A stretch of DNA of 64,000 nucleotides. It comes from an uncultured Flavobacteriales bacterium (GTDB lineage Bacteria > Bacteroidota > Bacteroidia > Flavobacteriales_D > Crocinitomicaceae). The stretch spans positions 62,001-126,000 of the forward strand of contig CAJAII010000008.1 in assembly GCA_903939755.1 (NCBI GenBank). The letters are read 5' to 3'. Positions 1 to 64,000 of this stretch are shown here, piece by piece. Position 1 is the first letter of the stretch; every line of letters starts with the position of its first letter. Below the pieces are notes generated by a model. It was not told the origin of the DNA, searched no databases, and saw nothing but the letters and a program-made list of their open reading frames with translations. Position numbers and translations under genes: made by a program.

Positions 1-323
1 TTGTTAGCAATGGCGATATTGTAGGTTTTGATTAATTGTAATTCTGGAATGTCATGGTCAAAAACAGCCTCGAGAATACTATGTTTGGGGTTCAGCATTT
101 CGCTTTGTTCCATAAAGGCAATACGAATGTCGTTTCGGTAGACAATGCGCCCGCTATCGTAGGGCTCCATTTCCATTAAACATCTGAGTAGGGTAGTTTT
201 TCCTGCGCCATTCTTTGCTACAATAGCCACTTTTTGTCCTTGGTCTATTCCAAATGTTAAATCTGAAAATAGTACTCTTACACCGAATGATTTGGTGAGG
301 TTTTCAACCGATAAATAATTCAT
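1..323 (-). CDS. ABC-F family ATP-binding protein, N-terminal part only
   Basis: The gene runs off the left edge, so only about the first 107 residues are visible. They begin MNYLSVENLTKSFG and contain a Walker A motif (AKNGAGKTT, residues about 36-44), followed by LLRCLMEMEPYDSG and a FMEQ segment that fits the Q-loop. No membrane segments are visible, and the opening matches ABC-F proteins, cytosolic ATPases that act on ribosomes or in antibiotic protection. The ATG lies one base past the stop of the upstream DUF4293 gene, so the two are probably co-transcribed. Which ABC-F subfamily it belongs to cannot be decided without the second ATPase domain. Confidence 0.85.
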   Translation of the reverse strand, partial: MNYLSVENLTKSFGVRVLFSDLTFGIDQGQKVAIVAKNGAGKTTLLRCLMEMEPYDSGRIVYRNDIRIAFMEQSEMLNPKHSILEAVFDHDIPELQLIKTYNIAIAN

Positions 324-324
324 G

Positions 325-777
325 TTAACGTAGTCTGTTGAGGGAGTCAAGTAAATTCTTGTCTCGCATTATCCCGCGTAAGCCTAAATAAGTAAAAGGC
401 AAACCAAGGATTAATAGGTAATAACCAAATCCAAAACTCACGGAGTCTGGCACGTTTGGCATTAGTTTAAAAAGGAACAAGGCGGTAATTCCTACCACAA
501 AAAGTAAGTAAAATAAGAAGGTAAATTTTATCAGTTTTAGTTGTAAACTAAGCTTTTTGAACTTGCTAATGGTGAAGATTAAGAGCACCACTAATGCAAC
601 AATTACTAAATAAAATGGAAAACCCCAAACCACTTCTTTTCCTTGAAAAAATCCATAAATAGTGAATTGATGTGGCATCTCTTTCGCTTGATACGTTCCA
701 ATTTCCAATCCGCTCAATAATAGCGAAAGATTGATTATTACAAATCCAAAATACAAGTGTTGTATGCGCTGAATCAT
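325..777 (-). CDS. DUF4293 family membrane protein
   Basis: This 150-residue protein opens MIQRIQHLYFGFVIINLSLLL, the usual start of the Bacteroidota DUF4293 family. Four hydrophobic segments are visible, at roughly residues 8-25, 50-70, 83-105 and 115-135, so it should be an inner-membrane protein. The short tail is charged (RDKNLLDSLNRLR). The function of the family is unknown. It sits just upstream of the ABC-F gene and downstream of aroC on the same strand with gaps of 1 and 9 bases, consistent with one transcript. Confidence 0.8.
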   Translation of the reverse strand: MIQRIQHLYFGFVIINLSLLLSGLEIGTYQAKEMPHQFTIYGFFQGKEVVWGFPFYLVIVALVVLLIFTISKFKKLSLQLKLIKFTFLFYLLFVVGITALFLFKLMPNVPDSVSFGFGYYLLILGLPFTYLGLRGIMRDKNLLDSLNRLR

Positions 778-786
778 GATTTTTTT

Positions 787-1854
787 TTACAAATGTACTG
801 ACTTATTGCGAAGATAGAAATCTAGAATGACAATCGCTGCCATCGATTCTACGATTGGAACAGCTCTTGGGACAACGCAGGCATCGTGTCGGCCTGTGAT
901 TTGGAGCTCTTCCATTTCACCATCTTTTGTTAGCAAAGCTTGTTTTTTGAGAATTGTTGATACCGGTTTGAAAGCAACACGAAATAAGATAGGCATTCCG
1001 TTACTGATACCACCTTGTACACCTCCAGAATGGTTGGTTTGTGTAGTTCCATCTGCGTTGAAAAGGTCATTATGGGCTGATCCCAACATGGAGGCAGCAT
1101 GAAATCCACTTCCAATCTCAAATCCTTTTACGGCGTTGATTGATAGCATAGCTTTACCTAAATCCGCATGGATTTTATCAAATACAGGTTCTCCTAAACC
1201 CGCAGGTACATTTTCTACGATGCACTGTATCGTTCCTCCTAAAGTATCTCCCAACTCTTTTGTGTCTTCAATCAACGATTGCATCTCTTTAGCAAGGTCT
1301 TTGTCTGGACAGCGAACGGGATTGCTTTCAATTTCTGTGCCCATGTAAAATTGATTGGTGGCCAATTGAATGGCCCCAACTTGTATCACATAGGTTGAAA
1401 ATCGAATGTTTAGTTTTTCTAACGCTTGCTTAGCCAAAGCCCCAGCAACAACGCGGCAGGCGGTTTCTCTTGCACTGGATCTTCCACCTCCTTTATGGTC
1501 GCGAATACCGTATTTTTTTTCGTAAGTGTAATCGGCATGTGAAGGCCTAAATGAATTTTTTAAATTAGCATAATCGTTGCTTTCCTGGTTGTCATTAGGA
1601 ATGGTAAATCCGATTGTTGTTCCTGTAGATGTTTCATCCAAAAAGCCAGATAAAAAGCTCACCGTATCGGATTCTTTTCGCGGCGAAACAAGCGCTGATT
1701 GGCCTGGTTTCCGTCGATCTAATTCTGCCTGAACCATCGAGAAATCAACCTTTATGTTAGCTGGAAATCCTTCAATAATACCGCCGATTGCAGGACCATG
1801 GGATTCACCAAAGGTGGTAAGTTTAAAAAGGGTGCCAAAACTTGATCCTGCCAT
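787..1854 (-). CDS. aroC: Chorismate synthase
   Basis: Converts 5-enolpyruvylshikimate-3-phosphate to chorismate, the last shared step of aromatic amino acid and folate precursor synthesis, in the cytosol with reduced FMN. The 355 residues are normal for the family. Clear family signatures are the start [20 protein letters not shown], the FMN/substrate segment [20 protein letters not shown], the following [11 protein letters not shown], and the C-terminal [16 protein letters not shown]. It heads the leftward group aroC-DUF4293-ABC-F and is divergent from the amino acid permease. Confidence 0.97.
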
Positions 1855-1954
1855 GAAGCAAAGTTAAGGAGAATCATTTGTTTAAACCCATCTATGAAGA
1901 GGCTTTTCCAACAATCCAAAACATTTATTACTTTTAGCCAATGCAATTTGTTGC

Positions 1955-1962
1955 TAATTTTG
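1955..1962 (+). promoter_or_regulatory. Candidate -7 box for the amino acid permease
   Basis: TAATTTTG matches the Bacteroidota -7 consensus TAnnTTTG and lies 27 bases before the permease ATG. No clear TTG element was found at the expected upstream distance, so this is a moderate call made from the motif alone. Confidence 0.4.
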
Positions 1963-1989
1963 AATTAACAAGCTCTTTATTTATAAAAT

Positions 1990-3477
1990 ATGACAGAAGA
2001 AACAACCGACTTTAAAAGGTCTTTGGGTTTATTAGATGCCACAGCAATTGTTGCTGGTTCGATGATTGGCTCTGGTATTTTTATCGTTAGCGCCGACATG
2101 GGCCGCATGGTCGGATCTGCTGGCTGGTTAATCGTTTTATGGTTGTTAACAGGATTCATTACCTTACTTGCTGCCTTAAGTTATGGCGAGTTGGCGAGCA
2201 TGATGCCAAAAGCCGGTGGACAATTTGTCTATATTGAAAGAGCTTATGGTAAGTTTACTGCTTTTTTATATGGTTGGACTGTTTTTACAGTAATTCAAAC
2301 GGGCGTAATTGCAGCTGTAGCAGTTGCATTCGCTAAATACACGGCATTTTTCTTCCCTCAATTAAGTCCTGATAATATTCTATTTGAATTGGGTACTTTG
2401 AAAATTTCTGCGGCGCAAATTTTTGCTATTCTTAGTATTTTCTTGCTCACCTTCATTAACAGTAGGGGAATAAAAAGCGGAAAAATAATTCAATTGATCT
2501 TTACTTCAGCCAAATTAATTGCCTTGCTTGCGCTTATAGTGTTGGGATTAGCAATTGGATTGCAAAGTGATGTCTTTTCTCAAAACATGCAATATCTTTG
2601 GGACACCTCACATACTTGGTCAAAAAGTGTAGGGGGCAACTGGACCGAATCCATTTCCCCCATTACGGGCATCGCACTCATTCTTGCCTTAGGAACCGCC
2701 ATAATAGGATCTATATTTTCCAGTGATGCTTGGAACAATGTGACATTTATAGCGGGTGAAATAAAAAATCCCAAGAAAAATATTCCATTGAGTTTGTTAA
2801 TAGGAACTTCCATCGTTACTATTTTATATGTACTAGCCAATTTTGCTTATTTGGCATTAATTCCCTTACATGGTTCTCCAGATGGCGTTGATGTCATGGC
2901 ACAGGGCGTGCAATTCGCCGGTGGATTAACGACTAGTGGAGTTCCTACTGATCGTGTTGGAACGGCAGCTGCCTCCATGATTTTTGGTGATTTTGCTGCT
3001 GCATTTATGGCTATTCTTATCATGGTTTCCACTTTTGGTTGTAACAACGGATTGATTCTTTCAGGAGCTAGAGTTTATTATGCGATGGCGAAAGATGGCT
3101 TGTTTTTTAAACGTGCAGGTCATCTTACCTCTAATTCTGTTCCCTTGTTTGCATTGATGATACAAGCTATCTGGGCAAGTATTCTGTGTTTAAGTGGCTC
3201 GTACGGCGATTTACTAGATTATGCCACTTTTGCGTCGTTGTTGTTTTATATTATTACGATTGCTGGAATATTTGTCTTGCGGAAAAAAGAGCCGAATGTA
3301 GAAAGACCATACAAGGTTTTTGCATATCCTTTTACGCCCATTTTATACATCATTTTAGCGGCAGCAATATGTACTATTTTACTCATTACTAAAACGCAAA
3401 ACACTTGTTTTGGACTGCTTATTGTTGCTTGTGGGATTCCAATTTATTTCGGTAGAAAGTACTTATTAAAAGCCTGA
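1990..3477 (+). CDS. APC family amino acid permease
   Basis: A 495-residue inner-membrane transporter with about twelve hydrophobic segments. Helix 1 carries the family's GSMIGSGIF motif (residues about 23-31), the unwound substrate-binding stretch of APC transporters. Other family-typical elements are LSYGELASMMPKAGGQFVYI and the GEIKNPKKNIPLSL segment between helices. It probably exchanges or imports an amino acid; the specific substrate cannot be told from sequence. The gene starts 136 bases from aroC on the opposite strand, and the M1 peptidase gene begins 4 bases after its stop, so peptide breakdown and amino acid uptake may be linked in one operon. Confidence 0.92.
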   Translation: MTEETTDFKRSLGLLDATAIVAGSMIGSGIFIVSADMGRMVGSAGWLIVLWLLTGFITLLAALSYGELASMMPKAGGQFVYIERAYGKFTAFLYGWTVFTVIQTGVIAAVAVAFAKYTAFFFPQLSPDNILFELGTLKISAAQIFAILSIFLLTFINSRGIKSGKIIQLIFTSAKLIALLALIVLGLAIGLQSDVFSQNMQYLWDTSHTWSKSVGGNWTESISPITGIALILALGTAIIGSIFSSDAWNNVTFIAGEIKNPKKNIPLSLLIGTSIVTILYVLANFAYLALIPLHGSPDGVDVMAQGVQFAGGLTTSGVPTDRVGTAAASMIFGDFAAAFMAILIMVSTFGCNNGLILSGARVYYAMAKDGLFFKRAGHLTSNSVPLFALMIQAIWASILCLSGSYGDLLDYATFASLLFYIITIAGIFVLRKKEPNVERPYKVFAYPFTPILYIILAAAICTILLITKTQNTCFGLLIVACGIPIYFGRKYLLKA

Positions 3478-3481
3478 TTTT

Positions 3482-5116
3482 ATGAAAAATAAAGTGTGTA
3501 TACTACTATTTTTAGGCTTGTCCTTGGGTTCAATTGCTCAACAATATACCCGTCAAGATTCGTTGAGAGGTGGGATTACCAAAGAAAGGGCTTGGTGGGA
3601 CATTCAACATTACGACCTTAGTTTCGAGGTAAACCCTGAAGCGAAAAGTATTCAAGGTAAAAATGTGATTCGGTATAAAGTCATTGCTGAAAATCAGTTA
3701 TTGCAATTGGATCTACAATCACCTATGACTATTTTGTCGGTTACTCAAGATGGCGTTCCTTTAGCCATAAAGGATGTTGGCAATGCCCATTTTATTACCA
3801 TGATAAAAAAGCAAATAGTCGGGCAGCAGAACGAACTAGTAGTTTCTTTTTCAGGAAAGCCGCGTGTCGCTGCAAACCCTCCATGGGATGGCGGATTTGC
3901 ATGGAAAAAAGACAATAATAACAAGCATTTTATCGCTACTTCCTGCCAAGAGATTGGGGCAAGTTTGTGGTGGCCATGTAAAGACCACATGTACGATGAG
4001 CCTGATTTTGGCATGTTAATTTCCGTCCAAGTACCAAGGGGCTTAACAGCGGTTTCTAATGGCAGATTGAAGGAGGAAAAACAAGAAAATGATCTTACTT
4101 CAACGTTTATTTGGGAAGTGAAAAATCCCATTAATAACTATGGTGTGAATATTACTATTGGGGATTACGTCCATTTCTCGGAGGTGTATAAAGGTGAAAA
4201 TGGATTGTTAGACATGGATTATTGGGTACTAAAAGATAATGTAGAGAAAGCTAAAGTTCAGTTTAAAGATGCCACTCGAATGATGGCTGCTTTCGAACAT
4301 TGGTTTGGGCCGTACCCTTTTTATGAAGACAGTTATAAATTAGTGGAGGTTCCGTATCTAGGAATGGAGCATCAAAGTGCCGTGTCGTATGGAAATAAAT
4401 ACGGAAACGGTTATTTAGGTTCTGATTTAAGCGGTACCGGTTGGGGATTGAAGTTTGACTACATAATAATCCATGAGTCGGGTCATGAGTGGTTTGCCAA
4501 TAACATAACAGCTAAAGATAATGCCGACTTATGGATTCACGAATCTTTTACGACCTATTCTGAGGCCTTATTTGTGGAGTATTTTTATACGAAATCTGCC
4601 GGTTTCGAATACGTAAGAGGCTTGAGACGTGGCATTGATAATAGTGCTCCACTCATCGGGAATTACGATGTAAATGACCCTAACAATGGTGATATTTATT
4701 CAAAAGGGAGCAATGTCCTCCATACACTTCGTCAGTTAGTAGGGAACGATGAGAAATGGCGCGAAATTTTAAGAGGCTTGAACAAGACATTTTATCACCA
4801 AACGGTAAGTTCTGCTCAGATTGAATCATATATTGAATCATCCACAGGATTAAAATTAGATGCGTTTTTTGATCAATATTTACGCGATGCGAGAAAGCCC
4901 GTTTTGCAGTATAAAATTAATGATAAGAAAGGGAAGAAGCTTGAGTTTCGTTGGTCGGATTGTATAGAGGGGTTTGATATGCCTGTAAAAATTAAATATA
5001 ACAATACTGTCTTAACCCTTCATCCTACTACTAGTTGGTCTTCCATCAATTTGGAGGAAAAAACAGAAGGGATTATTGTTTCTAAGGAATATTACGTGGG
5101 ATTAGAAAAGTTTTAA
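3482..5116 (+). CDS. M1 family metallopeptidase (exported)
   Basis: A 544-residue zinc aminopeptidase-like protein with an N-terminal signal peptide (MKNKVCILLFLGLSLGSIAQ). The zinc site is complete: H331 and H335 in HESGHEW, then E354 in WIHESF, giving HExxH-x18-E. The upstream exopeptidase loop is GMEHQSAVSYGN rather than the classic GAMEN; this form is common in compact bacterial M1 enzymes. The length lacks the large C-terminal helical domain of long M1 peptidases. It is likely periplasmic or surface located and cuts peptides whose products the adjacent permease could import. It overlaps the convergent esterase gene by four bases at the 3' end. Confidence 0.92.
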   Translation: MKNKVCILLFLGLSLGSIAQQYTRQDSLRGGITKERAWWDIQHYDLSFEVNPEAKSIQGKNVIRYKVIAENQLLQLDLQSPMTILSVTQDGVPLAIKDVGNAHFITMIKKQIVGQQNELVVSFSGKPRVAANPPWDGGFAWKKDNNNKHFIATSCQEIGASLWWPCKDHMYDEPDFGMLISVQVPRGLTAVSNGRLKEEKQENDLTSTFIWEVKNPINNYGVNITIGDYVHFSEVYKGENGLLDMDYWVLKDNVEKAKVQFKDATRMMAAFEHWFGPYPFYEDSYKLVEVPYLGMEHQSAVSYGNKYGNGYLGSDLSGTGWGLKFDYIIIHESGHEWFANNITAKDNADLWIHESFTTYSEALFVEYFYTKSAGFEYVRGLRRGIDNSAPLIGNYDVNDPNNGDIYSKGSNVLHTLRQLVGNDEKWREILRGLNKTFYHQTVSSAQIESYIESSTGLKLDAFFDQYLRDARKPVLQYKINDKKGKKLEFRWSDCIEGFDMPVKIKYNNTVLTLHPTTSWSSINLEEKTEGIIVSKEYYVGLEKF

Positions 5117-6216
5117 TTAGTAGCACTCACCAATTTTTTTTCTTGAAGGAAGGCATGTAATTCCTGCATCATTAATTGGTGTTGTTGAATGGTGGGGTGC
5201 TTATCGTAACCAGCATTATAGAGGCCTTTGTACACAAAGCTAAAGATGTTGTTATCTCCATTTTCTTGCATTTTTTTTGCGACTTTCCCTATACAGTTTT
5301 TTAATTGAAGTTTAAATTTAGAAGAGGCCATAGGACTTGAACAACATATGATAGTGCTGTTTTTGTAATTCATTCGCAACGTACTCAAAAAATTAAGATA
5401 TGTTTTTTCATAGACCGATTCACTTTTTAAACCATCATTTTGTCCCAAGGTAACAAAAACAATATCCGGTTTCTGATGCTCATTAAATTTCCATTCCGGG
5501 TGTTTTTTGTCAAAGCCAATTCGATCATAAACATCACACATGGTATAATTAATTCCACAACAACTTTGAGTTAAACCAATACCTGAAACGGCACTTAATA
5601 GGTATTCGGCGTCCAGTTTTCTTGCCAATAGCCCGCCATAACTCAAATAGGCATTGTGATAATCATACCATGTTCCTTTTTCAAAGGGGATTTGTGAATT
5701 GTCTGAACCATTACCGCAGGTGATTGAATCTCCAATAAACTCTAGTAATTTCTTTTTCTTCTTCTTTAATGGCAATAGTTTTGCGCATCTAACACCAATT
5801 AATTTAAGATAGCCGATGGCACTTTCTGTATTTTTACAAAGAACCACATGGTGTGGACCAGGGGAAAGGTTCTTCCCAATTTTAATGCGGTTAAATTTAT
5901 TATTTAATTTTATCCGTTGAGGAATGCCGCCATCGATTACAATTTCCACATAATTGTGCAGCATTAAAAACCTTAATTCGTCCTCTAATTCAATTTCACA
6001 AAAACTGCCTTCGAAATCAAATTCAACATACGCTCCTGGCGCCCATACTTTAGGACTTTTAGATTCGGTTTTATCAAAGCGACCCACACAATTAATTCTT
6101 GCGTCTCCACCATTATAGAATTGGATTGAACTTTTGCTATAAAGCCCAAAAAGAAAAATTAATAGGCCACATATAGAGGTAAAAAAAATGAATTTACCTA
6201 GTTTATTAAATTTCAC
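5113..6216 (-). CDS. SGNH hydrolase, carbohydrate esterase family 2-like
   Basis: A 367-residue protein with one N-terminal hydrophobic segment (about residues 8-26), so it is anchored or exported. Residues 30-145 look like the beta-sandwich that precedes the catalytic domain in CE2 acetyl esterases. The SGNH blocks follow: GDSITCG with nucleophile S164, the conserved asparagine N260 in TLGQND, and the DKHP segment near residues 338-341 with the catalytic histidine. A lysine run (KKKKKK, residues 151-156) marks the domain junction. It probably removes acetyl groups from envelope or environmental polysaccharide. It overlaps the upstream acyltransferase gene by 11 bases. Confidence 0.8.
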   Translation of the reverse strand: MKFNKLGKFIFFTSICGLLIFLFGLYSKSSIQFYNGGDARINCVGRFDKTESKSPKVWAPGAYVEFDFEGSFCEIELEDELRFLMLHNYVEIVIDGGIPQRIKLNNKFNRIKIGKNLSPGPHHVVLCKNTESAIGYLKLIGVRCAKLLPLKKKKKKLLEFIGDSITCGNGSDNSQIPFEKGTWYDYHNAYLSYGGLLARKLDAEYLLSAVSGIGLTQSCCGINYTMCDVYDRIGFDKKHPEWKFNEHQKPDIVFVTLGQNDGLKSESVYEKTYLNFLSTLRMNYKNSTIICCSSPMASSKFKLQLKNCIGKVAKKMQENGDNNIFSFVYKGLYNAGYDKHPTIQQHQLMMQELHAFLQEKKLVSATN

Positions 6217-7384
6217 TCGCTTTCAACTTTTTTTTATCTCTCATTTTCATGAAAGGCACTTCAATGAATTTATATAATAAGAAAGAAATAAAGATGGTCA
6301 GGATCCAAAACGTTAAATAATCAAGCACCCAATAATCTCCGGGAACAAACTTTTTACCGGAATATTTACCGTGGATGGTATGTTTTATAATCGCAATGGT
6401 CACCACATTTAAATTCACAAGATACATTGAATATGAAATAAGACTTAGAAAAGTAACCCAAGAGGTCCATTTTCCTAATCCTTTTCTCAAGTTAGATAAA
6501 AATGGGAGCATGAAAAATATTGCCAAGGAAATCAGTGACGGACACCATACGTTCGCAAAAGCACCGTATGATTTTCCCATTTGAAATTTTGTATAATAGA
6601 GAATGTATAATCCAACAAAAATGAAAAGAAAATTAAATTTGTTATTCCATATTTTAGGGGCATAATGGGCGAAAAATGCTGCGATAACACCATACATAAT
6701 GGAATCTAGTCTTGGTATTACTTGGTAATCAATTCCCAAGCTAAGGAAATTTTTAAATAATTTTAATTGATACGGATTAGGATTAGCGGGAAGGCCAAAT
6801 GAATAATATAAGTGGTAGCGATACCATGTGACTAATACAAGAATTAAAAAAGAAACGATAAGAATTGTCCATTTTGTGGAGGTTTTGAAAAGGATTAAAA
6901 CACCAAATAAAATCAATGGGACCGTTAAATAAAACCATTCTTCGATACTAAGGCTCCATGCTTCTGCGAAAAAACCAGGACGGTAATGTCCTAAAAAGTT
7001 TTGGGTAAAAAAGAAAAAACGATACCAATCATCCGGTAAATTTCTCGGTAAAAAGATAAGGGTATAAACTAAAAGGAAGATCAATACAAGTAAATAGGCA
7101 GGAAGCGTGCGCATCCATCTTCTTTTCCAGAAATCAAGCAGTCCTTTATAACTCGGTTTTTCTTTGTTCAAAATTTTTATTAAGATCCCCCCGATCAAAA
7201 AGCCACTTAGCACAAAAAAAATGGCTACACCATCAAATATATAGGGATAAACGTGGGGTTTTATATGTTCAGGCGCCAAAATTAGGCTATGGCCAAGTAA
7301 TACCATAAAAATGGCAATGAATCGCAAAAGGTCAAGTCCGAAGATTCTATTTTCTGATATTTCTATATTAAAAAATTTCCGCAT
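6206..7384 (-). CDS. Acyltransferase family 3 membrane protein
   Basis: A 392-residue polytopic inner-membrane protein with about ten hydrophobic segments. The family signature is at the start: FGLDLLRFIAIFMVLLGHS, where the His is the expected catalytic residue, followed by FFVLSGFLIG and later WSLSIEEWFYL. These enzymes move acetyl or other acyl groups onto sugars, lipids or peptidoglycan on the outer face of the membrane. The 11-base overlap with a CE2-like deacetylase suggests an add/remove pair acting on the same polymer, which is inference. Confidence 0.9.
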   Translation of the reverse strand: MRKFFNIEISENRIFGLDLLRFIAIFMVLLGHSLILAPEHIKPHVYPYIFDGVAIFFVLSGFLIGGILIKILNKEKPSYKGLLDFWKRRWMRTLPAYLLVLIFLLVYTLIFLPRNLPDDWYRFFFFTQNFLGHYRPGFFAEAWSLSIEEWFYLTVPLILFGVLILFKTSTKWTILIVSFLILVLVTWYRYHLYYSFGLPANPNPYQLKLFKNFLSLGIDYQVIPRLDSIMYGVIAAFFAHYAPKIWNNKFNFLFIFVGLYILYYTKFQMGKSYGAFANVWCPSLISLAIFFMLPFLSNLRKGLGKWTSWVTFLSLISYSMYLVNLNVVTIAIIKHTIHGKYSGKKFVPGDYWVLDYLTFWILTIFISFLLYKFIEVPFMKMRDKKKLKASEI

Positions 7385-7595
7385 TTATTGATTGTAAAGT
7401 TAGGTGTCCTACATATTTTTTTGAATATCAAATTTATCAATTTTATTGACAATTTAGCACAATTTCCGGTCTTTTTAATGATGAAGACCAACGAACTATC
7501 TAGTTTTGGATTCGCTATTATTAATCTGCATGAATTGTTTGACGAGGGATCCCCATTCGCTCAGCGATTATTTTTTAGTAAGATGGAGAACAAAA

Positions 7596-8267
7596 TTATT
7601 GTCTTATTTGAAATGAAATACCTAGCTGAGCACTTATTATTCCAGTGGAAGTTCGGCTGGCAAGTCCTAATGTTTGTGTAATTACCGCTTCGGTATTGGG
7701 AGAATAAAAGTAGGGGGAGTAAGCGACAAGTAGGAAGGGAGAAATGCCAATTTTGTTTTTCAATGTCATAGAATAACCGGTCTTAAAACTTATTTCTCCA
7801 CCGATACCCAATGCTTTTGATTTTTCTTCATCATACTTAAATGGTTTTCCGTTTACATTTCTATATAAGCCACTTGTAGTCGCAGCAAAAATAAAGTCGC
7901 TATATAAGCGATTTAATTTTCCAGGGTATTCATAATGAAGCAAATAACCTAGTTTTAGAAAATGAAGATGTAATTTAACATTTAAATTTATATTTTCAGA
8001 GGAGCTTCTAAAGTAAGAATAGGAAATGTTTACACCGTGTTTTAATCTTTTCGGTGATTTGAAAATATACGTCCCTGAAGTTGAAAAACCATGTATAAAT
8101 AATGGTTGTTTCTCATAAATAAATGGTCGACTAAAGTTGTAAGTTTGAATGGCTTTGTCCCATTGATTGGCAAACAAATAGTTGTAAGAAGCATCGATTT
8201 TAAATTCCTGAGCAATTGAATTGAAATGCATAAAAAACAAAACGATAATTACTATTATTACTTTCAT
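7596..8267 (-). CDS. Exported protein of unknown function
   Basis: A 223-residue protein with a signal peptide (MKVIIVIIVLFFMHFNSIAQ). The mature part is rich in alternating aromatic and polar residues, typical of a small outer-membrane beta-barrel, and ends LGISFQIRQ, with a terminal-strand look. It shares the four-base ATGA overlap with the upstream flavin oxidoreductase gene and so is translated with it. No specific family was recognised. Confidence 0.6.
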   Translation of the reverse strand: MKVIIVIIVLFFMHFNSIAQEFKIDASYNYLFANQWDKAIQTYNFSRPFIYEKQPLFIHGFSTSGTYIFKSPKRLKHGVNISYSYFRSSSENINLNVKLHLHFLKLGYLLHYEYPGKLNRLYSDFIFAATTSGLYRNVNGKPFKYDEEKSKALGIGGEISFKTGYSMTLKNKIGISPFLLVAYSPYFYSPNTEAVITQTLGLASRTSTGIISAQLGISFQIRQ

Positions 8268-9604
8268 TTTGCTAGGTCTTTTAATAGATTCATTACTTCT
8301 CTATATCCAGTTTCTACGGCTCCTTGAACGGTTTGATGGTGTCCGTTATTATTCATGGCTTCACCAGCAAAATATAACTTTTTGTTTATGGATGCTGAGG
8401 CAATCATCCGTGCGTCACCCATACCTACAGTGCTGTATGAGTAGGCCCCTTTTACGAATGGATTAGTCGTCCAGTCTTGAACATGTGATGCAATAAATGA
8501 TGCGGTAGCTTGTCCATTATACATGGAGTCTAATTCCTGGAGTAATGCGTTCGTTATGGCGGCATTGCTTCCTAATGAGCTTAGGTATTCGGCCTGTTCT
8601 CCCATAACAAAAGCGAGCAAGATGTTATCATCTTGTACTTTTCCAATGCTATCGTCGGCATATGCCGCACAAATTGTCCCGCCAATGATGTTTTGGTCGA
8701 AAAATTTATTGCTGAATTTTAAAAACACTTTCATGCCGGCGCCCATTCCAATTTTTGAGAATGCGCTTGTTTTTTCAGTAGGTAGATCCGGGATGAATTG
8801 TATGTCACCAGATTTGAGAATGGGGATAGGAACGGTAATTATTACCTTGTCTGCTAGGAATAAATCATTGTTGCTATCGGTTATTTCGATACTTGATTTT
8901 GAATAATCAATCTTAGTAATAATGGTGTTTAGTAAAATTTCATCTTTTACTTGTGCCGCAATTTGTTTATCAATAAAATCGAAGTACGTTTCTTGAAATT
9001 TATAATCATCATCTCCGGAAGTCCAATTTTCTTCGTCTTTATTGTTCCCATATACAGATAGTTGCGATGCATCCGCCCCTTGATCACCAGCAATATTTTC
9101 TATGATATACTTATATTCGTTCCCAAATCCTTTTTGTATTGCGTAGTCTTCAAATGAAATATCGGGCAAATCTTCCCCTTCAAATATGTTTGTCTTTTTC
9201 GGTAATTTATTTATTAACTGATTATTGAACCAATATTTTAGATCGCTATCGTCAAGGGATATTTTTGTATCAGACTTTGTAATAAAGTCACTCAAAATAC
9301 TATTTTTCCCATGTAGCCATTGAGCACCTAAATCTATTGGAAAGTTGGCAAAGCCTGTTAGTTTACCCAATCTCCCGCCATAATTGGCGGAAGCTTCTAC
9401 TAGTTGAAATTTTATTCCTTTTGATTTTAATAGGTATGCGGCATACAATCCAGCGGCTCCAGCCCCAATGATTAGCACTTTCCCATCGTAGTTAATATCT
9501 TCTAATAAGGTTTCTTTTCGGCAAGCTTCTAGAATCGCTGAGGGGATTAATAAACCGCCAATGGAAAGGATGGTTGAATTTTTTATAAAATAGCGTCTGT
9601 CCAT
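8264..9604 (-). CDS. FAD-dependent amine oxidase-like oxidoreductase
   Basis: A 446-residue flavin monoamine-oxidase family protein. The Rossmann motif is clear: GAGAAG at residues 47-52, the FAD-ribose acid E70, and GGR at 76-78. The C-terminal flavin segment is LYFAGEAMNNNGHHQTVQGA. The N-terminus carries RRYFIKNS followed by a hydrophobic stretch and LEAC, which looks like a Tat signal ending in a lipobox, so the mature enzyme may be a periplasmic lipoprotein. Substrate unknown. It is followed by an overlapping gene for an exported protein. Confidence 0.85.
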   Translation of the reverse strand: MDRRYFIKNSTILSIGGLLIPSAILEACRKETLLEDINYDGKVLIIGAGAAGLYAAYLLKSKGIKFQLVEASANYGGRLGKLTGFANFPIDLGAQWLHGKNSILSDFITKSDTKISLDDSDLKYWFNNQLINKLPKKTNIFEGEDLPDISFEDYAIQKGFGNEYKYIIENIAGDQGADASQLSVYGNNKDEENWTSGDDDYKFQETYFDFIDKQIAAQVKDEILLNTIITKIDYSKSSIEITDSNNDLFLADKVIITVPIPILKSGDIQFIPDLPTEKTSAFSKIGMGAGMKVFLKFSNKFFDQNIIGGTICAAYADDSIGKVQDDNILLAFVMGEQAEYLSSLGSNAAITNALLQELDSMYNGQATASFIASHVQDWTTNPFVKGAYSYSTVGMGDARMIASASINKKLYFAGEAMNNNGHHQTVQGAVETGYREVMNLLKDLAK

Positions 9605-9725
9605 ATTTGAGGCGAATAATTTGCAAAGTATTTTTGCATTACCCCAAATTTAAAAAGAAAAATAACATGGTAATTATCCCTGCTAAAAAAGTCCTTTTTA
9701 GGTAATAATATTTAGAATTCGCAAT

Positions 9726-10214
9726 TTAATCCTCTTCTTCGTTTTCTCCACTATCGCCTTGTGGAGACGTCGTTGTATTATTAATTTCTGTGTGTCTAAT
9801 TTGACCTCCTAAATAACCCGTCCAAGCCACCAATGCAAAACTTGTTAGGGAAAGAAATAAAATGATAAACGCTATGGTTCTTGTCAAGGGTGATTTTTTT
9901 AGGGTAAGGAATAGCCCAACGATGGACGCTACTCCCAAAATGATCAATGATACTAGAGCAAACATGGCAAAATCTTCGTGTTTTTCAATCAATTTCTCAC
10001 TGATTCCTTGTATATTTTCAATGGTCTCCTCAGCAGCTTCTCCTGTCAAATAGGCTATTCCCGCTCCGCATGCAGCAATAATAAATAGTATGTAGGCGGC
10101 AATTTTTGTTTGATTGCTCTTTGTCCAAAGGGCATGTGTTAATACTACTCCGCCCAAAATGGATCCAAAAATTGGTAGGTGAGTGATTAGCAAGTGGAGG
10201 TGTGTCTGATTCAT
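9726..10214 (-). CDS. DUF2231-like membrane protein
   Basis: A 162-residue membrane protein with four hydrophobic segments and conserved-looking histidines near the membrane ends (LHLLITHLPIFG, EKHEDFAMFA, GGQIRHTEI). This layout fits DUF2231-type proteins, some of which are suspected haem or redox membrane proteins. The tail is polar and acidic (SGENEEED). The flanking gaps are 121 bases downstream and 155 bases upstream, so it is probably transcribed alone. Confidence 0.65.
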   Translation of the reverse strand: MNQTHLHLLITHLPIFGSILGGVVLTHALWTKSNQTKIAAYILFIIAACGAGIAYLTGEAAEETIENIQGISEKLIEKHEDFAMFALVSLIILGVASIVGLFLTLKKSPLTRTIAFIILFLSLTSFALVAWTGYLGGQIRHTEINNTTTSPQGDSGENEEED

Positions 10215-10369
10215 AGTATAGATTTTATTTTCAAAAGTAATCTATATATACTTATCAAAAAATGATTTGTGTCATACCCAAATATTATGGATATTGGTAA
10301 TTAAGCGCTAGCTTTTAAGGATTTAATATAATGGTTCATTGAAAAGCAGCCTCATTTTTCTCCCATTAA

Positions 10370-11347
10370 TTATTGTTTAAGTATGGTTTCCCTGAAAACA
10401 CTTCCATCTGATAATCGAAAAGTTACGGTGTAATACCCACTAGGAATGTAGTCTATTTGTATACTTTCTTTCCCAAAAGAACTTAGTATCACTCTACCAT
10501 CCAAATTAAGCAAGGATATTTCTAGCACTTCATTTAAGCGTTTTCCTGAAAAATAGAGCCTGTCTTCAGTTGGATTAGGGTAAAGTGAAAATGAAGAATT
10601 ATCCATTAATAGCAAACCGGCATCCGGGCATGGACCGGGTGTATATTGTAAAATACCATTGTAATTATAGGCAATACAACTATTATCATAGGTGATAGAA
10701 TCGCAGCCACATACAGGTTCGTAAATACCAGGGCATAGGACATTTAGGTTGATTATGTTGGAGTCAATGCACTCAAGAATTATTAGTGTATCGTTCATGC
10801 AGAAACTATTACATTCCCACAACGAATTGAAAAAATAGCCCGTGTAGTCGATTCCATTACTTCCGATCATACTGCAACCAGAAACCATAAAACAAGAGTC
10901 ATTTTGTCGTATTACTCCCAACGCCATTGCGCATGCACCAAAATCAATATTGGGAGGAATGATAAGGCAGGTGTCGGGGCCTGGCATTTGACAAGCACCA
11001 TCTACCCATGAGGTAAGTCCTCCATAATTTATGGCATAGCACGAATTATCATACGTAATGCCATCACAACCACAAACGGGTTGATAAATCATAGGGCAAA
11101 TTGCCATAGAATCTATCAATGAAGAATCAACGCAGCTTGGGGGGGCACATTCTCCAGCCACCCAAGAGGTAAGCCCCCCATAATTTATGGCTATACAAGC
11201 GTTTGAATAGGTAATGCCATTGCATCCACAAACGGGTTCGTATATCGTTGGACAAATTGCAGTGGAATCAATTAAATTGAGATCCACACATGGTTGAGCC
11301 AATAAGTTGAGATGAAACAATAAAAAGAGTAAGCATATCTTTTTCAT
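10370..11347 (-). CDS. Kazal-repeat protein with T9SS type A sorting domain
   Basis: The start is placed at the Met that begins a signal peptide (MKKICLLFLLFHLNLLAQ); an upstream in-frame Met adds eight residues. Three Kazal-type modules share C-(x)n-CP-x-IY-x-PVCGC-(N/D)-x-ITY-x-N-(A/S)-C and end in G-x-C. The first two lie in tandem and the third follows a separate cysteine-rich stretch. Kazal domains inhibit serine proteases; in bacteria the role is usually unproven. The last 70 residues begin LYPNPTEDRLYF and form a type IX sorting domain, so the protein should cross the outer membrane. It may protect the cell surface from proteases, which is inference. Confidence 0.85.
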   Translation of the reverse strand: MKKICLLFLLFHLNLLAQPCVDLNLIDSTAICPTIYEPVCGCNGITYSNACIAINYGGLTSWVAGECAPPSCVDSSLIDSMAICPMIYQPVCGCDGITYDNSCYAINYGGLTSWVDGACQMPGPDTCLIIPPNIDFGACAMALGVIRQNDSCFMVSGCSMIGSNGIDYTGYFFNSLWECNSFCMNDTLIILECIDSNIINLNVLCPGIYEPVCGCDSITYDNSCIAYNYNGILQYTPGPCPDAGLLLMDNSSFSLYPNPTEDRLYFSGKRLNEVLEISLLNLDGRVILSSFGKESIQIDYIPSGYYTVTFRLSDGSVFRETILKQ

Positions 11348-11415
11348 TCTATTACTGAAATTGAAAATCAAATGTAATCATAGTTTAGTTCAAATGAATA
11401 AAATAAGGTGTGGTG

Positions 11416-11448
11416 TTGAATTTAGTAAGGGAACATTATTTATTTTCG
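11416..11448 (+). promoter_or_regulatory. Candidate promoter of the sialate O-acetylesterase gene
   Basis: TTG at 11416-11418 is followed after 22 bases by TATTTTCG at 11441-11448, close to the Bacteroidota pattern TTG-(17-23)-TAnnTTTG. The box ends only four bases before the first ATG, so the transcript would start at or inside the codon region; translation may begin at the next in-frame ATG at 11465. Confidence 0.45.
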
Positions 11449-11452
11449 CAGT

Positions 11453-12874
11453 ATGAATAATGTTATGAGGTTTGCGCTTTTGGTTCCTTTTCTATTTGGA
11501 TTTATGCTCAATGCAAAAGTGGTTTTGCCTGATGTGTTGAGTGATAATATGGTGATTCAGCAAAATAGCACTATTAAATTATGGGGAACAGCTAAAGCTA
11601 AAACAACCGTTAATATTAAAGTGTCTTGGTCAACTATTGACTATAATTGTCGTTCTGAAAAAAATGGGCAATGGCAAATTTCGATACGGACCAATGCGGC
11701 ATCTTTTCAAAAACACGCGATAACTATTTCCGATGGAAAATTGATCACCATCCAAAATGTGCTAATTGGCGAAGTTTGGCTTTGTTCAGGGCAATCTAAT
11801 ATGGAAATGAGTTTTAATGGCTTTAAAAATCAGCCCATTGCGGATGCTAACTATTATATATCGAATGCTAAAAAGGAAAGTGGTATTAGAATGCTAAATG
11901 TTATAAAGTCTGCATCTCTTAACTCGAAGGTTGTTGGAAAAGGAAATTGGCTAGATAGTAGCCCTGAAAATTTACCATTATTCAGCGCGACCGCCTATTT
12001 TTTTGCACTGCGATTACAAGCGCAATTAAATGTGCCTGTTGGAATAATTAATTCGAGTTATGGAGGCTCTTCCATTGAAGGTTGGTTAAGTCCAGGTAAT
12101 CTTGAAAGGTATACTGATTTTGATACTAAGCAAACGATCCCTGATTCTATGAGTTGGCAGAGGCCTTATGTGATGTATCAAAATATGCTAAAGCCTTATA
12201 GGGATTATGTGATCAATGGTATTGTTTGGTATCAAGGAGAAAGTAATGTCGGACGTTATGGAACATATGCTCAAAAATTACAAGAGTTGATTTATTTGTG
12301 GCGTTATACCTTTAATAATGCAGATTTGCCTTTTTATGTGGTGGAAATTGCACCCTATCTTTATGATGAGTTTGATCAAGCGGCTAAGCTAAGAGAAGCG
12401 CAATTTCAAGGTGTCAATTTAATGTATAATACCGGTTATGTTTGCACCAATGATTTGGTTAATGAGTCTGAGGCAAATAATATTCACCCATCTCAAAAAA
12501 AACCAATTGGAGATAGATTGGCGAGTTTGGCACTTCATGATACCTATCACTTGGACACAATTCATGCTTATTCTCCATGTTTTGATCATTTTTGCCTATC
12601 AAATGATTCAATTGTTTTGCATTTTAAAAATTGCGATGATGGATTTCAATTTCAACAAGAATTTGTAGGTTTTGAAGTGGCAGATTCGACGAAGTCTTTC
12701 ATTAGCGCAAGTGCTACGGTAGGGATTGATAAAAACACCCTAGTGATCAAAATGGGCAATGGTTATGTGCCATTGGCGGTGCGTTATTGTTTTAAAAACT
12801 TTCAGCTTGGAAATGTAAAAAGTACGTATGGATTACCATTAGTACCTTTTAGAACTGATGATTGGGATAATTGA
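11453..12874 (+). CDS. Sialate O-acetylesterase
   Basis: A 473-residue esterase that removes O-acetyl groups from sialic acids or similar sugars. The SGNH nucleophile block is CSGQSNMEMS, a later block is NSSYGGSSIEGWL, and the GIVWYQGESN motif is typical of the family. The C-terminal catalytic segment is NNIHPSQKKPIGDRLA with the expected His. A hydrophobic N-terminus ending NAKVVLPD suggests export. An alternative start at 11465 (MRFALLVPFL) gives a cleaner signal peptide and suits the promoter position better. It is transcribed alone, with its stop one base from the convergent queG gene. Confidence 0.9.
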   Translation: MNNVMRFALLVPFLFGFMLNAKVVLPDVLSDNMVIQQNSTIKLWGTAKAKTTVNIKVSWSTIDYNCRSEKNGQWQISIRTNAASFQKHAITISDGKLITIQNVLIGEVWLCSGQSNMEMSFNGFKNQPIADANYYISNAKKESGIRMLNVIKSASLNSKVVGKGNWLDSSPENLPLFSATAYFFALRLQAQLNVPVGIINSSYGGSSIEGWLSPGNLERYTDFDTKQTIPDSMSWQRPYVMYQNMLKPYRDYVINGIVWYQGESNVGRYGTYAQKLQELIYLWRYTFNNADLPFYVVEIAPYLYDEFDQAAKLREAQFQGVNLMYNTGYVCTNDLVNESEANNIHPSQKKPIGDRLASLALHDTYHLDTIHAYSPCFDHFCLSNDSIVLHFKNCDDGFQFQQEFVGFEVADSTKSFISASATVGIDKNTLVIKMGNGYVPLAVRYCFKNFQLGNVKSTYGLPLVPFRTDDWDN

Positions 12875-12875
12875 G

Positions 12876-13799
12876 TTATTTCAGAAAAGAAATATTTCGC
12901 TTCAATCCTTCAAATTTGGTTCGTTTAACGGCGCTATTTTTGAAAAGTGACTGAAAGGTTTCTTGTTCCAGATCTTCCCAATCATTTTGATTTAAATCTA
13001 ACAGTTGGGCGCTAGGTTGAAAGCGTTTTTCTTGGTTGATTTTTCCGAATTTATTCCACGGACAAACATCTTGGCACACATCGCAACCAAACATCCAATT
13101 ATCCATTTTCCCTTTAAATTGTTCCGGTAAAATAGCATCTTTAAGTTCAATCGTTAAGTGCGATATGCATTTGGAGCCGTCCACCACATAAGGCGCCACT
13201 ATGGCTTCCGTAGGGCAGGCATCTATGCATTTTGTGCAGGTCCCACAATAATCTTTCATTGGCCCATCTTCCTCTATTACTACATCGGTAATAATTTCTG
13301 CAATAAAGAAAAAACTTCCTTCTTTGGGATGAATTAAATTGGTGTTTTTCCCCATCCATCCAAGTCCTGCTTTTTTCGCCCAAACTTTATCCATTACAGG
13401 GGCTGAATCCACAAAAACACGTCCTTCAATAGCGCCTATTTCTTGTTTCATAAATGAAAGCAGCTCGCCAAGTTTATCCTTTATAACAAAATGATAATCT
13501 TCTCCATAGGCATATTTAGATAATTTGGGCGCTAAGGGATCTTTTTGCAGTGTTTCGGTATGGTAATTTAATAAAAGGGAAATAACGGTGTTGGCATCGT
13601 CGACTAATAACTTTGGGTTTAAGCGTTTGTCAAAATGATTAGCCATGTAGGCCATCGATCCCTGATAATTATTTTTAAGCCATTTTTCTAAATGCGGCGC
13701 TTCCTCTTCTAAAAAAGATACTTTTGAAAAACCACAATAAAAAAAACCGAGTTCGCTCGCTTTATTTTTTATCGCTTGTTTGAATTTTGAAGCATTCAT
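12876..13799 (-). CDS. queG: Epoxyqueuosine reductase
   Basis: The last enzyme of queuosine synthesis: it reduces epoxyqueuosine to queuosine in tRNA anticodons using cobalamin and two 4Fe-4S clusters. The 307 residues are in the family range. Cluster motifs are visible as [12 protein letters not shown] and [11 protein letters not shown], and the upstream cobalamin domain contains [17 protein letters not shown] and [12 protein letters not shown]. The gene lies three bases after ruvB on the same strand and is probably in its operon. Confidence 0.95.
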
Positions 13800-13802
13800 G
13801 AA

Positions 13803-14822
13803 TTAGAATAAACCGCCTTGACTCCAACCCATTTCTTTACCAAAGAGTTTGAATGCTTTTTCAGTCGCTTTTCTTCCACGTTGTGTCCGCATCAGAAAGC
13901 CTTCTTGGATTAAAAATGGTTCATACACTTCTTCTAGAGTGCCTGCATTTTCACCAATTGCGGTGGCAATGGTTCCTAAACCAACAGGTCCACCAGCAAA
14001 TTTATCGATGATGGCACGAAGTATCCGAATATCCATTTCATCTAAGCCATTTTCATCAACATTTAATGCCTTTAATGCAATTTCGGTTATGCTATCGTCA
14101 ATTTTTCCACTTCCTTTAATCTGTGCAAAATCTCTCACGCGACGCAAAAGAGCATTTGCAATTCTGGGTGTTCCACGACTTCTACTTGCAATTTTAAAAG
14201 CGGCATCTTCATCGATTGGGATGTTTAACAAATTAGCAGATCGTTCAACAATACTTGTTAACGTTTTGGAATCGTAATATTCTAGTCTAGAATTAATACC
14301 AAATCTCGCACGTAATGGTGAGGTTAATAAGCCAGATCGAGTAGTGGCACCAATTAAAGTAAAAGGATTTAAATTTAATTGGATGGACCTTGCATTTGGG
14401 CCGGTATCCAACAAAATATCAATTACATAATCTTCCATAGCAGAATACAAGTATTCTTCTACAACCGGACTTAATCGATGAATTTCATCAATAAATAATA
14501 CGTCTCCCTCACTAAGGTTGGTAAGAAGTCCTGCCAAATCACCTGGTTTATCTAATACTGGCCCACTTGTCACTTTAAATCCCACACCCATTTCATTGGC
14601 AATAATTTGCGCTAGGGTTGTTTTTCCTAATCCTGGAGGACCGTGGAGTAAAACATGATCTAAGGGTTCATTTCGTAGTTTTGCCGCTTGAACAAATATG
14701 GCTAAGTTTTCAACTACAGCAGGTTGTCCTGCAAAATCAGCAAGTGATTTCGGACGGAGAACCTTGTCAATTTCTTGTTCAGGTTGTTCGGCATTTTCAC
14801 GATAGTCAAAAGAATCTTCCAA
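13803..14822 (-). CDS. ruvB: Holliday junction branch migration ATPase RuvB
   Basis: A 339-residue AAA+ motor that drives branch migration with RuvA during recombination repair. Visible signatures are Walker [10 protein letters not shown], Walker B FIDEIHRL, sensor GATTRSG and arginine-finger region RARFGI. The C-terminal winged helix has [17 protein letters not shown]. Length is normal. ruvA and ruvC are not nearby. It leads a two-gene leftward unit with queG. Confidence 0.97.
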
Positions 14823-14912
14823 AAGGATTGTTTTTTTACAAATTTACAAAAGCCATTGAATTGGCAGTCAAATTCTGCTGATTTTACAAAGGACACGAAT
14901 TGATAAATACAA

Positions 14913-15575
14913 TTAGGATTGAATAATTCTCAAAAATTCAGTCATGGATTCAAATTGATAATCGGCAAGGATCAATCGTGGCTCAACAAGATGGGTTTTT
15001 TCTGGAATGCAAACGGCTTTCATTTTTGCTGCCTTGGCAGAAATAATTCCGTTTAAAGAATCCTCTATGACAAGGCATTTTTCTGGTAATACAGCCAATT
15101 TTTTAGCTACTGTTAAGTATACTGCCGGATGAGGTTTTCCATATTGTTCCATTTCAGCGGAATGAAAAAAATTAAATAATGACCTAATAGTTAAGCTGTC
15201 TAGTACAATTTTTATCAGTCGGCTACTTGATGAGGTGGCTAGCCCGATGGGTATTTTTTTGGATTTTAAATAATGCAAGGTTTCAATTACTCCCTCCAGT
15301 GGGTGAGGATTTGCAGCGATAAGTTCTTCCATTTTTACAATAATGGCCTCTTCCACTTCTGATTCATCGGTAATTCCCCAATTCTCTTGCAAGTTCCAAA
15401 AGTGAATGACTTCATCGATTCTAAGACCTACTGTTTTTTGAAAATCCTCCTTTTTTAATTTTGAACCTAGGGCGGAAAAAACTTCTTCCATTGCGATTTT
15501 CCACAATGGCTCAGAGTCAATTAAAACGCCGTCCATATCAAAAATAACCGCTTCAAAATTGTTTAACTGAATCAA
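14913..15575 (-). CDS. HAD hydrolase, beta-phosphoglucomutase-like
   Basis: A 220-residue HAD superfamily phosphatase. Motif I is FDMDGVLIDSEPLW with nucleophile D13 and acid D15; motif II is GLATSSSSRL; motif III Lys and motif IV Asp lie in GKPHPAVY and CLVIEDSLNGI. The helical cap sits after motif I, matching the phosphoglucomutase/2-deoxyglucose-6-phosphatase group. The substrate is probably a small sugar phosphate but is not determined. The gap to the CorC-like gene upstream is seven bases. Confidence 0.88.
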   Translation of the reverse strand: MIQLNNFEAVIFDMDGVLIDSEPLWKIAMEEVFSALGSKLKKEDFQKTVGLRIDEVIHFWNLQENWGITDESEVEEAIIVKMEELIAANPHPLEGVIETLHYLKSKKIPIGLATSSSSRLIKIVLDSLTIRSLFNFFHSAEMEQYGKPHPAVYLTVAKKLAVLPEKCLVIEDSLNGIISAKAAKMKAVCIPEKTHLVEPRLILADYQFESMTEFLRIIQS

Positions 15576-15582
15576 GCTATTG

Positions 15583-16836
15583 TTATTTTAAGATGGTCAA
15601 TTTTACTAATTCAATTCTGCGTTCACTTACAGCGACAATTTCAATACTGAGGTTTTGGTATTTTAATTCTTCTCCAACAGTTGGAATAGACTCTAATTCA
15701 TGAATAATTAATCCACCAAGTGTGTCATATTCTTCAGAAGCGGTAATATTCAGTTTATAATGTTCAATTAGATAATCAATTTCAACCCTGGCAGAAAATA
15801 GAAATTCCGTATCACTAATTTTTTCTTCTGTTAAATCTTCTTTGTCATGTTCGTCTTCAATTTCGCCAAATATCTCCTCGATTACATCTTCAATCGTGAC
15901 AATTCCTGCTGTCCCACCGTATTCGTCTGTTACCACAGCAATATTTCCTGATTGTGTTGTAAACAGTTCTAGCAATTCTTTCCCCGACATGACGGATGGA
16001 ACAAATTCAATCGGTTTGAGAATTTGTTTTATAGATTTTGGTGATTTAAATAAATCGAACGAGTGAACAAAGCCAATAATATTATCAATTGATTTCCTAT
16101 AAACTAAAATTTTTGACAATCCTTTTTCAATAAAAAGTGCAATCAAGGTGTCAAGGTCATCGTCAATATCTATTGCTACCATTTCTGTTCGAGGGATCAT
16201 GCAATCTCGGGCTTTTACTTTTGAAAAATCTAAGGCATTTGATAAAATAAGCATGTCATTGCTCAAAGCCTCTTCGTCGTGAATCCGCGAGGAAATATCA
16301 TCTACGTAGTGTGCTAAATCAACTTTTGAAAAGACTTTTTCCGTTGTTTTGGATTTTCCACCTGTTAATTTTAGCACAACACCGCTGAGCAGAAGAATTA
16401 ATTGGGTGGGTAAATACAATAGTATAAAAACGATAAATAAGGGAAGTGTCCCAATATTTAAAAAACGATTAGGGTTAATTTGAACGATCGCTTTCGGTAA
16501 AAATTCCGCCGTGATTAATACTAATAACGTGGAAAGGATCGTCTGTGAAATTAATAACAAGGCCTCATTGTGCATGCCAAACCCATCTAAAATAGGATTT
16601 AATATATCGGCTGCTTTAATACCATAAATAACCAACGCAAAATTATTTCCTAATAAAAGTAAGGCAATCATTGTAGATTGATTGGAATAGAAAATTGATT
16701 TTAATTTTCCTTGCCAAGTCCCTCTTGATTTTTCAACTTCAATTTTTAAACGATTGGATGATAAATAGGCCAATTCCATGCCCGAAAAAAAGGCTGAAAA
16801 AAACAAGGAAATTAATATGATTACATATGCCTCCAT
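15583..16836 (-). CDS. Hemolysin/CorC-type CNNM-CBS membrane protein
   Basis: A 417-residue protein with an N-terminal CNNM membrane domain (FFSAFFSGMELAYLSSNRLK, then three more hydrophobic segments to about residue 160), two CBS domains (RDCMIPRTEMVAID through VVTDEYGGTAGIVTIEDVIE, about residues 205-340) and a C-terminal CorC_HlyC domain (EYDTLGGLIIHELESIPTVG). Relatives move or sense magnesium or cobalt. The gliding protein GldE has the same architecture, but the usual gldE neighbours are absent here, so that name is not used. It is followed by the HAD gene and preceded by purD. Confidence 0.88.
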   Translation of the reverse strand: MEAYVIILISLFFSAFFSGMELAYLSSNRLKIEVEKSRGTWQGKLKSIFYSNQSTMIALLLLGNNFALVIYGIKAADILNPILDGFGMHNEALLLISQTILSTLLVLITAEFLPKAIVQINPNRFLNIGTLPLFIVFILLYLPTQLILLLSGVVLKLTGGKSKTTEKVFSKVDLAHYVDDISSRIHDEEALSNDMLILSNALDFSKVKARDCMIPRTEMVAIDIDDDLDTLIALFIEKGLSKILVYRKSIDNIIGFVHSFDLFKSPKSIKQILKPIEFVPSVMSGKELLELFTTQSGNIAVVTDEYGGTAGIVTIEDVIEEIFGEIEDEHDKEDLTEEKISDTEFLFSARVEIDYLIEHYKLNITASEEYDTLGGLIIHELESIPTVGEELKYQNLSIEIVAVSERRIELVKLTILK

Positions 16837-16841
16837 CGATC

Positions 16842-18119
16842 TTATTTAATGACATCTCTGCCTATGTCTTTGCGACAATAAGCATTTTCAAACGATATTT
16901 TTGCAATCGAATCATAGCATTTATCGACGGCGACTTCTATATTTTTCCCGTAGGAAGTTACAGACAAAACCCGGCCTCCATTCGTTAATACTTGTGGGCC
17001 ATCGGAGGTGGTGCCTGCGTGAAATACTATGCTATCAACCACATTGTTAATTCCGTAAATCGGCAATCCTTTATCGAAGTGATTAGGATATCCACCCGAA
17101 ACCATCATGACGGTCGCTGTACTTTTATCAATAAATTGAATGTCTCGTTCGGATAATGTATTGCTAGCAATTCCTTCAAATAAATCTAAAATATCTGATT
17201 TTAAGCGAGGAATTACCACCTCGGTTTCCGGATCGCCCATCCTACAATTATATTCAATCACGTATGGGTCTCCTTTTACGCTGATTAATCCGAAAAAAAT
17301 AAATCCTTTATAGGCAATGCCCTGACTTTTTAGCCCCTTAACGGTTGGCACAATAATTTGATTGTGAACTTTGTCCATAAAGCCAGCATCTGCAAAAGGG
17401 ACTGGTGAAACGGCTCCCATCCCACCTGTATTTTCTCCTAGATTCCCGTCAAAAATTCTTTTGTAATCTTTTGCTTCGGGCAGAAGTTTAAAGGATTCCC
17501 CATCTGTCATTACAAAAACAGATAGTTCAATGCCATCTAAAAACTGTTCTATCACCACTTTTTCACTTGCCTTTCCAAATCGTTCATCCACCAACATGGA
17601 AGTAAGTTCCTTTATTGCAGTAGCTAGATCGTTGATGATTAACACGCCTTTTCCAGCGGCTAGGCCATCGGCTTTTAGGACATAGGGCGCTTTCATATCG
17701 CTTAAAAAAGCGATGCCTTCTGCCAAAGTAGCTGAGGTAAACGTCCCGTATTTTGCTGTAGGAATTCGATGGCGAGCCATAAATTCTTTTGCGTAATGCT
17801 TACTTCCCTCGAGTTTGGCACCTTCTTTACTCGGGCCAATTACTGCGCAATGACGAATGGTTTCATCGGCTTGAAAAAAGTCATAGATTCCTAAAACCAA
17901 TGGTTCTTCAGGTCCTACCACCACCATATCGATGTTGTTTTTTAATACAAACTCTTTAATTCCTTCAAAATCAGTAGGAGATAATACGACATTTTTGCCG
18001 TATTGCCTTGTCCCCGCATTTCCTGGTGCAATAAACAATTCGTCTAAAATAGAGCTTTGTGCGATTTTCCATGCCAAGGCATGTTCTCGTCCACCGGCTC
18101 CTAACAATAATATTTTCAT
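16842..18119 (-). CDS. purD: Phosphoribosylamine-glycine ligase
   Basis: The second step of purine synthesis: joins glycine to phosphoribosylamine with ATP. The 425 residues show the family's N-terminal GAGGREHALAWK, ATP-grasp elements (YVLKADGLAAGKGV, then EQFLDGIELSVF) and the metal/ATP segment GENTGGMGAVSP and EYNCRMGDPETEVV. The gene follows purQ with a nine-base gap, giving a small purine operon. Confidence 0.97.
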   Translation of the reverse strand: MKILLLGAGGREHALAWKIAQSSILDELFIAPGNAGTRQYGKNVVLSPTDFEGIKEFVLKNNIDMVVVGPEEPLVLGIYDFFQADETIRHCAVIGPSKEGAKLEGSKHYAKEFMARHRIPTAKYGTFTSATLAEGIAFLSDMKAPYVLKADGLAAGKGVLIINDLATAIKELTSMLVDERFGKASEKVVIEQFLDGIELSVFVMTDGESFKLLPEAKDYKRIFDGNLGENTGGMGAVSPVPFADAGFMDKVHNQIIVPTVKGLKSQGIAYKGFIFFGLISVKGDPYVIEYNCRMGDPETEVVIPRLKSDILDLFEGIASNTLSERDIQFIDKSTATVMMVSGGYPNHFDKGLPIYGINNVVDSIVFHAGTTSDGPQVLTNGGRVLSVTSYGKNIEVAVDKCYDSIAKISFENAYCRKDIGRDVIK

Positions 18120-18128
18120 GCTACAGGT

Positions 18129-18815
18129 TTAACAAAATGACAATATTGACTCAAATATAAATTTTCCGTCTGTATTCCCTAAAATAGCATCCGAAGCGCG
18201 TTCTGGGTGAGGCATCATTCCAAAAACGTTTCTCGTTTTATTGGTAATCCCTGCGATATTATTTATTGATCCATTGGGATTTGCATCGGCATTTTCCACA
18301 CCGGTTTGGTGGCAATAACGAAACAATACTTGGTCATTATCCTCCAACTCCTTTATTTTATTTTCATTGGCATAGTAACGTCCTTCACCATGCGCGATTG
18401 GAATTTTATATGTTTTGTCAAAGTCTAATCCTTTGGTTATACCGGCTAATTTAGAAACTGGTTTTAGGAATACATTTTTACAAATAAATTTTTGTTTATC
18501 GTTGTGTAGTAATGCACCATCCAACAATCCTGCTTCTGTTAGTATTTGAAATCCATTACAAACACCTAAGACATATCCGCCGTTGGCAGCATGCTGGATA
18601 ACTTCATTCATGATGGGAGAAAACTTCGCAATCGCTCCTGATCTTAAATAGTCACCATAGGAAAACCCTCCAGGTAAGATTACCATGTCTACATTTTTAA
18701 TGCTTGTATCTTTATGCCAAAGCGATTCAACTTTTTGACCTAAAAGATTTTCTAAAACATAAACCATGTCTTGATCGCAATTCGACCCAGGAAATGTCAC
18801 AACTCCAAACTTCAT
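18129..18815 (-). CDS. purQ: FGAM synthase glutaminase subunit PurQ
   Basis: A 228-residue class I glutamine amidotransferase that supplies ammonia for phosphoribosylformylglycinamidine synthesis. The nucleophile is C86 in LGVCNGFQIL; the start FGVVTFPGSNCDQD and the C-terminal MMPHPERASD are PurQ signatures. A free-standing PurQ implies the three-part PurL-PurQ-PurS enzyme rather than the large fused form; purL and purS are not in this window. It precedes purD on the same strand. Confidence 0.95.
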   Translation of the reverse strand: MKFGVVTFPGSNCDQDMVYVLENLLGQKVESLWHKDTSIKNVDMVILPGGFSYGDYLRSGAIAKFSPIMNEVIQHAANGGYVLGVCNGFQILTEAGLLDGALLHNDKQKFICKNVFLKPVSKLAGITKGLDFDKTYKIPIAHGEGRYYANENKIKELEDNDQVLFRYCHQTGVENADANPNGSINNIAGITNKTRNVFGMMPHPERASDAILGNTDGKFIFESILSFC

Positions 18816-18877
18816 TGATAGATTGATTAAAATTAATAATTTTTATTGCTTACAAATGTAATGATTTAGATGCTCAA

Positions 18878-19837
18878 CTAAATTCGAACTAAGAAAAACT
18901 TAATAACAGCATAGGCAATTGTTAAGTAAAATAGAATGGATGAAATAGTACCAAAACGTTTGTTGAAAAATGAATAAGATAACAGAATTGCCAATGGGAT
19001 AATCAGGAGGCTAAAGCGTTCTATTTGTTGGTAGTAGAAGAAATCGATGCTTCCCATACAAATCGCAACTGCGATTAAAAGCCAAATGATTTGTATTTGT
19101 TTTTTTAACCTATTTGAACTTTTAAGTATGCGTTTGCGAATTCCGAGTGTACTCAAAATTAATAATATTAAAATGAAGATTAATATTATTATAAAGTCTT
19201 TATGTATTTGTAGATTTTCTTTGGACTGAATTAATTTAGTGCTTAATTGACCTCCATTCCATTTTAAATAAAATAAGCCAAAAAGAAGAGGTGCGATAAA
19301 CCCCGCGATAAAAATGATTAATTCTCGAACGATAAAAGGCCGAATAACAAGATACATGAAAACATATACAGGAGTAAAGATGATTAAAGGGGGGTGAAAT
19401 GAGGCCGCACAACCTAAAAAAAATGCGCCGTTAAAGATGGCTTCTTTTCCATCAGCGTTTTGTTTTAATTTGAAGTATTGGACTAAACTGAGAATGATAA
19501 AAGTGTGTGAGATCAAAATCCCATCTAATCGATAAAATGAATAATAAAAGCTCATTAATATCACATAAATTAATGATATTATATACGTATTCCGGTCTTG
19601 AAAATCGTAGTTATTATATAGGTAGTTTAAATAAATGGCATTCAATAAGACAAGAATACTGGCCGAAATCTGAGTGAATATTATGGGGAAATTGAAAAAT
19701 CCATTCCAAAAACCATAATTTATTTCATTCTCAATCTCATGGTAAACATATTGATTGTTTAGTAAATAAAAAGACAGGATAATAAAGGGCAACAAAAACA
19801 GTACTATTATCCTATTTCCTAAAAACAATCGAATCAT
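18878..19837 (-). CDS. DUF6427-like polytopic membrane protein
   Basis: A 319-residue protein that is nearly all hydrophobic, with about nine membrane segments. Two features resemble DUF6427 proteins of flavobacteria: the short polar start before the first helix, and the central segment FLGCAASFHPPLIIFTPVYV followed by RPFIVRELIIFIAG. Such proteins have an unknown role, possibly in lipid or cell-envelope assembly. It is upstream of purQ on the same strand with a 62-base gap and divergent from the dksA-like gene. Confidence 0.6.
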   Translation of the reverse strand: MIRLFLGNRIIVLFLLPFIILSFYLLNNQYVYHEIENEINYGFWNGFFNFPIIFTQISASILVLLNAIYLNYLYNNYDFQDRNTYIISLIYVILMSFYYSFYRLDGILISHTFIILSLVQYFKLKQNADGKEAIFNGAFFLGCAASFHPPLIIFTPVYVFMYLVIRPFIVRELIIFIAGFIAPLLFGLFYLKWNGGQLSTKLIQSKENLQIHKDFIIILIFILILLILSTLGIRKRILKSSNRLKKQIQIIWLLIAVAICMGSIDFFYYQQIERFSLLIIPLAILLSYSFFNKRFGTISSILFYLTIAYAVIKFFLVRI

Positions 19838-19939
19838 AAGGCGAAAATAGAGAAAATTCCTATTACTGAATTAAAATTTAAGTAACTCAAAAATTATTAA
19901 TTATTAATTCTCAATATTACGGGTGCACTTAAAAAACAT

Positions 19940-19947
19940 TATATTTG
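19940..19947 (+). promoter_or_regulatory. -7 box of the dksA-like/lspA operon
   Basis: TATATTTG is a perfect TAnnTTTG box. It lies 24 bases before the ATG at 19972. A TTG codon inside this box is in frame with the gene but would overlap the promoter, which supports using the ATG as start. Confidence 0.55.
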
Positions 19948-19971
19948 TTTCCCTTTCAAAATATAAAGATA

Positions 19972-20355
19972 ATGGCACAAGAAAAAACAAGATTTTCCGA
20001 TGTTGAATTAGAAGAATTTAAAACACTTATTAATCAAAAATTAGTGGATGCGAACATCGATTACAGCCTACTTATTGGCTCCCTTTCACATAATGATGAT
20101 CATGGAACGGATGATACTGGGCGTGCTTTTAATATGATGGAAGATGGATCTGAAACCCTATCTCGGGAGGAAGTTGCTCAACTTGCAGCCCGCCAGGAAA
20201 AGTTTATCCAAAGTTTGCAGGCAGCCCTAAATCGAATCAATAACAAAACATACGGAATTTGTCGTGTAAAGGGAACGTTGATCCCCAAAGAAAGACTTCG
20301 TCTAGTTCCTCATGCAACAATGAGTATTGATGCAAAAAACGAACAAAAAGGATAG
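19972..20355 (+). CDS. TraR/DksA-like transcription factor with degenerate zinc site
   Basis: A 127-residue protein beginning MAQEKTRFSDVELEEF. It has the helical coiled-coil N-terminus and the C-terminal block KTYGICRVKGTLIPKERLR of DksA-family RNA polymerase regulators. Only one cysteine of the four-cysteine zinc finger remains, as is usual for this Bacteroidota branch. It probably binds the secondary channel of RNA polymerase and tunes promoter response. The stop TAG shares one base with the GTG start of lspA, so the two genes are translationally coupled. Confidence 0.88.
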   Translation: MAQEKTRFSDVELEEFKTLINQKLVDANIDYSLLIGSLSHNDDHGTDDTGRAFNMMEDGSETLSREEVAQLAARQEKFIQSLQAALNRINNKTYGICRVKGTLIPKERLRLVPHATMSIDAKNEQKG

Positions 20356-21032
20356 TGAATAAAAAATTAAAGATTGTTGGAATAGTTATTCTTTTGCTTT
20401 TAATTCTAGATCAATTAATAAAAATCTATGTAAAAAGCACTTTTGCACCAGAAGAACACAAATACCTTATTGGAAATTGGTTCGCGATGCACTATATCGA
20501 AAATCAAGGAATGGCTTTCGGTACCACTTTCGGTGCATCTATTTGGCACAAATTAGCACTGAGTATTTTCAGGGTGGTTGCGATTGTATTCATCGCCTAT
20601 TACATAATTAAAGAAGCAAAAAAAGGCGCTAAATTATCTTTTCTAATCGCGATGGGTTTTATTTGGGCAGGAGCAACAGGTAATCTAATTGATTCCATGT
20701 TTTATGATTTCATTTTTAATTTCAATCCATGTGATCGCTTTAATCAATTAGAAGGATCTAAAGTGTTAGCGGATTGTAAAAGTTTTGGAAGATCTTTTCC
20801 GGTAGAAATTCGGCATAAGGGCTTTTTGTTAGGTAATGTGGTTGACATGTTTCAATTTGATGTGTTGTGGCCAAAGTGGGTGCCATATTTTGGTGGAGGA
20901 CAAATTTTTCCTGCTATTTGGAATGTTGCTGATGGTTCAATTACCATTGGAGTTGTGACCATTATTATTCGACAACGCTACTTTTTTCCAAAAAACAAGA
21001 AAGAAGAGCTAAAAGATCAAGCGGAAAACTAA
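20355..21032 (+). CDS. lspA: Lipoprotein signal peptidase
   Basis: A 225-residue aspartyl membrane peptidase that removes signal peptides from lipoproteins. Four membrane segments are visible. The catalytic aspartates sit in GNVVDMFQF and NVADGSITIG, and an upstream conserved segment is GATGNLIDSMFYDF. It is longer than the roughly 160-residue proteobacterial enzyme because of an extracytoplasmic insertion (about residues 120-155), typical of Bacteroidota. The start is a GTG that overlaps the dksA-like stop codon. Several lipobox proteins in this window would be its substrates. Confidence 0.93.
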   Translation: MNKKLKIVGIVILLLLILDQLIKIYVKSTFAPEEHKYLIGNWFAMHYIENQGMAFGTTFGASIWHKLALSIFRVVAIVFIAYYIIKEAKKGAKLSFLIAMGFIWAGATGNLIDSMFYDFIFNFNPCDRFNQLEGSKVLADCKSFGRSFPVEIRHKGFLLGNVVDMFQFDVLWPKWVPYFGGGQIFPAIWNVADGSITIGVVTIIIRQRYFFPKNKKEELKDQAEN

Positions 21033-23479
21033 AAGTTATATTTCATGTTTCGATCGTTTAATACCGAAAAAGAAACTTTCCATCCAATTTTTGTATCCAT
21101 TTTATTGCCGTCTGAAGCAAAACCATATACACCAATTCGTAACCGGCGTCGTGTTAATTTGAAGTTTCTTTCGAGTCCCGCAATGAGCTCATAAAATTGG
21201 TAATTATTTTCTTTTACATACATGGCCCCTCCGCCAAAAACTAATCCTATTCGGGTTTTTTTCATAAATGGAATTTTGTTTATTATGGCTCCATTATCAT
21301 GGTGGACAAAATGAAATTCAAAAATATAATCCTTCGTTGGCATAGTTGAATCTAAGCCTTGAAAGGAATACATTGGGTTTGAAAACCAAATAGGATCACT
21401 TCTACGTTGGAATTTATAGTCAGCATCTTTTAAGGAGCGCGCACTTATGAATTTTCCCGCAGCAACTCGATAACTTGTGGTTCCTAAGGTGCCGATTTTT
21501 AGCGATTGATTTATTGATAAATTAAGGTATTCATGATCAACATCACTTCCAAATATCTTGGGAATTCCTCGTTCATACATTAATGTAAAGGTCGGCCATG
21601 CTGATCCTAGAATTACTTTCCGATAGGGTTCTCGCATATATTTTTGCTGCGGAGTATAACTTAAACTAAAATCCATTATATAGGCTTGGTATGAACTAAA
21701 ATCGGTTGGCTCATTATTGGGTATTACGTTGTCTAAGATGGTTGCGAAGTTATATCCTTTTAAAGATCTCCTTTCAGCGAAACTAGCCTCTGTGCCAAAA
21801 TAGAGCCCGTTTATTAACTCATACTCGAATGAAAAACTCATGCTTGTTGCCTCAATAAAATTTTCGCGTTTATAGACTTGTGATATAGCGTCATAACCTC
21901 TTATTACATCAAAATCATGGTTGATGGAAGCCCGAATATACCCAAAGTGGAAAGGGTCAAATTTGTATTTCCACCATGAATCACCCTTTATATCGCCGTT
22001 TAAAATGCCATATGAAATTCTTGTATAGGCATCCAACGTTCGCTCGTCCTTCCATTTTTTAAAATAATCGATGCTTGGTGTTATCCTTGGGCCAGCTATG
22101 AATACAGGTTGGATGAGTGTGGCCAATGAACCTGCCGACCATTGTGTTTTTTTTACTCTATTTCTATGTTCAACTCCAAACCAAAGTACTTTTAATACGG
22201 TTATCTTATTAAAAATCGCATCAATTGAATCTAAGTATTCCACCCGATTTCGTGCATCTTTTATGCTGTCTTTGATAATGATAAAGCGTTGTTCTTCTAA
22301 CGTAAGGCTAGCTGGCCTATTATTTTTCCAAAACAAGGAGTCTTTTTCATAGGCTTCTTGTGTTGTAATGGCTAATTCGGTACTGAAAAATTTCCGATCA
22401 AATTTTGGATCAAAATTGTAGTTACTGAAGATAGCCTCCGTTTTGTAATCTGAGGCTTCCGATTTATATTTTACGTTATAGCTTAGTACCTGTTTGGTTA
22501 AAATACAAATGCTATCCCCAGGATGATCGTATTCTTGATAAATCTTAAAATTATCGTATACCAGTAGGTTGCCCTTGCTCATGTTCAACTCTAATTTTTG
22601 GATTAACCACAAGGAATCAATTACCCAAATATATCCTTCTAAAGTTGTGGTCGCCATATTTCTAGGACTAATTTTTATCTTGGAGATGATCTGTCCATTT
22701 TCCTCGATTTTACTCTCCAATTTATAGCGATACGAAAGAATACCAGGCGTGGAGATCGGCGAACTAACCGGAGTTTGGTGCAGGTCATCCAAATGCAATA
22801 AATTTTGAAAGAAATTAAAATTTGATTTTACAGTGGTTGTGTAATAAAGCGTTTTTGCACTTCCTCTCAAGGTGTAAGCATTCCTTATTTCTTTTACTTT
22901 ATTTCCCGGTGCATAATTACGTGTAAGCTGAACTTCCACCAAATTCATTTTGTTGGCATCTTCATTTTTTTCTTTTTCTTCGAACGATGGTTCTCGCTTG
23001 TCATCTTCTTTTTTTGGATTCTCCTTGATGTCTATTTTTTCAGTTGCTTTTATATAAACATCGACAATATGAGGGTAATTCCATTGATTAATTTGGTCTC
23101 TTTTATTAACGACTTTCAGCATTATATCCCTTCCTGGATTGGCTTTTTTTACACTAACATCAATGGCGTCAAAGTCTTTAATTCGAGAGGAGAAAAGTTG
23201 AAAGTCTCGGGTGATGTCTAGGTCTGAAATGGAGATATAGGCTTCCCGTTCATCAAAACCTAAGGCATTAAAAATTAAAAAATATTCTCCAGGCATTAAT
23301 GCCATTTCATATTGACCATTTGTATTGGCAACGGTTCTCATTTCCGAAGCATTTTTTACAAATACTTTTACATTTGGGATGGGGGAGTTGTTTTCATCTG
23401 TAATTATTCCACGCACAAATAGTTGTGCATTAACTGCATTAATAAGGAGTAAAAATGAAAAGAGGAGAAAATATTTCAT
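21029..23479 (-). CDS. DUF5686 outer-membrane protein with carboxypeptidase-like regulatory domain
   Basis: An 816-residue protein. A signal peptide (MKYFLLFSFLLLINAVNAQ) is followed by a CarboxypepD_reg beta-sandwich (VRGIITDENNSPIPNVKVFV, residues about 22-95), then a long DUF5686 region whose second half is barrel-like. A charged stretch rich in K and E (about residues 155-175) interrupts it. Relatives are large outer-membrane proteins of unknown function found across Bacteroidota. The last four bases overlap convergent lspA. Confidence 0.85.
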   Translation of the reverse strand: MKYFLLFSFLLLINAVNAQLFVRGIITDENNSPIPNVKVFVKNASEMRTVANTNGQYEMALMPGEYFLIFNALGFDEREAYISISDLDITRDFQLFSSRIKDFDAIDVSVKKANPGRDIMLKVVNKRDQINQWNYPHIVDVYIKATEKIDIKENPKKEDDKREPSFEEKEKNEDANKMNLVEVQLTRNYAPGNKVKEIRNAYTLRGSAKTLYYTTTVKSNFNFFQNLLHLDDLHQTPVSSPISTPGILSYRYKLESKIEENGQIISKIKISPRNMATTTLEGYIWVIDSLWLIQKLELNMSKGNLLVYDNFKIYQEYDHPGDSICILTKQVLSYNVKYKSEASDYKTEAIFSNYNFDPKFDRKFFSTELAITTQEAYEKDSLFWKNNRPASLTLEEQRFIIIKDSIKDARNRVEYLDSIDAIFNKITVLKVLWFGVEHRNRVKKTQWSAGSLATLIQPVFIAGPRITPSIDYFKKWKDERTLDAYTRISYGILNGDIKGDSWWKYKFDPFHFGYIRASINHDFDVIRGYDAISQVYKRENFIEATSMSFSFEYELINGLYFGTEASFAERRSLKGYNFATILDNVIPNNEPTDFSSYQAYIMDFSLSYTPQQKYMREPYRKVILGSAWPTFTLMYERGIPKIFGSDVDHEYLNLSINQSLKIGTLGTTSYRVAAGKFISARSLKDADYKFQRRSDPIWFSNPMYSFQGLDSTMPTKDYIFEFHFVHHDNGAIINKIPFMKKTRIGLVFGGGAMYVKENNYQFYELIAGLERNFKLTRRRLRIGVYGFASDGNKMDTKIGWKVSFSVLNDRNMKYNF

Positions 23480-23514
23480 TAATTGGAATGCTGAAAATCG
23501 AGGTGTATTAAATA

Positions 23515-23742
23515 CTATGCCGTTTTTGAATTTTCTTGGTCTTTCAAAAATTTTGCATGATTCTCAAAACGCTTCATCATCCAACGTTTCATAAAAAACA
23601 TTACAAAAGCAAGGGCAACCATCCAATAATAAGAACCCCATCGGTCGAAGCCCTGTGTAAAACAATTATAGCTTACAATAAAGAATAGTACGATGCCTAA
23701 ACCAAACCAAAAATATTTCATTACCTTATTATAAATGCCCAT
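23515..23742 (-). CDS. Small membrane protein, conserved type
   Basis: A 75-residue protein with two hydrophobic segments (about residues 8-27 and 37-50) and a basic, aromatic linker to a charged tail (KRWMMKRFENHAKFL). It sits five bases after lptC on the same strand, with the DUF5686 gene downstream. The place between lptC and envelope genes suggests a role at the inner membrane, but no function is known. Confidence 0.65.
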   Translation of the reverse strand: MGIYNKVMKYFWFGLGIVLFFIVSYNCFTQGFDRWGSYYWMVALAFVMFFMKRWMMKRFENHAKFLKDQENSKTA

Positions 23743-23747
23743 AGTTT

Positions 23748-24302
23748 TTAATTTATTTCTTGTTCTTTATTAATTTTTATTTTACCTCGCGGCTTCAATA
23801 TTTCATAACGACTAAAATCTTGTTTCGTTTTTAATCCTTCACCTAAAAATACGCCATCGGGTGCTTTTACAATAACCTGTGCAGGTGTAAAGATACTACT
23901 GTCTTTTTGATTCCAATATAAAACCTCCGTTTCTAAAGTCTGTTTTTTTTTATAATTGTATAAACGCACAGAATCTTTTACCATTAGTAGACCTTTGGAA
24001 TAATTTATTTCACCATATAAGGCAGTTAGTGTGGAGATCACTTCTCCTTTTTCTGAGAAGAAATTTACACGCAGGCTGTCTAGCAATTTGGTAATGTTTT
24101 CTGGTTTGTGCATTGTTTCGGCATAAGCGGCTTTTAATTCTACACGTGCATATCCTGAATCGGAATAAACCATTTTTAGGTCATAAATGGTTTCGTCTGG
24201 TGACTTGGGGTTGTAGGTAACTTTTGCAATAGTAGTTGGGTCGTTTTCACAAGAAAACAGCATTAAACACAAAACGGCAATACAACTAGTTGAAAATTTC
24301 AA
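23748..24302 (-). CDS. lptC: LPS export periplasmic protein LptC
   Basis: A 184-residue lipoprotein-like protein: the signal peptide ends in LMLFSCEN with a lipobox cysteine. The mature part has the repeating beta-strand pattern of the Lpt jelly roll, with segments such as VFLGEGLKTKQDFSRYEIL typical of Bacteroidota LptC. It bridges the inner-membrane LptBFG complex to LptA during lipopolysaccharide export. Neighbours coaX and an outer-membrane protein match the usual Flavobacteriales gene order. Confidence 0.85.
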   Translation of the reverse strand: MKFSTSCIAVLCLMLFSCENDPTTIAKVTYNPKSPDETIYDLKMVYSDSGYARVELKAAYAETMHKPENITKLLDSLRVNFFSEKGEVISTLTALYGEINYSKGLLMVKDSVRLYNYKKKQTLETEVLYWNQKDSSIFTPAQVIVKAPDGVFLGEGLKTKQDFSRYEILKPRGKIKINKEQEIN

Positions 24303-24313
24303 TGGCTTAATTT

Positions 24314-25657
24314 TTAATCCAATTTTCGTTTTCTAAACCAACGTTCAAAACTTGCCGGCGATAAAATGATCCCCAAATTTATACCGATGTAATTTTCGCC
24401 TAAACTTCCCGCAGCAAATGTGGATCGCTGACCAGCGGTAAGACTTAGGTTTATACTTGATAACGATTGTTGCGCAAGAACTGGAATGCCAAAGCCCAAG
24501 GAAATTCCTCGGTCAATGTATTGGATTCCATTTTGAAAATAGGGGAGCTTGTCGTAATAGCCACCAAGGCGATAGGTTAATTTATCTAGTGCTTTTAAAG
24601 AGGCGATGTTTTCGTAAATTTTAGTTTCAGGTGAATATTGGATACCAAAACCGAAATGAACTCCCTTGTTGGAATCCCAAGTGGGTACTAATGAGTCAAA
24701 ATCATTGGACATGCTGTTTTTTACGCTGTAAGAAGCGGTAACCATTATATTAGGGTGTAAGGTTTTGTTTTTTCTTTTCTGTACACCTAGCATAAACACT
24801 TGTGAAAGTCCGACGCTATAGTTTAATTTAGATACGATATGCCCTGTAGATGAAGATGTACTCAATGTGTCGTAGCTAGCCGGAGAATAAATATTCGTTG
24901 AAGTGTAAACTGATGTGTTGTAGTTAGCGTTATAGCGTTGCGCTGGTTCAACTGTTCCAGCCAATATTAGCGAATAATTTTTGCTGATTAATTGTTTGTA
25001 GGACATACCAAGTGTATATTGGAAGGCTTTCATTCCAATTGATGTACGATTTAGGCCACCAGCAAATGTATTATTATCAACCAATAAACTCATTCGATCG
25101 TTGTTAAGCGTGCCAAATAAATAACCAGCATTAAACCCGACAGAAAAACTACTTTTTTTAGCTTGAATAAGCGCATAGGAAAAGCCAACAAATAAATTAT
25201 TAACAGTTCCTTTACCAGCATAGGTATATTTTAATGAGTCGACGCCTGTAAAAACGCTTTCACTTATTTCATATCCTTTTTTTGCAAAGGGTTTTAGACC
25301 AAATGCCAATCCCATTCTTTGCTTCATTTTGAATCCTAATGCGAAATGGTCAACCATTGCAACGGTTGAATTAGCTGATTCATTGTTTTGCGTAAAATTC
25401 GAGATTCTGCTATTAATACCGAGTGATAAAAGGGTGTTCCCAGTACTTAAACTACTATAACTGGAAGGATTAAAATAATTTAATTGACTTGAATCGTAGT
25501 AGGCATCATACCCCTTGCCCAAACAATCATAGATAGCATGTGAAGATTGTCCGACTTCACCAATCCCAAAATTAGAGAGTGGATGAGAGGTAAGGTTTTG
25601 TCCCATTACATTCGTCAAGCAAAAAAAACAAAAGAATAAATTAAGGATGAAGCGCAT
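24314..25657 (-). CDS. Outer-membrane beta-barrel protein, unknown function
   Basis: A 447-residue protein with a signal peptide (MRFILNLFFCFFCLTNVMGQ). The N-terminal NLTSHPLSNFGIGEVGQSS followed by FNPSSYSSLSTGNTLLSLG and many glycine/aromatic strands resembles the FadL-like long-chain transporter fold. It ends in positively charged residues (FRKRKLD) rather than a terminal aromatic. It overlaps the coaX 3' end by 17 bases and precedes lptC, so it may be co-expressed with LPS export. Confidence 0.7.
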   Translation of the reverse strand: MRFILNLFFCFFCLTNVMGQNLTSHPLSNFGIGEVGQSSHAIYDCLGKGYDAYYDSSQLNYFNPSSYSSLSTGNTLLSLGINSRISNFTQNNESANSTVAMVDHFALGFKMKQRMGLAFGLKPFAKKGYEISESVFTGVDSLKYTYAGKGTVNNLFVGFSYALIQAKKSSFSVGFNAGYLFGTLNNDRMSLLVDNNTFAGGLNRTSIGMKAFQYTLGMSYKQLISKNYSLILAGTVEPAQRYNANYNTSVYTSTNIYSPASYDTLSTSSSTGHIVSKLNYSVGLSQVFMLGVQKRKNKTLHPNIMVTASYSVKNSMSNDFDSLVPTWDSNKGVHFGFGIQYSPETKIYENIASLKALDKLTYRLGGYYDKLPYFQNGIQYIDRGISLGFGIPVLAQQSLSSINLSLTAGQRSTFAAGSLGENYIGINLGIILSPASFERWFRKRKLD

Positions 25658-26369
25658 TGAATAAATATATTTCGTGGATACCTTTTAATGTCAAATTTTC
25701 GTCTGCAAAGATGTCGTTTTTTTGCGCTAAATCAAAATGCTGGGCGTCGCCACCTGTTATAAAGATGGTAATGTTAGGGTCTAATTTCCGATAGTTCTCC
25801 ATTCGCCAAGCGATTTCCCCTTTAATTCCTCCAAGAACACCTGCAAACATCGATGATTCTGTTGAGTTCCCATATAAGTCAAACGTTGGATAGGGTGCAG
25901 TTAGCAAGGGCAAAAGAGCGGTATAATCATGCAATGATTTCAGTTGTATTCTTATCCCCGGAGAAATAGATCCTCCCCAATAAACAAAATCATGATCTAT
26001 ATAGTCAAATTTGACACAGGTGCCGATATCAATGGCTAGCCCGCCTCCTAAATTGTTATTTTTTTTTAATGCTGCGTACATTCCCGAAACATTACAGAGA
26101 CGGTCTGCCCCAAGATTTCCTTGGTAACTATTTGTAAAAGGCAGTGATGACTGGGGAGTTATTTCATAAATAGCATATTGATTCCTTAACTTCTGCGCAA
26201 AATCATCTGCTCGAACTGATGCCAATACTATTGGATGCTTGGATGAAAGATTAGTTGAAAGCGTTTCAAATGAATCAAATCGTTGAATTTCTTGAAGTTC
26301 ATGTTGTTTAAAAATAGCAAGCTTAATTGCCGTATTTCCAGCATCAATACACTGTATGATTTCATCCAT
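25641..26369 (-). CDS. coaX: Type III pantothenate kinase
   Basis: First enzyme of coenzyme A synthesis. The ATG at 26369 is chosen because the family sequence begins at once (MDEIIQCIDAGNTAIKLAIF); a longer reading would add 35 unrelated residues. Phosphate-binding motifs are DAGNTAIK and AIDIGTCVKFDYID; GADRLCNVSGMYA and SPGIRIQLKSLHDYTA are also typical. About 242 residues. It is divergent from the tRNA-Phe gene. Confidence 0.92.
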   Translation of the reverse strand: MDEIIQCIDAGNTAIKLAIFKQHELQEIQRFDSFETLSTNLSSKHPIVLASVRADDFAQKLRNQYAIYEITPQSSLPFTNSYQGNLGADRLCNVSGMYAALKKNNNLGGGLAIDIGTCVKFDYIDHDFVYWGGSISPGIRIQLKSLHDYTALLPLLTAPYPTFDLYGNSTESSMFAGVLGGIKGEIAWRMENYRKLDPNITIFITGGDAQHFDLAQKNDIFADENLTLKGIHEIYLFNALHP

Positions 26370-26437
26370 AGCCTTACAAAGATACGTCCAATCAGCCTTG
26401 ATTTCATGATAAAAAGAAAGAATATCTGAAATTTGGC

Positions 26438-26467
26438 TTGATAAAATGTAAAAAAGTAGTAAATTCG
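26438..26467 (+). promoter_or_regulatory. Candidate tRNA-Phe promoter
   Basis: TTG at 26438-26440, 19 bases, then TAAATTCG at 26460-26467, close to the TTG/TAnnTTTG pattern. The box ends 16 bases before the mature tRNA 5' end. Confidence 0.5.
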
Positions 26468-26483
26468 CACCCACAATTAGGCT

Positions 26484-26556
26484 GGTACCTTAGCTCAGTT
26501 GGTAGAGCAAAGGACTGAAAATCCTTGTGTCCCTGGTTCGATTCCTGGAGGTACCA
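26484..26556 (+). tRNA. tRNA-Phe (GAA)
   Basis: A complete 73-base cloverleaf. The acceptor stem is GGTACCT with AGGTACC, the D stem GCTC/GAGC, and the anticodon stem AAGGA/TCCTT around loop CTGAAAA with anticodon GAA. The T stem is CCTGG/CCTGG, which leaves a T-T mismatch in its middle pair. The CCA end is not encoded. The 3' tail from 26539 is repeated three more times downstream (see repeats). Confidence 0.93.
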
Positions 26557-26560
26557 CATT

Positions 26561-26590
26561 AAAACCCTGACCGAAACGTCAGGGTTTTTT
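26561..26590 (+). terminator. Terminator after tRNA-Phe
   Basis: Stem CCCTGAC (26565-26571), loop CGAAAC, stem GTCAGGG (26578-26584), then six T, with A-rich bases before the stem. A classical intrinsic terminator. Confidence 0.85.
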
Positions 26591-26625
26591 GTTTGTTACC
26601 AAACTTAAATTTCCATTGTGTTCCT

Positions 26626-26641
26626 GTGCGCCGCGGCGCAC
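26626..26641. repeat. Palindrome 1 joined to tRNA-Phe tail copy 2
   Basis: GTGCGCCGCGGCGCAC is a perfect 16-bp palindrome. It is followed directly by GATTCCTGGAGGTACCAC, the 3' tail of tRNA-Phe, and preceded by TTGTGTTCCTG, close to the bases before the tRNA T loop. The palindrome therefore sits where the tRNA has GTT. Confidence 0.85.
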
Positions 26642-26660
26642 GATTCCTGGAGGTACCACA

Positions 26661-26692
26661 AAAATCCCCGTTATTTATAATGGGGATTTTTT
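26661..26692 (+). terminator. Terminator after tRNA tail copy 2
   Basis: AAAATCCCC (26661-26669) pairs with GGGGATTTT (26682-26690), and inner TTAT/ATAA extend the stem around a two-base TT loop, about 14 pairs with one G-T. T residues follow. It has a different sequence from the terminator after tail 1. Confidence 0.75.
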
Positions 26693-26702
26693 ATTTTTGG
26701 AG

Positions 26703-26948
26703 ATGTTTACAACCTATGTTTTATATTCTTCAAAAGTTCAAAAAAAGTATACGGGACATACCAATAATTTGGATCGAAGAATTAAAGAACATAATTTAGG
26801 ATTGCTCGGTATTTCTACCAAAAATAAAGGTCCTTGGGTTCTAATATACTCAGAACAGTTTAACACACGTTCAGAAGCAATCCTACGCGAAAAAGAACTT
26901 AAAACGGGTAAAGGCCGGGAATTTATAAAAAATCAAACCGGATTATGA
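26703..26948 (+). CDS. GIY-YIG family nuclease, small
   Basis: An 81-residue protein that is one GIY-YIG domain. Signatures are TTYVLYSS (GIY strand), KYTGHTNNLDRRIKEHN (YIG strand and catalytic Arg helix), then SEAILREKELKTGKGREFI, where the Glu and basic residues of UvrC/YhbQ-type domains fall. The start at 26703 is used because a longer in-frame reading would pass through the tRNA-tail repeat and terminator. It lies between the 121-bp repeats behind its own hairpin, which points to a role in spreading or maintaining the repeat unit. That role is inference. Confidence 0.85.
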   Translation: MFTTYVLYSSKVQKKYTGHTNNLDRRIKEHNLGLLGISTKNKGPWVLIYSEQFNTRSEAILREKELKTGKGREFIKNQTGL

Positions 26949-26962
26949 TAACTTGAGTCCCT

Positions 26963-26978
26963 GTCCGCCTAGGCGGAC
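26963..26978. repeat. Palindrome 2 joined to tRNA-Phe tail copy 3
   Basis: GTCCGCCTAGGCGGAC is a perfect 16-bp palindrome that differs in sequence from palindromes 1 and 3 but occupies the same place: CTTGAGTCCCTG before it and GATTCCTGGAGGTACCAC after it. Confidence 0.85.
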
Positions 26979-26999
26979 GATTCCTGGAGGTACCACATT

Positions 27000-27029
27000 A
27001 AAACCCTGACCGAAACGTCAGGGTTTTTT
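27000..27029 (+). terminator. Terminator after tRNA tail copy 3
   Basis: Identical to the tRNA-Phe terminator: CCCTGAC, loop CGAAAC, GTCAGGG and a T run. It also closes the transcript of the GIY-YIG gene. Confidence 0.85.
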
Positions 27030-27064
27030 GTTTGTTACCAAACTTAAATTTCCATTGTGTTACT

Positions 27065-27080
27065 GTGCGCCGCGGCGCAA
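27065..27080. repeat. Palindrome 3 joined to tRNA-Phe tail copy 4
   Basis: GTGCGCCGCGGCGCAA has a perfect 14-bp core (TGCGCCGCGGCGCA) with the outer pair lost. It is followed by tail GATTCCTGGAGGTACCAC at 27081-27098. Confidence 0.85.
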
Positions 27081-27099
27081 GATTCCTGGAGGTACCACG

Positions 27100-27170
27100 A
27101 AAACAAAACGAGAATGAGAGCGACCCTTCGATAAACTCAGGGCTAAAAGCGCCATTCTCGTTTTTGTTTT
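27100..27170 (+). terminator. Long hairpin after tRNA tail copy 4
   Basis: AAAACAAAACGAGAATG (27100-27116) pairs with CATTCTCG plus a T-rich run (27153-27170). The loop contains a nested hairpin CCCT-TCGATAAACTC-AGGG. It probably acts as the terminator for the last tail and marks the end of the repeat cluster. Confidence 0.6.
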
Positions 27171-27228
27171 ACATCATTTTCATTCTTTTCCAGGGATTAC
27201 TTGGTTCATAATTGATTCTCTCGTGATA

Positions 27229-27290
27229 TTATTGTCAATAACAATTCCATTCAATAAGTGACAAAATAATTATTGACGAAAATTGTCACA
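27229..27290. promoter_or_regulatory. Dyad cluster upstream of the AAA+ gene
   Basis: Within 62 bases there is TTATTGTCAATAA (27229-27241, symmetric about its centre), GTGACAA (27258-27264) and TTGTCAC (27283-27289); the last two form a 7-bp inverted repeat with 25-base centre spacing. They look like operator half-sites for a regulator of the accessory region. Confidence 0.4.
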
Positions 27291-27323
27291 AATCATTTAA
27301 GTGATGGATTATGAATACGAACC
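27284..27323 (+). promoter_or_regulatory. Island promoter motif, copy 1
   Basis: TGTCACA (27284-27290), 29 bases, then AACC (27320-27323), with TGGAT in between. The same layout precedes the second NADAR gene and the gene at 36437. Here the start codon is 49 bases past the motif start of AACC; in the other two copies the gap is 21-23 bases. Confidence 0.45.
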
Positions 27324-27368
27324 TTTATAATAAGGTGTAATTATTAATAATAGAAATAATCAAACCGT

Positions 27369-28817
27369 ATGAAAAATAAAGTCGAAACTGAACCAAAAAA
27401 CATTTTTGTTCAATATCTAACAACTAAACAGAAAACATTGCAATCTGAAATAACTTTTAGCCAATTGATTAATGATAAAATATTGAATCAGAATGATCAA
27501 AAATCAATTAAATGCCTTTTCGAGTTGATTCTTTCTAATGAGATTGAACTTGCAAAATTTAGCAGATTTCCATATGACTTTACTATTAGATTGGCTAATT
27601 CTAAATTGAAATCTAAGGATTTAAGTATTTCAAATTGCATCGAATTATTTGAACTTTATACTAAAGAAATTTCTAGTACGATTGACTGGCTTGACTTTGA
27701 AAAGATTACAGATTGTGTTTTTTCAGAATATGGAATTTGTAAAGAAATTGAAAAATTGAAACTGCCAACACCTGAAATCAAAATTTTATTCAAAACGATC
27801 AATGGTTTTTTAATGGGGCAACACCCCGTTTTTCTCAATGATATGCAATTGAGAGCAGAAGAATTAATTCATTTTAGCTTATTACTTTCCGATGAAAATA
27901 ATAAACTAATTGAACAAGATTTAATTCGTCTGCAAATAGATCAAGATGGCGTTTCTATTCGGACATGCATCACTAAAAAAACATTGTCGCTGATTGGTAA
28001 TCTGAAACCAAATATGGAATTAATAATTCCTTCAACTACAAAAGATACGCTATTTGAGATAATTAAAGGTGATAATTTAGAGAGGGTTAATCTTCAATAC
28101 ACTACTGAAATTGATGCAACATTCACTGATTTTTGTTCGTTGTCTAAAAATATAAGTAAAAATGAAAATCTTTCAATCTTACTTTATGGAGCGCCAGGCA
28201 CTGGTAAGACAGAATTCGCAAAACAAGTTGCAAAAAATGTAAATGGCACATTGTATCAGCTAAATTTCCCACATATACAGTCTAAATGGATTGGAGAAAC
28301 CGAAAAAAATATTCGTCGCGTTTTCAATTTATATAGAGATGCTTGGCAAAAATCTAAAGAACCAATCATATTATTAATAAATGAAGCCGATGGATTAATG
28401 AATAAACGAGTGAGTGTAAATACGAGCAATGACGCTTTTGCAAATCAGGCTCAAACAGAATTGTTAGAACAGTTGGAAAAATTCGATGGAATATTGATTG
28501 CTACGACCAATCTTTTGGGGAATATTGACACGGCATTCCATAGAAGGTTTTTATTCAAAACGGAAATACATGCTCCGGATGAAATGAGTAGAAGTAACTA
28601 CTTAAAAAGCAGCGCTATTTATCCATTGTTAAACAGTTCTCAAATAGCTATGCTAAATAGCATTTCCTTTACCATTGCTGATTTGAAAAACATGGAACAA
28701 AAAATCGGTTTAATTCAGCGCATTAGACTTCTATCTTCAAAAGATCTTGATGCCTTATTCATAAGTGAAGGATTAATAAAGAACACTTCCAAGGCCATCG
28801 GTTATGCCATTAATTAA
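27369..28817 (+). CDS. AAA+ ATPase with unknown N-terminal domain
   Basis: A 482-residue protein. Residues 1-250 match nothing I recognise. The AAA core has Walker A GAPGTGKT (274-281), the pore/substrate segment KWIGETEKNIRRVF, Walker B ILLINEAD (N338, E339), sensor 1 ATTN (378-381) and arginine finger HRRF (391-394). The first Walker B acid is Asn, as in many NEAD-type AAA ATPases, while the catalytic Glu is kept. It is the first gene of the accessory region, with a dyad cluster and a shared promoter motif upstream. It may remodel the partner proteins encoded downstream. Confidence 0.85.
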   Translation: MKNKVETEPKNIFVQYLTTKQKTLQSEITFSQLINDKILNQNDQKSIKCLFELILSNEIELAKFSRFPYDFTIRLANSKLKSKDLSISNCIELFELYTKEISSTIDWLDFEKITDCVFSEYGICKEIEKLKLPTPEIKILFKTINGFLMGQHPVFLNDMQLRAEELIHFSLLLSDENNKLIEQDLIRLQIDQDGVSIRTCITKKTLSLIGNLKPNMELIIPSTTKDTLFEIIKGDNLERVNLQYTTEIDATFTDFCSLSKNISKNENLSILLYGAPGTGKTEFAKQVAKNVNGTLYQLNFPHIQSKWIGETEKNIRRVFNLYRDAWQKSKEPIILLINEADGLMNKRVSVNTSNDAFANQAQTELLEQLEKFDGILIATTNLLGNIDTAFHRRFLFKTEIHAPDEMSRSNYLKSSAIYPLLNSSQIAMLNSISFTIADLKNMEQKIGLIQRIRLLSSKDLDALFISEGLIKNTSKAIGYAIN

Positions 28818-28881
28818 TAGTTTATTAGGTTATTTTCAAAAATCATTTTTTTTAACAAATTATAAATATTAAGTTCGTTAT

Positions 28882-29490
28882 ATGACTACTAAAGATTTCA
28901 CCCAACTTTTTCCTGAGATTTTAAATCCAGCTGTTTCTTTATCCAATTTAAAGGCCTTGTGTCGTTCAAATAGATTTGAATTGGATGATATGACTTTTTG
29001 TTTGCATGACTTTGCATTGGTAAAAAATAATTATCCAGGTTATTTAGCAAATCCAGGCGGCTACCTTTGGAAAATAGTTAAAAATTCAATAAACAAGGGC
29101 TACAGGGGAATTAAGGTTAATTACGCTTCTGTTGATGAAATAAAATCAATTGATGAAATTCCAGAATTTGATTTAAGGGATATTAAACAAAAGTTGCGTG
29201 ATTTCACAAGAGATGTGAATAATTTAAGTCTTCCTCCAAGTTATTATAGAGTTATTAATTTGATTATCATGCTTTGTCCAATGGATCATGAATCATTTTT
29301 TGAATTCATGGAAGAACTTTACCTAGAAGCAGAAAAGATAGGAATCTCAAGAGAAAATGTTAGACAAATTCTTTCTAGAATTAGGAATTTTTTAAAAGGA
29401 AATAATGGATTAAGAGATACCATGTCATTTATTACTTTCGACCCAAAGCGTGTAGAAATTGTCGATTTGTTTTTAAATAGTGAAGAATAA
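28882..29490 (+). CDS. Possible sigma-70-like regulator
   Basis: A 202-residue protein. Residues 34-72 (LDDMTFCLHDF to NPGGYLWKIVKNSINKG) resemble sigma region 2.4, where ECF factors have a NPxxWLYRIVRN-like segment. Residues 146-172 (EAEKIGISRENVRQILSRIR) look like the region 4 helix-turn-helix that reads the -35 element. A 30-residue C-terminal extension follows. The match is by eye and divergent, so another HTH regulator is possible. It stands 64 bases after the AAA+ gene. If it is a sigma factor, the shared TGTCACA motif is its likely target. Confidence 0.5.
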   Translation: MTTKDFTQLFPEILNPAVSLSNLKALCRSNRFELDDMTFCLHDFALVKNNYPGYLANPGGYLWKIVKNSINKGYRGIKVNYASVDEIKSIDEIPEFDLRDIKQKLRDFTRDVNNLSLPPSYYRVINLIIMLCPMDHESFFEFMEELYLEAEKIGISRENVRQILSRIRNFLKGNNGLRDTMSFITFDPKRVEIVDLFLNSEE

Positions 29491-29514
29491 AAATAATTTT
29501 AAAACCATAAAAAA

Positions 29515-30336
29515 ATGAATATAACAGATTATAACTATCCCATTGGACAGCCAAGAGGGTTTTTTAACGGTCGTGTTCCATTAGCAACACCAGCAACATT
29601 TCCATCTACGTACGATATTGATTTTTTGCGTTATTTATACTTTCTATGTATAAAAAATGCTGAAGGAGATTATCCTATTGAGATAAATAGAGAAGAAATA
29701 GATAAAGCTTTTCAAAATGAGGGTTCTTGCAAACCAAGAATAAAAAAAATATTAATTGGTGAAGCTCCTCCTCCAACTTATCTAAATTATTTTTATAATC
29801 CATCTCCTTTAAGATGGAATGCAGGAACAGGTAATCCAACAGTGGGACAAGCATGGACAAGCGCGATTAAAAACACAATGTTTCCAGGAATTGCATTTCC
29901 GGACACAATTTCATTTTTGAAGGCTTGCGCACAAAAAGGGTTCTTATTATTAGATCTTTTTCCGTACAATATTATTTACTCGGGAAGAAGGACAACTGTA
30001 AGATATAGAAATGCTTGTATCAGTGCATTTGGAGGAACATCTCCATATCCCCATAATATAATAAACACATTAACTTCGATTAAATGTTGTTTGCATGAGG
30101 AAATATCTATCTCTTTTGCTATGAAAAGTTTTGGTGAAATCATTTTAAATGATGCTAGTTGTGTTGCTAATATTACACTTTGGCTTGCAGCAAATGGAAT
30201 AATATTATATCCTGCCGGTCCAATTAATTCGCCTCGTTTAATACCAGTCAAGGATAGCTCAAAATATTTGAGAGTCTGTGGAAGAAGATATTTATTAGCT
30301 CCTTGTAGTATTTTAATGGGCATAGCTGGAATTTGA
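29515..30336 (+). CDS. Unknown protein, possibly uracil-DNA-glycosylase-like
   Basis: A 273-residue protein with no signal peptide or membrane helix. KKILIGEAPPPTYLNYFY (about residues 77-94) resembles motif 1 of UDG-superfamily enzymes (GEAPG), and GFLLLDLFPYNI lies where a following core strand would be. The motif 2 histidine region typical of UDGs is not obvious. If correct, it would act on a base in nucleic acid, fitting a region that also encodes NADAR proteins. Low confidence in the function; the coding call itself is sound (24-base gap after the sigma-like gene, same strand). Confidence 0.6.
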   Translation: MNITDYNYPIGQPRGFFNGRVPLATPATFPSTYDIDFLRYLYFLCIKNAEGDYPIEINREEIDKAFQNEGSCKPRIKKILIGEAPPPTYLNYFYNPSPLRWNAGTGNPTVGQAWTSAIKNTMFPGIAFPDTISFLKACAQKGFLLLDLFPYNIIYSGRRTTVRYRNACISAFGGTSPYPHNIINTLTSIKCCLHEEISISFAMKSFGEIILNDASCVANITLWLAANGIILYPAGPINSPRLIPVKDSSKYLRVCGRRYLLAPCSILMGIAGI

Positions 30337-30365
30337 CAAAATAATTTTAATATTTTTAATTCAAT

Positions 30366-30866
30366 ATGTCTCTCTGGTTTGGAAAAATAAAAGAACCTAA
30401 CGGTTGGATGGGAAATATGGCTCCGTATCCTATTACCCATAATGGTCAAGTTTGGCGAACAAGCGAAGCCTTGTTTCAATCGATGCGTTTCAACGATCCT
30501 CTTATTAAAGAGATCATTCGAGCTGAAAATAGCCCATTAGTGGCAAAATGGAAAGCGAAAAGTCATCGCGCACATTATATTATTACTCCAATGTCACCTC
30601 AAGATATTGCGAATATGGAGGCATGCGTTTTATTGAAATATCAACAACATCCAAAAATAGCAAGTATGCTAATGGCAACTGGAAAGCACCTTATTTATGA
30701 AGACGCAAGTAATCGAAAAGGAGTAAATGATTTATTTTGGGGAACGCATCGTGATCCTAAAAATCCTATAATGCCCATTAATGGACAAAATATGATGGGG
30801 GAGATATTGATGAAAGTTAGAGGAATTTTACTTGCTAATGCGGCACTACCAAAACCAATTATATAA
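30366..30866 (+). CDS. NADAR domain protein, copy 1
   Basis: A 166-residue single NADAR domain. Signatures are GWMGNMAPYPI (residues 13-23), VWRTSEALFQSMRF with the conserved W30 and E34, SPLVAKWKAK, and the C-terminal FWG-(x)n-GQNMMGEILMKVR. NADAR enzymes are N-glycosidase-like; known members act on riboflavin-pathway intermediates or remove ADP-ribose from guanine bases in nucleic acid. The neighbouring ART-like gene favours the second role, by inference. A related copy lies at 33602. Confidence 0.88.
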   Translation: MSLWFGKIKEPNGWMGNMAPYPITHNGQVWRTSEALFQSMRFNDPLIKEIIRAENSPLVAKWKAKSHRAHYIITPMSPQDIANMEACVLLKYQQHPKIASMLMATGKHLIYEDASNRKGVNDLFWGTHRDPKNPIMPINGQNMMGEILMKVRGILLANAALPKPII

Positions 30867-30964
30867 ATCTAATTATTGTTTGAAAAATACAGAATTTAAA
30901 ATAGTCATTTATTGGCTCAATTTTGAGCTTGTTAAAACTGAAATTTTCTTCAAAAGTCTTTTTT

Positions 30965-33475
30965 ATGGCAGCTAACACTACTACTCAGTGGTCAAGTAAA
31001 TTCAAAAAATTTGGAATTACGGATCCTTTCCTGAAGTTGCTTACTGTTAAGTATGAAAATAGTATTCCATGGCAAACTGTAGTGAAGGATGAGCTCACGC
31101 TTAATCAACACATTAAAGATGTTCTGCTCCCTGACTTAAAGAAAAAAACAATTTGGAATGAAGCTTATAATCAAAGTTCCAAAAGTTTATTTGTAGGCTA
31201 TGATCATCTTGATGTTGAGCAAATTTTGGAAACAGACGAGTTTTCAGATAACGATGTACGAGAAGTAACAATGCATTTGACTGATATTGAATATTACGAT
31301 GAGTATGTTGAAACAGAACAAATTCCCGAAAGCCAAAGTCGTGAAGAATACGAGATAGAATGTAGGGATTTCGCAGCATATGCGTTAGCTACCGTAATAA
31401 ACAATAGAAAAAAAGCCGCATTCAAAATTTGGTTTGATGATGTTCAAAAAAAATACCCGAAAAATGTAGCTTTTCAATATTTGATTTTAAAACCAATAAT
31501 TGAACAATCCGGTTATAATTCTAGACGCTTATTACCCGCGCCGGATAATGGCGTTTTGAAGTGGCTTTTTGTCCGAATTCAACATGAGTTTTATCTACCA
31601 TCTACCAATTTTGGGTTGGAATACAGGATGCGTTTATCTAATGGATTAAACCATAGGGTAATAAATGGATGGCAATTTATCCCTTCAGGTATTGAAAACG
31701 CAGCAAAACTTTCAGCAGCAGCAGCTAGAAGTGGTTGGTGTATTGCTGGCCAATATTATGCAAAGTATTATTTAGACTTATGTGACTTTTATATTTTACG
31801 CGAAAAAGGCAAGCCTGTGGTTGCATTAAGAGTTTTTAAAGAGAATTTTTATGAAATCAGAGGGGTTAATAATGGCATTCCTGAAAACTATTATTCTGAA
31901 ATTTGGTTTTTTATTCGCTCTATTTTTTCAAACTGTACCATCCCATCAAAATTTGTGAAATCAAATTCAGCGGAGCGTATGGTTCCTCATTTTTCAAAAA
32001 TCGTGAATGAAAACCTAGAAAAGAATAAGAAGAATAGTGAATGGTGGCAAGAAATGGTGTCGAAATGGCCGGGAACGTTCGATTTAGTTCCTGATGAATT
32101 GAAGTCAGAGGTAAAATTAGACACTTCAACATTCATTAAAAATCAATTCTATATGAGTTTAGGCGTGGAATTTCGTGAGAAATACGGCATTCACTTTTCC
32201 GAATCTGATTATATCGGTTTATTAGAACAACATCCTCAATTATATTCTGAGTTAGGAATCCTAGATAATCCAACACTAGCCGCTGCTTGTATTAAAGGAG
32301 TACTCAATCGCTTAATAGTGAATGACATTACCTACAAAGAGTACAGTAAACTTCCTGAATTTGCCCGTAAAAGTCCGGAAATAATTAATCGAATAACTAC
32401 ACATCTTCCTTTAAGCTTTGAAAAAAACATTATTAAAAGAGGTTCTAATTATAAAGAAAGAAATGAATCGGTAAAGCTTGAAGAGCATGTGCCTTATACG
32501 CAAGGTGAATCCTTGGATCTTACTGTTTTAAGAGCACTTGAATCGATACTTAAAAATCAAAGTTCTGATTTTACGGATGTTATTTTTTCAAATGAGATTA
32601 TTTCTCACCCCGATTTTAAAGAAATTAGAAAACAAGCCTGGTTGAAAGCCGTTCTAAAGGACCCTACTTTTTATTTTGCATTTCCTATTGATTTAGTTCA
32701 TGAGCACGTCTGGGCTCCACAAACAAAAATTAGTGCTAAAGATGAAAAAACACTTGAAACATGGGTTTCAAAAATTGAAGCTCGACCTTGGTATCTTGCT
32801 ACGGAAGGAAAAGTACCTAAGTCAGTAAGATATCATGAAGCCTTATTGAGAGCATATCTAATAGGTTGGGGAGCGATATTAAGTAAAACGCCTTCTCAAA
32901 TTTGGAAAAAAGTAAATTCATATCAACGCACCTATATGTCATATGCAGCGTTAAGAAATTTTTATATTTTTTCAGTTTTGGCAAAATCATTTGGGAAAAG
33001 AGGTGGAGGGTTTTCGACGGCATCTGAAAGAATGCGGCAAATTCCATCCTATCAACTCGCTTTTTTCTGGTCCGCTATTATTAATAGTACGCCAAATAGT
33101 AGTGTGAGAAATTTGATTAAGCCAATTATTACACCGACAACAAAAGGAATAGTTATCGATCCTCAGTATGAATTAATTAAGTTATTCTTGTCAAAAGGTT
33201 TTAATCAATTCCTATATCTTAGTATAACAAAGCCAGATCCTGAAAATTATTATTTTAATCGAATAGATCCTGATGTTCCAATAGTAGAGAAAATACATAT
33301 CGGAAGTTTAGTTGAATTTGAAGTAGATGGAAAAATACATCGTGTTTCAATAGGAATAATTGCTGCAGGATTTAAGTTTATAGACAAACATAGTGCAAAA
33401 GCAAAATTACTTTTCAGTAGGAGAGAGGGGGATATAGTGCCAGGGCACAAAATTAAAATAATAAAAATATTTTAA
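30965..33475 (+). CDS. Large protein of unknown function with PcfJ-like and GreA-like segments
   Basis: An 836-residue cytosolic protein; the ATG at 30965 is preferred over an upstream TTG. I recognise no family with confidence. Residues 250-303 (SGWCIAGQYYAKYYL, then DFYILREKGKPVVALRV and EIRGVNN) have the pattern of a PcfJ-type module, with a WC motif, a strand ending in GKP, and a terminal RG. Residues 775-836 (IGSLVEFEVDGK through AKAKLLFSRREGDIVPG) resemble the C-terminal domain of GreA-type elongation factors. The middle is helical and rich in aromatic residues. It lies between the two NADAR genes with no shared overlap and ends at a strong terminator. It may be the effector or scaffold of the region. 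Confidence 0.75.
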   Translation: MAANTTTQWSSKFKKFGITDPFLKLLTVKYENSIPWQTVVKDELTLNQHIKDVLLPDLKKKTIWNEAYNQSSKSLFVGYDHLDVEQILETDEFSDNDVREVTMHLTDIEYYDEYVETEQIPESQSREEYEIECRDFAAYALATVINNRKKAAFKIWFDDVQKKYPKNVAFQYLILKPIIEQSGYNSRRLLPAPDNGVLKWLFVRIQHEFYLPSTNFGLEYRMRLSNGLNHRVINGWQFIPSGIENAAKLSAAAARSGWCIAGQYYAKYYLDLCDFYILREKGKPVVALRVFKENFYEIRGVNNGIPENYYSEIWFFIRSIFSNCTIPSKFVKSNSAERMVPHFSKIVNENLEKNKKNSEWWQEMVSKWPGTFDLVPDELKSEVKLDTSTFIKNQFYMSLGVEFREKYGIHFSESDYIGLLEQHPQLYSELGILDNPTLAAACIKGVLNRLIVNDITYKEYSKLPEFARKSPEIINRITTHLPLSFEKNIIKRGSNYKERNESVKLEEHVPYTQGESLDLTVLRALESILKNQSSDFTDVIFSNEIISHPDFKEIRKQAWLKAVLKDPTFYFAFPIDLVHEHVWAPQTKISAKDEKTLETWVSKIEARPWYLATEGKVPKSVRYHEALLRAYLIGWGAILSKTPSQIWKKVNSYQRTYMSYAALRNFYIFSVLAKSFGKRGGGFSTASERMRQIPSYQLAFFWSAIINSTPNSSVRNLIKPIITPTTKGIVIDPQYELIKLFLSKGFNQFLYLSITKPDPENYYFNRIDPDVPIVEKIHIGSLVEFEVDGKIHRVSIGIIAAGFKFIDKHSAKAKLLFSRREGDIVPGHKIKIIKIF

Positions 33476-33510
33476 TTTAAAACACTGTAATTCAATTATA
33501 TAGATTTGAA

Positions 33511-33546
33511 AAAAAAGATCCTTAAGAAATTAAGGATTTTTTTTTG
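33511..33546 (+). terminator. Terminator after the 836-residue protein gene
   Basis: GATCCTTAA (33517-33525), loop GAAA, TTAAGGAT (33530-33537), then nine T with A-rich bases before the stem. Its T run merges into the TGTCACA motif of the next unit, so termination and the next promoter are packed together. Confidence 0.8.
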
Positions 33547-33587
33547 TCACAAAATGTCATGTGGATACCTTATCACTATATAACCCC
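33545..33587 (+). promoter_or_regulatory. Island promoter motif, copy 2
   Basis: TGTCACA (33545-33551), 29 bases, TAACCCC (33581-33587), then TTAAA; the NADAR copy 2 ATG is at 33602. Spacing is identical to that at 36378-36420. Confidence 0.5.
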
Positions 33588-33601
33588 TTAAAATTTAGAA
33601 G

Positions 33602-34078
33602 ATGAAAAATGTTTGGTTTAAAAAAGTGGCAGAAGAGTATGGTTGGATGGGAAATATGGCTCCCTATCCCATAAAGTTTGATGGAAAAGTTTGGCTCACT
33701 AGTGAGGCATTGTTTCAAAGTATGCGCTATGATGATGATAGTGTGAAGGAAATGATAAGGGTTGAAAAAAGTCCTATGGGTGCAAAAATGAAGGCAAAAA
33801 AATACAGGGATCAAATGGTGGTTGTTCCTATGTCAGAATTGGATGTTGAAAATATGAGAAAGTGTGTGAAGATGAAATTTGATGCGCACCCTCAATTAAA
33901 AAGACAGTTAATGAATACAAAGGATGCTTTTATTTATGAAGATATAGGTAATAGAAATGGGGAGAGACACAAGTTTTGGGGTGCGAAAAAGTGGAGTGAG
34001 AGTAAAAGTGATGGAAATAATATGATGGGAAAGATTTTGATGGAATTGAGAGAGGAGTATTTGAAGGAAATAAAGTAA
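33602..34078 (+). CDS. NADAR domain protein, copy 2
   Basis: A 158-residue NADAR domain, related to copy 1 at 30366 but clearly diverged. It keeps GWMGNMAPYPI (14-24), VWLTSEALFQSMRY with W31 and E35, SPMGAKMKAKK, and C-terminal FWGAKK with GNNMMGKILMELR. It has its own promoter motif and follows a terminator, so it can be expressed apart from copy 1. Two NADAR paralogues in one locus suggest two substrates or a backup reversing enzyme. Confidence 0.88.
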   Translation: MKNVWFKKVAEEYGWMGNMAPYPIKFDGKVWLTSEALFQSMRYDDDSVKEMIRVEKSPMGAKMKAKKYRDQMVVVPMSELDVENMRKCVKMKFDAHPQLKRQLMNTKDAFIYEDIGNRNGERHKFWGAKKWSESKSDGNNMMGKILMELREEYLKEIK

Positions 34079-34155
34079 GATTTAGTTATGGGAAAGAGGA
34101 TTTGTGTATTCTCTTTCCCACCATTCAATTATTAATTTAATATAAAACCGAAGCT

Positions 34156-34590
34156 ATGAACAGACTAGAGAAAATGGAACACTTACAAGTTAATTTGAAT
34201 ACCTGGTTTTCTGAATGGGCAAGTTATGCCAATGAGAAGGAACGGATTGGCGCGAGAATGTTGGGGAGAAATAAAAGTTTAGAATTGTCAATTTCGTTTC
34301 GAACGATAAAACCATTCATCGCTAATTTGTCTTATGATGTATGTTTTTATACCGGTGAGCCAACGTTGAAAATTTCGTATTCAACAGCCTATAATTTTCC
34401 AAAGGAGATTAAAGATGTACTTCAAGGCATCGATACTTCTCAAGTAGATTATTACAAAATGGAAGAAATGGAACTTGTTGGAGAATCATCTTTTGATAAA
34501 GTCTCCATAAAAAATTTAATCGCTGAAAAATCGATTGCCTTTTTTGTTTGGAAAACTAAATTAGACGCTTCACATTATATAATACCTTGA
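34156..34590 (+). CDS. Hypothetical protein
   Basis: A 144-residue cytosolic protein with no recognised domain. The first 60 residues are helical and charged; the rest has short strands (FIANLSYDVCFYTGEPTLKI). It lies 77 bases after NADAR copy 2 and three bases before the next small gene, so it is probably in the same unit. Confidence 0.6.
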   Translation: MNRLEKMEHLQVNLNTWFSEWASYANEKERIGARMLGRNKSLELSISFRTIKPFIANLSYDVCFYTGEPTLKISYSTAYNFPKEIKDVLQGIDTSQVDYYKMEEMELVGESSFDKVSIKNLIAEKSIAFFVWKTKLDASHYIIP

Positions 34591-34593
34591 TTT

Positions 34594-34803
34594 ATGTCAC
34601 AGCAAAATATACAATCAATTTTTGACCAGGGAGCGAATTTAATGTTCGTCCATATTAAAGAGCAAGCGATCTCCACTGCAGGATTGCATCCGATTTATAA
34701 GGATACATTTTTCATGGATGAACTGATTCGTTATTTCATTCAAAAAGAGGAATATGAAAAGTGCGAATACTTGGTAATGATTCGCGAAGCATTTAGATTT
34801 TAA
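34594..34803 (+). CDS. Small hypothetical protein
   Basis: A 69-residue helical protein (MSQQNIQSIFDQGANLMF) ending in a charged stretch, EEYEKCEYLVMIREAF. No family recognised. Its size and position just before the ART-like gene would suit an antitoxin or small immunity partner, but nothing in the sequence proves that. Gaps are 3 and 19 bases on the two sides, on the same strand. Confidence 0.55.
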   Translation: MSQQNIQSIFDQGANLMFVHIKEQAISTAGLHPIYKDTFFMDELIRYFIQKEEYEKCEYLVMIREAFRF

Positions 34804-34822
34804 TAATTTAAAACAATTAACT

Positions 34823-36028
34823 ATGAATTACGAGCATTTAGAAGATGTACCAGGTATTGAAAGAATTGTACCAGAAAGATACGTTTGGCACGTTTCTTCC
34901 CCTGAAAAAAGAGCATCAATACTAAAGTTTGGTTTAACGCTAGAATTTGGCGACCATAAATGTATTTTTGCCAATAATCAATCTTCTAACATCACATTTA
35001 TGTATCCATTTTGTTTGGAAGAAGAAAATGGAAGATATAGATCAGATAATTTACTGAAATATGATTTTTGGAGAATTGATACTGCTAGGTTTAAAGCAGA
35101 TTGGTACATTGATCCCAACATGAAAGATGGTCCAATAGAATACATGGGTGATGAAAAATATTTTGTTGTTACCGAAACTCCGATTCCATGCGAGGCTATT
35201 GAACTATTTGAAGTAGGTCAGGAATTTATTTATAAAAGGATGTATGTAATATTATCTGGTAAAAATAAAGCTTCAGGCTGGAGCGAAAATATTGCTTTAA
35301 GAGGCAAAAAGAATTTAGACATTAAGAAAGAGGTATCCGAATACAGAAAGACGCATGATGCAATAAAAACAAAATCAATGCGATCCCTTGACGTAAAGGA
35401 TCATTTGTTTCCGTTAGTTATGCATAACGATCATTTGAAAGAAGTATCAGGAATTAAAAGAATTGTACCAGAAAGATACGTTTGGCACGTTTCTAAGCCT
35501 AAGAATAGAAAAGCTATATTAGAGTTTGGATTAAAACCAGATGCAAGCAAACACAAGAGCATTTGTGCTAATAATCAATCTTTTAACGTCATATTTATGT
35601 ATCCATTTTGTTTAGAAGCGGAAAAGGGAAGATATAGACCAAATAATTTACTGAAATATGATTTTTGGCGCATTGATACCCATAGTTTTCAAGCTGATTG
35701 GTACATTGATTCAAATATGAAAAATAGTCCAAAAAAATACGAGTGTAATGAAAAGGATTTTGTTGCTACCGAAACTCCGATTCCTTGCGAGGCTATTGAA
35801 CTATTTGAAGTAGGTCAAGAATTTATTGATATTAAAAAATACACACACATCACTTCAATTGAAAAATCAACAGGAATTGAAGAACTAATGATAATAAATT
35901 CTGTTGATGATAGTTACATCAAAGAAATTAAATCGGAGTTACGAAAAACAAATAAAATTATAAATTCTAAAACGTCTAGGTTTTCTTATGTCAAAGATGT
36001 TCCATTTCCTTTGGTGAAAGTTCAATAA
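34823..36028 (+). CDS. Two-module protein with ADP-ribosyltransferase-like fold
   Basis: A 401-residue protein made of two copies of a roughly 199-residue module. Each module has RIVPERYVWHVS (residues 14-25 and 213-224), IL-x-FGL, a NNQS segment, YDFWRIDT (80-87 and 279-286), DWYID-x-NM, and TETPIPCEAIELFEVGQEF (about 117-135 and 316-334). H in WHV, the central aromatic strand and the late Glu resemble ART-fold transferases, but I cannot prove activity. DNA of the two modules is close to identical in long patches, so the duplication is recent. It would be a candidate effector whose product the NADAR enzymes reverse. Confidence 0.7.
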   Translation: MNYEHLEDVPGIERIVPERYVWHVSSPEKRASILKFGLTLEFGDHKCIFANNQSSNITFMYPFCLEEENGRYRSDNLLKYDFWRIDTARFKADWYIDPNMKDGPIEYMGDEKYFVVTETPIPCEAIELFEVGQEFIYKRMYVILSGKNKASGWSENIALRGKKNLDIKKEVSEYRKTHDAIKTKSMRSLDVKDHLFPLVMHNDHLKEVSGIKRIVPERYVWHVSKPKNRKAILEFGLKPDASKHKSICANNQSFNVIFMYPFCLEAEKGRYRPNNLLKYDFWRIDTHSFQADWYIDSNMKNSPKKYECNEKDFVATETPIPCEAIELFEVGQEFIDIKKYTHITSIEKSTGIEELMIINSVDDSYIKEIKSELRKTNKIINSKTSRFSYVKDVPFPLVKVQ

Positions 36029-36436
36029 AAAATGGTAGAACCAATTCCATAATAAATAGTAAAGCACAGAAAATAGTTTAAATGAAATTGTTATTTTTTG
36101 GTTGGTTTGCCGTAAGGAACTATCAACAGGTTTAAATGCCCAACTATTTTGATCTATTAAGATCTTTTCTGGTTCTAAAACTTATAAATTACGCTCTATT
36201 TTTGAAAATCATTTTTTTTATCCGTTTCTAATAAGTAGGTTTGATTATATGATTACTCCATCTCAATACCCTTAAACAACTTATTTTTTTTGTTATAAAA
36301 ATTTAAATTCTTTAAAAAGGATAACAGGAAAATTATGCCCTTTTTTTTGAGGAGAAATAAAAAATATAATACAAAGCTGTCACACATTCTTATTAGCTGG
36401 ATTTAATAATATGTAACCCCCTAAACCCTATATAAA
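36029..36436 (+). other. 408-bp gap before the next unit, with motif copy 3
   Basis: AT-rich and without a supportable gene; short Met starts end quickly. It holds several T- and A-rich runs and, near its right end, the shared promoter motif. No clear terminator for the ART-like gene was found. Confidence 0.6.
36378..36420 (+). promoter_or_regulatory. Island promoter motif, copy 3
   Basis: TGTCACA (36378-36384), 29 bases, TAACCCC (36414-36420), then CTAAA; the ATG at 36437 follows 23 bases after the T of TAACCCC. This spacing equals that of copy 2. Confidence 0.5.
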
Positions 36437-36820
36437 ATGAAAAGTAAAATGGAAAGTAAAATGAAAATTAAGCCAATCGTTGGGACTGAAAGATTGTTTA
36501 AAATTTTAAACAAACGAATTCAAACTGGAGTTTCAAACAAAAACAAATCTGGAAAAACTTTTTCCTTAGAAAAAGATGCCGATGCTACAAGGCTTTTATA
36601 TCAAAATATTATTGATTCACTTCCAGCGCGCCCCGGAATTATTATTATAACTGGGTATTATAAAAATTCTTTTAATACGTTGGAGATTATTAAGTCTGAT
36701 GAAAATATTAAACAAGTCTTTTTAAAGTCTCGAAATAATAAAAGATATCAATCTCTTAATGATTATATGAATAATGAATTATTTGATCACATTCAAATTC
36801 AACTTGCTTCGGCAAGTTGA
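36437..36820 (+). CDS. Hypothetical protein
   Basis: A 127-residue basic protein with no recognised domain. The first Met is followed by two more in quick succession (MKSKMESKMKIK), so the true start is uncertain by up to eight residues. A strand-rich segment ARPGIIIITGYYKNSFNTL sits in the middle. It carries the shared island promoter motif, so it should belong to the same regulon as the NADAR genes. The stop codon lies inside a perfect hairpin. Confidence 0.6.
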   Translation: MKSKMESKMKIKPIVGTERLFKILNKRIQTGVSNKNKSGKTFSLEKDADATRLLYQNIIDSLPARPGIIIITGYYKNSFNTLEIIKSDENIKQVFLKSRNNKRYQSLNDYMNNELFDHIQIQLASAS

Positions 36821-36823
36821 ATT
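36796..36823 (+). other. Perfect 12-bp hairpin over a stop codon
   Basis: AATTCAACTTGC (36796-36807), loop TTCG, GCAAGTTGAATT (36812-36823). The TGA stop (36818-36820) lies in the 3' arm. No immediate T run follows, so it may be a 3' stability hairpin or a weak terminator. Confidence 0.6.
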
Positions 36824-36866
36824 CTTTAATCAATACTTTTTATTAATTAATTTAAAACCTCAAAAA

Positions 36867-37394
36867 ATGAAAAATCAAATTTTAATGTTCTTTAGCTTAA
36901 TAGCTATTACAACTCAAGCACAATTTTCGGAAGAAAAAGTCTTAGAAGACGGATCCCATTATATTGTTTATACCCCCAGACATTTCTCTGCGGAAGAACT
37001 TGCGAACTGGAAACCACGCCGAATACCAACGACCGCTGAAATCCAAAAAAATCCACTTATTCCTTTGAGTAATATATTCATGAGAAATCTGGAATCAACA
37101 TTAAAAATAAATGTTTCGGAGGACAGTTCTTTAGTAACAGCATGTGACATACATTTTTTTAAACACCTAGGAATAAATGATGTCAATAGTGAAACATTTC
37201 CAGTTAGGTATCATCAAATATGGGAGATGAAAGAATCAGTGGTAAACTATAACTTTAATAATTTCTCTCAAAGCTTAATTAAGATGATTCAGGATAATCA
37301 CTTAGATAGCTATCTCCACAAAACAGTTCAGTTTTATTGCAAAGAATATTTTTATAATGGTAAGTATTTTCTAGTAGCGATTGTCAACGATTGA
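36867..37394 (+). CDS. Exported hypothetical protein
   Basis: A 175-residue protein with a clear signal peptide (MKNQILMFFSLIAITTQAQ). The ATG at 36867 is chosen for that peptide; a longer in-frame reading would overlap the preceding gene. The mature part has KPRRIPTTAEIQKNPLIPLS and a strand pattern like a small TonB-C or similar domain (VTACDIHFFK, YFLVAIVND), though no family is certain. It is 46 bases past the previous stop, on the same strand. Confidence 0.65.
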   Translation: MKNQILMFFSLIAITTQAQFSEEKVLEDGSHYIVYTPRHFSAEELANWKPRRIPTTAEIQKNPLIPLSNIFMRNLESTLKINVSEDSSLVTACDIHFFKHLGINDVNSETFPVRYHQIWEMKESVVNYNFNNFSQSLIKMIQDNHLDSYLHKTVQFYCKEYFYNGKYFLVAIVND

Positions 37395-37435
37395 AATACA
37401 GGAATGGTTTTAACTAAATTTTAATTTTTATAAAT

Positions 37436-37771
37436 ATGAAAAATAAAGCTGATAGATTAAATTCGATTCATTCAGGAATGGATTTGGAAACTTATTTTGA
37501 TTCTTTGGATGTTTTTGAAAAGAGAGAATTAATAAATGAGTTAGAAGTATGTAAAAGTCATTTTACAAAGTATTTTAAGCCTAAACTTTATTTTGCTTTG
37601 TTTTCTTACGCATGCTCTTTCTTATGCTATTTCGGAATTCAAGAGGCCTGGTTTATCTTCTATTTAATTGGGATTAATTTGCTTCTAAGTATTTTCTTGT
37701 TCTTAGATAGTAAAGATGCATCCATTTATGAAAAAGCGATTAAAAAATTAGAAAGAAGATTGTCTCAATGA
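37436..37771 (+). CDS. Hypothetical protein with two membrane segments
   Basis: A 111-residue protein. A charged helical first half (ETYFDSLDVFEKRELINEL) is followed by two hydrophobic helices at about residues 48-68 and 70-90, then a lysine-rich tail (KAIKKLERRLSQ). It would sit in the inner membrane with both ends inside. Function unknown. It marks the right edge of the accessory region as I read it. Confidence 0.6.
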   Translation: MKNKADRLNSIHSGMDLETYFDSLDVFEKRELINELEVCKSHFTKYFKPKLYFALFSYACSFLCYFGIQEAWFIFYLIGINLLLSIFLFLDSKDASIYEKAIKKLERRLSQ

Positions 37772-37948
37772 ATGAATTTTCATCTAGAAGATGGAACGCC
37801 CATTTCAAAAAAAGTAGTTTATAATCCAATACTATTTCATTAGCAGTATATATTCGACAAAACAGAATACTTGGTCATGTATTTCCTTTTTAACCAACCA
37901 ATAAATAAGTCGGACGTTTTAAAGCTATAATCACTTAAACTTTACGTT

Positions 37949-40036
37949 ATGAGCCCGAAAACAACACTTTTGTGTACAGTCATTGCTATGTCATTTTTTA
38001 TCAAAACAACTGCGCAAATTGGATCAGATGACCATGATTTAGCCACACATTTATTGGATCATATCTTGCCTGGTATGTCTCAATACCAAATGGATAGTAT
38101 TTACAATGGGGCTTATCAAAATAATAGTCAGATGGAATTGGATCGCAAAATGCTAATTGAAGAATCCATAAAAAAGGGAAAGGAAAATTCCACCAATAAA
38201 GAATTACAAAGCTGTGATTTATCGAATTGGAGTTTTGATAACGGTACCACTTCTCAATGGACCACCTCGGGTTGTGTTAGTTTAGTGAATGCTGGAAACA
38301 GTCCGTATAGTGGGTATTCAAATGTTTACGGCGGAAGCGGTTACTCCTTGCAACTTAGTAATGACCTGGATTATAATTGCCTCAATTCACAAGCCGCAAG
38401 AACGTATGCTGTTCCTCTCGATGGCAAAACATTCATCACTTTTCATTTCAAGGTTGATCTCTTTAATTTTCCGCACAATGCAGGTCCTGCCGCAAAATTT
38501 AAATTCAATATATACGACGAAAATCAAAACAAATTGGCCTGTCCTTCCTATGAAGCGTATTATGCACAAAATAGTGGCCCGGTTGGAATTCCGAGTTTGC
38601 AAACCACGCCTTTGCCTGCATTGGCGTATAATCCGTCAGTTGCAGGTGATATGGTTTTTAATTCCAATGTGAGTTATTCTGATTGGCATAGTGTAACCGT
38701 AGATCTAACGCCTTATGCAGGAACAAATATCACCTTAGTTTTTAGTAACGTTTGGTGTATGTTTAATGTAGATTGGATTTATACGATCATTGATGTGGAA
38801 TGTCCAGTTAACGTTTTTGAACCAACGCAAATTTGTTTTACCGGCGATGACCTTGATCTATGTGCACCTGAAGGAATTAATGCTTCGTGTCAATGGGCAT
38901 ACAACGGAGAGGTTTTGTCTAACACAACACCTTGCATAAGTGCCACACAAAGTGGGAGTTATACGCTATCTTTTCTTCCAAACTATTTAGAATGTTCTGA
39001 AGTAGGTTATGAGCAAACGTTTGAAATAATGAAACAACCCATAGCAGCCTTTCACAGTGATGAATTGTGTGTGGGGGAAGATATCACTTTATATAACGAT
39101 AGCCAATTTGGGCAAGAGTATGAATGGAATTATGGAAATCAGACTTCCATAGATTTTATTCCAGATTTCGATTATGAACAGGGAATAAATGAGGTTGAAT
39201 TAATCGTTACATCGGAATTTTGCGATGATACCATTCAAGAAGTAATAATTGTACATCAATTACCAATACCGAAAATGGAATTTAAGAATCATTGCCTGGG
39301 TGAGTCCTATACTTTTGTCAACAACTCTTACGACAATGAAGGTGGAGCATTATCAGCCATGTGGACATTTAATGATACGAATATCGATTTCGATTGGCAC
39401 GGAGAATATACGCCGGAAGATTTAGCTCCTTTTGAGCTGGAATTGCAGGTGACAAATCAGTTTGGATGTAGTTCAGCTATCGGAATGATTGGCAAGGCTT
39501 TTCCGCTTCCTAATGCTGACTTTATGATAAGTGATTCTTTATTAGAGGAAAATACGGCATTTGTTAGCTTAAACGATGCTTCTTCTGCTGATGTGGTAGA
39601 ATGGTTATGGGATTTTAGTGATGGAGCTACATCATCCCTTCAAGATCCAGTGCATGAATACCTTGGAACGGGCCAACGGCTTATTCAGTTAATTGTTAAG
39701 AATCAATTTAACTGTGCTGACACTGCCATAAAGATGATTGAAATTACTCCTTCAATTAGTGTTTATGTACCCAACACATTTACACCCAACGATGACGAGT
39801 TCAATCAGCTTTTTTTACCCGTATTTTCGGGTACAGGCTTAGATCAATCTACCTATAACTTTTCCTTATTTAATCGATGGGGCGATGTTGCTTTTTATAC
39901 AGAAAACATTGGGGAAGGATGGGATGGTAGGTTTAATAGTTTTGCTTGCCCTCAAGGCACCTATACTTGGAAAATTTCATTTGTAGCTAATGGAGCTGAG
40001 GTAGTGGAAATGGGCCATGTGAATTTAATCCGCTAA
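37949..40036 (+). CDS. Large T9SS type B cargo protein with PKD repeats
   Basis: A 695-residue secreted protein. A signal peptide (MSPKTTLLCTVIAMSFFIKTTAQ) leads to a long region with a carbohydrate-binding-like N-terminal part (NWSFDNGTTSQWTT through VNVF), then Ig-like and PKD-type beta modules (ending VVEWLWDFSDGATSSLQDPVHEYL). The last 80 residues start YVPNTFTPNDDEFNQLF and contain FNRWGDVAFYTENIGEGWDG, the gliding-motility-type C-terminal domain that marks T9SS cargo. It is probably a surface adhesin or matrix protein. It ends before a strong bidirectional hairpin. Confidence 0.88.
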   Translation: MSPKTTLLCTVIAMSFFIKTTAQIGSDDHDLATHLLDHILPGMSQYQMDSIYNGAYQNNSQMELDRKMLIEESIKKGKENSTNKELQSCDLSNWSFDNGTTSQWTTSGCVSLVNAGNSPYSGYSNVYGGSGYSLQLSNDLDYNCLNSQAARTYAVPLDGKTFITFHFKVDLFNFPHNAGPAAKFKFNIYDENQNKLACPSYEAYYAQNSGPVGIPSLQTTPLPALAYNPSVAGDMVFNSNVSYSDWHSVTVDLTPYAGTNITLVFSNVWCMFNVDWIYTIIDVECPVNVFEPTQICFTGDDLDLCAPEGINASCQWAYNGEVLSNTTPCISATQSGSYTLSFLPNYLECSEVGYEQTFEIMKQPIAAFHSDELCVGEDITLYNDSQFGQEYEWNYGNQTSIDFIPDFDYEQGINEVELIVTSEFCDDTIQEVIIVHQLPIPKMEFKNHCLGESYTFVNNSYDNEGGALSAMWTFNDTNIDFDWHGEYTPEDLAPFELELQVTNQFGCSSAIGMIGKAFPLPNADFMISDSLLEENTAFVSLNDASSADVVEWLWDFSDGATSSLQDPVHEYLGTGQRLIQLIVKNQFNCADTAIKMIEITPSISVYVPNTFTPNDDEFNQLFLPVFSGTGLDQSTYNFSLFNRWGDVAFYTENIGEGWDGRFNSFACPQGTYTWKISFVANGAEVVEMGHVNLIR

Positions 40037-40044
40037 ACCTTTTC

Positions 40045-40075
40045 AACCTTCTTTTCGCTAAGAAAAGAAGGTTTT
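40045..40075. terminator. Bidirectional terminator between convergent genes
   Basis: AACCTTCTTTT (40045-40055), loop of seven, AAAAGAAGGTT (40063-40073), then TT and T-rich bases. A perfect 11-bp stem with A-rich and T-rich sides can end transcripts from both the T9SS cargo gene and the DUF6952-like gene. Confidence 0.8.
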
Positions 40076-40090
40076 GGGTTATTATTTTTA

Positions 40091-40345
40091 TTAATCAATT
40101 GAGCCTGTAACGCGTTTCATGAAGTTATTTAGCGCATCACGTTTCGGAGTCCCATTTTTTATTTCTTTGTGGACATCTACTGCACCAGAAAAATTGGAGA
40201 GTAATTCTCCTATAACATCGAGCTCTTCGTCCTTTAAGCCTGGCGCATCTATGAGGTTTTCCAATGTCTCCATTGTTTCTATTACGTAGTCCTCATCGTT
40301 TTCCTCGATAAATGAAACTATATGTTTAATTAGTGGTAATCGCAT
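40091..40345 (-). CDS. DUF6952-like small protein
   Basis: An 84-residue acidic helical protein starting MRLPLIKHIVSFIEENDEDY and containing PGLKDEELDVIGELLSNFSG. This matches the small DUF6952-type protein that follows thioredoxin in peroxide-defence clusters of flavobacteria. Its role is unknown. It overlaps the thioredoxin gene by 20 bases and ends the peroxiredoxin transcript. Confidence 0.75.
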   Translation of the reverse strand: MRLPLIKHIVSFIEENDEDYVIETMETLENLIDAPGLKDEELDVIGELLSNFSGAVDVHKEIKNGTPKRDALNNFMKRVTGSID

Positions 40346-40640
40346 CTAGTACTTCTTGAATGGTTTCAATTTTATTTCCCTGCGCTTCTGAGACAAGTTT
40401 TCCATTAAGAAAAGCGGCAAAAGTGGGTAGGTTACTCACGTTTGCAAATTTCCTTGAATTGGGCAATTTCTCCGCATCAACATAATAAAAAGCTATGTCT
40501 TCATTGCTTTCAGCCAAGCGCTTAAATTTAGGTTTAACTATTTTACAGTTCCCACACCAGGATGCGCCATACTGCACCATGACTTTGCTGTTTTCTGTTA
40601 ACAATTGTCCCAGGTTGTCTTCTGTAATTTCTAGGAACAT
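40326..40640 (-). CDS. Thioredoxin family protein
   Basis: A 104-residue thioredoxin fold protein. The active site is WCGNCK (about residues 28-33) in place of WCGPC, and the cis-proline region is NLPTFAAF. It likely reduces the adjacent peroxiredoxin. It lies one base after that gene and overlaps the DUF6952-like gene at its 3' end. Confidence 0.92.
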   Translation of the reverse strand: MFLEITEDNLGQLLTENSKVMVQYGASWCGNCKIVKPKFKRLAESNEDIAFYYVDAEKLPNSRKFANVSNLPTFAAFLNGKLVSEAQGNKIETIQEVLDAITTN

Positions 40641-40641
40641 C

Positions 40642-41268
40642 TTAGTTGTTTTTTAAGTAATCAGCAACTCCATCACGAGATGCTTTCATTGCTTCTTTTC
40701 CTTCTTCCCAGTTCGCTGGACAAACTTCGCCATGCTTTTGAACGTGTGTAAAAGCATCAATCATACGGATGTATTCCTGCACGTTTCTACCAATTGGGAA
40801 ATGATTCACCGACTCGTGAAAAACTTGACCTTCCTCATCAATTAAATAAGTTGCTCGGTAAGGAACGTTGTCTCCATCAGATTCATCTTCTTCGTCGAAC
40901 ATGTCATAATCTAAAATACCTAACTCATATGCTAAGACACGCGTAGAATCCGCAATTAATGGAAATTTAACACCTTCAATTCCTCCGTTGTCTTTAGCGG
41001 TATTTAACCAAGCAAAATGTACTTCGGCTGTATCGCAAGAAGCGCCAATTAATAGGGTATTGCGCTCTTCTAATTCTGCTGCTATTTCTTGAAACGCATG
41101 AATTTCGGTTGGACAAACAAATGTAAAATCCTTTGGGTACCAAAAAAGAAGTACTTTTTTCTTGTTTTCAAGTGCTTGATCTAATACATTGATCATAAAT
41201 GCATCACCCATTTCGTCAATTGCTTTAACGGTAATGTCTGGAAATGTTTTACCTACTAATGTTGCCAT
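40642..41268 (-). CDS. Two-Cys peroxiredoxin, AhpC-like
   Basis: A 208-residue peroxidase that reduces hydrogen peroxide and organic peroxides. The peroxidatic Cys is in FTFVCPTEIHAF, and a resolving Cys lies in GEVCPANWEEG near the C-terminus. An acidic insertion (MFDEEDESDGD, about residues 125-135) is present. It is divergent from oxyR with only 94 bases between, the standard arrangement for peroxide-induced control, and is followed by thioredoxin. Confidence 0.93.
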   Translation of the reverse strand: MATLVGKTFPDITVKAIDEMGDAFMINVLDQALENKKKVLLFWYPKDFTFVCPTEIHAFQEIAAELEERNTLLIGASCDTAEVHFAWLNTAKDNGGIEGVKFPLIADSTRVLAYELGILDYDMFDEEDESDGDNVPYRATYLIDEEGQVFHESVNHFPIGRNVQEYIRMIDAFTHVQKHGEVCPANWEEGKEAMKASRDGVADYLKNN

Positions 41269-41296
41269 GTTTATTTGTTTTTAATTGTTTAGGATA

Positions 41297-41331
41297 CAAA
41301 GTTACATATTAAATTTGTTAGATTTTATCAA
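41297..41331 (-). promoter_or_regulatory. Candidate peroxiredoxin promoter
   Basis: On the minus strand TAACTTTG (41304 to 41297) is a perfect TAnnTTTG box. The nearest TTG-like element (CAA on the plus strand, 41329-41331) is 24 bases away, slightly long. Confidence 0.45.
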
Positions 41332-41346
41332 TTAAAACTATATTTA
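41314..41346 (+). promoter_or_regulatory. Candidate oxyR promoter
   Basis: TTTG (41314-41317), 21 bases, TATATTTA (41339-41346), matching the Bacteroidota promoter pattern except for the last base. It overlaps the divergent peroxiredoxin promoter, as expected for OxyR autoregulation. Confidence 0.45.
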
Positions 41347-41362
41347 CATAAATTTTATTGAT

Positions 41363-42286
41363 ATGATTTCATTGCAACAAATGCAATATATTATTGCTTT
41401 AAGTGAGGAATTACACTTTCAGCGTGCGAGTGAACGTTGTTTTGTGTCGCAGCCAACATTATCTATGCAGATAAAAAAAGCGGAGGATCTGTTAGGCAAC
41501 CCCATATTCGACCGAACTTTTAACCCACTGAGTTTGACAGCATTTGGAAATGAGGTTGTTGAAATTATTCGAGCAATTCTGATTGAAAATGATCGCTTGA
41601 AATTGTTAAAGAGTAAGTACCAAGATAATTATAAGGAAGAAATTAAATTAGGTGTTATTCCTACCGTAGCCGCCTATTTAATTCCTAAAATGTTTGGACA
41701 TTGGCGGACCACTATGGGGGAGGTGAAAATCGCTATCGAGGAATTAACAACGGAAGTATTATTGGATAAGTTAGTGAAAAATGAAATCGATATTGCGATT
41801 TTTGCTGGCCCACACTCTTCCATTAACTTTAAAACGGTGCCGTTATTTGTAGAGGAAATTTTAATCTATTGTCCTTCTTACAAGAAAAAACAAATCACAA
41901 TAAGTGAGTTACAGCAATTTCATCCTTGGCTCCTGTCGAAAGGTAATTGTTTGCGCACGCAAATGATCCAGTTTTGTCAGTTAAGTGATAGCCTCAGAGA
42001 GGGTAAGTGGAACTATCAAGGTGGAAATCTCAAGTTATTAATGGAAATGGTTGATAATGAAGGTGGTTACACGCTTATACCGGAGAATTTACCAATTTCA
42101 GCCAAAAGAAAAAAGGCAGTGATTAAGGTAAAGTCTAGTTTTGGAGCACCCGCTAGAGAAATTATAGCGGTATTCCCTAGTCGATCCATGAAATTAAAAG
42201 GATTAAACTTACTCGCTTTAGATGTTCAAAAACAGTTTAGTTCGGAATTTAAACAAAAGAAACTCGATATTTTAGGATGGAAATAA
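41363..42286 (+). CDS. oxyR: LysR-type peroxide sensor OxyR
   Basis: A 307-residue LysR regulator. The N-terminal winged HTH (ELHFQRASERCFVSQPTLSM) is clear. In the sensor domain, GNCLRTQMIQFCQL has two cysteines nine residues apart, the same spacing as the redox-active pair of E. coli OxyR. It should sense peroxide by disulfide formation and activate the divergent peroxiredoxin-thioredoxin unit. Confidence 0.92.
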   Translation: MISLQQMQYIIALSEELHFQRASERCFVSQPTLSMQIKKAEDLLGNPIFDRTFNPLSLTAFGNEVVEIIRAILIENDRLKLLKSKYQDNYKEEIKLGVIPTVAAYLIPKMFGHWRTTMGEVKIAIEELTTEVLLDKLVKNEIDIAIFAGPHSSINFKTVPLFVEEILIYCPSYKKKQITISELQQFHPWLLSKGNCLRTQMIQFCQLSDSLREGKWNYQGGNLKLLMEMVDNEGGYTLIPENLPISAKRKKAVIKVKSSFGAPAREIIAVFPSRSMKLKGLNLLALDVQKQFSSEFKQKKLDILGWK

Positions 42287-42302
42287 ACGTGAGATAATCC
42301 GC

Positions 42303-43655
42303 TTACTTTCCTGCTATTTCTACAAATTCATCATAACTTACAGGCTTAGCCACTAAACTCACCATTGATTTAAAGAAGTCCGTAAGTTTCTGTTCGGCCA
42401 GTTGGTCGTAGATTCCATTGGCTTGTTCTTTATTCTGTAGTAGACGAATCGCTGTTTCACTAAGCTCAGCATCTTCCGGCGCCGGAATTCCGTATTGAGC
42501 ATAATTTCCACGTAGTAAGTCCTTTGTGTATTCGATAACTTCTGCTTGATCAAGTTTGATGTTGTTGTCTTTAAATATTTTCGTTTGAATCAATTGCCAT
42601 TTTAAAGATTTTAAGTAACTATCGAATTCTAAATTAATATCCTCTTCTGTTACCGGCTTATCATTGGTCATTCTAATCCATCTTTTTAAAAAATCAGTTG
42701 GAAATTCAACATCCGTTTTTTCCATAATGGAATTAAAAACCGAACGTGTCAATAATTTATCTGAATCTTTGGAAAACATTTGTTCCATATCCTTTTTAAC
42801 ACGAGCTTTTAATGCTTCTTCGGAATCAACCTCTCCTTCTTGAAATAGCTTGGCATATAGATCTGAATTTAAATCAGCCATAACCATTTTTTTAATTTCG
42901 GTGATGGTAAAATTAAATTTACTGGTTATTTCATTTGCAATTTCTTCCGAAACACCTAGTAAACTCGCCATGTCCTTGCTATCTTTTGCCACTTTTGAGG
43001 GAGCAAGTTCAAATGTTTCATTCACCTTTTTGCCTACTAATAATTGGCTAACCGTTTCATCTTTTAAGAATTCTAGCGAAATCGTTGTGGCGTTTGAAAT
43101 TCCTGCTTCGTTAATTGAGCCGTCTTCGTTTAATTCTTGAAATTTACCTAATATCATATCCTTTTCTGCTGCGATATCTGTGGTAATTAACTTGCCATAG
43201 CGACGTCTTAAGTCTTCAATTTGTTGGTTGATGATCTTATCATCTACTTTGATTGTTGTATAATTATATTTTTCATTCATTGCTTTTGACATGTCAATGG
43301 CGGGAGACAAGCCTATTTCAAAACAGAACTCAAAATCTTCAGGCGCATTAAAGTCGCCTTTTACTTCTGCATTTTCTTTTGGAATTGGATTACCCAATAT
43401 TTCCATTTTATTTTCTGTAATAAAATTGTAAATTCCTTCGTTGGCTAATTTGTTTAATTCCTCTGCTAATACGGATTTTCCATATTGTTTTTGAATCATC
43501 CCCATCGGGATATTTCCAGGTCTAAAACCAGGTACTTTAGCCGTTTTGCGATACTTTTCTAATGCGTTTCTTACTTTGTTAGCATAATCTTCTTTCGCAA
43601 TTTTAACGATTAAATTAGCGTTCAGCTTGTCTACATTTTCTTTTACAACAATCAT
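42303..43655 (-). CDS. tig: Trigger factor
   Basis: A 450-residue ribosome-bound chaperone. The ribosome-binding signature is TAKVPGFRPGNIPMGMI (GFRxGxxP), residues about 37-53, in the N-terminal domain. A central domain and a long helical C-terminal domain follow. The central FKBP-type region looks divergent, as is common in Bacteroidota trigger factors. The gene stops 16 bases from the convergent oxyR and is preceded by tRNA-Leu on the same strand. Confidence 0.92.
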   Translation of the reverse strand: MIVVKENVDKLNANLIVKIAKEDYANKVRNALEKYRKTAKVPGFRPGNIPMGMIQKQYGKSVLAEELNKLANEGIYNFITENKMEILGNPIPKENAEVKGDFNAPEDFEFCFEIGLSPAIDMSKAMNEKYNYTTIKVDDKIINQQIEDLRRRYGKLITTDIAAEKDMILGKFQELNEDGSINEAGISNATTISLEFLKDETVSQLLVGKKVNETFELAPSKVAKDSKDMASLLGVSEEIANEITSKFNFTITEIKKMVMADLNSDLYAKLFQEGEVDSEEALKARVKKDMEQMFSKDSDKLLTRSVFNSIMEKTDVEFPTDFLKRWIRMTNDKPVTEEDINLEFDSYLKSLKWQLIQTKIFKDNNIKLDQAEVIEYTKDLLRGNYAQYGIPAPEDAELSETAIRLLQNKEQANGIYDQLAEQKLTDFFKSMVSLVAKPVSYDEFVEIAGK

Positions 43656-43678
43656 TTAAAACTTAGTTTACAATAAAT

Positions 43679-43708
43679 AAAAAAGGCCCCCATCGTAAAC
43701 AGAGACCT
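43679..43708 (-). terminator. Terminator after tRNA-Leu
   Basis: On the minus strand AGGTCTC pairs with GGGGCCT (two G-T pairs), then a run of T. It ends the tRNA-Leu transcript just before the trigger factor start. Confidence 0.6.
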
Positions 43709-43716
43709 AATAATAG

Positions 43717-43798
43717 TGCGGATGGAGGGACTCGAACCCGCATACCTCTCGGCACCAGATCCTAAGTCTGGCGTGTCTACCAATTTCACCACATCCGC
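43717..43798 (-). tRNA. tRNA-Leu (TAG)
   Basis: An 82-base tRNA with acceptor GCGGATG/CATCCGC, anticodon stem CCAGA/TCTGG around loop CTTAGGA with anticodon TAG, and the long variable arm of class II tRNAs (TGCCGAGAGGTA). The CCA end is not encoded. Confidence 0.93.
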
Positions 43799-43902
43799 AA
43801 TAACATTTAATTTACGTTAGATTACTTTTAATCTATCGAATGATTCATAATGAACCATTAGGGGTGCAAAGATAGCGCTATTTTTAAAAAACACAAGAAA
43901 CT

Positions 43903-44679
43903 TTAATGCGGTCTTGTATTTTTTTCTTGCATTTTAGCTTTGATTTCTTTCATGAAGTCAGATGCATAAACGAAGTTGTTGATTTCTTTGTTGTCTGTTG
44001 TTAGGATGGAGTTTTTATCTCCCTGCCACCAATTCTTACCTTTATATATAAATAGAATCTGATCGCCTATTTCTATAACACTATTCATGTCATGGGTTAT
44101 TACGATCGTTGTAATGCCATAATCATAGGTAATGTCTTTTATTAATCCATCAATTAGAATCGCAGTTATTGGGTCTAATCCGGAATTCGGTTCATCGCAA
44201 AAAAGGTATTTAGGATTCATCGATATGGCACGTGCGATACCAATTCTTTTTTGCATTCCGCCAGAACATTCCGAAGGAAATAACCTATTTTTCCCATTAA
44301 GATTGACCCTTTCAAGACAAAAGTCGGCACGCATTTGCATTTCTTTTTTTGTCATGGTTGTAAACATGGACAATGGAAACATTACATTTTCTTCAACAGT
44401 TAACGAATCGAACAGCGCTGCACCTTGAAATAACATGCCAATTTCTTGTCTAATAGCTGATTTCTCAGTTCTTTCCATGGATGTAAAGTCATGACCATTG
44501 AATAATATCTCGCCACTATCCACTTCGTGTAGACCAACCATGGATTTAGCTAATACGCTTTTTCCGGAGCCAGATTGACCAATAATTAAATTTACTTTAC
44601 CTGTCTCGAATTGTGCAGACACATCAAATAATACTTGTTGGTCTTTAAATGATTTATTAATATTATTTATTGTTATCAT
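43903..44679 (-). CDS. MlaF-like ABC transporter ATPase
   Basis: A 258-residue ATPase of the Mla/MCE lipid-transport type. Walker A GQSGSGKS, signature SGGMQKR and Walker B YLFCDEPNSGLDP are all present, and the H-loop is ITHDMN. It shares a base with the MlaE-like permease start, so the two form one unit that probably moves phospholipids between the membranes. An MCE-domain partner is not in this window. Confidence 0.9.
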   Translation of the reverse strand: MITINNINKSFKDQQVLFDVSAQFETGKVNLIIGQSGSGKSVLAKSMVGLHEVDSGEILFNGHDFTSMERTEKSAIRQEIGMLFQGAALFDSLTVEENVMFPLSMFTTMTKKEMQMRADFCLERVNLNGKNRLFPSECSGGMQKRIGIARAISMNPKYLFCDEPNSGLDPITAILIDGLIKDITYDYGITTIVITHDMNSVIEIGDQILFIYKGKNWWQGDKNSILTTDNKEINNFVYASDFMKEIKAKMQEKNTRPH

Positions 44680-45419
44680 TATAATAATATCATTTGGGTC
44701 AATAAGAAATTTGCTATTAGAATGGCAACACTACTCGCAACAACGGCCTGGGTAGAAGAGCGTCCGACTTCCAAAGCACCACCTTTCACGTAATATCCGT
44801 AAAAGGAGGAAACAGAAACTATTAAAAATCCAAAAACCACTGTTTTAGTTAAAGCATAGTAGACATTTCCAACCTCAAAAAAAGATCTTATTCCCATTAT
44901 GTACGTTTCTGTACTTGTTAAATTAGATAAGATAAGTGAAAGATATCCGCCGATTAAACTCATAAACATGGAGAAAATGACTAAAACAGGAAAAAACAAT
45001 ATGGCTGCAACAATTTTTGGAAAAACTAAATGATTTAAAGAGTTTACTCCCATTATTTCTAGGGCATCAATTTGTTCGGTAACACGCATTGTTCCAACTT
45101 GTGAGGCGATGTTTGATCCAATTTTTCCAGCCAATATTAGCGAAATAATAGTAGGGGAAAATTCTAAAATTGTACTGGATTGTGTGATGTATCCGACTGT
45201 ATATGCGGGTAGGAGTGGGCTGTCCATGTTAGAGGCCGTTTGTAAAGCGATTACTCCACCCATAAATGCCGACATTAAGATTACAATAGGAATTGAGCTT
45301 ATACCAATAACTTGGATTTCATTGAATAAACTTTTCCAAAATATAGACCACTTTTTAGGGCGGGTAAATATTATGCGTAGCATTAAAAAATATTTTCCTA
45401 TTGTGGCTAATGATTTCAT
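44679..45419 (-). CDS. MlaE-like ABC transporter permease
   Basis: A 246-residue membrane protein with about five to six hydrophobic segments. Family signatures are LILAGKIGSNIASQVGTMRVTEQIDALEIMG (given here in parts: AGKIGSNIASQVG, then TEQIDALEIMG) and LVFPKIVAAILFFPVL. It is the permease of an MCE-type lipid transporter with the adjacent ATPase. Confidence 0.92.
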   Translation of the reverse strand: MKSLATIGKYFLMLRIIFTRPKKWSIFWKSLFNEIQVIGISSIPIVILMSAFMGGVIALQTASNMDSPLLPAYTVGYITQSSTILEFSPTIISLILAGKIGSNIASQVGTMRVTEQIDALEIMGVNSLNHLVFPKIVAAILFFPVLVIFSMFMSLIGGYLSLILSNLTSTETYIMGIRSFFEVGNVYYALTKTVVFGFLIVSVSSFYGYYVKGGALEVGRSSTQAVVASSVAILIANFLLTQMILL

Positions 45420-45496
45420 TTTGCTAAATTAAGGATAAATTTACATCATAATCATTCGAGAAGCAACATGTGTAATTCTTTTAAGCCTATTTTGAA

Positions 45497-46126
45497 ATGA
45501 CAAACCGCGAGAAATATATTCATGTGTTTGAAAAATATGTTCCAACTGAATTTTCACCTATGTTGGCGGATCTACTTTTGAAGTCAAATGTGCGATTTAA
45601 AGTGGTAAAGGGGAGAAAATCTAAGCTGGGGGATTTTCGCATGGGACAATTGGCTGATAAGCCTATCATCACCGTCAATGGGGACTTAAATCCGTATGCT
45701 TTCTTGATCACTTCTTTGCACGAGTTTGCTCACTATCATACATTTGTTCGTTTTGGTAATCGCGTCTTTCCACATGGAGAAGAATGGAAAGACGCTTTTA
45801 GAATATTACTCTTGCCAATTATTAGTAGCGGTCATTTACCTAAAGATATTGAACATGCCTTGACAGCTTCATTAGTTAATACTAAGGCATCTTCTTGCTC
45901 TGACTTAAATTTAAGCCGGGCTTTACATCGTTACGACAAAACTTCTTCCATTGAATTTAAATTAGAAGAAATTCCTAAAAACACTACCTTTGCGCTAAAT
46001 AAACGGCAATTTGTTAAATTGGCTAAAAGACGCACTAGGTATGAATGCCAAGAAGTATCAAGTGGAAAAATTTATCTAGTTCATGCATTGGCAATTGTAA
46101 TTAAAATTGAAGAAAATGGAGAATAA
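45497..46126 (+). CDS. SprT-like domain protein
   Basis: A 209-residue protein with the zinc-protease-like motif HEFAHYH (residues about 75-81) in a SprT-type context (LITSLHEFAHYHTFVRFG). The length and later basic region (FVKLAKRRTRYECQEV) fit the family. Bacterial SprT proteins are of unclear function, possibly proteases linked to DNA-protein crosslinks. Its end overlaps the ATG of the next gene by 11 bases. Confidence 0.82.
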   Translation: MTNREKYIHVFEKYVPTEFSPMLADLLLKSNVRFKVVKGRKSKLGDFRMGQLADKPIITVNGDLNPYAFLITSLHEFAHYHTFVRFGNRVFPHGEEWKDAFRILLLPIISSGHLPKDIEHALTASLVNTKASSCSDLNLSRALHRYDKTSSIEFKLEEIPKNTTFALNKRQFVKLAKRRTRYECQEVSSGKIYLVHALAIVIKIEENGE

Positions 46127-47204
46127 CTATTCATTGATTATGGCAGGTGGAGTAGGCAGTCGCTTTTGGCCTAAATCAACACCTCAAATCCCTAAACAAT
46201 TTCTTGATGTACTGGGAATCGGAAAGTCTTTGTTGCGATTAACATTCGAAAGAATGCAAAAAATTTCTTCAGATGATAAAATTTACATTTTAACGAATGA
46301 AAATTATTTTGATTTAGTTTTAGAACAATTACCTGAAATTAATGCAGAACAAGTTATTTGTGAGCCTGAAAGAAAGAACACTGCTCCATGTATTGCTTAT
46401 GCCTCTTCAAAAATACTTTCTCAAAATAAAAATGCGGTTTTAGTGATTACTCCATCTGATCATCTGATCATAGATACAAATCGTTTTAAGGAGTTAATCC
46501 AAATTTCAATTGAAGTGGCAGCGTCAGATGATAAAATTGTCACATTGGGCATCTTGCCAACTCGACCTGATACAGGATTTGGATATATTGAATTCGATAA
46601 AAATAATAGCAGTAAGCCGGGAAGCGTAAATGAGGTAATTAAGTTCCAAGAGAAACCTACCGCTGATGTAGCAAAAGCATTTGTGAATTCTGGTAATTTT
46701 TATTGGAATGCCGGTATTTTTATTTGGAAAGCAGCTGTGATTACGGATGCAATTAGAGAATTCCGTCCCGATTTATTTGACTTGTTTGCTAGTGATTTGT
46801 CGATTTATGGAAGTGAAAAGGAAAAAGAAAGAATTCAACATGCCTTTCATGCATGTGAAGATATTTCCATTGATTTTGCTATTCTAGAGCATGCTAAAAA
46901 TATTTCGGTTGTTTTAGCAGATTTTGACTGGAGTGATTTAGGTACGTGGAGTAGTTTAACGGATCACCTAAATAAAGACAGCCAAAACAACGCGATAGTT
47001 GGGGCCAACGTATTTACTTTTAATACCAATAATTGCTTAGTTCATGTGCCAAGTGATAAATTGGTTGTGCTAGATGGACTTGAAGATTCTATTGTGGTGG
47101 AATCGAATAATATGTTGTTGGTCATAAAAAAAGAAAATGAACAAGAATTGAAAAAATATTTAAAAGAAATAGAAGCTGTTTTACCTGATTTATTTAATAA
47201 GTAG
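46116..47204 (+). CDS. manC: Mannose-1-phosphate guanylyltransferase
   Basis: A 362-residue nucleotidyltransferase that makes GDP-mannose for glycans. The start at 46116 gives MENNYSLIMAGGVGSRFWP, where GGVGSRFWP is the nucleotide-binding motif; a TTG three codons upstream is an alternative. KQFLDVLG and the substrate segment FQEKPT and WNAGIFIWKA are typical. It lacks the C-terminal isomerase domain of long bifunctional forms. It starts inside the sprT-like stop region, so it is coupled to that gene. Confidence 0.9.
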   Translation: MENNYSLIMAGGVGSRFWPKSTPQIPKQFLDVLGIGKSLLRLTFERMQKISSDDKIYILTNENYFDLVLEQLPEINAEQVICEPERKNTAPCIAYASSKILSQNKNAVLVITPSDHLIIDTNRFKELIQISIEVAASDDKIVTLGILPTRPDTGFGYIEFDKNNSSKPGSVNEVIKFQEKPTADVAKAFVNSGNFYWNAGIFIWKAAVITDAIREFRPDLFDLFASDLSIYGSEKEKERIQHAFHACEDISIDFAILEHAKNISVVLADFDWSDLGTWSSLTDHLNKDSQNNAIVGANVFTFNTNNCLVHVPSDKLVVLDGLEDSIVVESNNMLLVIKKENEQELKKYLKEIEAVLPDLFNK

Positions 47205-48209
47205 ATGGTAAAAATTCGAAACATTGAGTTAGGCGACTTCCCGCTGTTATTAGCACCAATGGAAGATGTGAGTGATCCACCATTTCGTGCGTTATGCAAA
47301 AAACACGGGGCAGATTTAATGTATACGGAGTTTATTTCTTCTGAAGGATTAATTCGAGATGCGGCCAAAAGCGTGCAGAAAATGGATATTTATGAATATG
47401 AACGGCCAGTAGGCATTCAGATTTTTGGATACGACATTGAAAGTATGCGGGAAGCAACGAAAATTATTGAAAAAACTAATCCAGATATTATAGATATAAA
47501 TTTTGGTTGCCCAGTTAAAAAAGTAACTTGCAAAGGAGCAGGAGCAGGGATGCTTCAAGACATACCGAAGTTGATCAGGATGACAGACGAAATTGTTAGG
47601 GCCACTAACTTACCTGTTACGGTAAAAACGCGTTTAGGCTGGGACGATAAAACGAAATTTGTGGTAAGTACAGCTGAAAAATTACAAGATGTAGGTGTAG
47701 AGGCGATTTCAATTCATGGGCGGACCCGTGTACAATTATATAAAGGGGATGCGGATTGGACTCTAATTGGTGAAGTGAAAAACAATCCACGTATGCATAT
47801 TCCCATCTTTGGTAATGGGGATATTAATTCTGCTGAAAAAGTAGTGGAATATAAAAATCGTTACGGGGTTGATGGAATAATGATTGGTCGTGCAAGTATT
47901 GGAAATCCATGGTTTTTTAATGAAGTGAAGCATTTTATGGCACACGGGACTCATTTGGAACCTCCCACAATTCGAGCAAGAGTTGAAGCTGCGAAAGATC
48001 ATTTAAGAATGAGCGTGGAGTGGAAGGGCGTTAACCTCGCAATTGCTGAAATGAAAAGACATTACACCAATTATTTTAAAGGGATTAGCCATTTTAAAGA
48101 GTATCGAACGCAGTTAGTAACCTCGAATGACCTAAGCGAGGTCAATGATTTATTGGATTGGATTGCGGCGAATCAGGATCAATTTTTATTCAATCAACTT
48201 GATGTGTAA
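47205..48209 (+). CDS. dusB: tRNA-dihydrouridine synthase
   Basis: A 334-residue FMN enzyme that reduces uridines in tRNA. LLAPMEDVSDPPFR is the N-terminal signature, and the catalytic Cys lies in NFGCPVKKVTCKGAGAG. The FMN/phosphate segment GNGDINS and the C-terminal helical domain (MKRHYTNYFKGI) are present. It begins directly after the manC stop, in the same operon. Confidence 0.93.
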   Translation: MVKIRNIELGDFPLLLAPMEDVSDPPFRALCKKHGADLMYTEFISSEGLIRDAAKSVQKMDIYEYERPVGIQIFGYDIESMREATKIIEKTNPDIIDINFGCPVKKVTCKGAGAGMLQDIPKLIRMTDEIVRATNLPVTVKTRLGWDDKTKFVVSTAEKLQDVGVEAISIHGRTRVQLYKGDADWTLIGEVKNNPRMHIPIFGNGDINSAEKVVEYKNRYGVDGIMIGRASIGNPWFFNEVKHFMAHGTHLEPPTIRARVEAAKDHLRMSVEWKGVNLAIAEMKRHYTNYFKGISHFKEYRTQLVTSNDLSEVNDLLDWIAANQDQFLFNQLDV

Positions 48210-48210
48210 G

Positions 48211-49545
48211 TTAGAATTTTACACTAAATATTTTCTTGATGATATTATTGGCTGGAATTTTAAAGGAACCACTAATGTCTTTTTGATTAATGGTGTCAAT
48301 TTTGAAAAAATAATTAGTTTCATTGATTGGCCATAAGAGCTGATTCTGGATATTTTCGATTGTTTTAGGAGCATTAATCCCAGAGTAAAAGAAATAGTAA
48401 TTATCTTTTCGCTTCATATTTAAAAGCGGGGAAAAAAGAACCCTATATTGATTGCCTTCACTTCGCATGATGCCTTTTTGTAGTAAGGAGTTAATAAATG
48501 CTGGTCCTTTATCATTGGTGTTAAAAAGCAAGGAATAACCTGGAACATCAACCATTCGATATTTTTCAACCTGTGTAACATTAAAATCTTCATCCATTTC
48601 TGACACGATTATTCGCTCTGACACTTTTTGTTTGCCACCTTCCACGAATGAAAGCACTCCGTCCCACGCTTCAAGAAATGAAACAGTTGGAAAACTTAGT
48701 CTTTTCCCTTTTTCAATTAATAAATTTTTTAAGGGATCGTTTTTTGCTTCTCTGAATTTTTCAGCGTTCAAGTGTAATTCAATTGACCGAATCGGCGATT
48801 CTTGCCCTGAAAAACTTAAGCCGGCTTTTTTGTTTGAAAATGGAAAATTTGTTTGTTTATGAAAATAATATTTAATGTTAAAATCTGTTGAGTCGCTATC
48901 ATGGGCAAGCATTGCATAATCGACTCCATACTTATTTAGCTCTTTCCATTTGGAATAGATTACTAAATGTTCATTTTGAAAAGTGGTATTCGTGAGAAAT
49001 CCCTTCCATAATTTCGAAATGCCTTTGTATTTTGCGTTATTAACCCGAGCAATAACATTATTGACTTTGTTTCCTGAATAAATTAGTAAATAGTTAGCGC
49101 TATAATGAAGGTAGATTTTCAATTTGGGAATATAATATAGAATTATTTTATTCTTGGTTGAATCTTTTACGGCTAAATTTTGCTTTAATTTCTCAATGCC
49201 TTGTTTTGTTTTTTCTGGATTATTAAGTTGTATAATGGCTCCCCATTCGCCGTTTTTATTCCCAAAAATAAATATCGGTTTTTGGAGATTTAACCCATAT
49301 GTTTTTCCTTGTCCTAAGATATAATCAGCACTTGTTAAATCTCTAAAGGGTGTTTTATAAAAATAGAGCAGCCCATTTGATTCATTAATGAAATCAAGAA
49401 GATTCATTTTACCAATAAAGTCGGCGTCAGGTAAACGGTCAATTATTCTTGGCGCGGCACCTTTTGCAAAAAATAATGGCTGTAAATATAGAAAGGCACC
49501 AAGTGACAGCGCAAGAGTAGCTATAAGAAGCGACTTTTTTAGCAT
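48211..49545 (-). CDS. Exported protein of unknown function, DUF3352-like
   Basis: A 444-residue protein with a signal-anchor (MLKKSLLIATLALSLGAFLYL). The strand-rich mature part with repeats of surface-like segments (AIIQLNNPEKTKQGIEKL, LLIYSGNKVNNVIARV) resembles DUF3352-type envelope proteins, but the match is weak. It is the last of three leftward genes with the DUF4836-type gene and a lipoprotein, and ends one base from dusB. Confidence 0.6.
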   Translation of the reverse strand: MLKKSLLIATLALSLGAFLYLQPLFFAKGAAPRIIDRLPDADFIGKMNLLDFINESNGLLYFYKTPFRDLTSADYILGQGKTYGLNLQKPIFIFGNKNGEWGAIIQLNNPEKTKQGIEKLKQNLAVKDSTKNKIILYYIPKLKIYLHYSANYLLIYSGNKVNNVIARVNNAKYKGISKLWKGFLTNTTFQNEHLVIYSKWKELNKYGVDYAMLAHDSDSTDFNIKYYFHKQTNFPFSNKKAGLSFSGQESPIRSIELHLNAEKFREAKNDPLKNLLIEKGKRLSFPTVSFLEAWDGVLSFVEGGKQKVSERIIVSEMDEDFNVTQVEKYRMVDVPGYSLLFNTNDKGPAFINSLLQKGIMRSEGNQYRVLFSPLLNMKRKDNYYFFYSGINAPKTIENIQNQLLWPINETNYFFKIDTINQKDISGSFKIPANNIIKKIFSVKF

Positions 49546-49551
49546 ATGGGA

Positions 49552-51405
49552 TTACTTTGAGAAAATATAAATCGTATTGACTAAATCCAATAAGTGTTTA
49601 CCTGAATTCTCATCTCCACGGAATTCATATGTCATTTTGAAATTCGTTGATTTGTTGGTTGTCTTCGAGGATTCCAAATACATTTTGCCTGATTTTCCTT
49701 TCAGTGAATTTATCATTTCAGTTCTTCGTTCATTTAATAAATCACTTGGAAACCTATTAAGCGTTCCTGCAATGTCAATATATCCATTCATGAAACCTTC
49801 TTTTTTTAATTCTTTAACTATTTTTTTTGGCAATGAATTTGAACCATACCCATCCGAATGGTTTATCGCCAAGTCTTCGTCATTTGTAAAAATAAATAAG
49901 TCATTTTTATTAATCATATACAAGGGGGCAGCATCAAGAATGGCATTTTTAAATACCCAATAATCATCATGTTTTTCGAATTTGCTAGTAACTCTGCCAA
50001 GATTCTTCAAAATAATTTCAGGAATGTCACCTCTTCCTATAGAAAATCCAATGGTAAATACGGGCATGTCCTCTGTCGCTTCGGTCTCTTTTTCTCCGTA
50101 TTCAAAAGTTTCTTCATCGTAATAAAATTCAATCTTTTTTGTATTGATTTTTTTAATTCCATTAAAGGTCCCAAACATACTTCCTCTATACGTTTCAAAG
50201 AGTGCATCTTTATTAACGAGTTCATTAAGTAATTCAAAGGCCAAGACATTCATGGCAATATCTGAGTTTTTTTCAGAAGACAGAATTGGCATTAATACCT
50301 CATATGCTTTCTCATATGCCTTACGCATATTAACATTATACGTAAAATAGGCGGAATTCCCTTTGTGGATATATTTAGTTATGTTTTTATCGAATTTAGA
50401 ATCATTCATTTCCTGATAAATGGAGCCGAGTTTTTCACCGTATCTTGCTTCAACTAAAAATTCAATGGATTGCTCCTTTAAAAATAAATCTCCTAATATG
50501 ATATTTCCCGTGTAAAGTTCTTTTATATCCTTGTACAAGGAAGGCATTACTGTTTGGAAATACCATAAGCTATTTGTTTGACTCAAACTTCTTGAATTGT
50601 CTAAATAGAATGTGCCTTCACATGGGTGTGTTAACTGATCTTTGAATATCGCATCGCTTGAAACTAGATTCGCATTTTCAATAAGTAATTCATCAAGAAG
50701 ATTGGTCAGTAGCCCTTTTTGCAATTCTAATTGAACACTATCTCTGAGCTCGTAATAATTTTTTTCAGTAGGATCCTCATTTGCTATAGGGAAATCATTA
50801 GATTCAGGGCTTATTAATGAATCTTCTTCATCAAAAACTTCTTCTTCAAAGATTATTTCACCACTGAATTCATCATCGTCATATGGATCATAGCCATATG
50901 GATATGAGTTCCCTCTTGAGTACCAAATGGAATCTGTTTGCGCGTCAATCAATTCGCTTGAGGGTTCAATTCTTATCAGTAAAGCTGTATTGTTTTTGAT
51001 AACTAAATTGTTGAAAAAAGAACCATAAATCTTTACGTTGCTGTATTTACTTTGAAGTTCTTCAAAGTCATCAAACACTTCAAATAGATTTTTAGTATTG
51101 CTGACGCCAAAGGTAAATCCTGATAACTCAGAATTATCACTTTTACCATAAAAAACATTAAGTCGTTGGTTAAAGTCAATACCTGAATCTTTTAAAGTTT
51201 TTTCAGCTGTTGAACCATCAAAAAGTTCCTGATGTACCTCTTCCATGAAATCATATTGAACGAGTTCGTCCATTGATATTTTCTGTAATAAACTGACATT
51301 GTTGATGCTAAAAACGGTTACAGCATCACGCGGAATTAATAGTTCAGATTGTGAATATAAATTCAAAAAACTAAGTGTAAACAGAAAAAGTACAAATTTT
51401 TTCAT
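49552..51405 (-). CDS. DUF4836-like exported protein
   Basis: A 617-residue protein. A signal peptide (MKKFVLFLFTLSFLNLYSQ) leads to ELLIPRDAVTVFSINNVSLL, typical of the DUF4836 family. A very acidic low-complexity insert (YDPYDDDEFSGEIIFEEEVF and EEDS, about residues 170-200) splits the N-terminal part. Function unknown; related proteins are cell-surface or periplasmic. It lies between a lipoprotein gene and the DUF3352-like gene on the same strand. Confidence 0.75.
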   Translation of the reverse strand: MKKFVLFLFTLSFLNLYSQSELLIPRDAVTVFSINNVSLLQKISMDELVQYDFMEEVHQELFDGSTAEKTLKDSGIDFNQRLNVFYGKSDNSELSGFTFGVSNTKNLFEVFDDFEELQSKYSNVKIYGSFFNNLVIKNNTALLIRIEPSSELIDAQTDSIWYSRGNSYPYGYDPYDDDEFSGEIIFEEEVFDEEDSLISPESNDFPIANEDPTEKNYYELRDSVQLELQKGLLTNLLDELLIENANLVSSDAIFKDQLTHPCEGTFYLDNSRSLSQTNSLWYFQTVMPSLYKDIKELYTGNIILGDLFLKEQSIEFLVEARYGEKLGSIYQEMNDSKFDKNITKYIHKGNSAYFTYNVNMRKAYEKAYEVLMPILSSEKNSDIAMNVLAFELLNELVNKDALFETYRGSMFGTFNGIKKINTKKIEFYYDEETFEYGEKETEATEDMPVFTIGFSIGRGDIPEIILKNLGRVTSKFEKHDDYWVFKNAILDAAPLYMINKNDLFIFTNDEDLAINHSDGYGSNSLPKKIVKELKKEGFMNGYIDIAGTLNRFPSDLLNERRTEMINSLKGKSGKMYLESSKTTNKSTNFKMTYEFRGDENSGKHLLDLVNTIYIFSK

Positions 51406-51418
51406 AGGGTAAGGATTG

Positions 51419-52096
51419 TTAATTTTTAAGGGGTATTAGGTAAATACAATTGTCTAAAAGTGAATTGTTTTTTTGCAAATCATAGGTATTCACTTTTAAC
51501 ATGGCGGCGGTTTTGTTAGGATTAATCTTAGTGTTTGCCCGCTCCACTTTGTCAATTGCACGATCGAAGCGACAAATTGACGTATAGCTTCCTGTTTTAA
51601 GCAAGTCTAAATCTGTTTCTTTTAATTGCTCTGATATGGTAAGCGATAGAAGAGGAATGTCTCTTTTTAGAACTTTTCCATCCCAACTTAACCAATTTTG
51701 ATTCAATTCATCCACTTGCTTTGAATTTCCAATTGAAATAATGGCCGCTTTGAGCCCATTTTTAAAGTTTAGAACGGAGTTAAAGTCGAAAGAAAGTTTG
51801 ATTATTAAATCAACATCATTAATGGACATTGTAACATTCGAAATTCCAGGTTGACTTTTTAAATTTGCCGCAAAGCTATTTGCCTTTGCTTTTATTTCAG
51901 CCATTGAAGGCACTTTTTTTCCGTCCAGACTATCTAAGGCTAGAATTGAATTCACTTTAATTTTACTGGCGCTTAGATTAATGGTGTATTTAAATGTTCC
52001 GCTGCCATCATTGTGAATGGTTAAGTCATCAATGATCTCAATACAGGAAGGTAGTAGTAAGAGTAATGAAATAGAAAAGAAAAGTATTTTATTCAT
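51419..52096 (-). CDS. Predicted lipoprotein
   Basis: A 225-residue protein whose signal peptide ends in LLLPSCIEI, a lipobox. The mature part begins DDLTIHNDGSGTFKYTINLS, similar in style to periplasmic sensor-like lipoproteins. It heads the three-gene leftward unit, 13 bases before the DUF4836-type gene. No function is known. Confidence 0.7.
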   Translation of the reverse strand: MNKILFFSISLLLLLPSCIEIIDDLTIHNDGSGTFKYTINLSASKIKVNSILALDSLDGKKVPSMAEIKAKANSFAANLKSQPGISNVTMSINDVDLIIKLSFDFNSVLNFKNGLKAAIISIGNSKQVDELNQNWLSWDGKVLKRDIPLLSLTISEQLKETDLDLLKTGSYTSICRFDRAIDKVERANTKINPNKTAAMLKVNTYDLQKNNSLLDNCIYLIPLKN

Positions 52097-52222
52097 GGGC
52101 TAGAACATTATACAAAAATACTACCCAATTATATAATATAATCTATATTTTATTATTGTTATCAACAAAAATGATGAGATAAATGAAATTAGTTAATGAA
52201 AACTAGTCAGATTGCAAAAATT

Positions 52223-53656
52223 CTATTGAAGTGTTAGCTTCTTTTCTAAATCCTCTAAGTAAACCTTGAACTGTTTGTCGGTCTCGGAAAGATTCACGAC
52301 AGTCCTGCAAGCATGAAGTACAGTAGCATGGTCTTTTCCACCACAGTGAGCGCCAATATTTGCAAGGGAAGACTTTGTCATTTTTTTAGAAAAATACATG
52401 GAAATTTGACGTGCTTGTACCACCTCACGTTTCCGTGTTTTGGATTTGAGCATTTCTATGGGCAAGTCAAAATAATCACAAACTACTTTTTGAATGTATT
52501 CTATTGAAACCTCACGGGCTGTATTTTTCACGAATTTATCAACCATTTGTTTGGCTAATTCTAAGGTGATTGCCTTCTTGTTTAGAGAAGCTTGCGCTAA
52601 CAAAGTGTTAAGAGCACCTTCAATTTCGCGAATATTTGTATTGATGGAATAAGCCAAGTATTCTACCACATCTTTTGGGAGTTCAATGCCACTTCCGTGC
52701 ATCTTTTTATGCAAAACGGCTATTCTTGTCTCTAGGTCTGGTACGGATAAATCTGCTGAAAGCCCCCATTTAAAACGAGACAATAAGCGTTGCTCCATTC
52801 CTTGTAATTCAACTGGTGCCTTATCCGAAGTTAAAACAATTTGCTTTCCGTTTTGATGTAAGTGATTGAATATGCTAAAGAACACATCCTGTGTTTTTTC
52901 TTTTCCTGCAAAAAACTGAACGTCATCAATTATTAATACATCTATCATTTGATAAAAATGTACAAAATCATTGGTTGTTTGGTTTTTTATTGCATCGATA
53001 AATTGATGCGCAAATTTCTCAGATTGAACGTATAAGACGGTTTTGTTGGGTTGCTTTTCCTTAATCGCAATTCCAATAGCATTTGCTAAGTGCGTTTTCC
53101 CTAAACCAACACCACCATAAATCAACAAGGGATTAAATGCTGTTCCACCTGGTTTATTTGCAATGGCATATCCAGACGCTCGGGCCAATCGATTGCACTC
53201 ACCTTCCACAAAATTGTCTAGGGTAAATTGAGGCATTAAATTCGATTCTATGTTAATCTTCTTAAGACCAGGGATGATAAATGGATTTCTTATCTGCTTT
53301 TCACCGTTGTTAAAAGGAATCGAAACAGGTGAATTTCTAATTGAGTTATTGTTTTGTGTCGGAAGTTTTACGGTATAGGGTATGGCATTTTTGTGGTTAC
53401 TTTCCATTAAAATGGAATACTCTAAACTGCCTTCAGGACCTATTTCTTTTTTTACGACACGGCTCAATAAATTAATATAATGTTCCTCAAGCCACTCATA
53501 GAAAAAATGAGAGGGAACTTGAATTGTCAAGGTATTATTTTCGATTTTCACGGGGATAATTGGCGTAAACCAAGTTTTAAAAGCTTGTGCTGAGATATTG
53601 TCCTTTATTACATTAAGGCATTTTTCCCAAGTCCCGGCGTGATCTTTATTAATCAT
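52223..53656 (-). CDS. dnaA: Chromosomal replication initiator DnaA
   Basis: A 477-residue AAA+ initiator. Domain I begins at WEKCLNVIKDNISAQAFKTWF; domain III has Walker A GGVGLGKTH and Walker B IDDVQFFAGK; the arginine-finger and sensor regions follow; domain IV carries the DNA-binding signature GGKDHATVLHACRTV (about residues 439-453). It binds DnaA boxes to open the origin. Clear boxes of the TTATCCACA kind were not found around it, so the origin may be elsewhere. Confidence 0.98.
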   Translation of the reverse strand: MINKDHAGTWEKCLNVIKDNISAQAFKTWFTPIIPVKIENNTLTIQVPSHFFYEWLEEHYINLLSRVVKKEIGPEGSLEYSILMESNHKNAIPYTVKLPTQNNNSIRNSPVSIPFNNGEKQIRNPFIIPGLKKINIESNLMPQFTLDNFVEGECNRLARASGYAIANKPGGTAFNPLLIYGGVGLGKTHLANAIGIAIKEKQPNKTVLYVQSEKFAHQFIDAIKNQTTNDFVHFYQMIDVLIIDDVQFFAGKEKTQDVFFSIFNHLHQNGKQIVLTSDKAPVELQGMEQRLLSRFKWGLSADLSVPDLETRIAVLHKKMHGSGIELPKDVVEYLAYSINTNIREIEGALNTLLAQASLNKKAITLELAKQMVDKFVKNTAREVSIEYIQKVVCDYFDLPIEMLKSKTRKREVVQARQISMYFSKKMTKSSLANIGAHCGGKDHATVLHACRTVVNLSETDKQFKVYLEDLEKKLTLQ

Positions 53657-53900
53657 ATTCTTTCTTATTTCAATGTATTTATTTGTCGATTTAAACCGAC
53701 TGTATTTTTTTACCTGTAAGTTTGGCCAATATTAATTTTATATCAACAAAGGTTTGTATAAAAAAGTTAAAAAAAAAACGAAAACGCTCTTGATTTTAAA
53801 CTATTTTTTACATGTAGGTAAAAATAATAATAAGCAGTTGAAATAATTTAGGAGTCGTAAATATAAGGATAAAAAAAGGGATTATAGCACATTAAAATTG

Positions 53901-53908
53901 TATTTTTG
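53901..53908 (+). promoter_or_regulatory. -7 box for the thioesterase gene
   Basis: TATTTTTG matches TAnnTTTG and ends seven bases before the ATG, so the mRNA would have almost no leader. No TTG element at normal distance was found. Confidence 0.4.
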
Positions 53909-53915
53909 AATTTAG

Positions 53916-54341
53916 ATGAAAATAAACTACACGAATAAGCATTATGTTAGGGTTCGCTATTCTGAAACCGATAAAATGGGCTACTGTTACTATGGTAATT
54001 ACGCTTCTTTTTTGGAGGTTGGAAGGGTGGAGTCTTTGAGGTCATTAGGGATATCTTATAAGTCATTAGAAGACAATGGTATTATGCTTCCAGTGTCCGA
54101 ATTTCAGATTAAGTATATATTACCTGCATATTATGATGATATGCTTTTGATTGAAACCAAAATTTCTGCCATCAAAGGGGTTCGTATATATTTTGATTAT
54201 TCTATTTACAACGACAATCAAAAATTATTAGCCTCTGCTATGACAAGTCTTGTCTTTATAGATGCAATTTCTAAAAAACCAGTAGCTCCACCTAAAGAAT
54301 TACTTTCTATTATTCAATCTTATGCTATCCAAGAACAGTAA
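53916..54341 (+). CDS. Acyl-CoA thioesterase, 4HBT family
   Basis: A 141-residue hot-dog fold enzyme. RYSETDKMGYCYYGNYASFL followed by EVGRVE fits the 4-hydroxybenzoyl-CoA/YbgC active-site pattern, with the Asp-x-x-Gly core. It should cleave acyl-CoA or acyl carrier thioesters. Its end overlaps the next gene by 20 bases. Confidence 0.85.
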   Translation: MKINYTNKHYVRVRYSETDKMGYCYYGNYASFLEVGRVESLRSLGISYKSLEDNGIMLPVSEFQIKYILPAYYDDMLLIETKISAIKGVRIYFDYSIYNDNQKLLASAMTSLVFIDAISKKPVAPPKELLSIIQSYAIQEQ

Positions 54342-55278
54342 TTTTGAATTAATCACTTTCACGGAGAGGGATTTTTCTTTTTATACGTCATTGCGGCCTG
54401 GAGAAAATAGAGTGGGGCAGTCTTTTATGGCAAACAATGATCCTCTTAAAGCGAAGTTTATTCTTTTAGGGATTTCAGAATCTATTGGGCCTTTGGCCAA
54501 TGGTGGATTGCAAGGAGCAGAAAATGCTTTTCTTTCTTTTGCCTCCTCCTTCTTAAATACACAAGACTTTCCACATAATTGTGCTTGTGCTGGATATATC
54601 AAATGGATTGGTTTAACTGCAAACAATGGACACTTATCTGAATTAGTAGTTGAGTTAGATGAGTTTGTCTATGAGGTATTAACTAAATCGTTGCGTGTAG
54701 ATCAAATACCTATCGTTATTGGTGGTGGACATAATAATGCGCTTCCTTTAATTCGGTGGGCAAATTTATTTCATGCTAAAATAGATGTATTAAATATAGA
54801 TGCGCATGCTGACTGCCGTGCTTTGGAGGGAAGGCATAGTGGGAATTCGTTTTCTTACGCCATGCAGGAAGGATTAATAAATAAATATTATGTTTTTGGT
54901 TTGCATCAGGCATATTTAAATGCTGCAAGCACACAACTACTAATTGATAATAAGGCTGAATACGCTTTTTATGAGGATTATCTAGATGGTAATCGTAATT
55001 TACATGATGATATTAATGGGTTGATTGTGAATAAATTAAACCCCGATCCTATAGGAATTGAAATAGACATGGATTGCATTGCTGATATGCCAAGTTCGGC
55101 GATATCGCCATCTGGATGGCGACTTGATGAGATTAGAACTGTCGTAAGAAAATTGGCAAAATCAACCTTGAATATAGCATATTTACATTTAACGGAAGCA
55201 GCTCCATCAAGTGAGGAGGACAAAAAAAAGGTCGGAAAGGCTTTGAGTTATTTAGTGCGCGATTTTATTTGTCATTGA
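54322..55278 (+). CDS. Formimidoylglutamase-like (arginase family)
   Basis: A 318-residue manganese enzyme of the arginase/agmatinase superfamily. Metal ligands appear as GGGHNN, NIDAHADCRALEGRHSG and EIDMDCIADMPSSA; the remaining layout fits the formimidoylglutamase branch used in histidine breakdown. The other histidine-use genes are not in view, so the exact substrate stays open. It starts inside the thioesterase gene. Confidence 0.78.
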   Translation: MLSKNSNFELITFTERDFSFYTSLRPGENRVGQSFMANNDPLKAKFILLGISESIGPLANGGLQGAENAFLSFASSFLNTQDFPHNCACAGYIKWIGLTANNGHLSELVVELDEFVYEVLTKSLRVDQIPIVIGGGHNNALPLIRWANLFHAKIDVLNIDAHADCRALEGRHSGNSFSYAMQEGLINKYYVFGLHQAYLNAASTQLLIDNKAEYAFYEDYLDGNRNLHDDINGLIVNKLNPDPIGIEIDMDCIADMPSSAISPSGWRLDEIRTVVRKLAKSTLNIAYLHLTEAAPSSEEDKKKVGKALSYLVRDFICH

Positions 55279-55287
55279 ATCGTGTGA

Positions 55288-55608
55288 CTATGGGATAACT
55301 TGAACGCTATCAAGTATTACCACAGCATCTACCGAACAATTCTCTGGACTCATGGCTTTACTGTATGTATAAACAAAGGAAAGTTTTAGACCTTTTTTCT
55401 TGTAATTGTCTTTAAAATCAATAGGATATAGTTTTTTATGGAGATCTTCTTTTGCTCCATCTATCACTTCTATGTAATAAGGACAACTAGCTTCTGCAAC
55501 ATGTACAATTCCAATGGTTCTATTAGCACTTGAATTGCGATGTTTCATATGGCAGGGTGCTTTACAAGAGAAAATCAGTAAACTAAATAATAAGAAGCTT
55601 GTTTTCAT
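55288..55608 (-). CDS. Small predicted lipoprotein
   Basis: A 106-residue protein whose signal peptide ends LLIFSCKAPC, a lipobox. The short mature part (ASCPYYIEVIDGAKEDLHKK to CSVDAVVILDS) matches no family that I know. It is convergent with the formimidoylglutamase gene, with nine bases between. A strong terminator-like hairpin lies 18 bases upstream of its start. Confidence 0.65.
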   Translation of the reverse strand: MKTSFLLFSLLIFSCKAPCHMKHRNSSANRTIGIVHVAEASCPYYIEVIDGAKEDLHKKLYPIDFKDNYKKKGLKLSFVYTYSKAMSPENCSVDAVVILDSVQVIP

Positions 55609-55625
55609 GGTATTTTTTTCAAAGA

Positions 55626-55653
55626 TAAAAAAAAAGAGGCCCGAAAGCCTCTT
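55626..55653 (-). terminator. Intrinsic terminator in a non-coding stretch
   Basis: On the minus strand AAGAGGC, loop TTTCGG, GCCTCTT, then a run of T (plus-strand A at 55626-55635). It stands 18 bases ahead of the small lipoprotein start, not after a gene on its strand, so it either attenuates that gene or ends a small RNA. Confidence 0.75.
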
Positions 55654-55740
55654 CTTTCAAACAACCTGTAGCAAAGTTTATTTGAATCTGGAATGTCTTA
55701 ACGGCTATATTTAGTTAAAGTTACAGCGGAATTAACATTT
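55654..55740 (-). ncRNA. Candidate small RNA or attenuated leader
   Basis: Upstream of the terminator on the minus strand there is a second hairpin (plus positions 55656-55686: TTCAAA with TTTGAA and AAC with GTT, loop of ten) and no protein gene. This stem plus terminator is the shape of a small RNA. The 5' end is not determined and no family match was made. Confidence 0.3.
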
Positions 55741-55790
55741 GAACATTGATAAAGAATGACTTTGAACATTAAATCGATCGCAATAGGGAA

Positions 55791-55798
55791 TAAATTTG
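55791..55798 (+). promoter_or_regulatory. -7 box for the SirB1-like gene
   Basis: TAAATTTG is a perfect TAnnTTTG box, 10 bases before the ATG at 55809. A TTTG at 55761-55764 is 26 bases upstream, which is longer than usual. The box position argues against the GTG at 55803 as start. Confidence 0.45.
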
Positions 55799-55808
55799 CA
55801 GGGTGAAT

Positions 55809-56678
55809 ATGCGAATGACAAAGATAGATGCCTTAATCCGTTTACTTGAAGACCCTAATAATCAGGTTTTTGAGCAGGTGAAAAATGAGCTGATACTAAT
55901 AGGCGATGAAGCCTTGTTTCCATTGGAAACCGCTGCACAGAAAAACAGTTTTGGCGATCAATTTAATGAGCGAGTACATTCATTAATTAATGAAATTCAA
56001 AGAAATGTGCTGAAGAATGAATTAATTCAATGGATAAATTCTGAAGAAAAAGATTTGTTATTGGGTTCAATAATTGTTTCAAAACATCATGATACCTACA
56101 TAGAGGATTCGCTTGTTCATGAAACAATTCAATCGCTTCGACGTGATATATGGTTAGAGTTTAATGATTATCAAACCAGTTTTGAGCAAATAAAGATTTT
56201 TAATAAAATATTTTTTGGGGTCTCTCAGTTCAAATGTTTGAATAAGGAAAGTTATAGCCCTGATGAAATTGATATTTCTAAAGTGTTAGAATCAAAACAA
56301 GGTGCTCCATTAACAATTGGATTGATTTATAGTATTGTAGCTCAATCCCTAGACTTGCCTGTGTATGGGGTAAATTTACCAAATAGCTTTGTTTTGGCTT
56401 TTATGGATTATAATCAATCCAATTTTATTCTGAATCAGCAAAACGATTTTGGGGTATTGTTTTATATTAATCCGAAATCATTAGGGGACATTTTAGACGC
56501 CCGAGAAATAGATGCTTTTTTATCATCACGCAACCTGGATCCTAATAGATCTCATTTTGAGCCATGTTCGAATTCAAGTTTAATAAAAAGGATGATTAAG
56601 GACTTAATGGTTTCCTTTCAGCATATCGGTGATGAACGAAAAGCTTCTGATTTAAATGAATTGATTAATTCGATTTAA
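55809..56678 (+). CDS. SirB1-like transglutaminase family protein
   Basis: A roughly 289-residue protein. The N-terminal helical part has LIRLLEDPNNQVFEQVKNEL; the SirB1-type core is SKQGAPLTIGLIYSIVAQSL followed by LPVYGVNLPNSFVLA, which is the transglutaminase-like fold without a full catalytic triad. Start chosen from the position of the -7 box; the ATG six bases later (MTKIDALIRLL) is equally possible. It is transcribed toward rlmN and ends 18 bases from that convergent gene. Confidence 0.8.
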   Translation: MRMTKIDALIRLLEDPNNQVFEQVKNELILIGDEALFPLETAAQKNSFGDQFNERVHSLINEIQRNVLKNELIQWINSEEKDLLLGSIIVSKHHDTYIEDSLVHETIQSLRRDIWLEFNDYQTSFEQIKIFNKIFFGVSQFKCLNKESYSPDEIDISKVLESKQGAPLTIGLIYSIVAQSLDLPVYGVNLPNSFVLAFMDYNQSNFILNQQNDFGVLFYINPKSLGDILDAREIDAFLSSRNLDPNRSHFEPCSNSSLIKRMIKDLMVSFQHIGDERKASDLNELINSI

Positions 56679-56696
56679 GCCACCTAACCAATTACT

Positions 56697-57779
56697 TTAT
56701 TCTTTCTTTAATACGCGCGCATCTTCTGCTATGGCTTTGTTTTTATTGGCCAATTGACCGCAGGCCGCATCGATATCTTTACCTCTGCTTCGACGTATAT
56801 TAACGATGATGTTTTTAGCTTCTAGGTATTCAGCGAAAGCGGTAACTTTTTCTGGATCCGCTTGTTGAAATGTCCCTCCGTCTATTGGATTGTATTCTAT
56901 AATATTTATTTTACATGGAATGGATTTGGCAAAAATAGCCAACTCTCTTGCATCTTCTATTGCATCATTGAAATCTTTGAAAATAATATATTCAAAGGTA
57001 ACCCTTGTATTGGTGGCCTCATGAAAATAAATCAATGATTCTGTTAATGCTTCTAAATTGTTTGAATCGTTAATCTCCATTATTTTGCTGCGTTTTTCGT
57101 CATTTGCTGCATGTAATGAGAGGGCTAAGTTGAATTTTACTTTATCATCGCCTAATTTTCGGATCATTTTTGCAATTCCCGCTGTCGAAACAGTGATTCG
57201 TCTAGGTGAAATGCCCAAACCTGCATCAGAAGTAAGTAATTCCACTGATCGCAAGACATTGTTATAATTAAGTAACGGCTCTCCCATTCCCATGTATACG
57301 ATATTACTTAGGGATTTTCCGTAAAGTTGGTGAGCTTGATCTCGTAAATGAACGACTTGATCCACCATTTCGCCTGCAGTCAAATTCCGCATTAATTTTA
57401 AGCGACCTGTGGCACAAAATTTACAAGATAAGCTGCAGCCAATTTGAGAGGAGATACAAGCGGTTGTTCTTTTTGGTGTAGGAATTAATACGCCCTCCAC
57501 TATTTTATTTTCATCAATTGAAAAAGCACATTTGATGGTCTTGTCTTTACTTACTTGCTGGTCTGAAACGAGTAAGGCATCAATGTAATAGTTATTTTCT
57601 AAATAGAGAATCAACTCTTTTCCCAAATTACCCATCTGAATAAAGGAAGTCATGTTTTTTTTCCAAAGCCATTCAAATAATTGTTTCGCTCTGAAGGCAG
57701 GGAACTTGGCGATCACTAGTTGGGAGGTGATTTCCGCTAAGGATAAATTTCGGATGTTAATTCTATCCTCGGGCTCCAT
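56697..57779 (-). CDS. rlmN: 23S rRNA and tRNA adenine-C2 methyltransferase RlmN
   Basis: A 360-residue radical SAM enzyme that methylates A2503 of 23S rRNA and A37 of some tRNAs. The cluster motif is GCSLSCKFCATG with its three cysteines (C-x3-C-x2-C), and NIVYMGMGEPLLNY is a family signature. The conserved C-terminal cysteine is in DIDAACGQL, as needed for the two-Cys methyl transfer. Length is normal. It lies 14 bases after dnaN. Confidence 0.95.
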   Translation of the reverse strand: MEPEDRINIRNLSLAEITSQLVIAKFPAFRAKQLFEWLWKKNMTSFIQMGNLGKELILYLENNYYIDALLVSDQQVSKDKTIKCAFSIDENKIVEGVLIPTPKRTTACISSQIGCSLSCKFCATGRLKLMRNLTAGEMVDQVVHLRDQAHQLYGKSLSNIVYMGMGEPLLNYNNVLRSVELLTSDAGLGISPRRITVSTAGIAKMIRKLGDDKVKFNLALSLHAANDEKRSKIMEINDSNNLEALTESLIYFHEATNTRVTFEYIIFKDFNDAIEDARELAIFAKSIPCKINIIEYNPIDGGTFQQADPEKVTAFAEYLEAKNIIVNIRRSRGKDIDAACGQLANKNKAIAEDARVLKKE

Positions 57780-57793
57780 TTTCTTTATTCGAT

Positions 57794-58912
57794 CTATCTA
57801 TTAATCATGACTGGCATGACTAACATTAAAATATCTTCTTTATCATTCTCCCCATTTACTGGCATTAACAAGCCTGCTCTACTTGGTTCACTCATTGCTA
57901 GTTTCACGACTTCGGTATCAATACTTGCAAGCATTTCTACTAAAAATCGGGAATTAAACCCAATTTCTAAGTCATCTCCATCGTAATTACATGTTAACCG
58001 TTCGCTGGCTTCATTTGAAAAATCGATGTCTTCTGCAAATAGCGACAATTCAGATCCAGCTAATTTCAATTTTACTTGATGAGTGGTTTTATTGGAGAAA
58101 ATAGCTACTCGTTTTAATGAGCTTAAGAATTGGAGACGATCAATCGTAAGTACATTCGGATTTTCTTTCGGAATAACCGCTTCGTAATTTGGGTATTTAC
58201 CTTCAATCAATCGACAAACTAAAACAATATCTCCGAAAGTAAAAAGGGCATTTGATTCGTTGTATTCCAGCGTTACACTTTCTTCTCCTTTAAGATTTGC
58301 TTTTAATAAATTCAACGGTTTCTTTGGTAATATAAATGCTGCAGAACTTGTTGTGCTAATGTCAAATCGTCTATATCGCACTAATTTATGCGCATCAGTA
58401 GCAACAAATGTAATGTCTTCCGGTGAAAACTGGCAATAGACCCCCGTCATTGTTGGGCGCATATCTTCAACACCTGTCGCAAAAATTGTTTTGTTTATGG
58501 CTCTTGAAAGAAGTTCACCTGTGAGTTGAATGGAGCTGTTGTAGTTAGTTTTTGGCAATTTAGGAAACTCTTCGCCATTAAAACCAGGCATTTTAGATTT
58601 TCCATTATCATAAACAACTTCGATTGAGAAATTGGTTTGATTTACTTTAATCGTGCAAGGTTGGTCAGGCATGCTTTTAAGCACCTCCAAAATTAATTTT
58701 GCGGGCATCGCAATTTTTCCATCATTTTCTGATTGCACTTGTAGCTTGGTCATCATGGTAGTCTCAAGATCAGAAGCACATACAGTTAATTCATTACCAA
58801 CAATTGAAAAAAGGAAATTATCCAAAATAGGCAATGTGCTATTTGTACTTAATACACCAGAAATGCTTTGTAAGTGCTTAAGTAAGTGACTGCTAGAGGT
58901 AATGAAGTTCAT
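57794..58912 (-). CDS. dnaN: DNA polymerase III beta subunit (sliding clamp)
   Basis: A 372-residue ring clamp with three repeated domains. Signatures include PILDNFLFSIVGNELTVCAS in domain 1, RPTMTGVYCQF with TDAHKLVRYRR in domain 2, and the C-terminal LMPVNGENDKEDILMLVMPV. It tethers the replicative polymerase to DNA. It lies about 4.1 kb from dnaA rather than beside it. The adjacent rlmN is probably co-transcribed. Confidence 0.96.
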   Translation of the reverse strand: MNFITSSSHLLKHLQSISGVLSTNSTLPILDNFLFSIVGNELTVCASDLETTMMTKLQVQSENDGKIAMPAKLILEVLKSMPDQPCTIKVNQTNFSIEVVYDNGKSKMPGFNGEEFPKLPKTNYNSSIQLTGELLSRAINKTIFATGVEDMRPTMTGVYCQFSPEDITFVATDAHKLVRYRRFDISTTSSAAFILPKKPLNLLKANLKGEESVTLEYNESNALFTFGDIVLVCRLIEGKYPNYEAVIPKENPNVLTIDRLQFLSSLKRVAIFSNKTTHQVKLKLAGSELSLFAEDIDFSNEASERLTCNYDGDDLEIGFNSRFLVEMLASIDTEVVKLAMSEPSRAGLLMPVNGENDKEDILMLVMPVMINR

Positions 58913-58969
58913 GAAAAAAAGTTTTGATTACAAAAATAGCAATTCACTTGATATTTTGGGTAGTTAATG

Positions 58970-60010
58970 TCATTTTGTTAGTGGCTTTTTTTCCAACACC
59001 ATCGCTGGAAAATAAACATGTCCTAATAATAAGGGGTTAAAGACAAAATATTGGCATTTAACCAATTGTCCATTGGGTAATATGCACCAAAAATTATTCA
59101 TGTCCATATTGACTAATTCGCCAAATTCATTTCGTTCTTGTTCTTTAGCTTTTATTCTGTATAATTTCAGTAGGGTTGATTTCCCATTTGTTTGAGTTAC
59201 TTGTAACTTACAGAAAGGCATGGACTTTTTGATACTGTCGCATTGACGTGGTGTCATCTCGTAATTAGGCAATGCAAAATGTATTTTTTTGTATGCTTGT
59301 AAGTATCGATAAACATTCGCTGTGTCTACAAATTTCAATGGATTTCCGCCTTGTTTAACGATGAAATTTTGATGGTCTTTCTTCACGCTGAAACTTCTAC
59401 TCGGCTCGTCAAAAAATTGGATATTTACATTTTTAATTTCGTCAACGCTTAGCGCAAAGACATTGGTGCACATCCATTTCCTTTTATCAGCAAAAAATCG
59501 TGGTTCGATAATGCCTTTTAGACCTTTAATTCGCATCATTACTGGGCGATTACTTTTTCCTTCGTCGCTAGTTTCTAGCAACATTACTTGTCCATAATGA
59601 TCTTGAGAAGATGGTCCAATATACCAAGTTTTAACCCATTCTCCGCTTACAAAGAATTCCACTTTTGTATGTTGACTTGCCATTAGCTCGGTGAATTTCC
59701 GTGTTGAATTTTCCGGCAGATAGCCTTTGAACTCAATATTTTTTGCTGCATCAAGAATAAAGCTTACATTTTGCTGGCTGACACAGTCCCCATTATCCTC
59801 TGTCCATAAACCGTTTTTATTTACTAATGTTATTTTATTTGATTGGGCGTCTGTAATAATAATTTGTGAAATTTTAGTGGTGTCGCTTATGGCAAACTCA
59901 ATTAATTCTGAATCTGATTTTCCTTTATTGCTCATCAATTTCAAGCTAATCCAAGCTAAAAATGCTATAAGTAAAACACCTGTAAGTAAGGTAATTATAT
60001 TTCTTTTCAT
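58970..60010 (-). CDS. DUF4340 domain protein of the gldFG unit
   Basis: A 346-residue protein with an N-terminal membrane anchor (NIITLLTGVLLIAFLAWI) and a DUF4340-type periplasmic domain (SQIIITDAQSNKITLVNKNG through GLWTEDNGDC). In Bacteroidota it follows gldG and may be an accessory to that ABC complex. It overlaps the gldG end by four bases. Confidence 0.8.
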   Translation of the reverse strand: MKRNIITLLTGVLLIAFLAWISLKLMSNKGKSDSELIEFAISDTTKISQIIITDAQSNKITLVNKNGLWTEDNGDCVSQQNVSFILDAAKNIEFKGYLPENSTRKFTELMASQHTKVEFFVSGEWVKTWYIGPSSQDHYGQVMLLETSDEGKSNRPVMMRIKGLKGIIEPRFFADKRKWMCTNVFALSVDEIKNVNIQFFDEPSRSFSVKKDHQNFIVKQGGNPLKFVDTANVYRYLQAYKKIHFALPNYEMTPRQCDSIKKSMPFCKLQVTQTNGKSTLLKLYRIKAKEQERNEFGELVNMDMNNFWCILPNGQLVKCQYFVFNPLLLGHVYFPAMVLEKKPLTK

Positions 60011-61815
60011 TTAGGTTGATTTTGCTGTGATCTATATTTCTTTACCCTATTAAAATTCCAAATTAGAGCAAAAATCAGAATTAACAGAATAGGTAGCGTG
60101 AAATTGATGATTTTTAACGTACCTGACATTGTTTTAAGTTTCTCTTTGTCAATGTTTTTTATATCGATTTGCCTACTTCTTATGTCTAATATTGAATTTT
60201 CCCCCATCATATAATCCACCAAGTTTTCAAAGAAATCTTGATTTCCATAGTACATCGCTATTTTTTTATTTGCAAGTAGTTGATTGAATTTTAATTCATT
60301 AAACGCGATGGCTCTATACATGAATTGACCGGTTTTTTCATTCATGAGTGAGTCATAACTGTTTGCAATAAATGATCCATTGCCTACTAAAAGAATCTTC
60401 CCTTCCTTCGTACTGTTTTTTAAATATTTTGAATTTTTATTATTAGTAAATTCCTGTGAAATCCGGTTTTGAAAATGCGATGAAAACTTTCCTTCTGCCA
60501 TTCCCGCCAAACAAAGCTTGTTGATGTCTTGCATAGGATTTTCAATAAGCTTAGGATTTTTGCCATAGGAAAGCGGCATTTCTAAACTTACCAAAGGAGC
60601 CAATCCTGTTTTGTTTGAATTGGGTGATGAAGTTAAAAGTGAGGTTATTTTTGTTGTTTTCGATGGCACGAACTGAATTTCATTAACATAGTTCAGTGAT
60701 ATTGGGTCAATGTTTCTTGTAATTGGGTGTGGGCTTGGTGTGGCGAGTACATGGAAAAACCAAGGAATCATAGATTGTTCTGCATATGGGACAATTTTAG
60801 GTGCACACGAAACATCAATAACATAGTTCTCATTAATTTTTAGACCATAATCAAAAAGCATGTTTTCAAGCTTTAGATTCTTCCTTATCGTATGCGTTAA
60901 TCCCCTTGTCATTAAGGTGTCTTCTTCTAAATGTAATGTATTCATAAAACACATTAACTTGCCTCCGCGCATGACGAATTGGTCAATGATGTATAGATCC
61001 TTGTTCGTAAAAGGCAATTGAGGATCTGCAATGATCAGTCCGTCAACATCGTTGAGTGAAGCCAAAGAATCATTGAGTTTTATTTCTGTTAAGGAATAAT
61101 AGGGGGCGATGAGGGCTCTTGCACGTATGGTTTGGTTGTAATTCAACTCCCCATGACCTTGAAGAAATGCAATTCTTGGCTTTTCAATTTGTGTTATATT
61201 CCGTATGGCAGAAAGTAAATTATACTCAAGATTATTAATGGCGTTTTCTAGTAATTCAGTAACATCATTTAAGCTCATTGGATTTCCGGGCTTGGTGCCA
61301 GGAAGGAATTGAATGTTACTTTCTTTGATTATGCCATTTACCGAATAGGATATTTCTGCGCCTGGCCAAAGCATTATTTGTGTTTGTTCGGCATCTTTAA
61401 GATAGGAAAGGTCTAAAGGCTGTATACCATTTCCTTGTTTATATAAGGTTTGAAACAAAGCGTTTTGATCTGTTTCCGAACCATTATTTGGATTAATAAA
61501 AAGGTACTCAATTCGGTCATTACTAATTTTTTTAAATGCCCTCAATTTATCTTCGATAGCATTTCTAAATAGTTTTATTTCTGCCGGTAAATTTCCTTCT
61601 AAGTATATTTTTATTGAAATCCGATTTTTAAACTTCTCTTTATCGGAGAGAAATGTTTTCGTGCCGTTTGATAGTGTATAGCGTTGATCATCAGTCATGT
61701 CATACTGAACATATACCAATGATGCAATTATATTAACAAGTATAATGGCAGCCGTTGCAATAATCAGAAACCCCCAATTAAATAAACTTTTAGAAGAAAA
61801 CTCTTTTTTGCCCAT
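60007..61815 (-). CDS. gldG: Gliding motility ABC transporter substrate-binding protein GldG
   Basis: A 602-residue protein. One N-terminal membrane segment (FLIIATAAIILVNIIASLVY) and one near the C-terminus (IINFTLPILLILIFALIWNF) flank a long periplasmic region of the ABC_transp_aux type (PRIAFLQGHGELNYNQTIRA). With GldF and the ATPase GldA it is required for gliding in some flavobacteria. It overlaps neither neighbour by more than four bases and lies two bases after gldF. Confidence 0.88.
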   Translation of the reverse strand: MGKKEFSSKSLFNWGFLIIATAAIILVNIIASLVYVQYDMTDDQRYTLSNGTKTFLSDKEKFKNRISIKIYLEGNLPAEIKLFRNAIEDKLRAFKKISNDRIEYLFINPNNGSETDQNALFQTLYKQGNGIQPLDLSYLKDAEQTQIMLWPGAEISYSVNGIIKESNIQFLPGTKPGNPMSLNDVTELLENAINNLEYNLLSAIRNITQIEKPRIAFLQGHGELNYNQTIRARALIAPYYSLTEIKLNDSLASLNDVDGLIIADPQLPFTNKDLYIIDQFVMRGGKLMCFMNTLHLEEDTLMTRGLTHTIRKNLKLENMLFDYGLKINENYVIDVSCAPKIVPYAEQSMIPWFFHVLATPSPHPITRNIDPISLNYVNEIQFVPSKTTKITSLLTSSPNSNKTGLAPLVSLEMPLSYGKNPKLIENPMQDINKLCLAGMAEGKFSSHFQNRISQEFTNNKNSKYLKNSTKEGKILLVGNGSFIANSYDSLMNEKTGQFMYRAIAFNELKFNQLLANKKIAMYYGNQDFFENLVDYMMGENSILDIRSRQIDIKNIDKEKLKTMSGTLKIINFTLPILLILIFALIWNFNRVKKYRSQQNQPK

Positions 61816-61817
61816 TA

Positions 61818-62549
61818 TTAACGCTTTAAAGATTTAACACTTGTTAAGGTTGCATACAAAAACAAGAAGATCACCGAAAGGAAATAAATAAGGTCGCTCG
61901 TGTCAATCACTCCTTTCTTAATGGCATTGTAATGAAATGATATTCCAAAATAACGAATAATTGTGTCCAATTCGCCCACTTGCGCGTAAGCACCTAAAAG
62001 CTCCAGTCCATCATAAATAAACCAGCAAAGGAACATGGCTAAAATGAATGAAACAATTTGGCTGCTTGTCAGGGATGAAGCAAAAATACCAATTGATACA
62101 AATACAGCCCCTAATAAAATCAATCCTAAATAAGAGGTTAAGGTCGCTCCTAAATCAATGATGCCTACTGGATCGCCAAGATAATACATCGAGAAGTAGT
62201 AAATAACGGTAGGGATAATGGCAATCAACATGAGGGTAATTCCAGCAAAATACTTTGCTAAGATAATTCCCAAATCTGAAATGGGCTTGGTGAATAATAA
62301 CTCAATGGTCCCTGTTCTCCTTTCTTCAGCAATTGAGCGCATTGTGATTGCTGGTATTAAGACTAGCAGAATTAATGGAGATAAATTAAAAAATGGAATA
62401 AGATCCGCTTCCGCTCCTTCTAACAAGTTGGTATTATAGGATAATATCCAGTGAAATAAGCCAGAAGCGATCAAATAAATCAATATGAACACATATCCGA
62501 TTATTGAACTTAAAAAACTTCTAACTTCTTTTAAATAGAGTGATAACAT
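61818..62549 (-). CDS. gldF: Gliding motility ABC transporter permease GldF
   Basis: A 243-residue ABC-2 type permease with six hydrophobic segments. The conserved element SIAEERRTGTIELLFTKPIS is present between helices 2 and 3. It begins the gldF-gldG-DUF4340 leftward unit. The partner ATPase gldA is not in view. Confidence 0.88.
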   Translation of the reverse strand: MLSLYLKEVRSFLSSIIGYVFILIYLIASGLFHWILSYNTNLLEGAEADLIPFFNLSPLILLVLIPAITMRSIAEERRTGTIELLFTKPISDLGIILAKYFAGITLMLIAIIPTVIYYFSMYYLGDPVGIIDLGATLTSYLGLILLGAVFVSIGIFASSLTSSQIVSFILAMFLCWFIYDGLELLGAYAQVGELDTIIRYFGISFHYNAIKKGVIDTSDLIYFLSVIFLFLYATLTSVKSLKR

Positions 62550-62629
62550 AAAAATATTTAGCTTCTCAAAAGTAGAATTTTCATTCTAATTATAGACAAT
62601 TATTTTGCGTAAAAGTGTTTTGAAATGGG

Positions 62630-62660
62630 TATAAATAAAAAAAGTCCCAAAAGGGACTTA
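62630..62660 (-). terminator. Terminator of the cold-shock gene
   Basis: On the minus strand AAGTCCC, loop TTTT, GGGACTT, then seven T. A clean intrinsic terminator 25 bases after the csp stop. Confidence 0.85.
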
Positions 62661-62684
62661 ATTTTTTAAAGGTGATGAATATGA

Positions 62685-62876
62685 TTATGCTTTTTTCACA
62701 TTAATTGCATTCAAACCTCTTCGACCTTCTTCAAGTTCGAATTCAACTTGGTCATTTTCTTTAACCTTGTCAATTAATCCTGTTACATGAACAAAATACT
62801 CTTTGCTCGTGTCATCGTCTACGATGAAACCAAAACCTTTAGTCTCATTGAAGAATTTTACTGTTCCTTTACTCAT
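62685..62876 (-). CDS. Cold-shock domain protein
   Basis: A 63-residue CSD protein. RNP1 is KGFGFIVDD and RNP2 is YFVHVTG, with the usual start MSKGTVKFFNETKG. It binds single-stranded RNA and DNA and helps translation in the cold or under stress. It has its own promoter and terminator. Confidence 0.95.
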   Translation of the reverse strand: MSKGTVKFFNETKGFGFIVDDDTSKEYFVHVTGLIDKVKENDQVEFELEEGRRGLNAINVKKA

Positions 62877-62901
62877 TCTAATTCTAAATTAATTATTTAT
62901 G

Positions 62902-62933
62902 TAAAATTACTATAATTATTTTAAAATATCAAA
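62902..62933 (-). promoter_or_regulatory. Candidate cold-shock promoter
   Basis: On the minus strand TTTG (62933 to 62930), 20 bases, TAATTTTA (62909 to 62902), near the TTTG/TAnnTTTG pattern. It lies 26 bases before the start codon. Confidence 0.5.
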
Positions 62934-62945
62934 CAATAAGACTTT

Positions 62946-63257
62946 TTATTTCTCTTGTGATTCAAACCCATCAAAATAAATGGCTGTGCTCCAAGCTTCT
63001 GCAGGTATTTCAAAAAGTGGTTTTATGGACTTCCAGAGCGTTTTAAACAGGTCTGATTGTCGGTAGTTTTGCAATGCATCCTCGCTTTCCCATTGGCTAT
63101 ACGTAAAAAATAAGCATGGGTCTTTAATGTCTTGCAATAGCTGCATTCCTAAGCATCCTTCAAAATTTGAAACATTTAATTTGGTCTCATTAAATAGCTG
63201 AAGAAATACGTCTTTTTTTTCGGCTTGGAAGTGTAATTTAACGATTCGTGTGATCAA
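62946..63257 (-). CDS. Antibiotic biosynthesis monooxygenase-fold protein
   Basis: A 103-residue ABM-fold protein with the four-strand, two-helix pattern (MITRIVKLHFQAEKKDVFLQ, then FEGCLGMQLLQDIKDPCLFF and YSQWESEDALQNYRQSD). Such proteins are often quinol monooxygenases or haem-binding; the exact role is not known. It overlaps the upstream SAM-enzyme gene by four bases. Confidence 0.82.
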   Translation of the reverse strand: MITRIVKLHFQAEKKDVFLQLFNETKLNVSNFEGCLGMQLLQDIKDPCLFFTYSQWESEDALQNYRQSDLFKTLWKSIKPLFEIPAEAWSTAIYFDGFESQEK

Positions 63258-64000
63258 AACTGCAAGGTGTTGATGGATTTATGTGATCCTGCGGGCTCAA
63301 AAATAACTCGAATTATATCCCCTTTCCGAACTCCAAATAGTTTATCTGCTCCACCATAAGTACGATTAGCACCTTGGTTAATTGCGATTTCTAGAAGTCC
63401 TGCATTGTTGAAAATAGCTACTTTATCTCCCAAAATAACACTGTTATAGGTAGGAGATATTTTATCTAAATGGTACGTTTTGTTATGGTAATAGATTGTA
63501 AATGGGACATTCTCACCAAAACGATCAAAATCCTGTTTTGTAATATTGGAAATTAAGTTCCCGTAGGAATCGATATGGATAACATGTCCTTGTATGGAAA
63601 TTGCTTCAAGGATAGGGTTCAATAATAATGACATTTTATAGTCTTCAGCCATTTCGCAAAAAGAGGCTGGTTTTTCTCCCTGAATAATTTTTACCGCAAG
63701 TGGAATCAAACAATTTTTTGTAGGGAATTTGAGCATTTCGGGATGGGAATCAATTTCTTTATAGCGATAAAAAGCAGTCGCTTTGTTTTCACCCAAAAAG
63801 GCGCCAAAAAAACCGTTGTCCGTAGCTATAAAATATTGTTCTTCGTAGAACAAAATGGAAGGGTAGCTCGGAATAAAATCATTAGCTGAGAATTCTTTAT
63901 TGGTATTTAATAAATTAGGTTCACTGTCGACACCAATAATATGAATGGTCCCCTTTGGAAAATCTTTATAGCAACTGCGCAATTGAAAAGCAGCTTCTGA
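63254..64000 (-). CDS. SAM hydroxide adenosyltransferase-family protein, 5' part missing
   Basis: The start lies beyond the right edge; an in-frame stretch SEAAFQLRSCYKDFPKG runs to the last base. The visible 249 residues include FIATDNGFFGAFLGENKA, GHVIHIDSYGNLISNITKQD and GGADKLFGVRKGD, typical of the DUF62/SAM hydroxide adenosyltransferase family, which cleaves S-adenosylmethionine. The TTG at 63982 is not a true start. It is co-transcribed with the ABM-fold gene. Confidence 0.88.
   Translation of the reverse strand, partial: SEAAFQLRSCYKDFPKGTIHIIGVDSEPNLLNTNKEFSANDFIPSYPSILFYEEQYFIATDNGFFGAFLGENKATAFYRYKEIDSHPEMLKFPTKNCLIPLAVKIIQGEKPASFCEMAEDYKMSLLLNPILEAISIQGHVIHIDSYGNLISNITKQDFDRFGENVPFTIYYHNKTYHLDKISPTYNSVILGDKVAIFNNAGLLEIAINQGANRTYGGADKLFGVRKGDIIRVIFEPAGSHKSINTLQF

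Follow-up and report, generated by a model that had tools for sequence, protein, structure and literature searches.

How does a single tRNA gene come to be followed by three further copies of its own 3′ end, each behind a palindrome, with a small nuclease gene lying between two of them? The question is raised by a window of 64,000 nucleotides (the whole stretch of DNA analysed here) from an uncultured Flavobacteriales bacterium, in which a reading made from the sequence alone had seen a small mobile or recombination-prone unit that copies tRNA tails. Our answer is that the unit, which recurs beside tRNA genes in many other genomes, looks like an undescribed kind of selfish element and that its mobility is probable; the best reading is a mobile, integrase-free nuclease element that restores the tRNA gene it occupies, with cutting and movement presumed from its layout and distribution. 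No description of such units was found in open-access PubMed Central among the matches listed.

The intact tRNA-Phe(GAA) gene (26484-26557, plus strand, called by ARAGORN and Rfam) is the sole match in the window genome at an E-value of 1e-10. Its 3′ tail, GATTCCTGGAGGTACCAC, recurs exactly at 26642-26659, 26979-26996 and 27081-27098, all on the plus strand, and three further exact 18-mer copies inside 560 bp exclude a chance origin. Each of these broken copies has the same layout of 11 tRNA-like bases, a palindrome and then (C/A)GATTCCTGGAGGTACCAC, with the palindrome standing where tRNA-Phe has the GTT of its T-loop region. The three palindromes, at 26627-26640 (TGCGCCGCGGCGCA), 26964-26977 (TCCGCCTAGGCGGA) and 27066-27079 (TGCGCCGCGGCGCA again), are perfect over 14 bp, and the first two lengthen to 16 bp with the adjoining bases. 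The 11 bases ahead of them are TTGTGTTCCTG (26616-26626, plus strand), TTGAGTCCCTG (26953-26963, plus strand) and TTGTGTTACTG, against TTGTGTCCCTG in tRNA-Phe itself. Within the 2.9-Mb genome, the 16-nt TGTGCGCCGCGGCGCA, which contains the first palindrome, has no sites beyond its two in this array when up to two mismatches are allowed.

Terminator-like hairpins follow all four tails on the plus strand. A strict terminator scan returned three against 1.2 expected in shuffles: one directly behind the intact tRNA (26561-26588), an identical one at 27000-27027, and one at 26660-26691. The fourth, behind the last tail, lies outside the strict list; it is a longer imperfect stem (27100-27169) with inverted arms at 27100-27116 and 27153-27169, and it resembles the terminator found at this locus in four relatives (G320, G208, G305 and G070). 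In two of these, G305 and G070, the similar terminator stands directly behind the tRNA, so we take the last tail copy to be what was originally the tRNA gene's 3′ end, and the terminator behind it to be the original one. Between the second and third tails lies an 81-aa ORF (26703-26948, plus strand) that is a GIY-YIG domain and nothing more (PF01541, E 4.4e-16, 59 bits), with its catalytic positions kept. On either side of it stand two blocks, 26539-26664 and 26978-27103, of 98% identity; the sequence-only reading had noticed them but gave them 121 bp, and their length is 126 nt. Its account of the four tails, of the GC-rich palindromes of 14-16 bp and the tRNA-like bases ahead of them, and of the hairpins behind all four tails was otherwise borne out.

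The window thus resolves into a single autonomous unit and a mini-unit, lacking the nuclease, that is present twice. Behind the intact tRNA comes a mini-unit (terminator, palindrome), then the autonomous unit, which begins with the second tail and continues through terminator, nuclease and short tRNA stretch to the second palindrome as its right end, then a mini-unit copy beginning with the third tail, and finally the last tail, which has a terminator to itself. In agreement with the sequence-only reading, a scan of six window ORFs (the nuclease, the upstream pantothenate kinase and four downstream ORFs) detected no integrase domain. A Rfam scan of the window at gathering scores returned two tRNAs only and no catalytic group I intron RNA, and neither NCBIfam nor PHROGs gave a match to the nuclease protein. 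Downstream of the units, positions 27369-30866 hold an AAA ATPase gene, two ORFs without a Pfam match and a NADAR-domain gene.

A second example lies at a contig end of the same genome (L006), at another tRNA and with a decayed GIY-YIG ORF. On the minus strand this locus reads tRNA 3′ part, terminator, decayed ORF, tRNA 5′ half, hairpin CCCGCATGTGCGGG and 3′ half of the same tRNA, the hairpin being placed in the anticodon region. There are seven GIY-YIG matches in the genome, and tRNA pieces adjoin the window copy and L006; L001, L002 and L007 had none in the stretches inspected, and L004 and L005 were checked for tRNAs by ARAGORN alone. Some GIY-YIG loci have surroundings of another kind. At L001:1360-1930 and L002:1280-1480, more distant GIY-YIG ORFs without a tRNA adjoin hairpin-rich sequence, with direct repeats of about 90 bp (94%) on either side at L001. 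At L007 and L068, GIY-YIG ORFs come after a repeated non-tRNA motif, GCCTCTATGGCTGGAG, and a terminator, with no match to a Rfam family.

Comparison of tRNA-Phe loci among relatives revealed occupied, relic and plain sites. The 160-nt upstream flanks of G320, G208 and G284 are 93-95% identical to that of the window, and behind these closely matching flanks G320 carries one autonomous unit and G208 one mini-unit, where the window has three units; G320 and G208 also carry a palindrome identical to the second one of the window at its place. G284 retains a relic consisting of the element's terminator and the first bases of the ORF, and G300, in which about 60 nt of upstream flank are nearly the same as in the window, retains the element's terminator only. 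In G305 and G070, the tRNA-Phe gene passes directly into a terminator like the original one of the window; that of G305 shares 24 identical bases, AAAACAAAACGAGAATGAGAGCGA, with the window's last terminator, while longer gapped alignments of the terminators score 0.79-0.83 against 0.77 in the control and so separate poorly. Because their upstream flank has diverged (0.77), these two are near rather than perfect empty sites. Occupancy is patchy: among 50 tRNA-Phe loci of the genus with at least 500 nt downstream, the ORF is present in five and a mini-unit in one further. At two of these loci (L124, L133), a tail-like copy lies about 0.8 kb downstream with no ORF.

A parallel series was found at tRNA-Arg(TCT) in another genus, where inspection by eye showed a broken head before the intact tRNA in 9 of 13 assessable genomes and a plain gene in the other 4. 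The heads are broken in the D-loop or anticodon arm by TCCGCC or TCCCGA hairpins (by eye), and a nuclease stood within the 820 nt inspected in two of the genomes. In G124, the intact tRNA-Arg is of one allele and the broken tail of another, the latter resembling the plain tRNA of G127; this is the pattern expected if the unit carried in its own tRNA part, although the stretch behind the broken tail matches G127 at just 38 of 52 positions. G326 was considered as an empty site and dropped, as its contig begins at the tRNA and the acceptor stem pairs poorly. Between L349 and L359, the loop of the tRNA-Arg(TCT) terminator lies in opposite orientation, as if the hairpin had been flipped (by eye; L359 begins at a contig end). 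Both series thus hold occupied and unoccupied alleles among relatives, and a restored tRNA with its displaced part at the far end is present in the tRNA-Phe series and in both of the locus sets described below.

Of 299 genomes of the order, 109 have matches to the window protein; the better-scoring places were fetched and one duplicate was dropped, giving 89 order-level loci. A second, multi-phylum set came from a search of named genomes, one per species, in which the best 80 of 459 matches gave 79 loci. A same-strand ARAGORN tRNA lies within 600 bp of the ORF at 73/89 order-level loci and at 71/79 loci of the multi-phylum set (best 80 of 459 matches), and an opposite-strand one at 1/89 and 1/79. 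In the latter set, again limited to the best 80 of 459, same-strand tRNAs reach 1.55 per kb within 300 bp and 0.20 at 300-600 bp, then 0.00-0.10 in the rings from 600 to 2400 bp and 0.15 in the last, short ring at 2400-2700 bp; opposite-strand tRNAs within 300 bp number zero. Part of the same tRNA is repeated across the ORF at 54/89 loci of the order and a partial second copy occurs at 57/79 of the multi-phylum set (best 80 of 459), a few partial copies being neighbouring other tRNAs (e.g., L170) and a few called tRNAs being odd (L081, L216). Taken over tRNA-bearing loci, these are 54/73 and 57/71, against 27/327 and 15/319 when a tRNA of another kind is swapped in.

The joints between the tRNA parts are marked by hairpins in both sets. 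Stems of at least 6 bp occur at 41/54 order-level joints and of at least 7 bp at 34/54, against 10.5% (3.4%) of random windows drawn from the same loci (n = 1080); the multi-phylum joints (best 80 of 459) give 40/57 and 30/57, against 9.9% (2.7%; n = 1140). A 6-bp stem is lacking at 13/54 and 17/57. In a matched control, which takes the best copy over all ORF hits per locus and so counts one more stem in each set, stems of at least 6 bp were counted at 42/54 and 41/57 broken joints, and at 6/54 and 11/57 of the equivalent places in the called tRNA. The layout recurs at about 20 kinds of tRNA, each with pieces of its own tRNA.

No called tRNA lies nearby at 16/89 order-level and 8/79 multi-phylum loci. 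At least five of those 16 hold tRNA pieces by eye (L033, L057, L061, L063, L083), and L041, also without a called tRNA, has a partial one; among 20 loci compared with Rfam, most of them lacking a called tRNA, two (L028, L041) gave matches, to tRNA only. Four of the 16 (L035, L038, L046, L052) hold a related nuclease clade within what by eye resembles an IS91-type transposase gene, near its HUH motif and with inverted ends resembling CCCCGTTAGAAAT.

Within the multi-phylum set (best 80 of 459 matches), 50 loci are from Bacteroidota, 22 fall under 16 other phylum labels and 7 are unlabelled. The labels include several Patescibacteria lineages, Ignavibacteriota, Verrucomicrobiota, Planctomycetota and Omnitrophota; as most non-Bacteroidota loci come from metagenome bins, individual labels may be in error. 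Cultured carriers include Alkaliflexus imshenetskii (L161), Flavobacterium tiangeerense (L182) and Cecembia rubra (L198). Phage and plasmid records gave only distant GIY-YIG matches, at no more than 45% identity. Among 25 loci on viral contigs, tRNA pieces with hairpins can be seen by eye in the four best (L321-L324), although these sequences may be host DNA, and the other 21 have an ARAGORN tRNA within 600 bp in two cases only.

The unit occurs in two forms. A tail-form locus runs from the intact tRNA through terminator, nuclease, short tRNA stretch and hairpin to a second tRNA tail; a head-form locus runs from the tRNA head through hairpin, short stretch and nuclease to the intact tRNA. The idea of a unit that copies tRNA tails is therefore supported by the recurrence and has to be widened, since heads are copied as well. 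With positions numbered from the first base of the called gene and both sets pooled, 54/63 tail-form joints lie at 43-60 and 29/46 head-form joints at 15-30, roughly the D-loop, the 3′ edge of the anticodon arm and the T-loop. Units can also be stacked: two or more nuclease ORF hits per fetched stretch were found at 12/89 order-level and 10/79 multi-phylum loci (best 80 of 459), with clear tandem units by eye at L019 and L020. Where measured (the window, L019, L020), units span about 0.1-0.34 kb. At L028:1-220 and L357, tandem broken tRNA-Arg heads with hairpins stand straight before the intact tRNA with no nuclease ORF between, and these arrays are probably non-autonomous units. L281, in G124, holds two tRNA-His-like fragments 874 bp apart, each split by TCCGCCGCGGCGGA in the D-loop region (by eye).

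All four of Tyr5, Tyr16, Arg26 and Glu63, which we take to be the catalytic positions with the roles they have in GIY-YIG enzymes generally, are kept in 164 of 165 proteins. Selection on the nuclease is purifying, with dN/dS of 0.04-0.24 in 9 of 11 pairs (dS being saturated in the other two) and about 0.1 between the window ORF and its G320 copy. Its closest solved relatives by sequence are UPF0213 (1ywl, E 4.5e-13) and SLX1 (7wme, E 1.2e-7), and the I-TevI domain is matched far more weakly (E 0.025). On quick nuclease trees of about 76 columns with many open forks, the tRNA target changes 21 times at the order level (83 rows) against 54-64 in shuffles, and 53 times on a larger tree (142 rows) against at least 95 in 300 shuffles. 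Hairpin class, assigned by our own rule, changes 17 times on the larger tree (81 rows) against at least 37 in 300 shuffles. The tail or head form changes 10 times at the order level, which is not clearly different from shuffles (mean 14, minimum 10). That clades track their tRNA target could partly reflect inheritance in place.

The palindrome noted by the sequence-only reading is one class of a recurring hairpin. By our own rule, the commonest class is CCGCC (TCCGCC..GGCGGA and kin), with Phe, Met, Asn, Arg(TCT), Pro, Lys, Ser and one Val among its targets, and the others are TCCGTC..GACGGA (Met), TCCCGA-like (Val, Leu, Ala, Asp) and CCTGCC-like (Arg, few others). Hairpins of the commonest class are also dispersed. 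The pattern TCCGCC-N2-4-GGCGGA occurs 18 times in the window genome and, across 150 genomes counted, at most 75 times (in G124), with a reversed control of 0 in both; elsewhere in the order, pattern and control each number 1-4 in some genomes. At least five occur in 17/72 nuclease-positive and 3/78 negative genomes (p = 5e-4, phylogeny ignored), and this association is only a lead. By eye, the dispersed copies of the window genome lie mostly within longer repeat-rich sequence, and several in G124 and G052 are bare 14-bp palindromes. Empty-site comparisons for dispersed hairpins had a mixed outcome. At rpmI-rplT, the hairpin occupies a place where relatives have different bases of similar length, which is a replacement and not a clean insertion; at the L293 site, by eye, L310 reads GATCA-TTGAAAAG and G052 reads GATAA-hairpin-TTGAAAAG.

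We consider it likely that these loci represent a mobile family of very small tRNA-gene elements whose insertion is started by the nuclease and guided by the tRNA, whichever site is cut. A unit comprises the missing tRNA part, often a terminator, the GIY-YIG gene, a short tRNA stretch from beyond the joint and the hairpin. A break made by the nuclease would start recombination, and the carried tRNA part would serve both as an address, through its homology to the same tRNA gene, and as a patch that keeps the tRNA whole, in which case nuclease clades would be expected to stay with one tRNA. The tail form would arise if a circle of tail, terminator, nuclease, short tRNA stretch and hairpin crossed over inside the tail of an intact gene, and the head form would be the mirror image of that crossover. 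As to where the break falls, we lean modestly toward the hairpin joint over the intact tRNA gene, since an uninterrupted tRNA persists beside the nuclease, the bare domain is related to structure-specific nucleases (SLX1) and the hairpin is the part common to many tRNA targets and phyla; the excess of TCCGCC hairpins in nuclease-bearing genomes would also fit the hairpin as the acting site. A bolder proposal, which we offer tentatively, is a new transposition system in which a short hairpin would be the substrate of a minimal SLX1-like GIY-YIG nuclease and a captured tRNA piece would supply the address, so that one enzyme would have two outputs: homology-based insertion into rebuilt tRNA genes and the seeding of hairpins through the genome.

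The main rival to a break at the hairpin joint is classical free-standing homing, a variant of our best explanation with another cut site. Here, the nuclease would cut the uninterrupted tRNA at the joint, repair from the occupied allele would copy the element in, and the hairpin would merely block re-cutting of the broken copy. Nuclease clades that follow the kind of tRNA and joints that lie at preferred places in each tRNA speak for such a scheme, as does SegB, a GIY-YIG homing enzyme of T-even phages that PMC13096335 implicates in cutting tRNA-containing DNA. However, a called tRNA stands beside the nuclease at 73/89 and 71/79 loci (the latter among the best 80 of 459), so the site has not been destroyed as homing requires, an objection that holds only if the tRNA is the recognised site. 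Moreover, the protein comprises the GIY-YIG domain only and lacks a separate DNA-binding part, and homing gives no reason for a hairpin common to many targets. We regard homing of this kind as a serious candidate that falls short of being probable.

A less likely account, to which we give little weight, makes the hairpins independent mobile palindromes that nuclease elements merely tolerate in spare tRNA copies. It would explain the TCCGCC hairpins found elsewhere, 18 in the window genome and up to 75 in G124, some of them bare 14-bp palindromes, but the hairpin stands at the joint of two tRNA parts, its position is constant within a clade, and hairpin class goes with the nuclease tree. It is less probable still that the units are a device serving the host, by tRNA dosage control or defence, rather than selfish elements. 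Purifying selection on the nuclease would suit such a device, and nuclease genes adjoining tRNA genes could conceivably read tRNA transcription, yet presence is patchy (109/299 genomes, 5/50 tRNA-Phe loci) and there are decayed and truncated copies and arrays. The remnant of an integrase-borne island that had restored the tRNA 3′ end is very improbable: such islands usually leave a restored tRNA and a displaced tail, but the six scanned window ORFs hold no integrase domain, measured units are only about 0.1-0.34 kb (window, L019, L020), and the head form and the hairpins would be left unexplained. Finally, local tandem duplication in one strain, which the 98% identity of the two 126-nt blocks might suggest and which probably did produce one of the three window units as a recent local copy, is refuted as a full account by the same layout at other tRNA genes in many phyla, where the sequence-only reading had looked for its support.

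If the nuclease-started, tRNA-guided units are indeed mobile, they would be among the smallest autonomous mobile elements, made of an 81-aa enzyme, a 14-bp hairpin and a piece of tRNA, and they occupy essential genes across many phyla without destroying them. Stray GIY-YIG ORFs and many broken tRNA copies would then have an explanation. Target finding by a bare GIY-YIG domain can be put to the test in this system, and dispersed palindromes may be linked here to an enzyme.

Several known systems share single features with these units. Rickettsia palindromic elements are palindromes within genes that are longer and are not known to have an attached nuclease gene; the likeness lies in palindromes inserted into genes, and the units described here are shorter and bear a nuclease. 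In contrast to a group I intron in a tRNA gene, the window has no catalytic intron RNA by Rfam. Integrase-based elements that insert into tRNA genes restore the 3′ end and leave a displaced tail, as is seen here, but the window lacks an integrase, the measured units are below 0.4 kb and a head form exists. Among proteins, the closest solved relatives are UPF0213 and SLX1; SLX1 serves the host in repair and has partner domains, and we know of no mobile context for either. RAYT is a HUH transposase, whereas the enzyme of the window unit is GIY-YIG only, without a Y1 HUH transposase, and its hairpin is tied to tRNA parts. REP and REPIN sequences with RAYT, short dispersed palindromes tied to one enzyme family (PMC3733652, PMC8049555), resemble the short palindromes dispersed through the genomes studied here. 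A nuclease of a homing family is present in our units as well (PF01541, catalytic positions in 164/165), and SegB of T-even phages, as described in PMC13096335, is an intron-free GIY-YIG nuclease beside tRNA genes that is implicated in cutting tRNA-containing DNA and in amplification by recombination. The likeness to SegB and other free-standing GIY-YIG homing endonucleases is an intronless GIY-YIG nuclease beside tRNA genes. Unlike SegB, the units described here have a bare catalytic domain, a hairpin at the joint and a carried tRNA part that leaves one working, uninterrupted tRNA, and they reside in cellular genomes of many phyla. Of the known systems, SegB is the nearest in action to the units described here.
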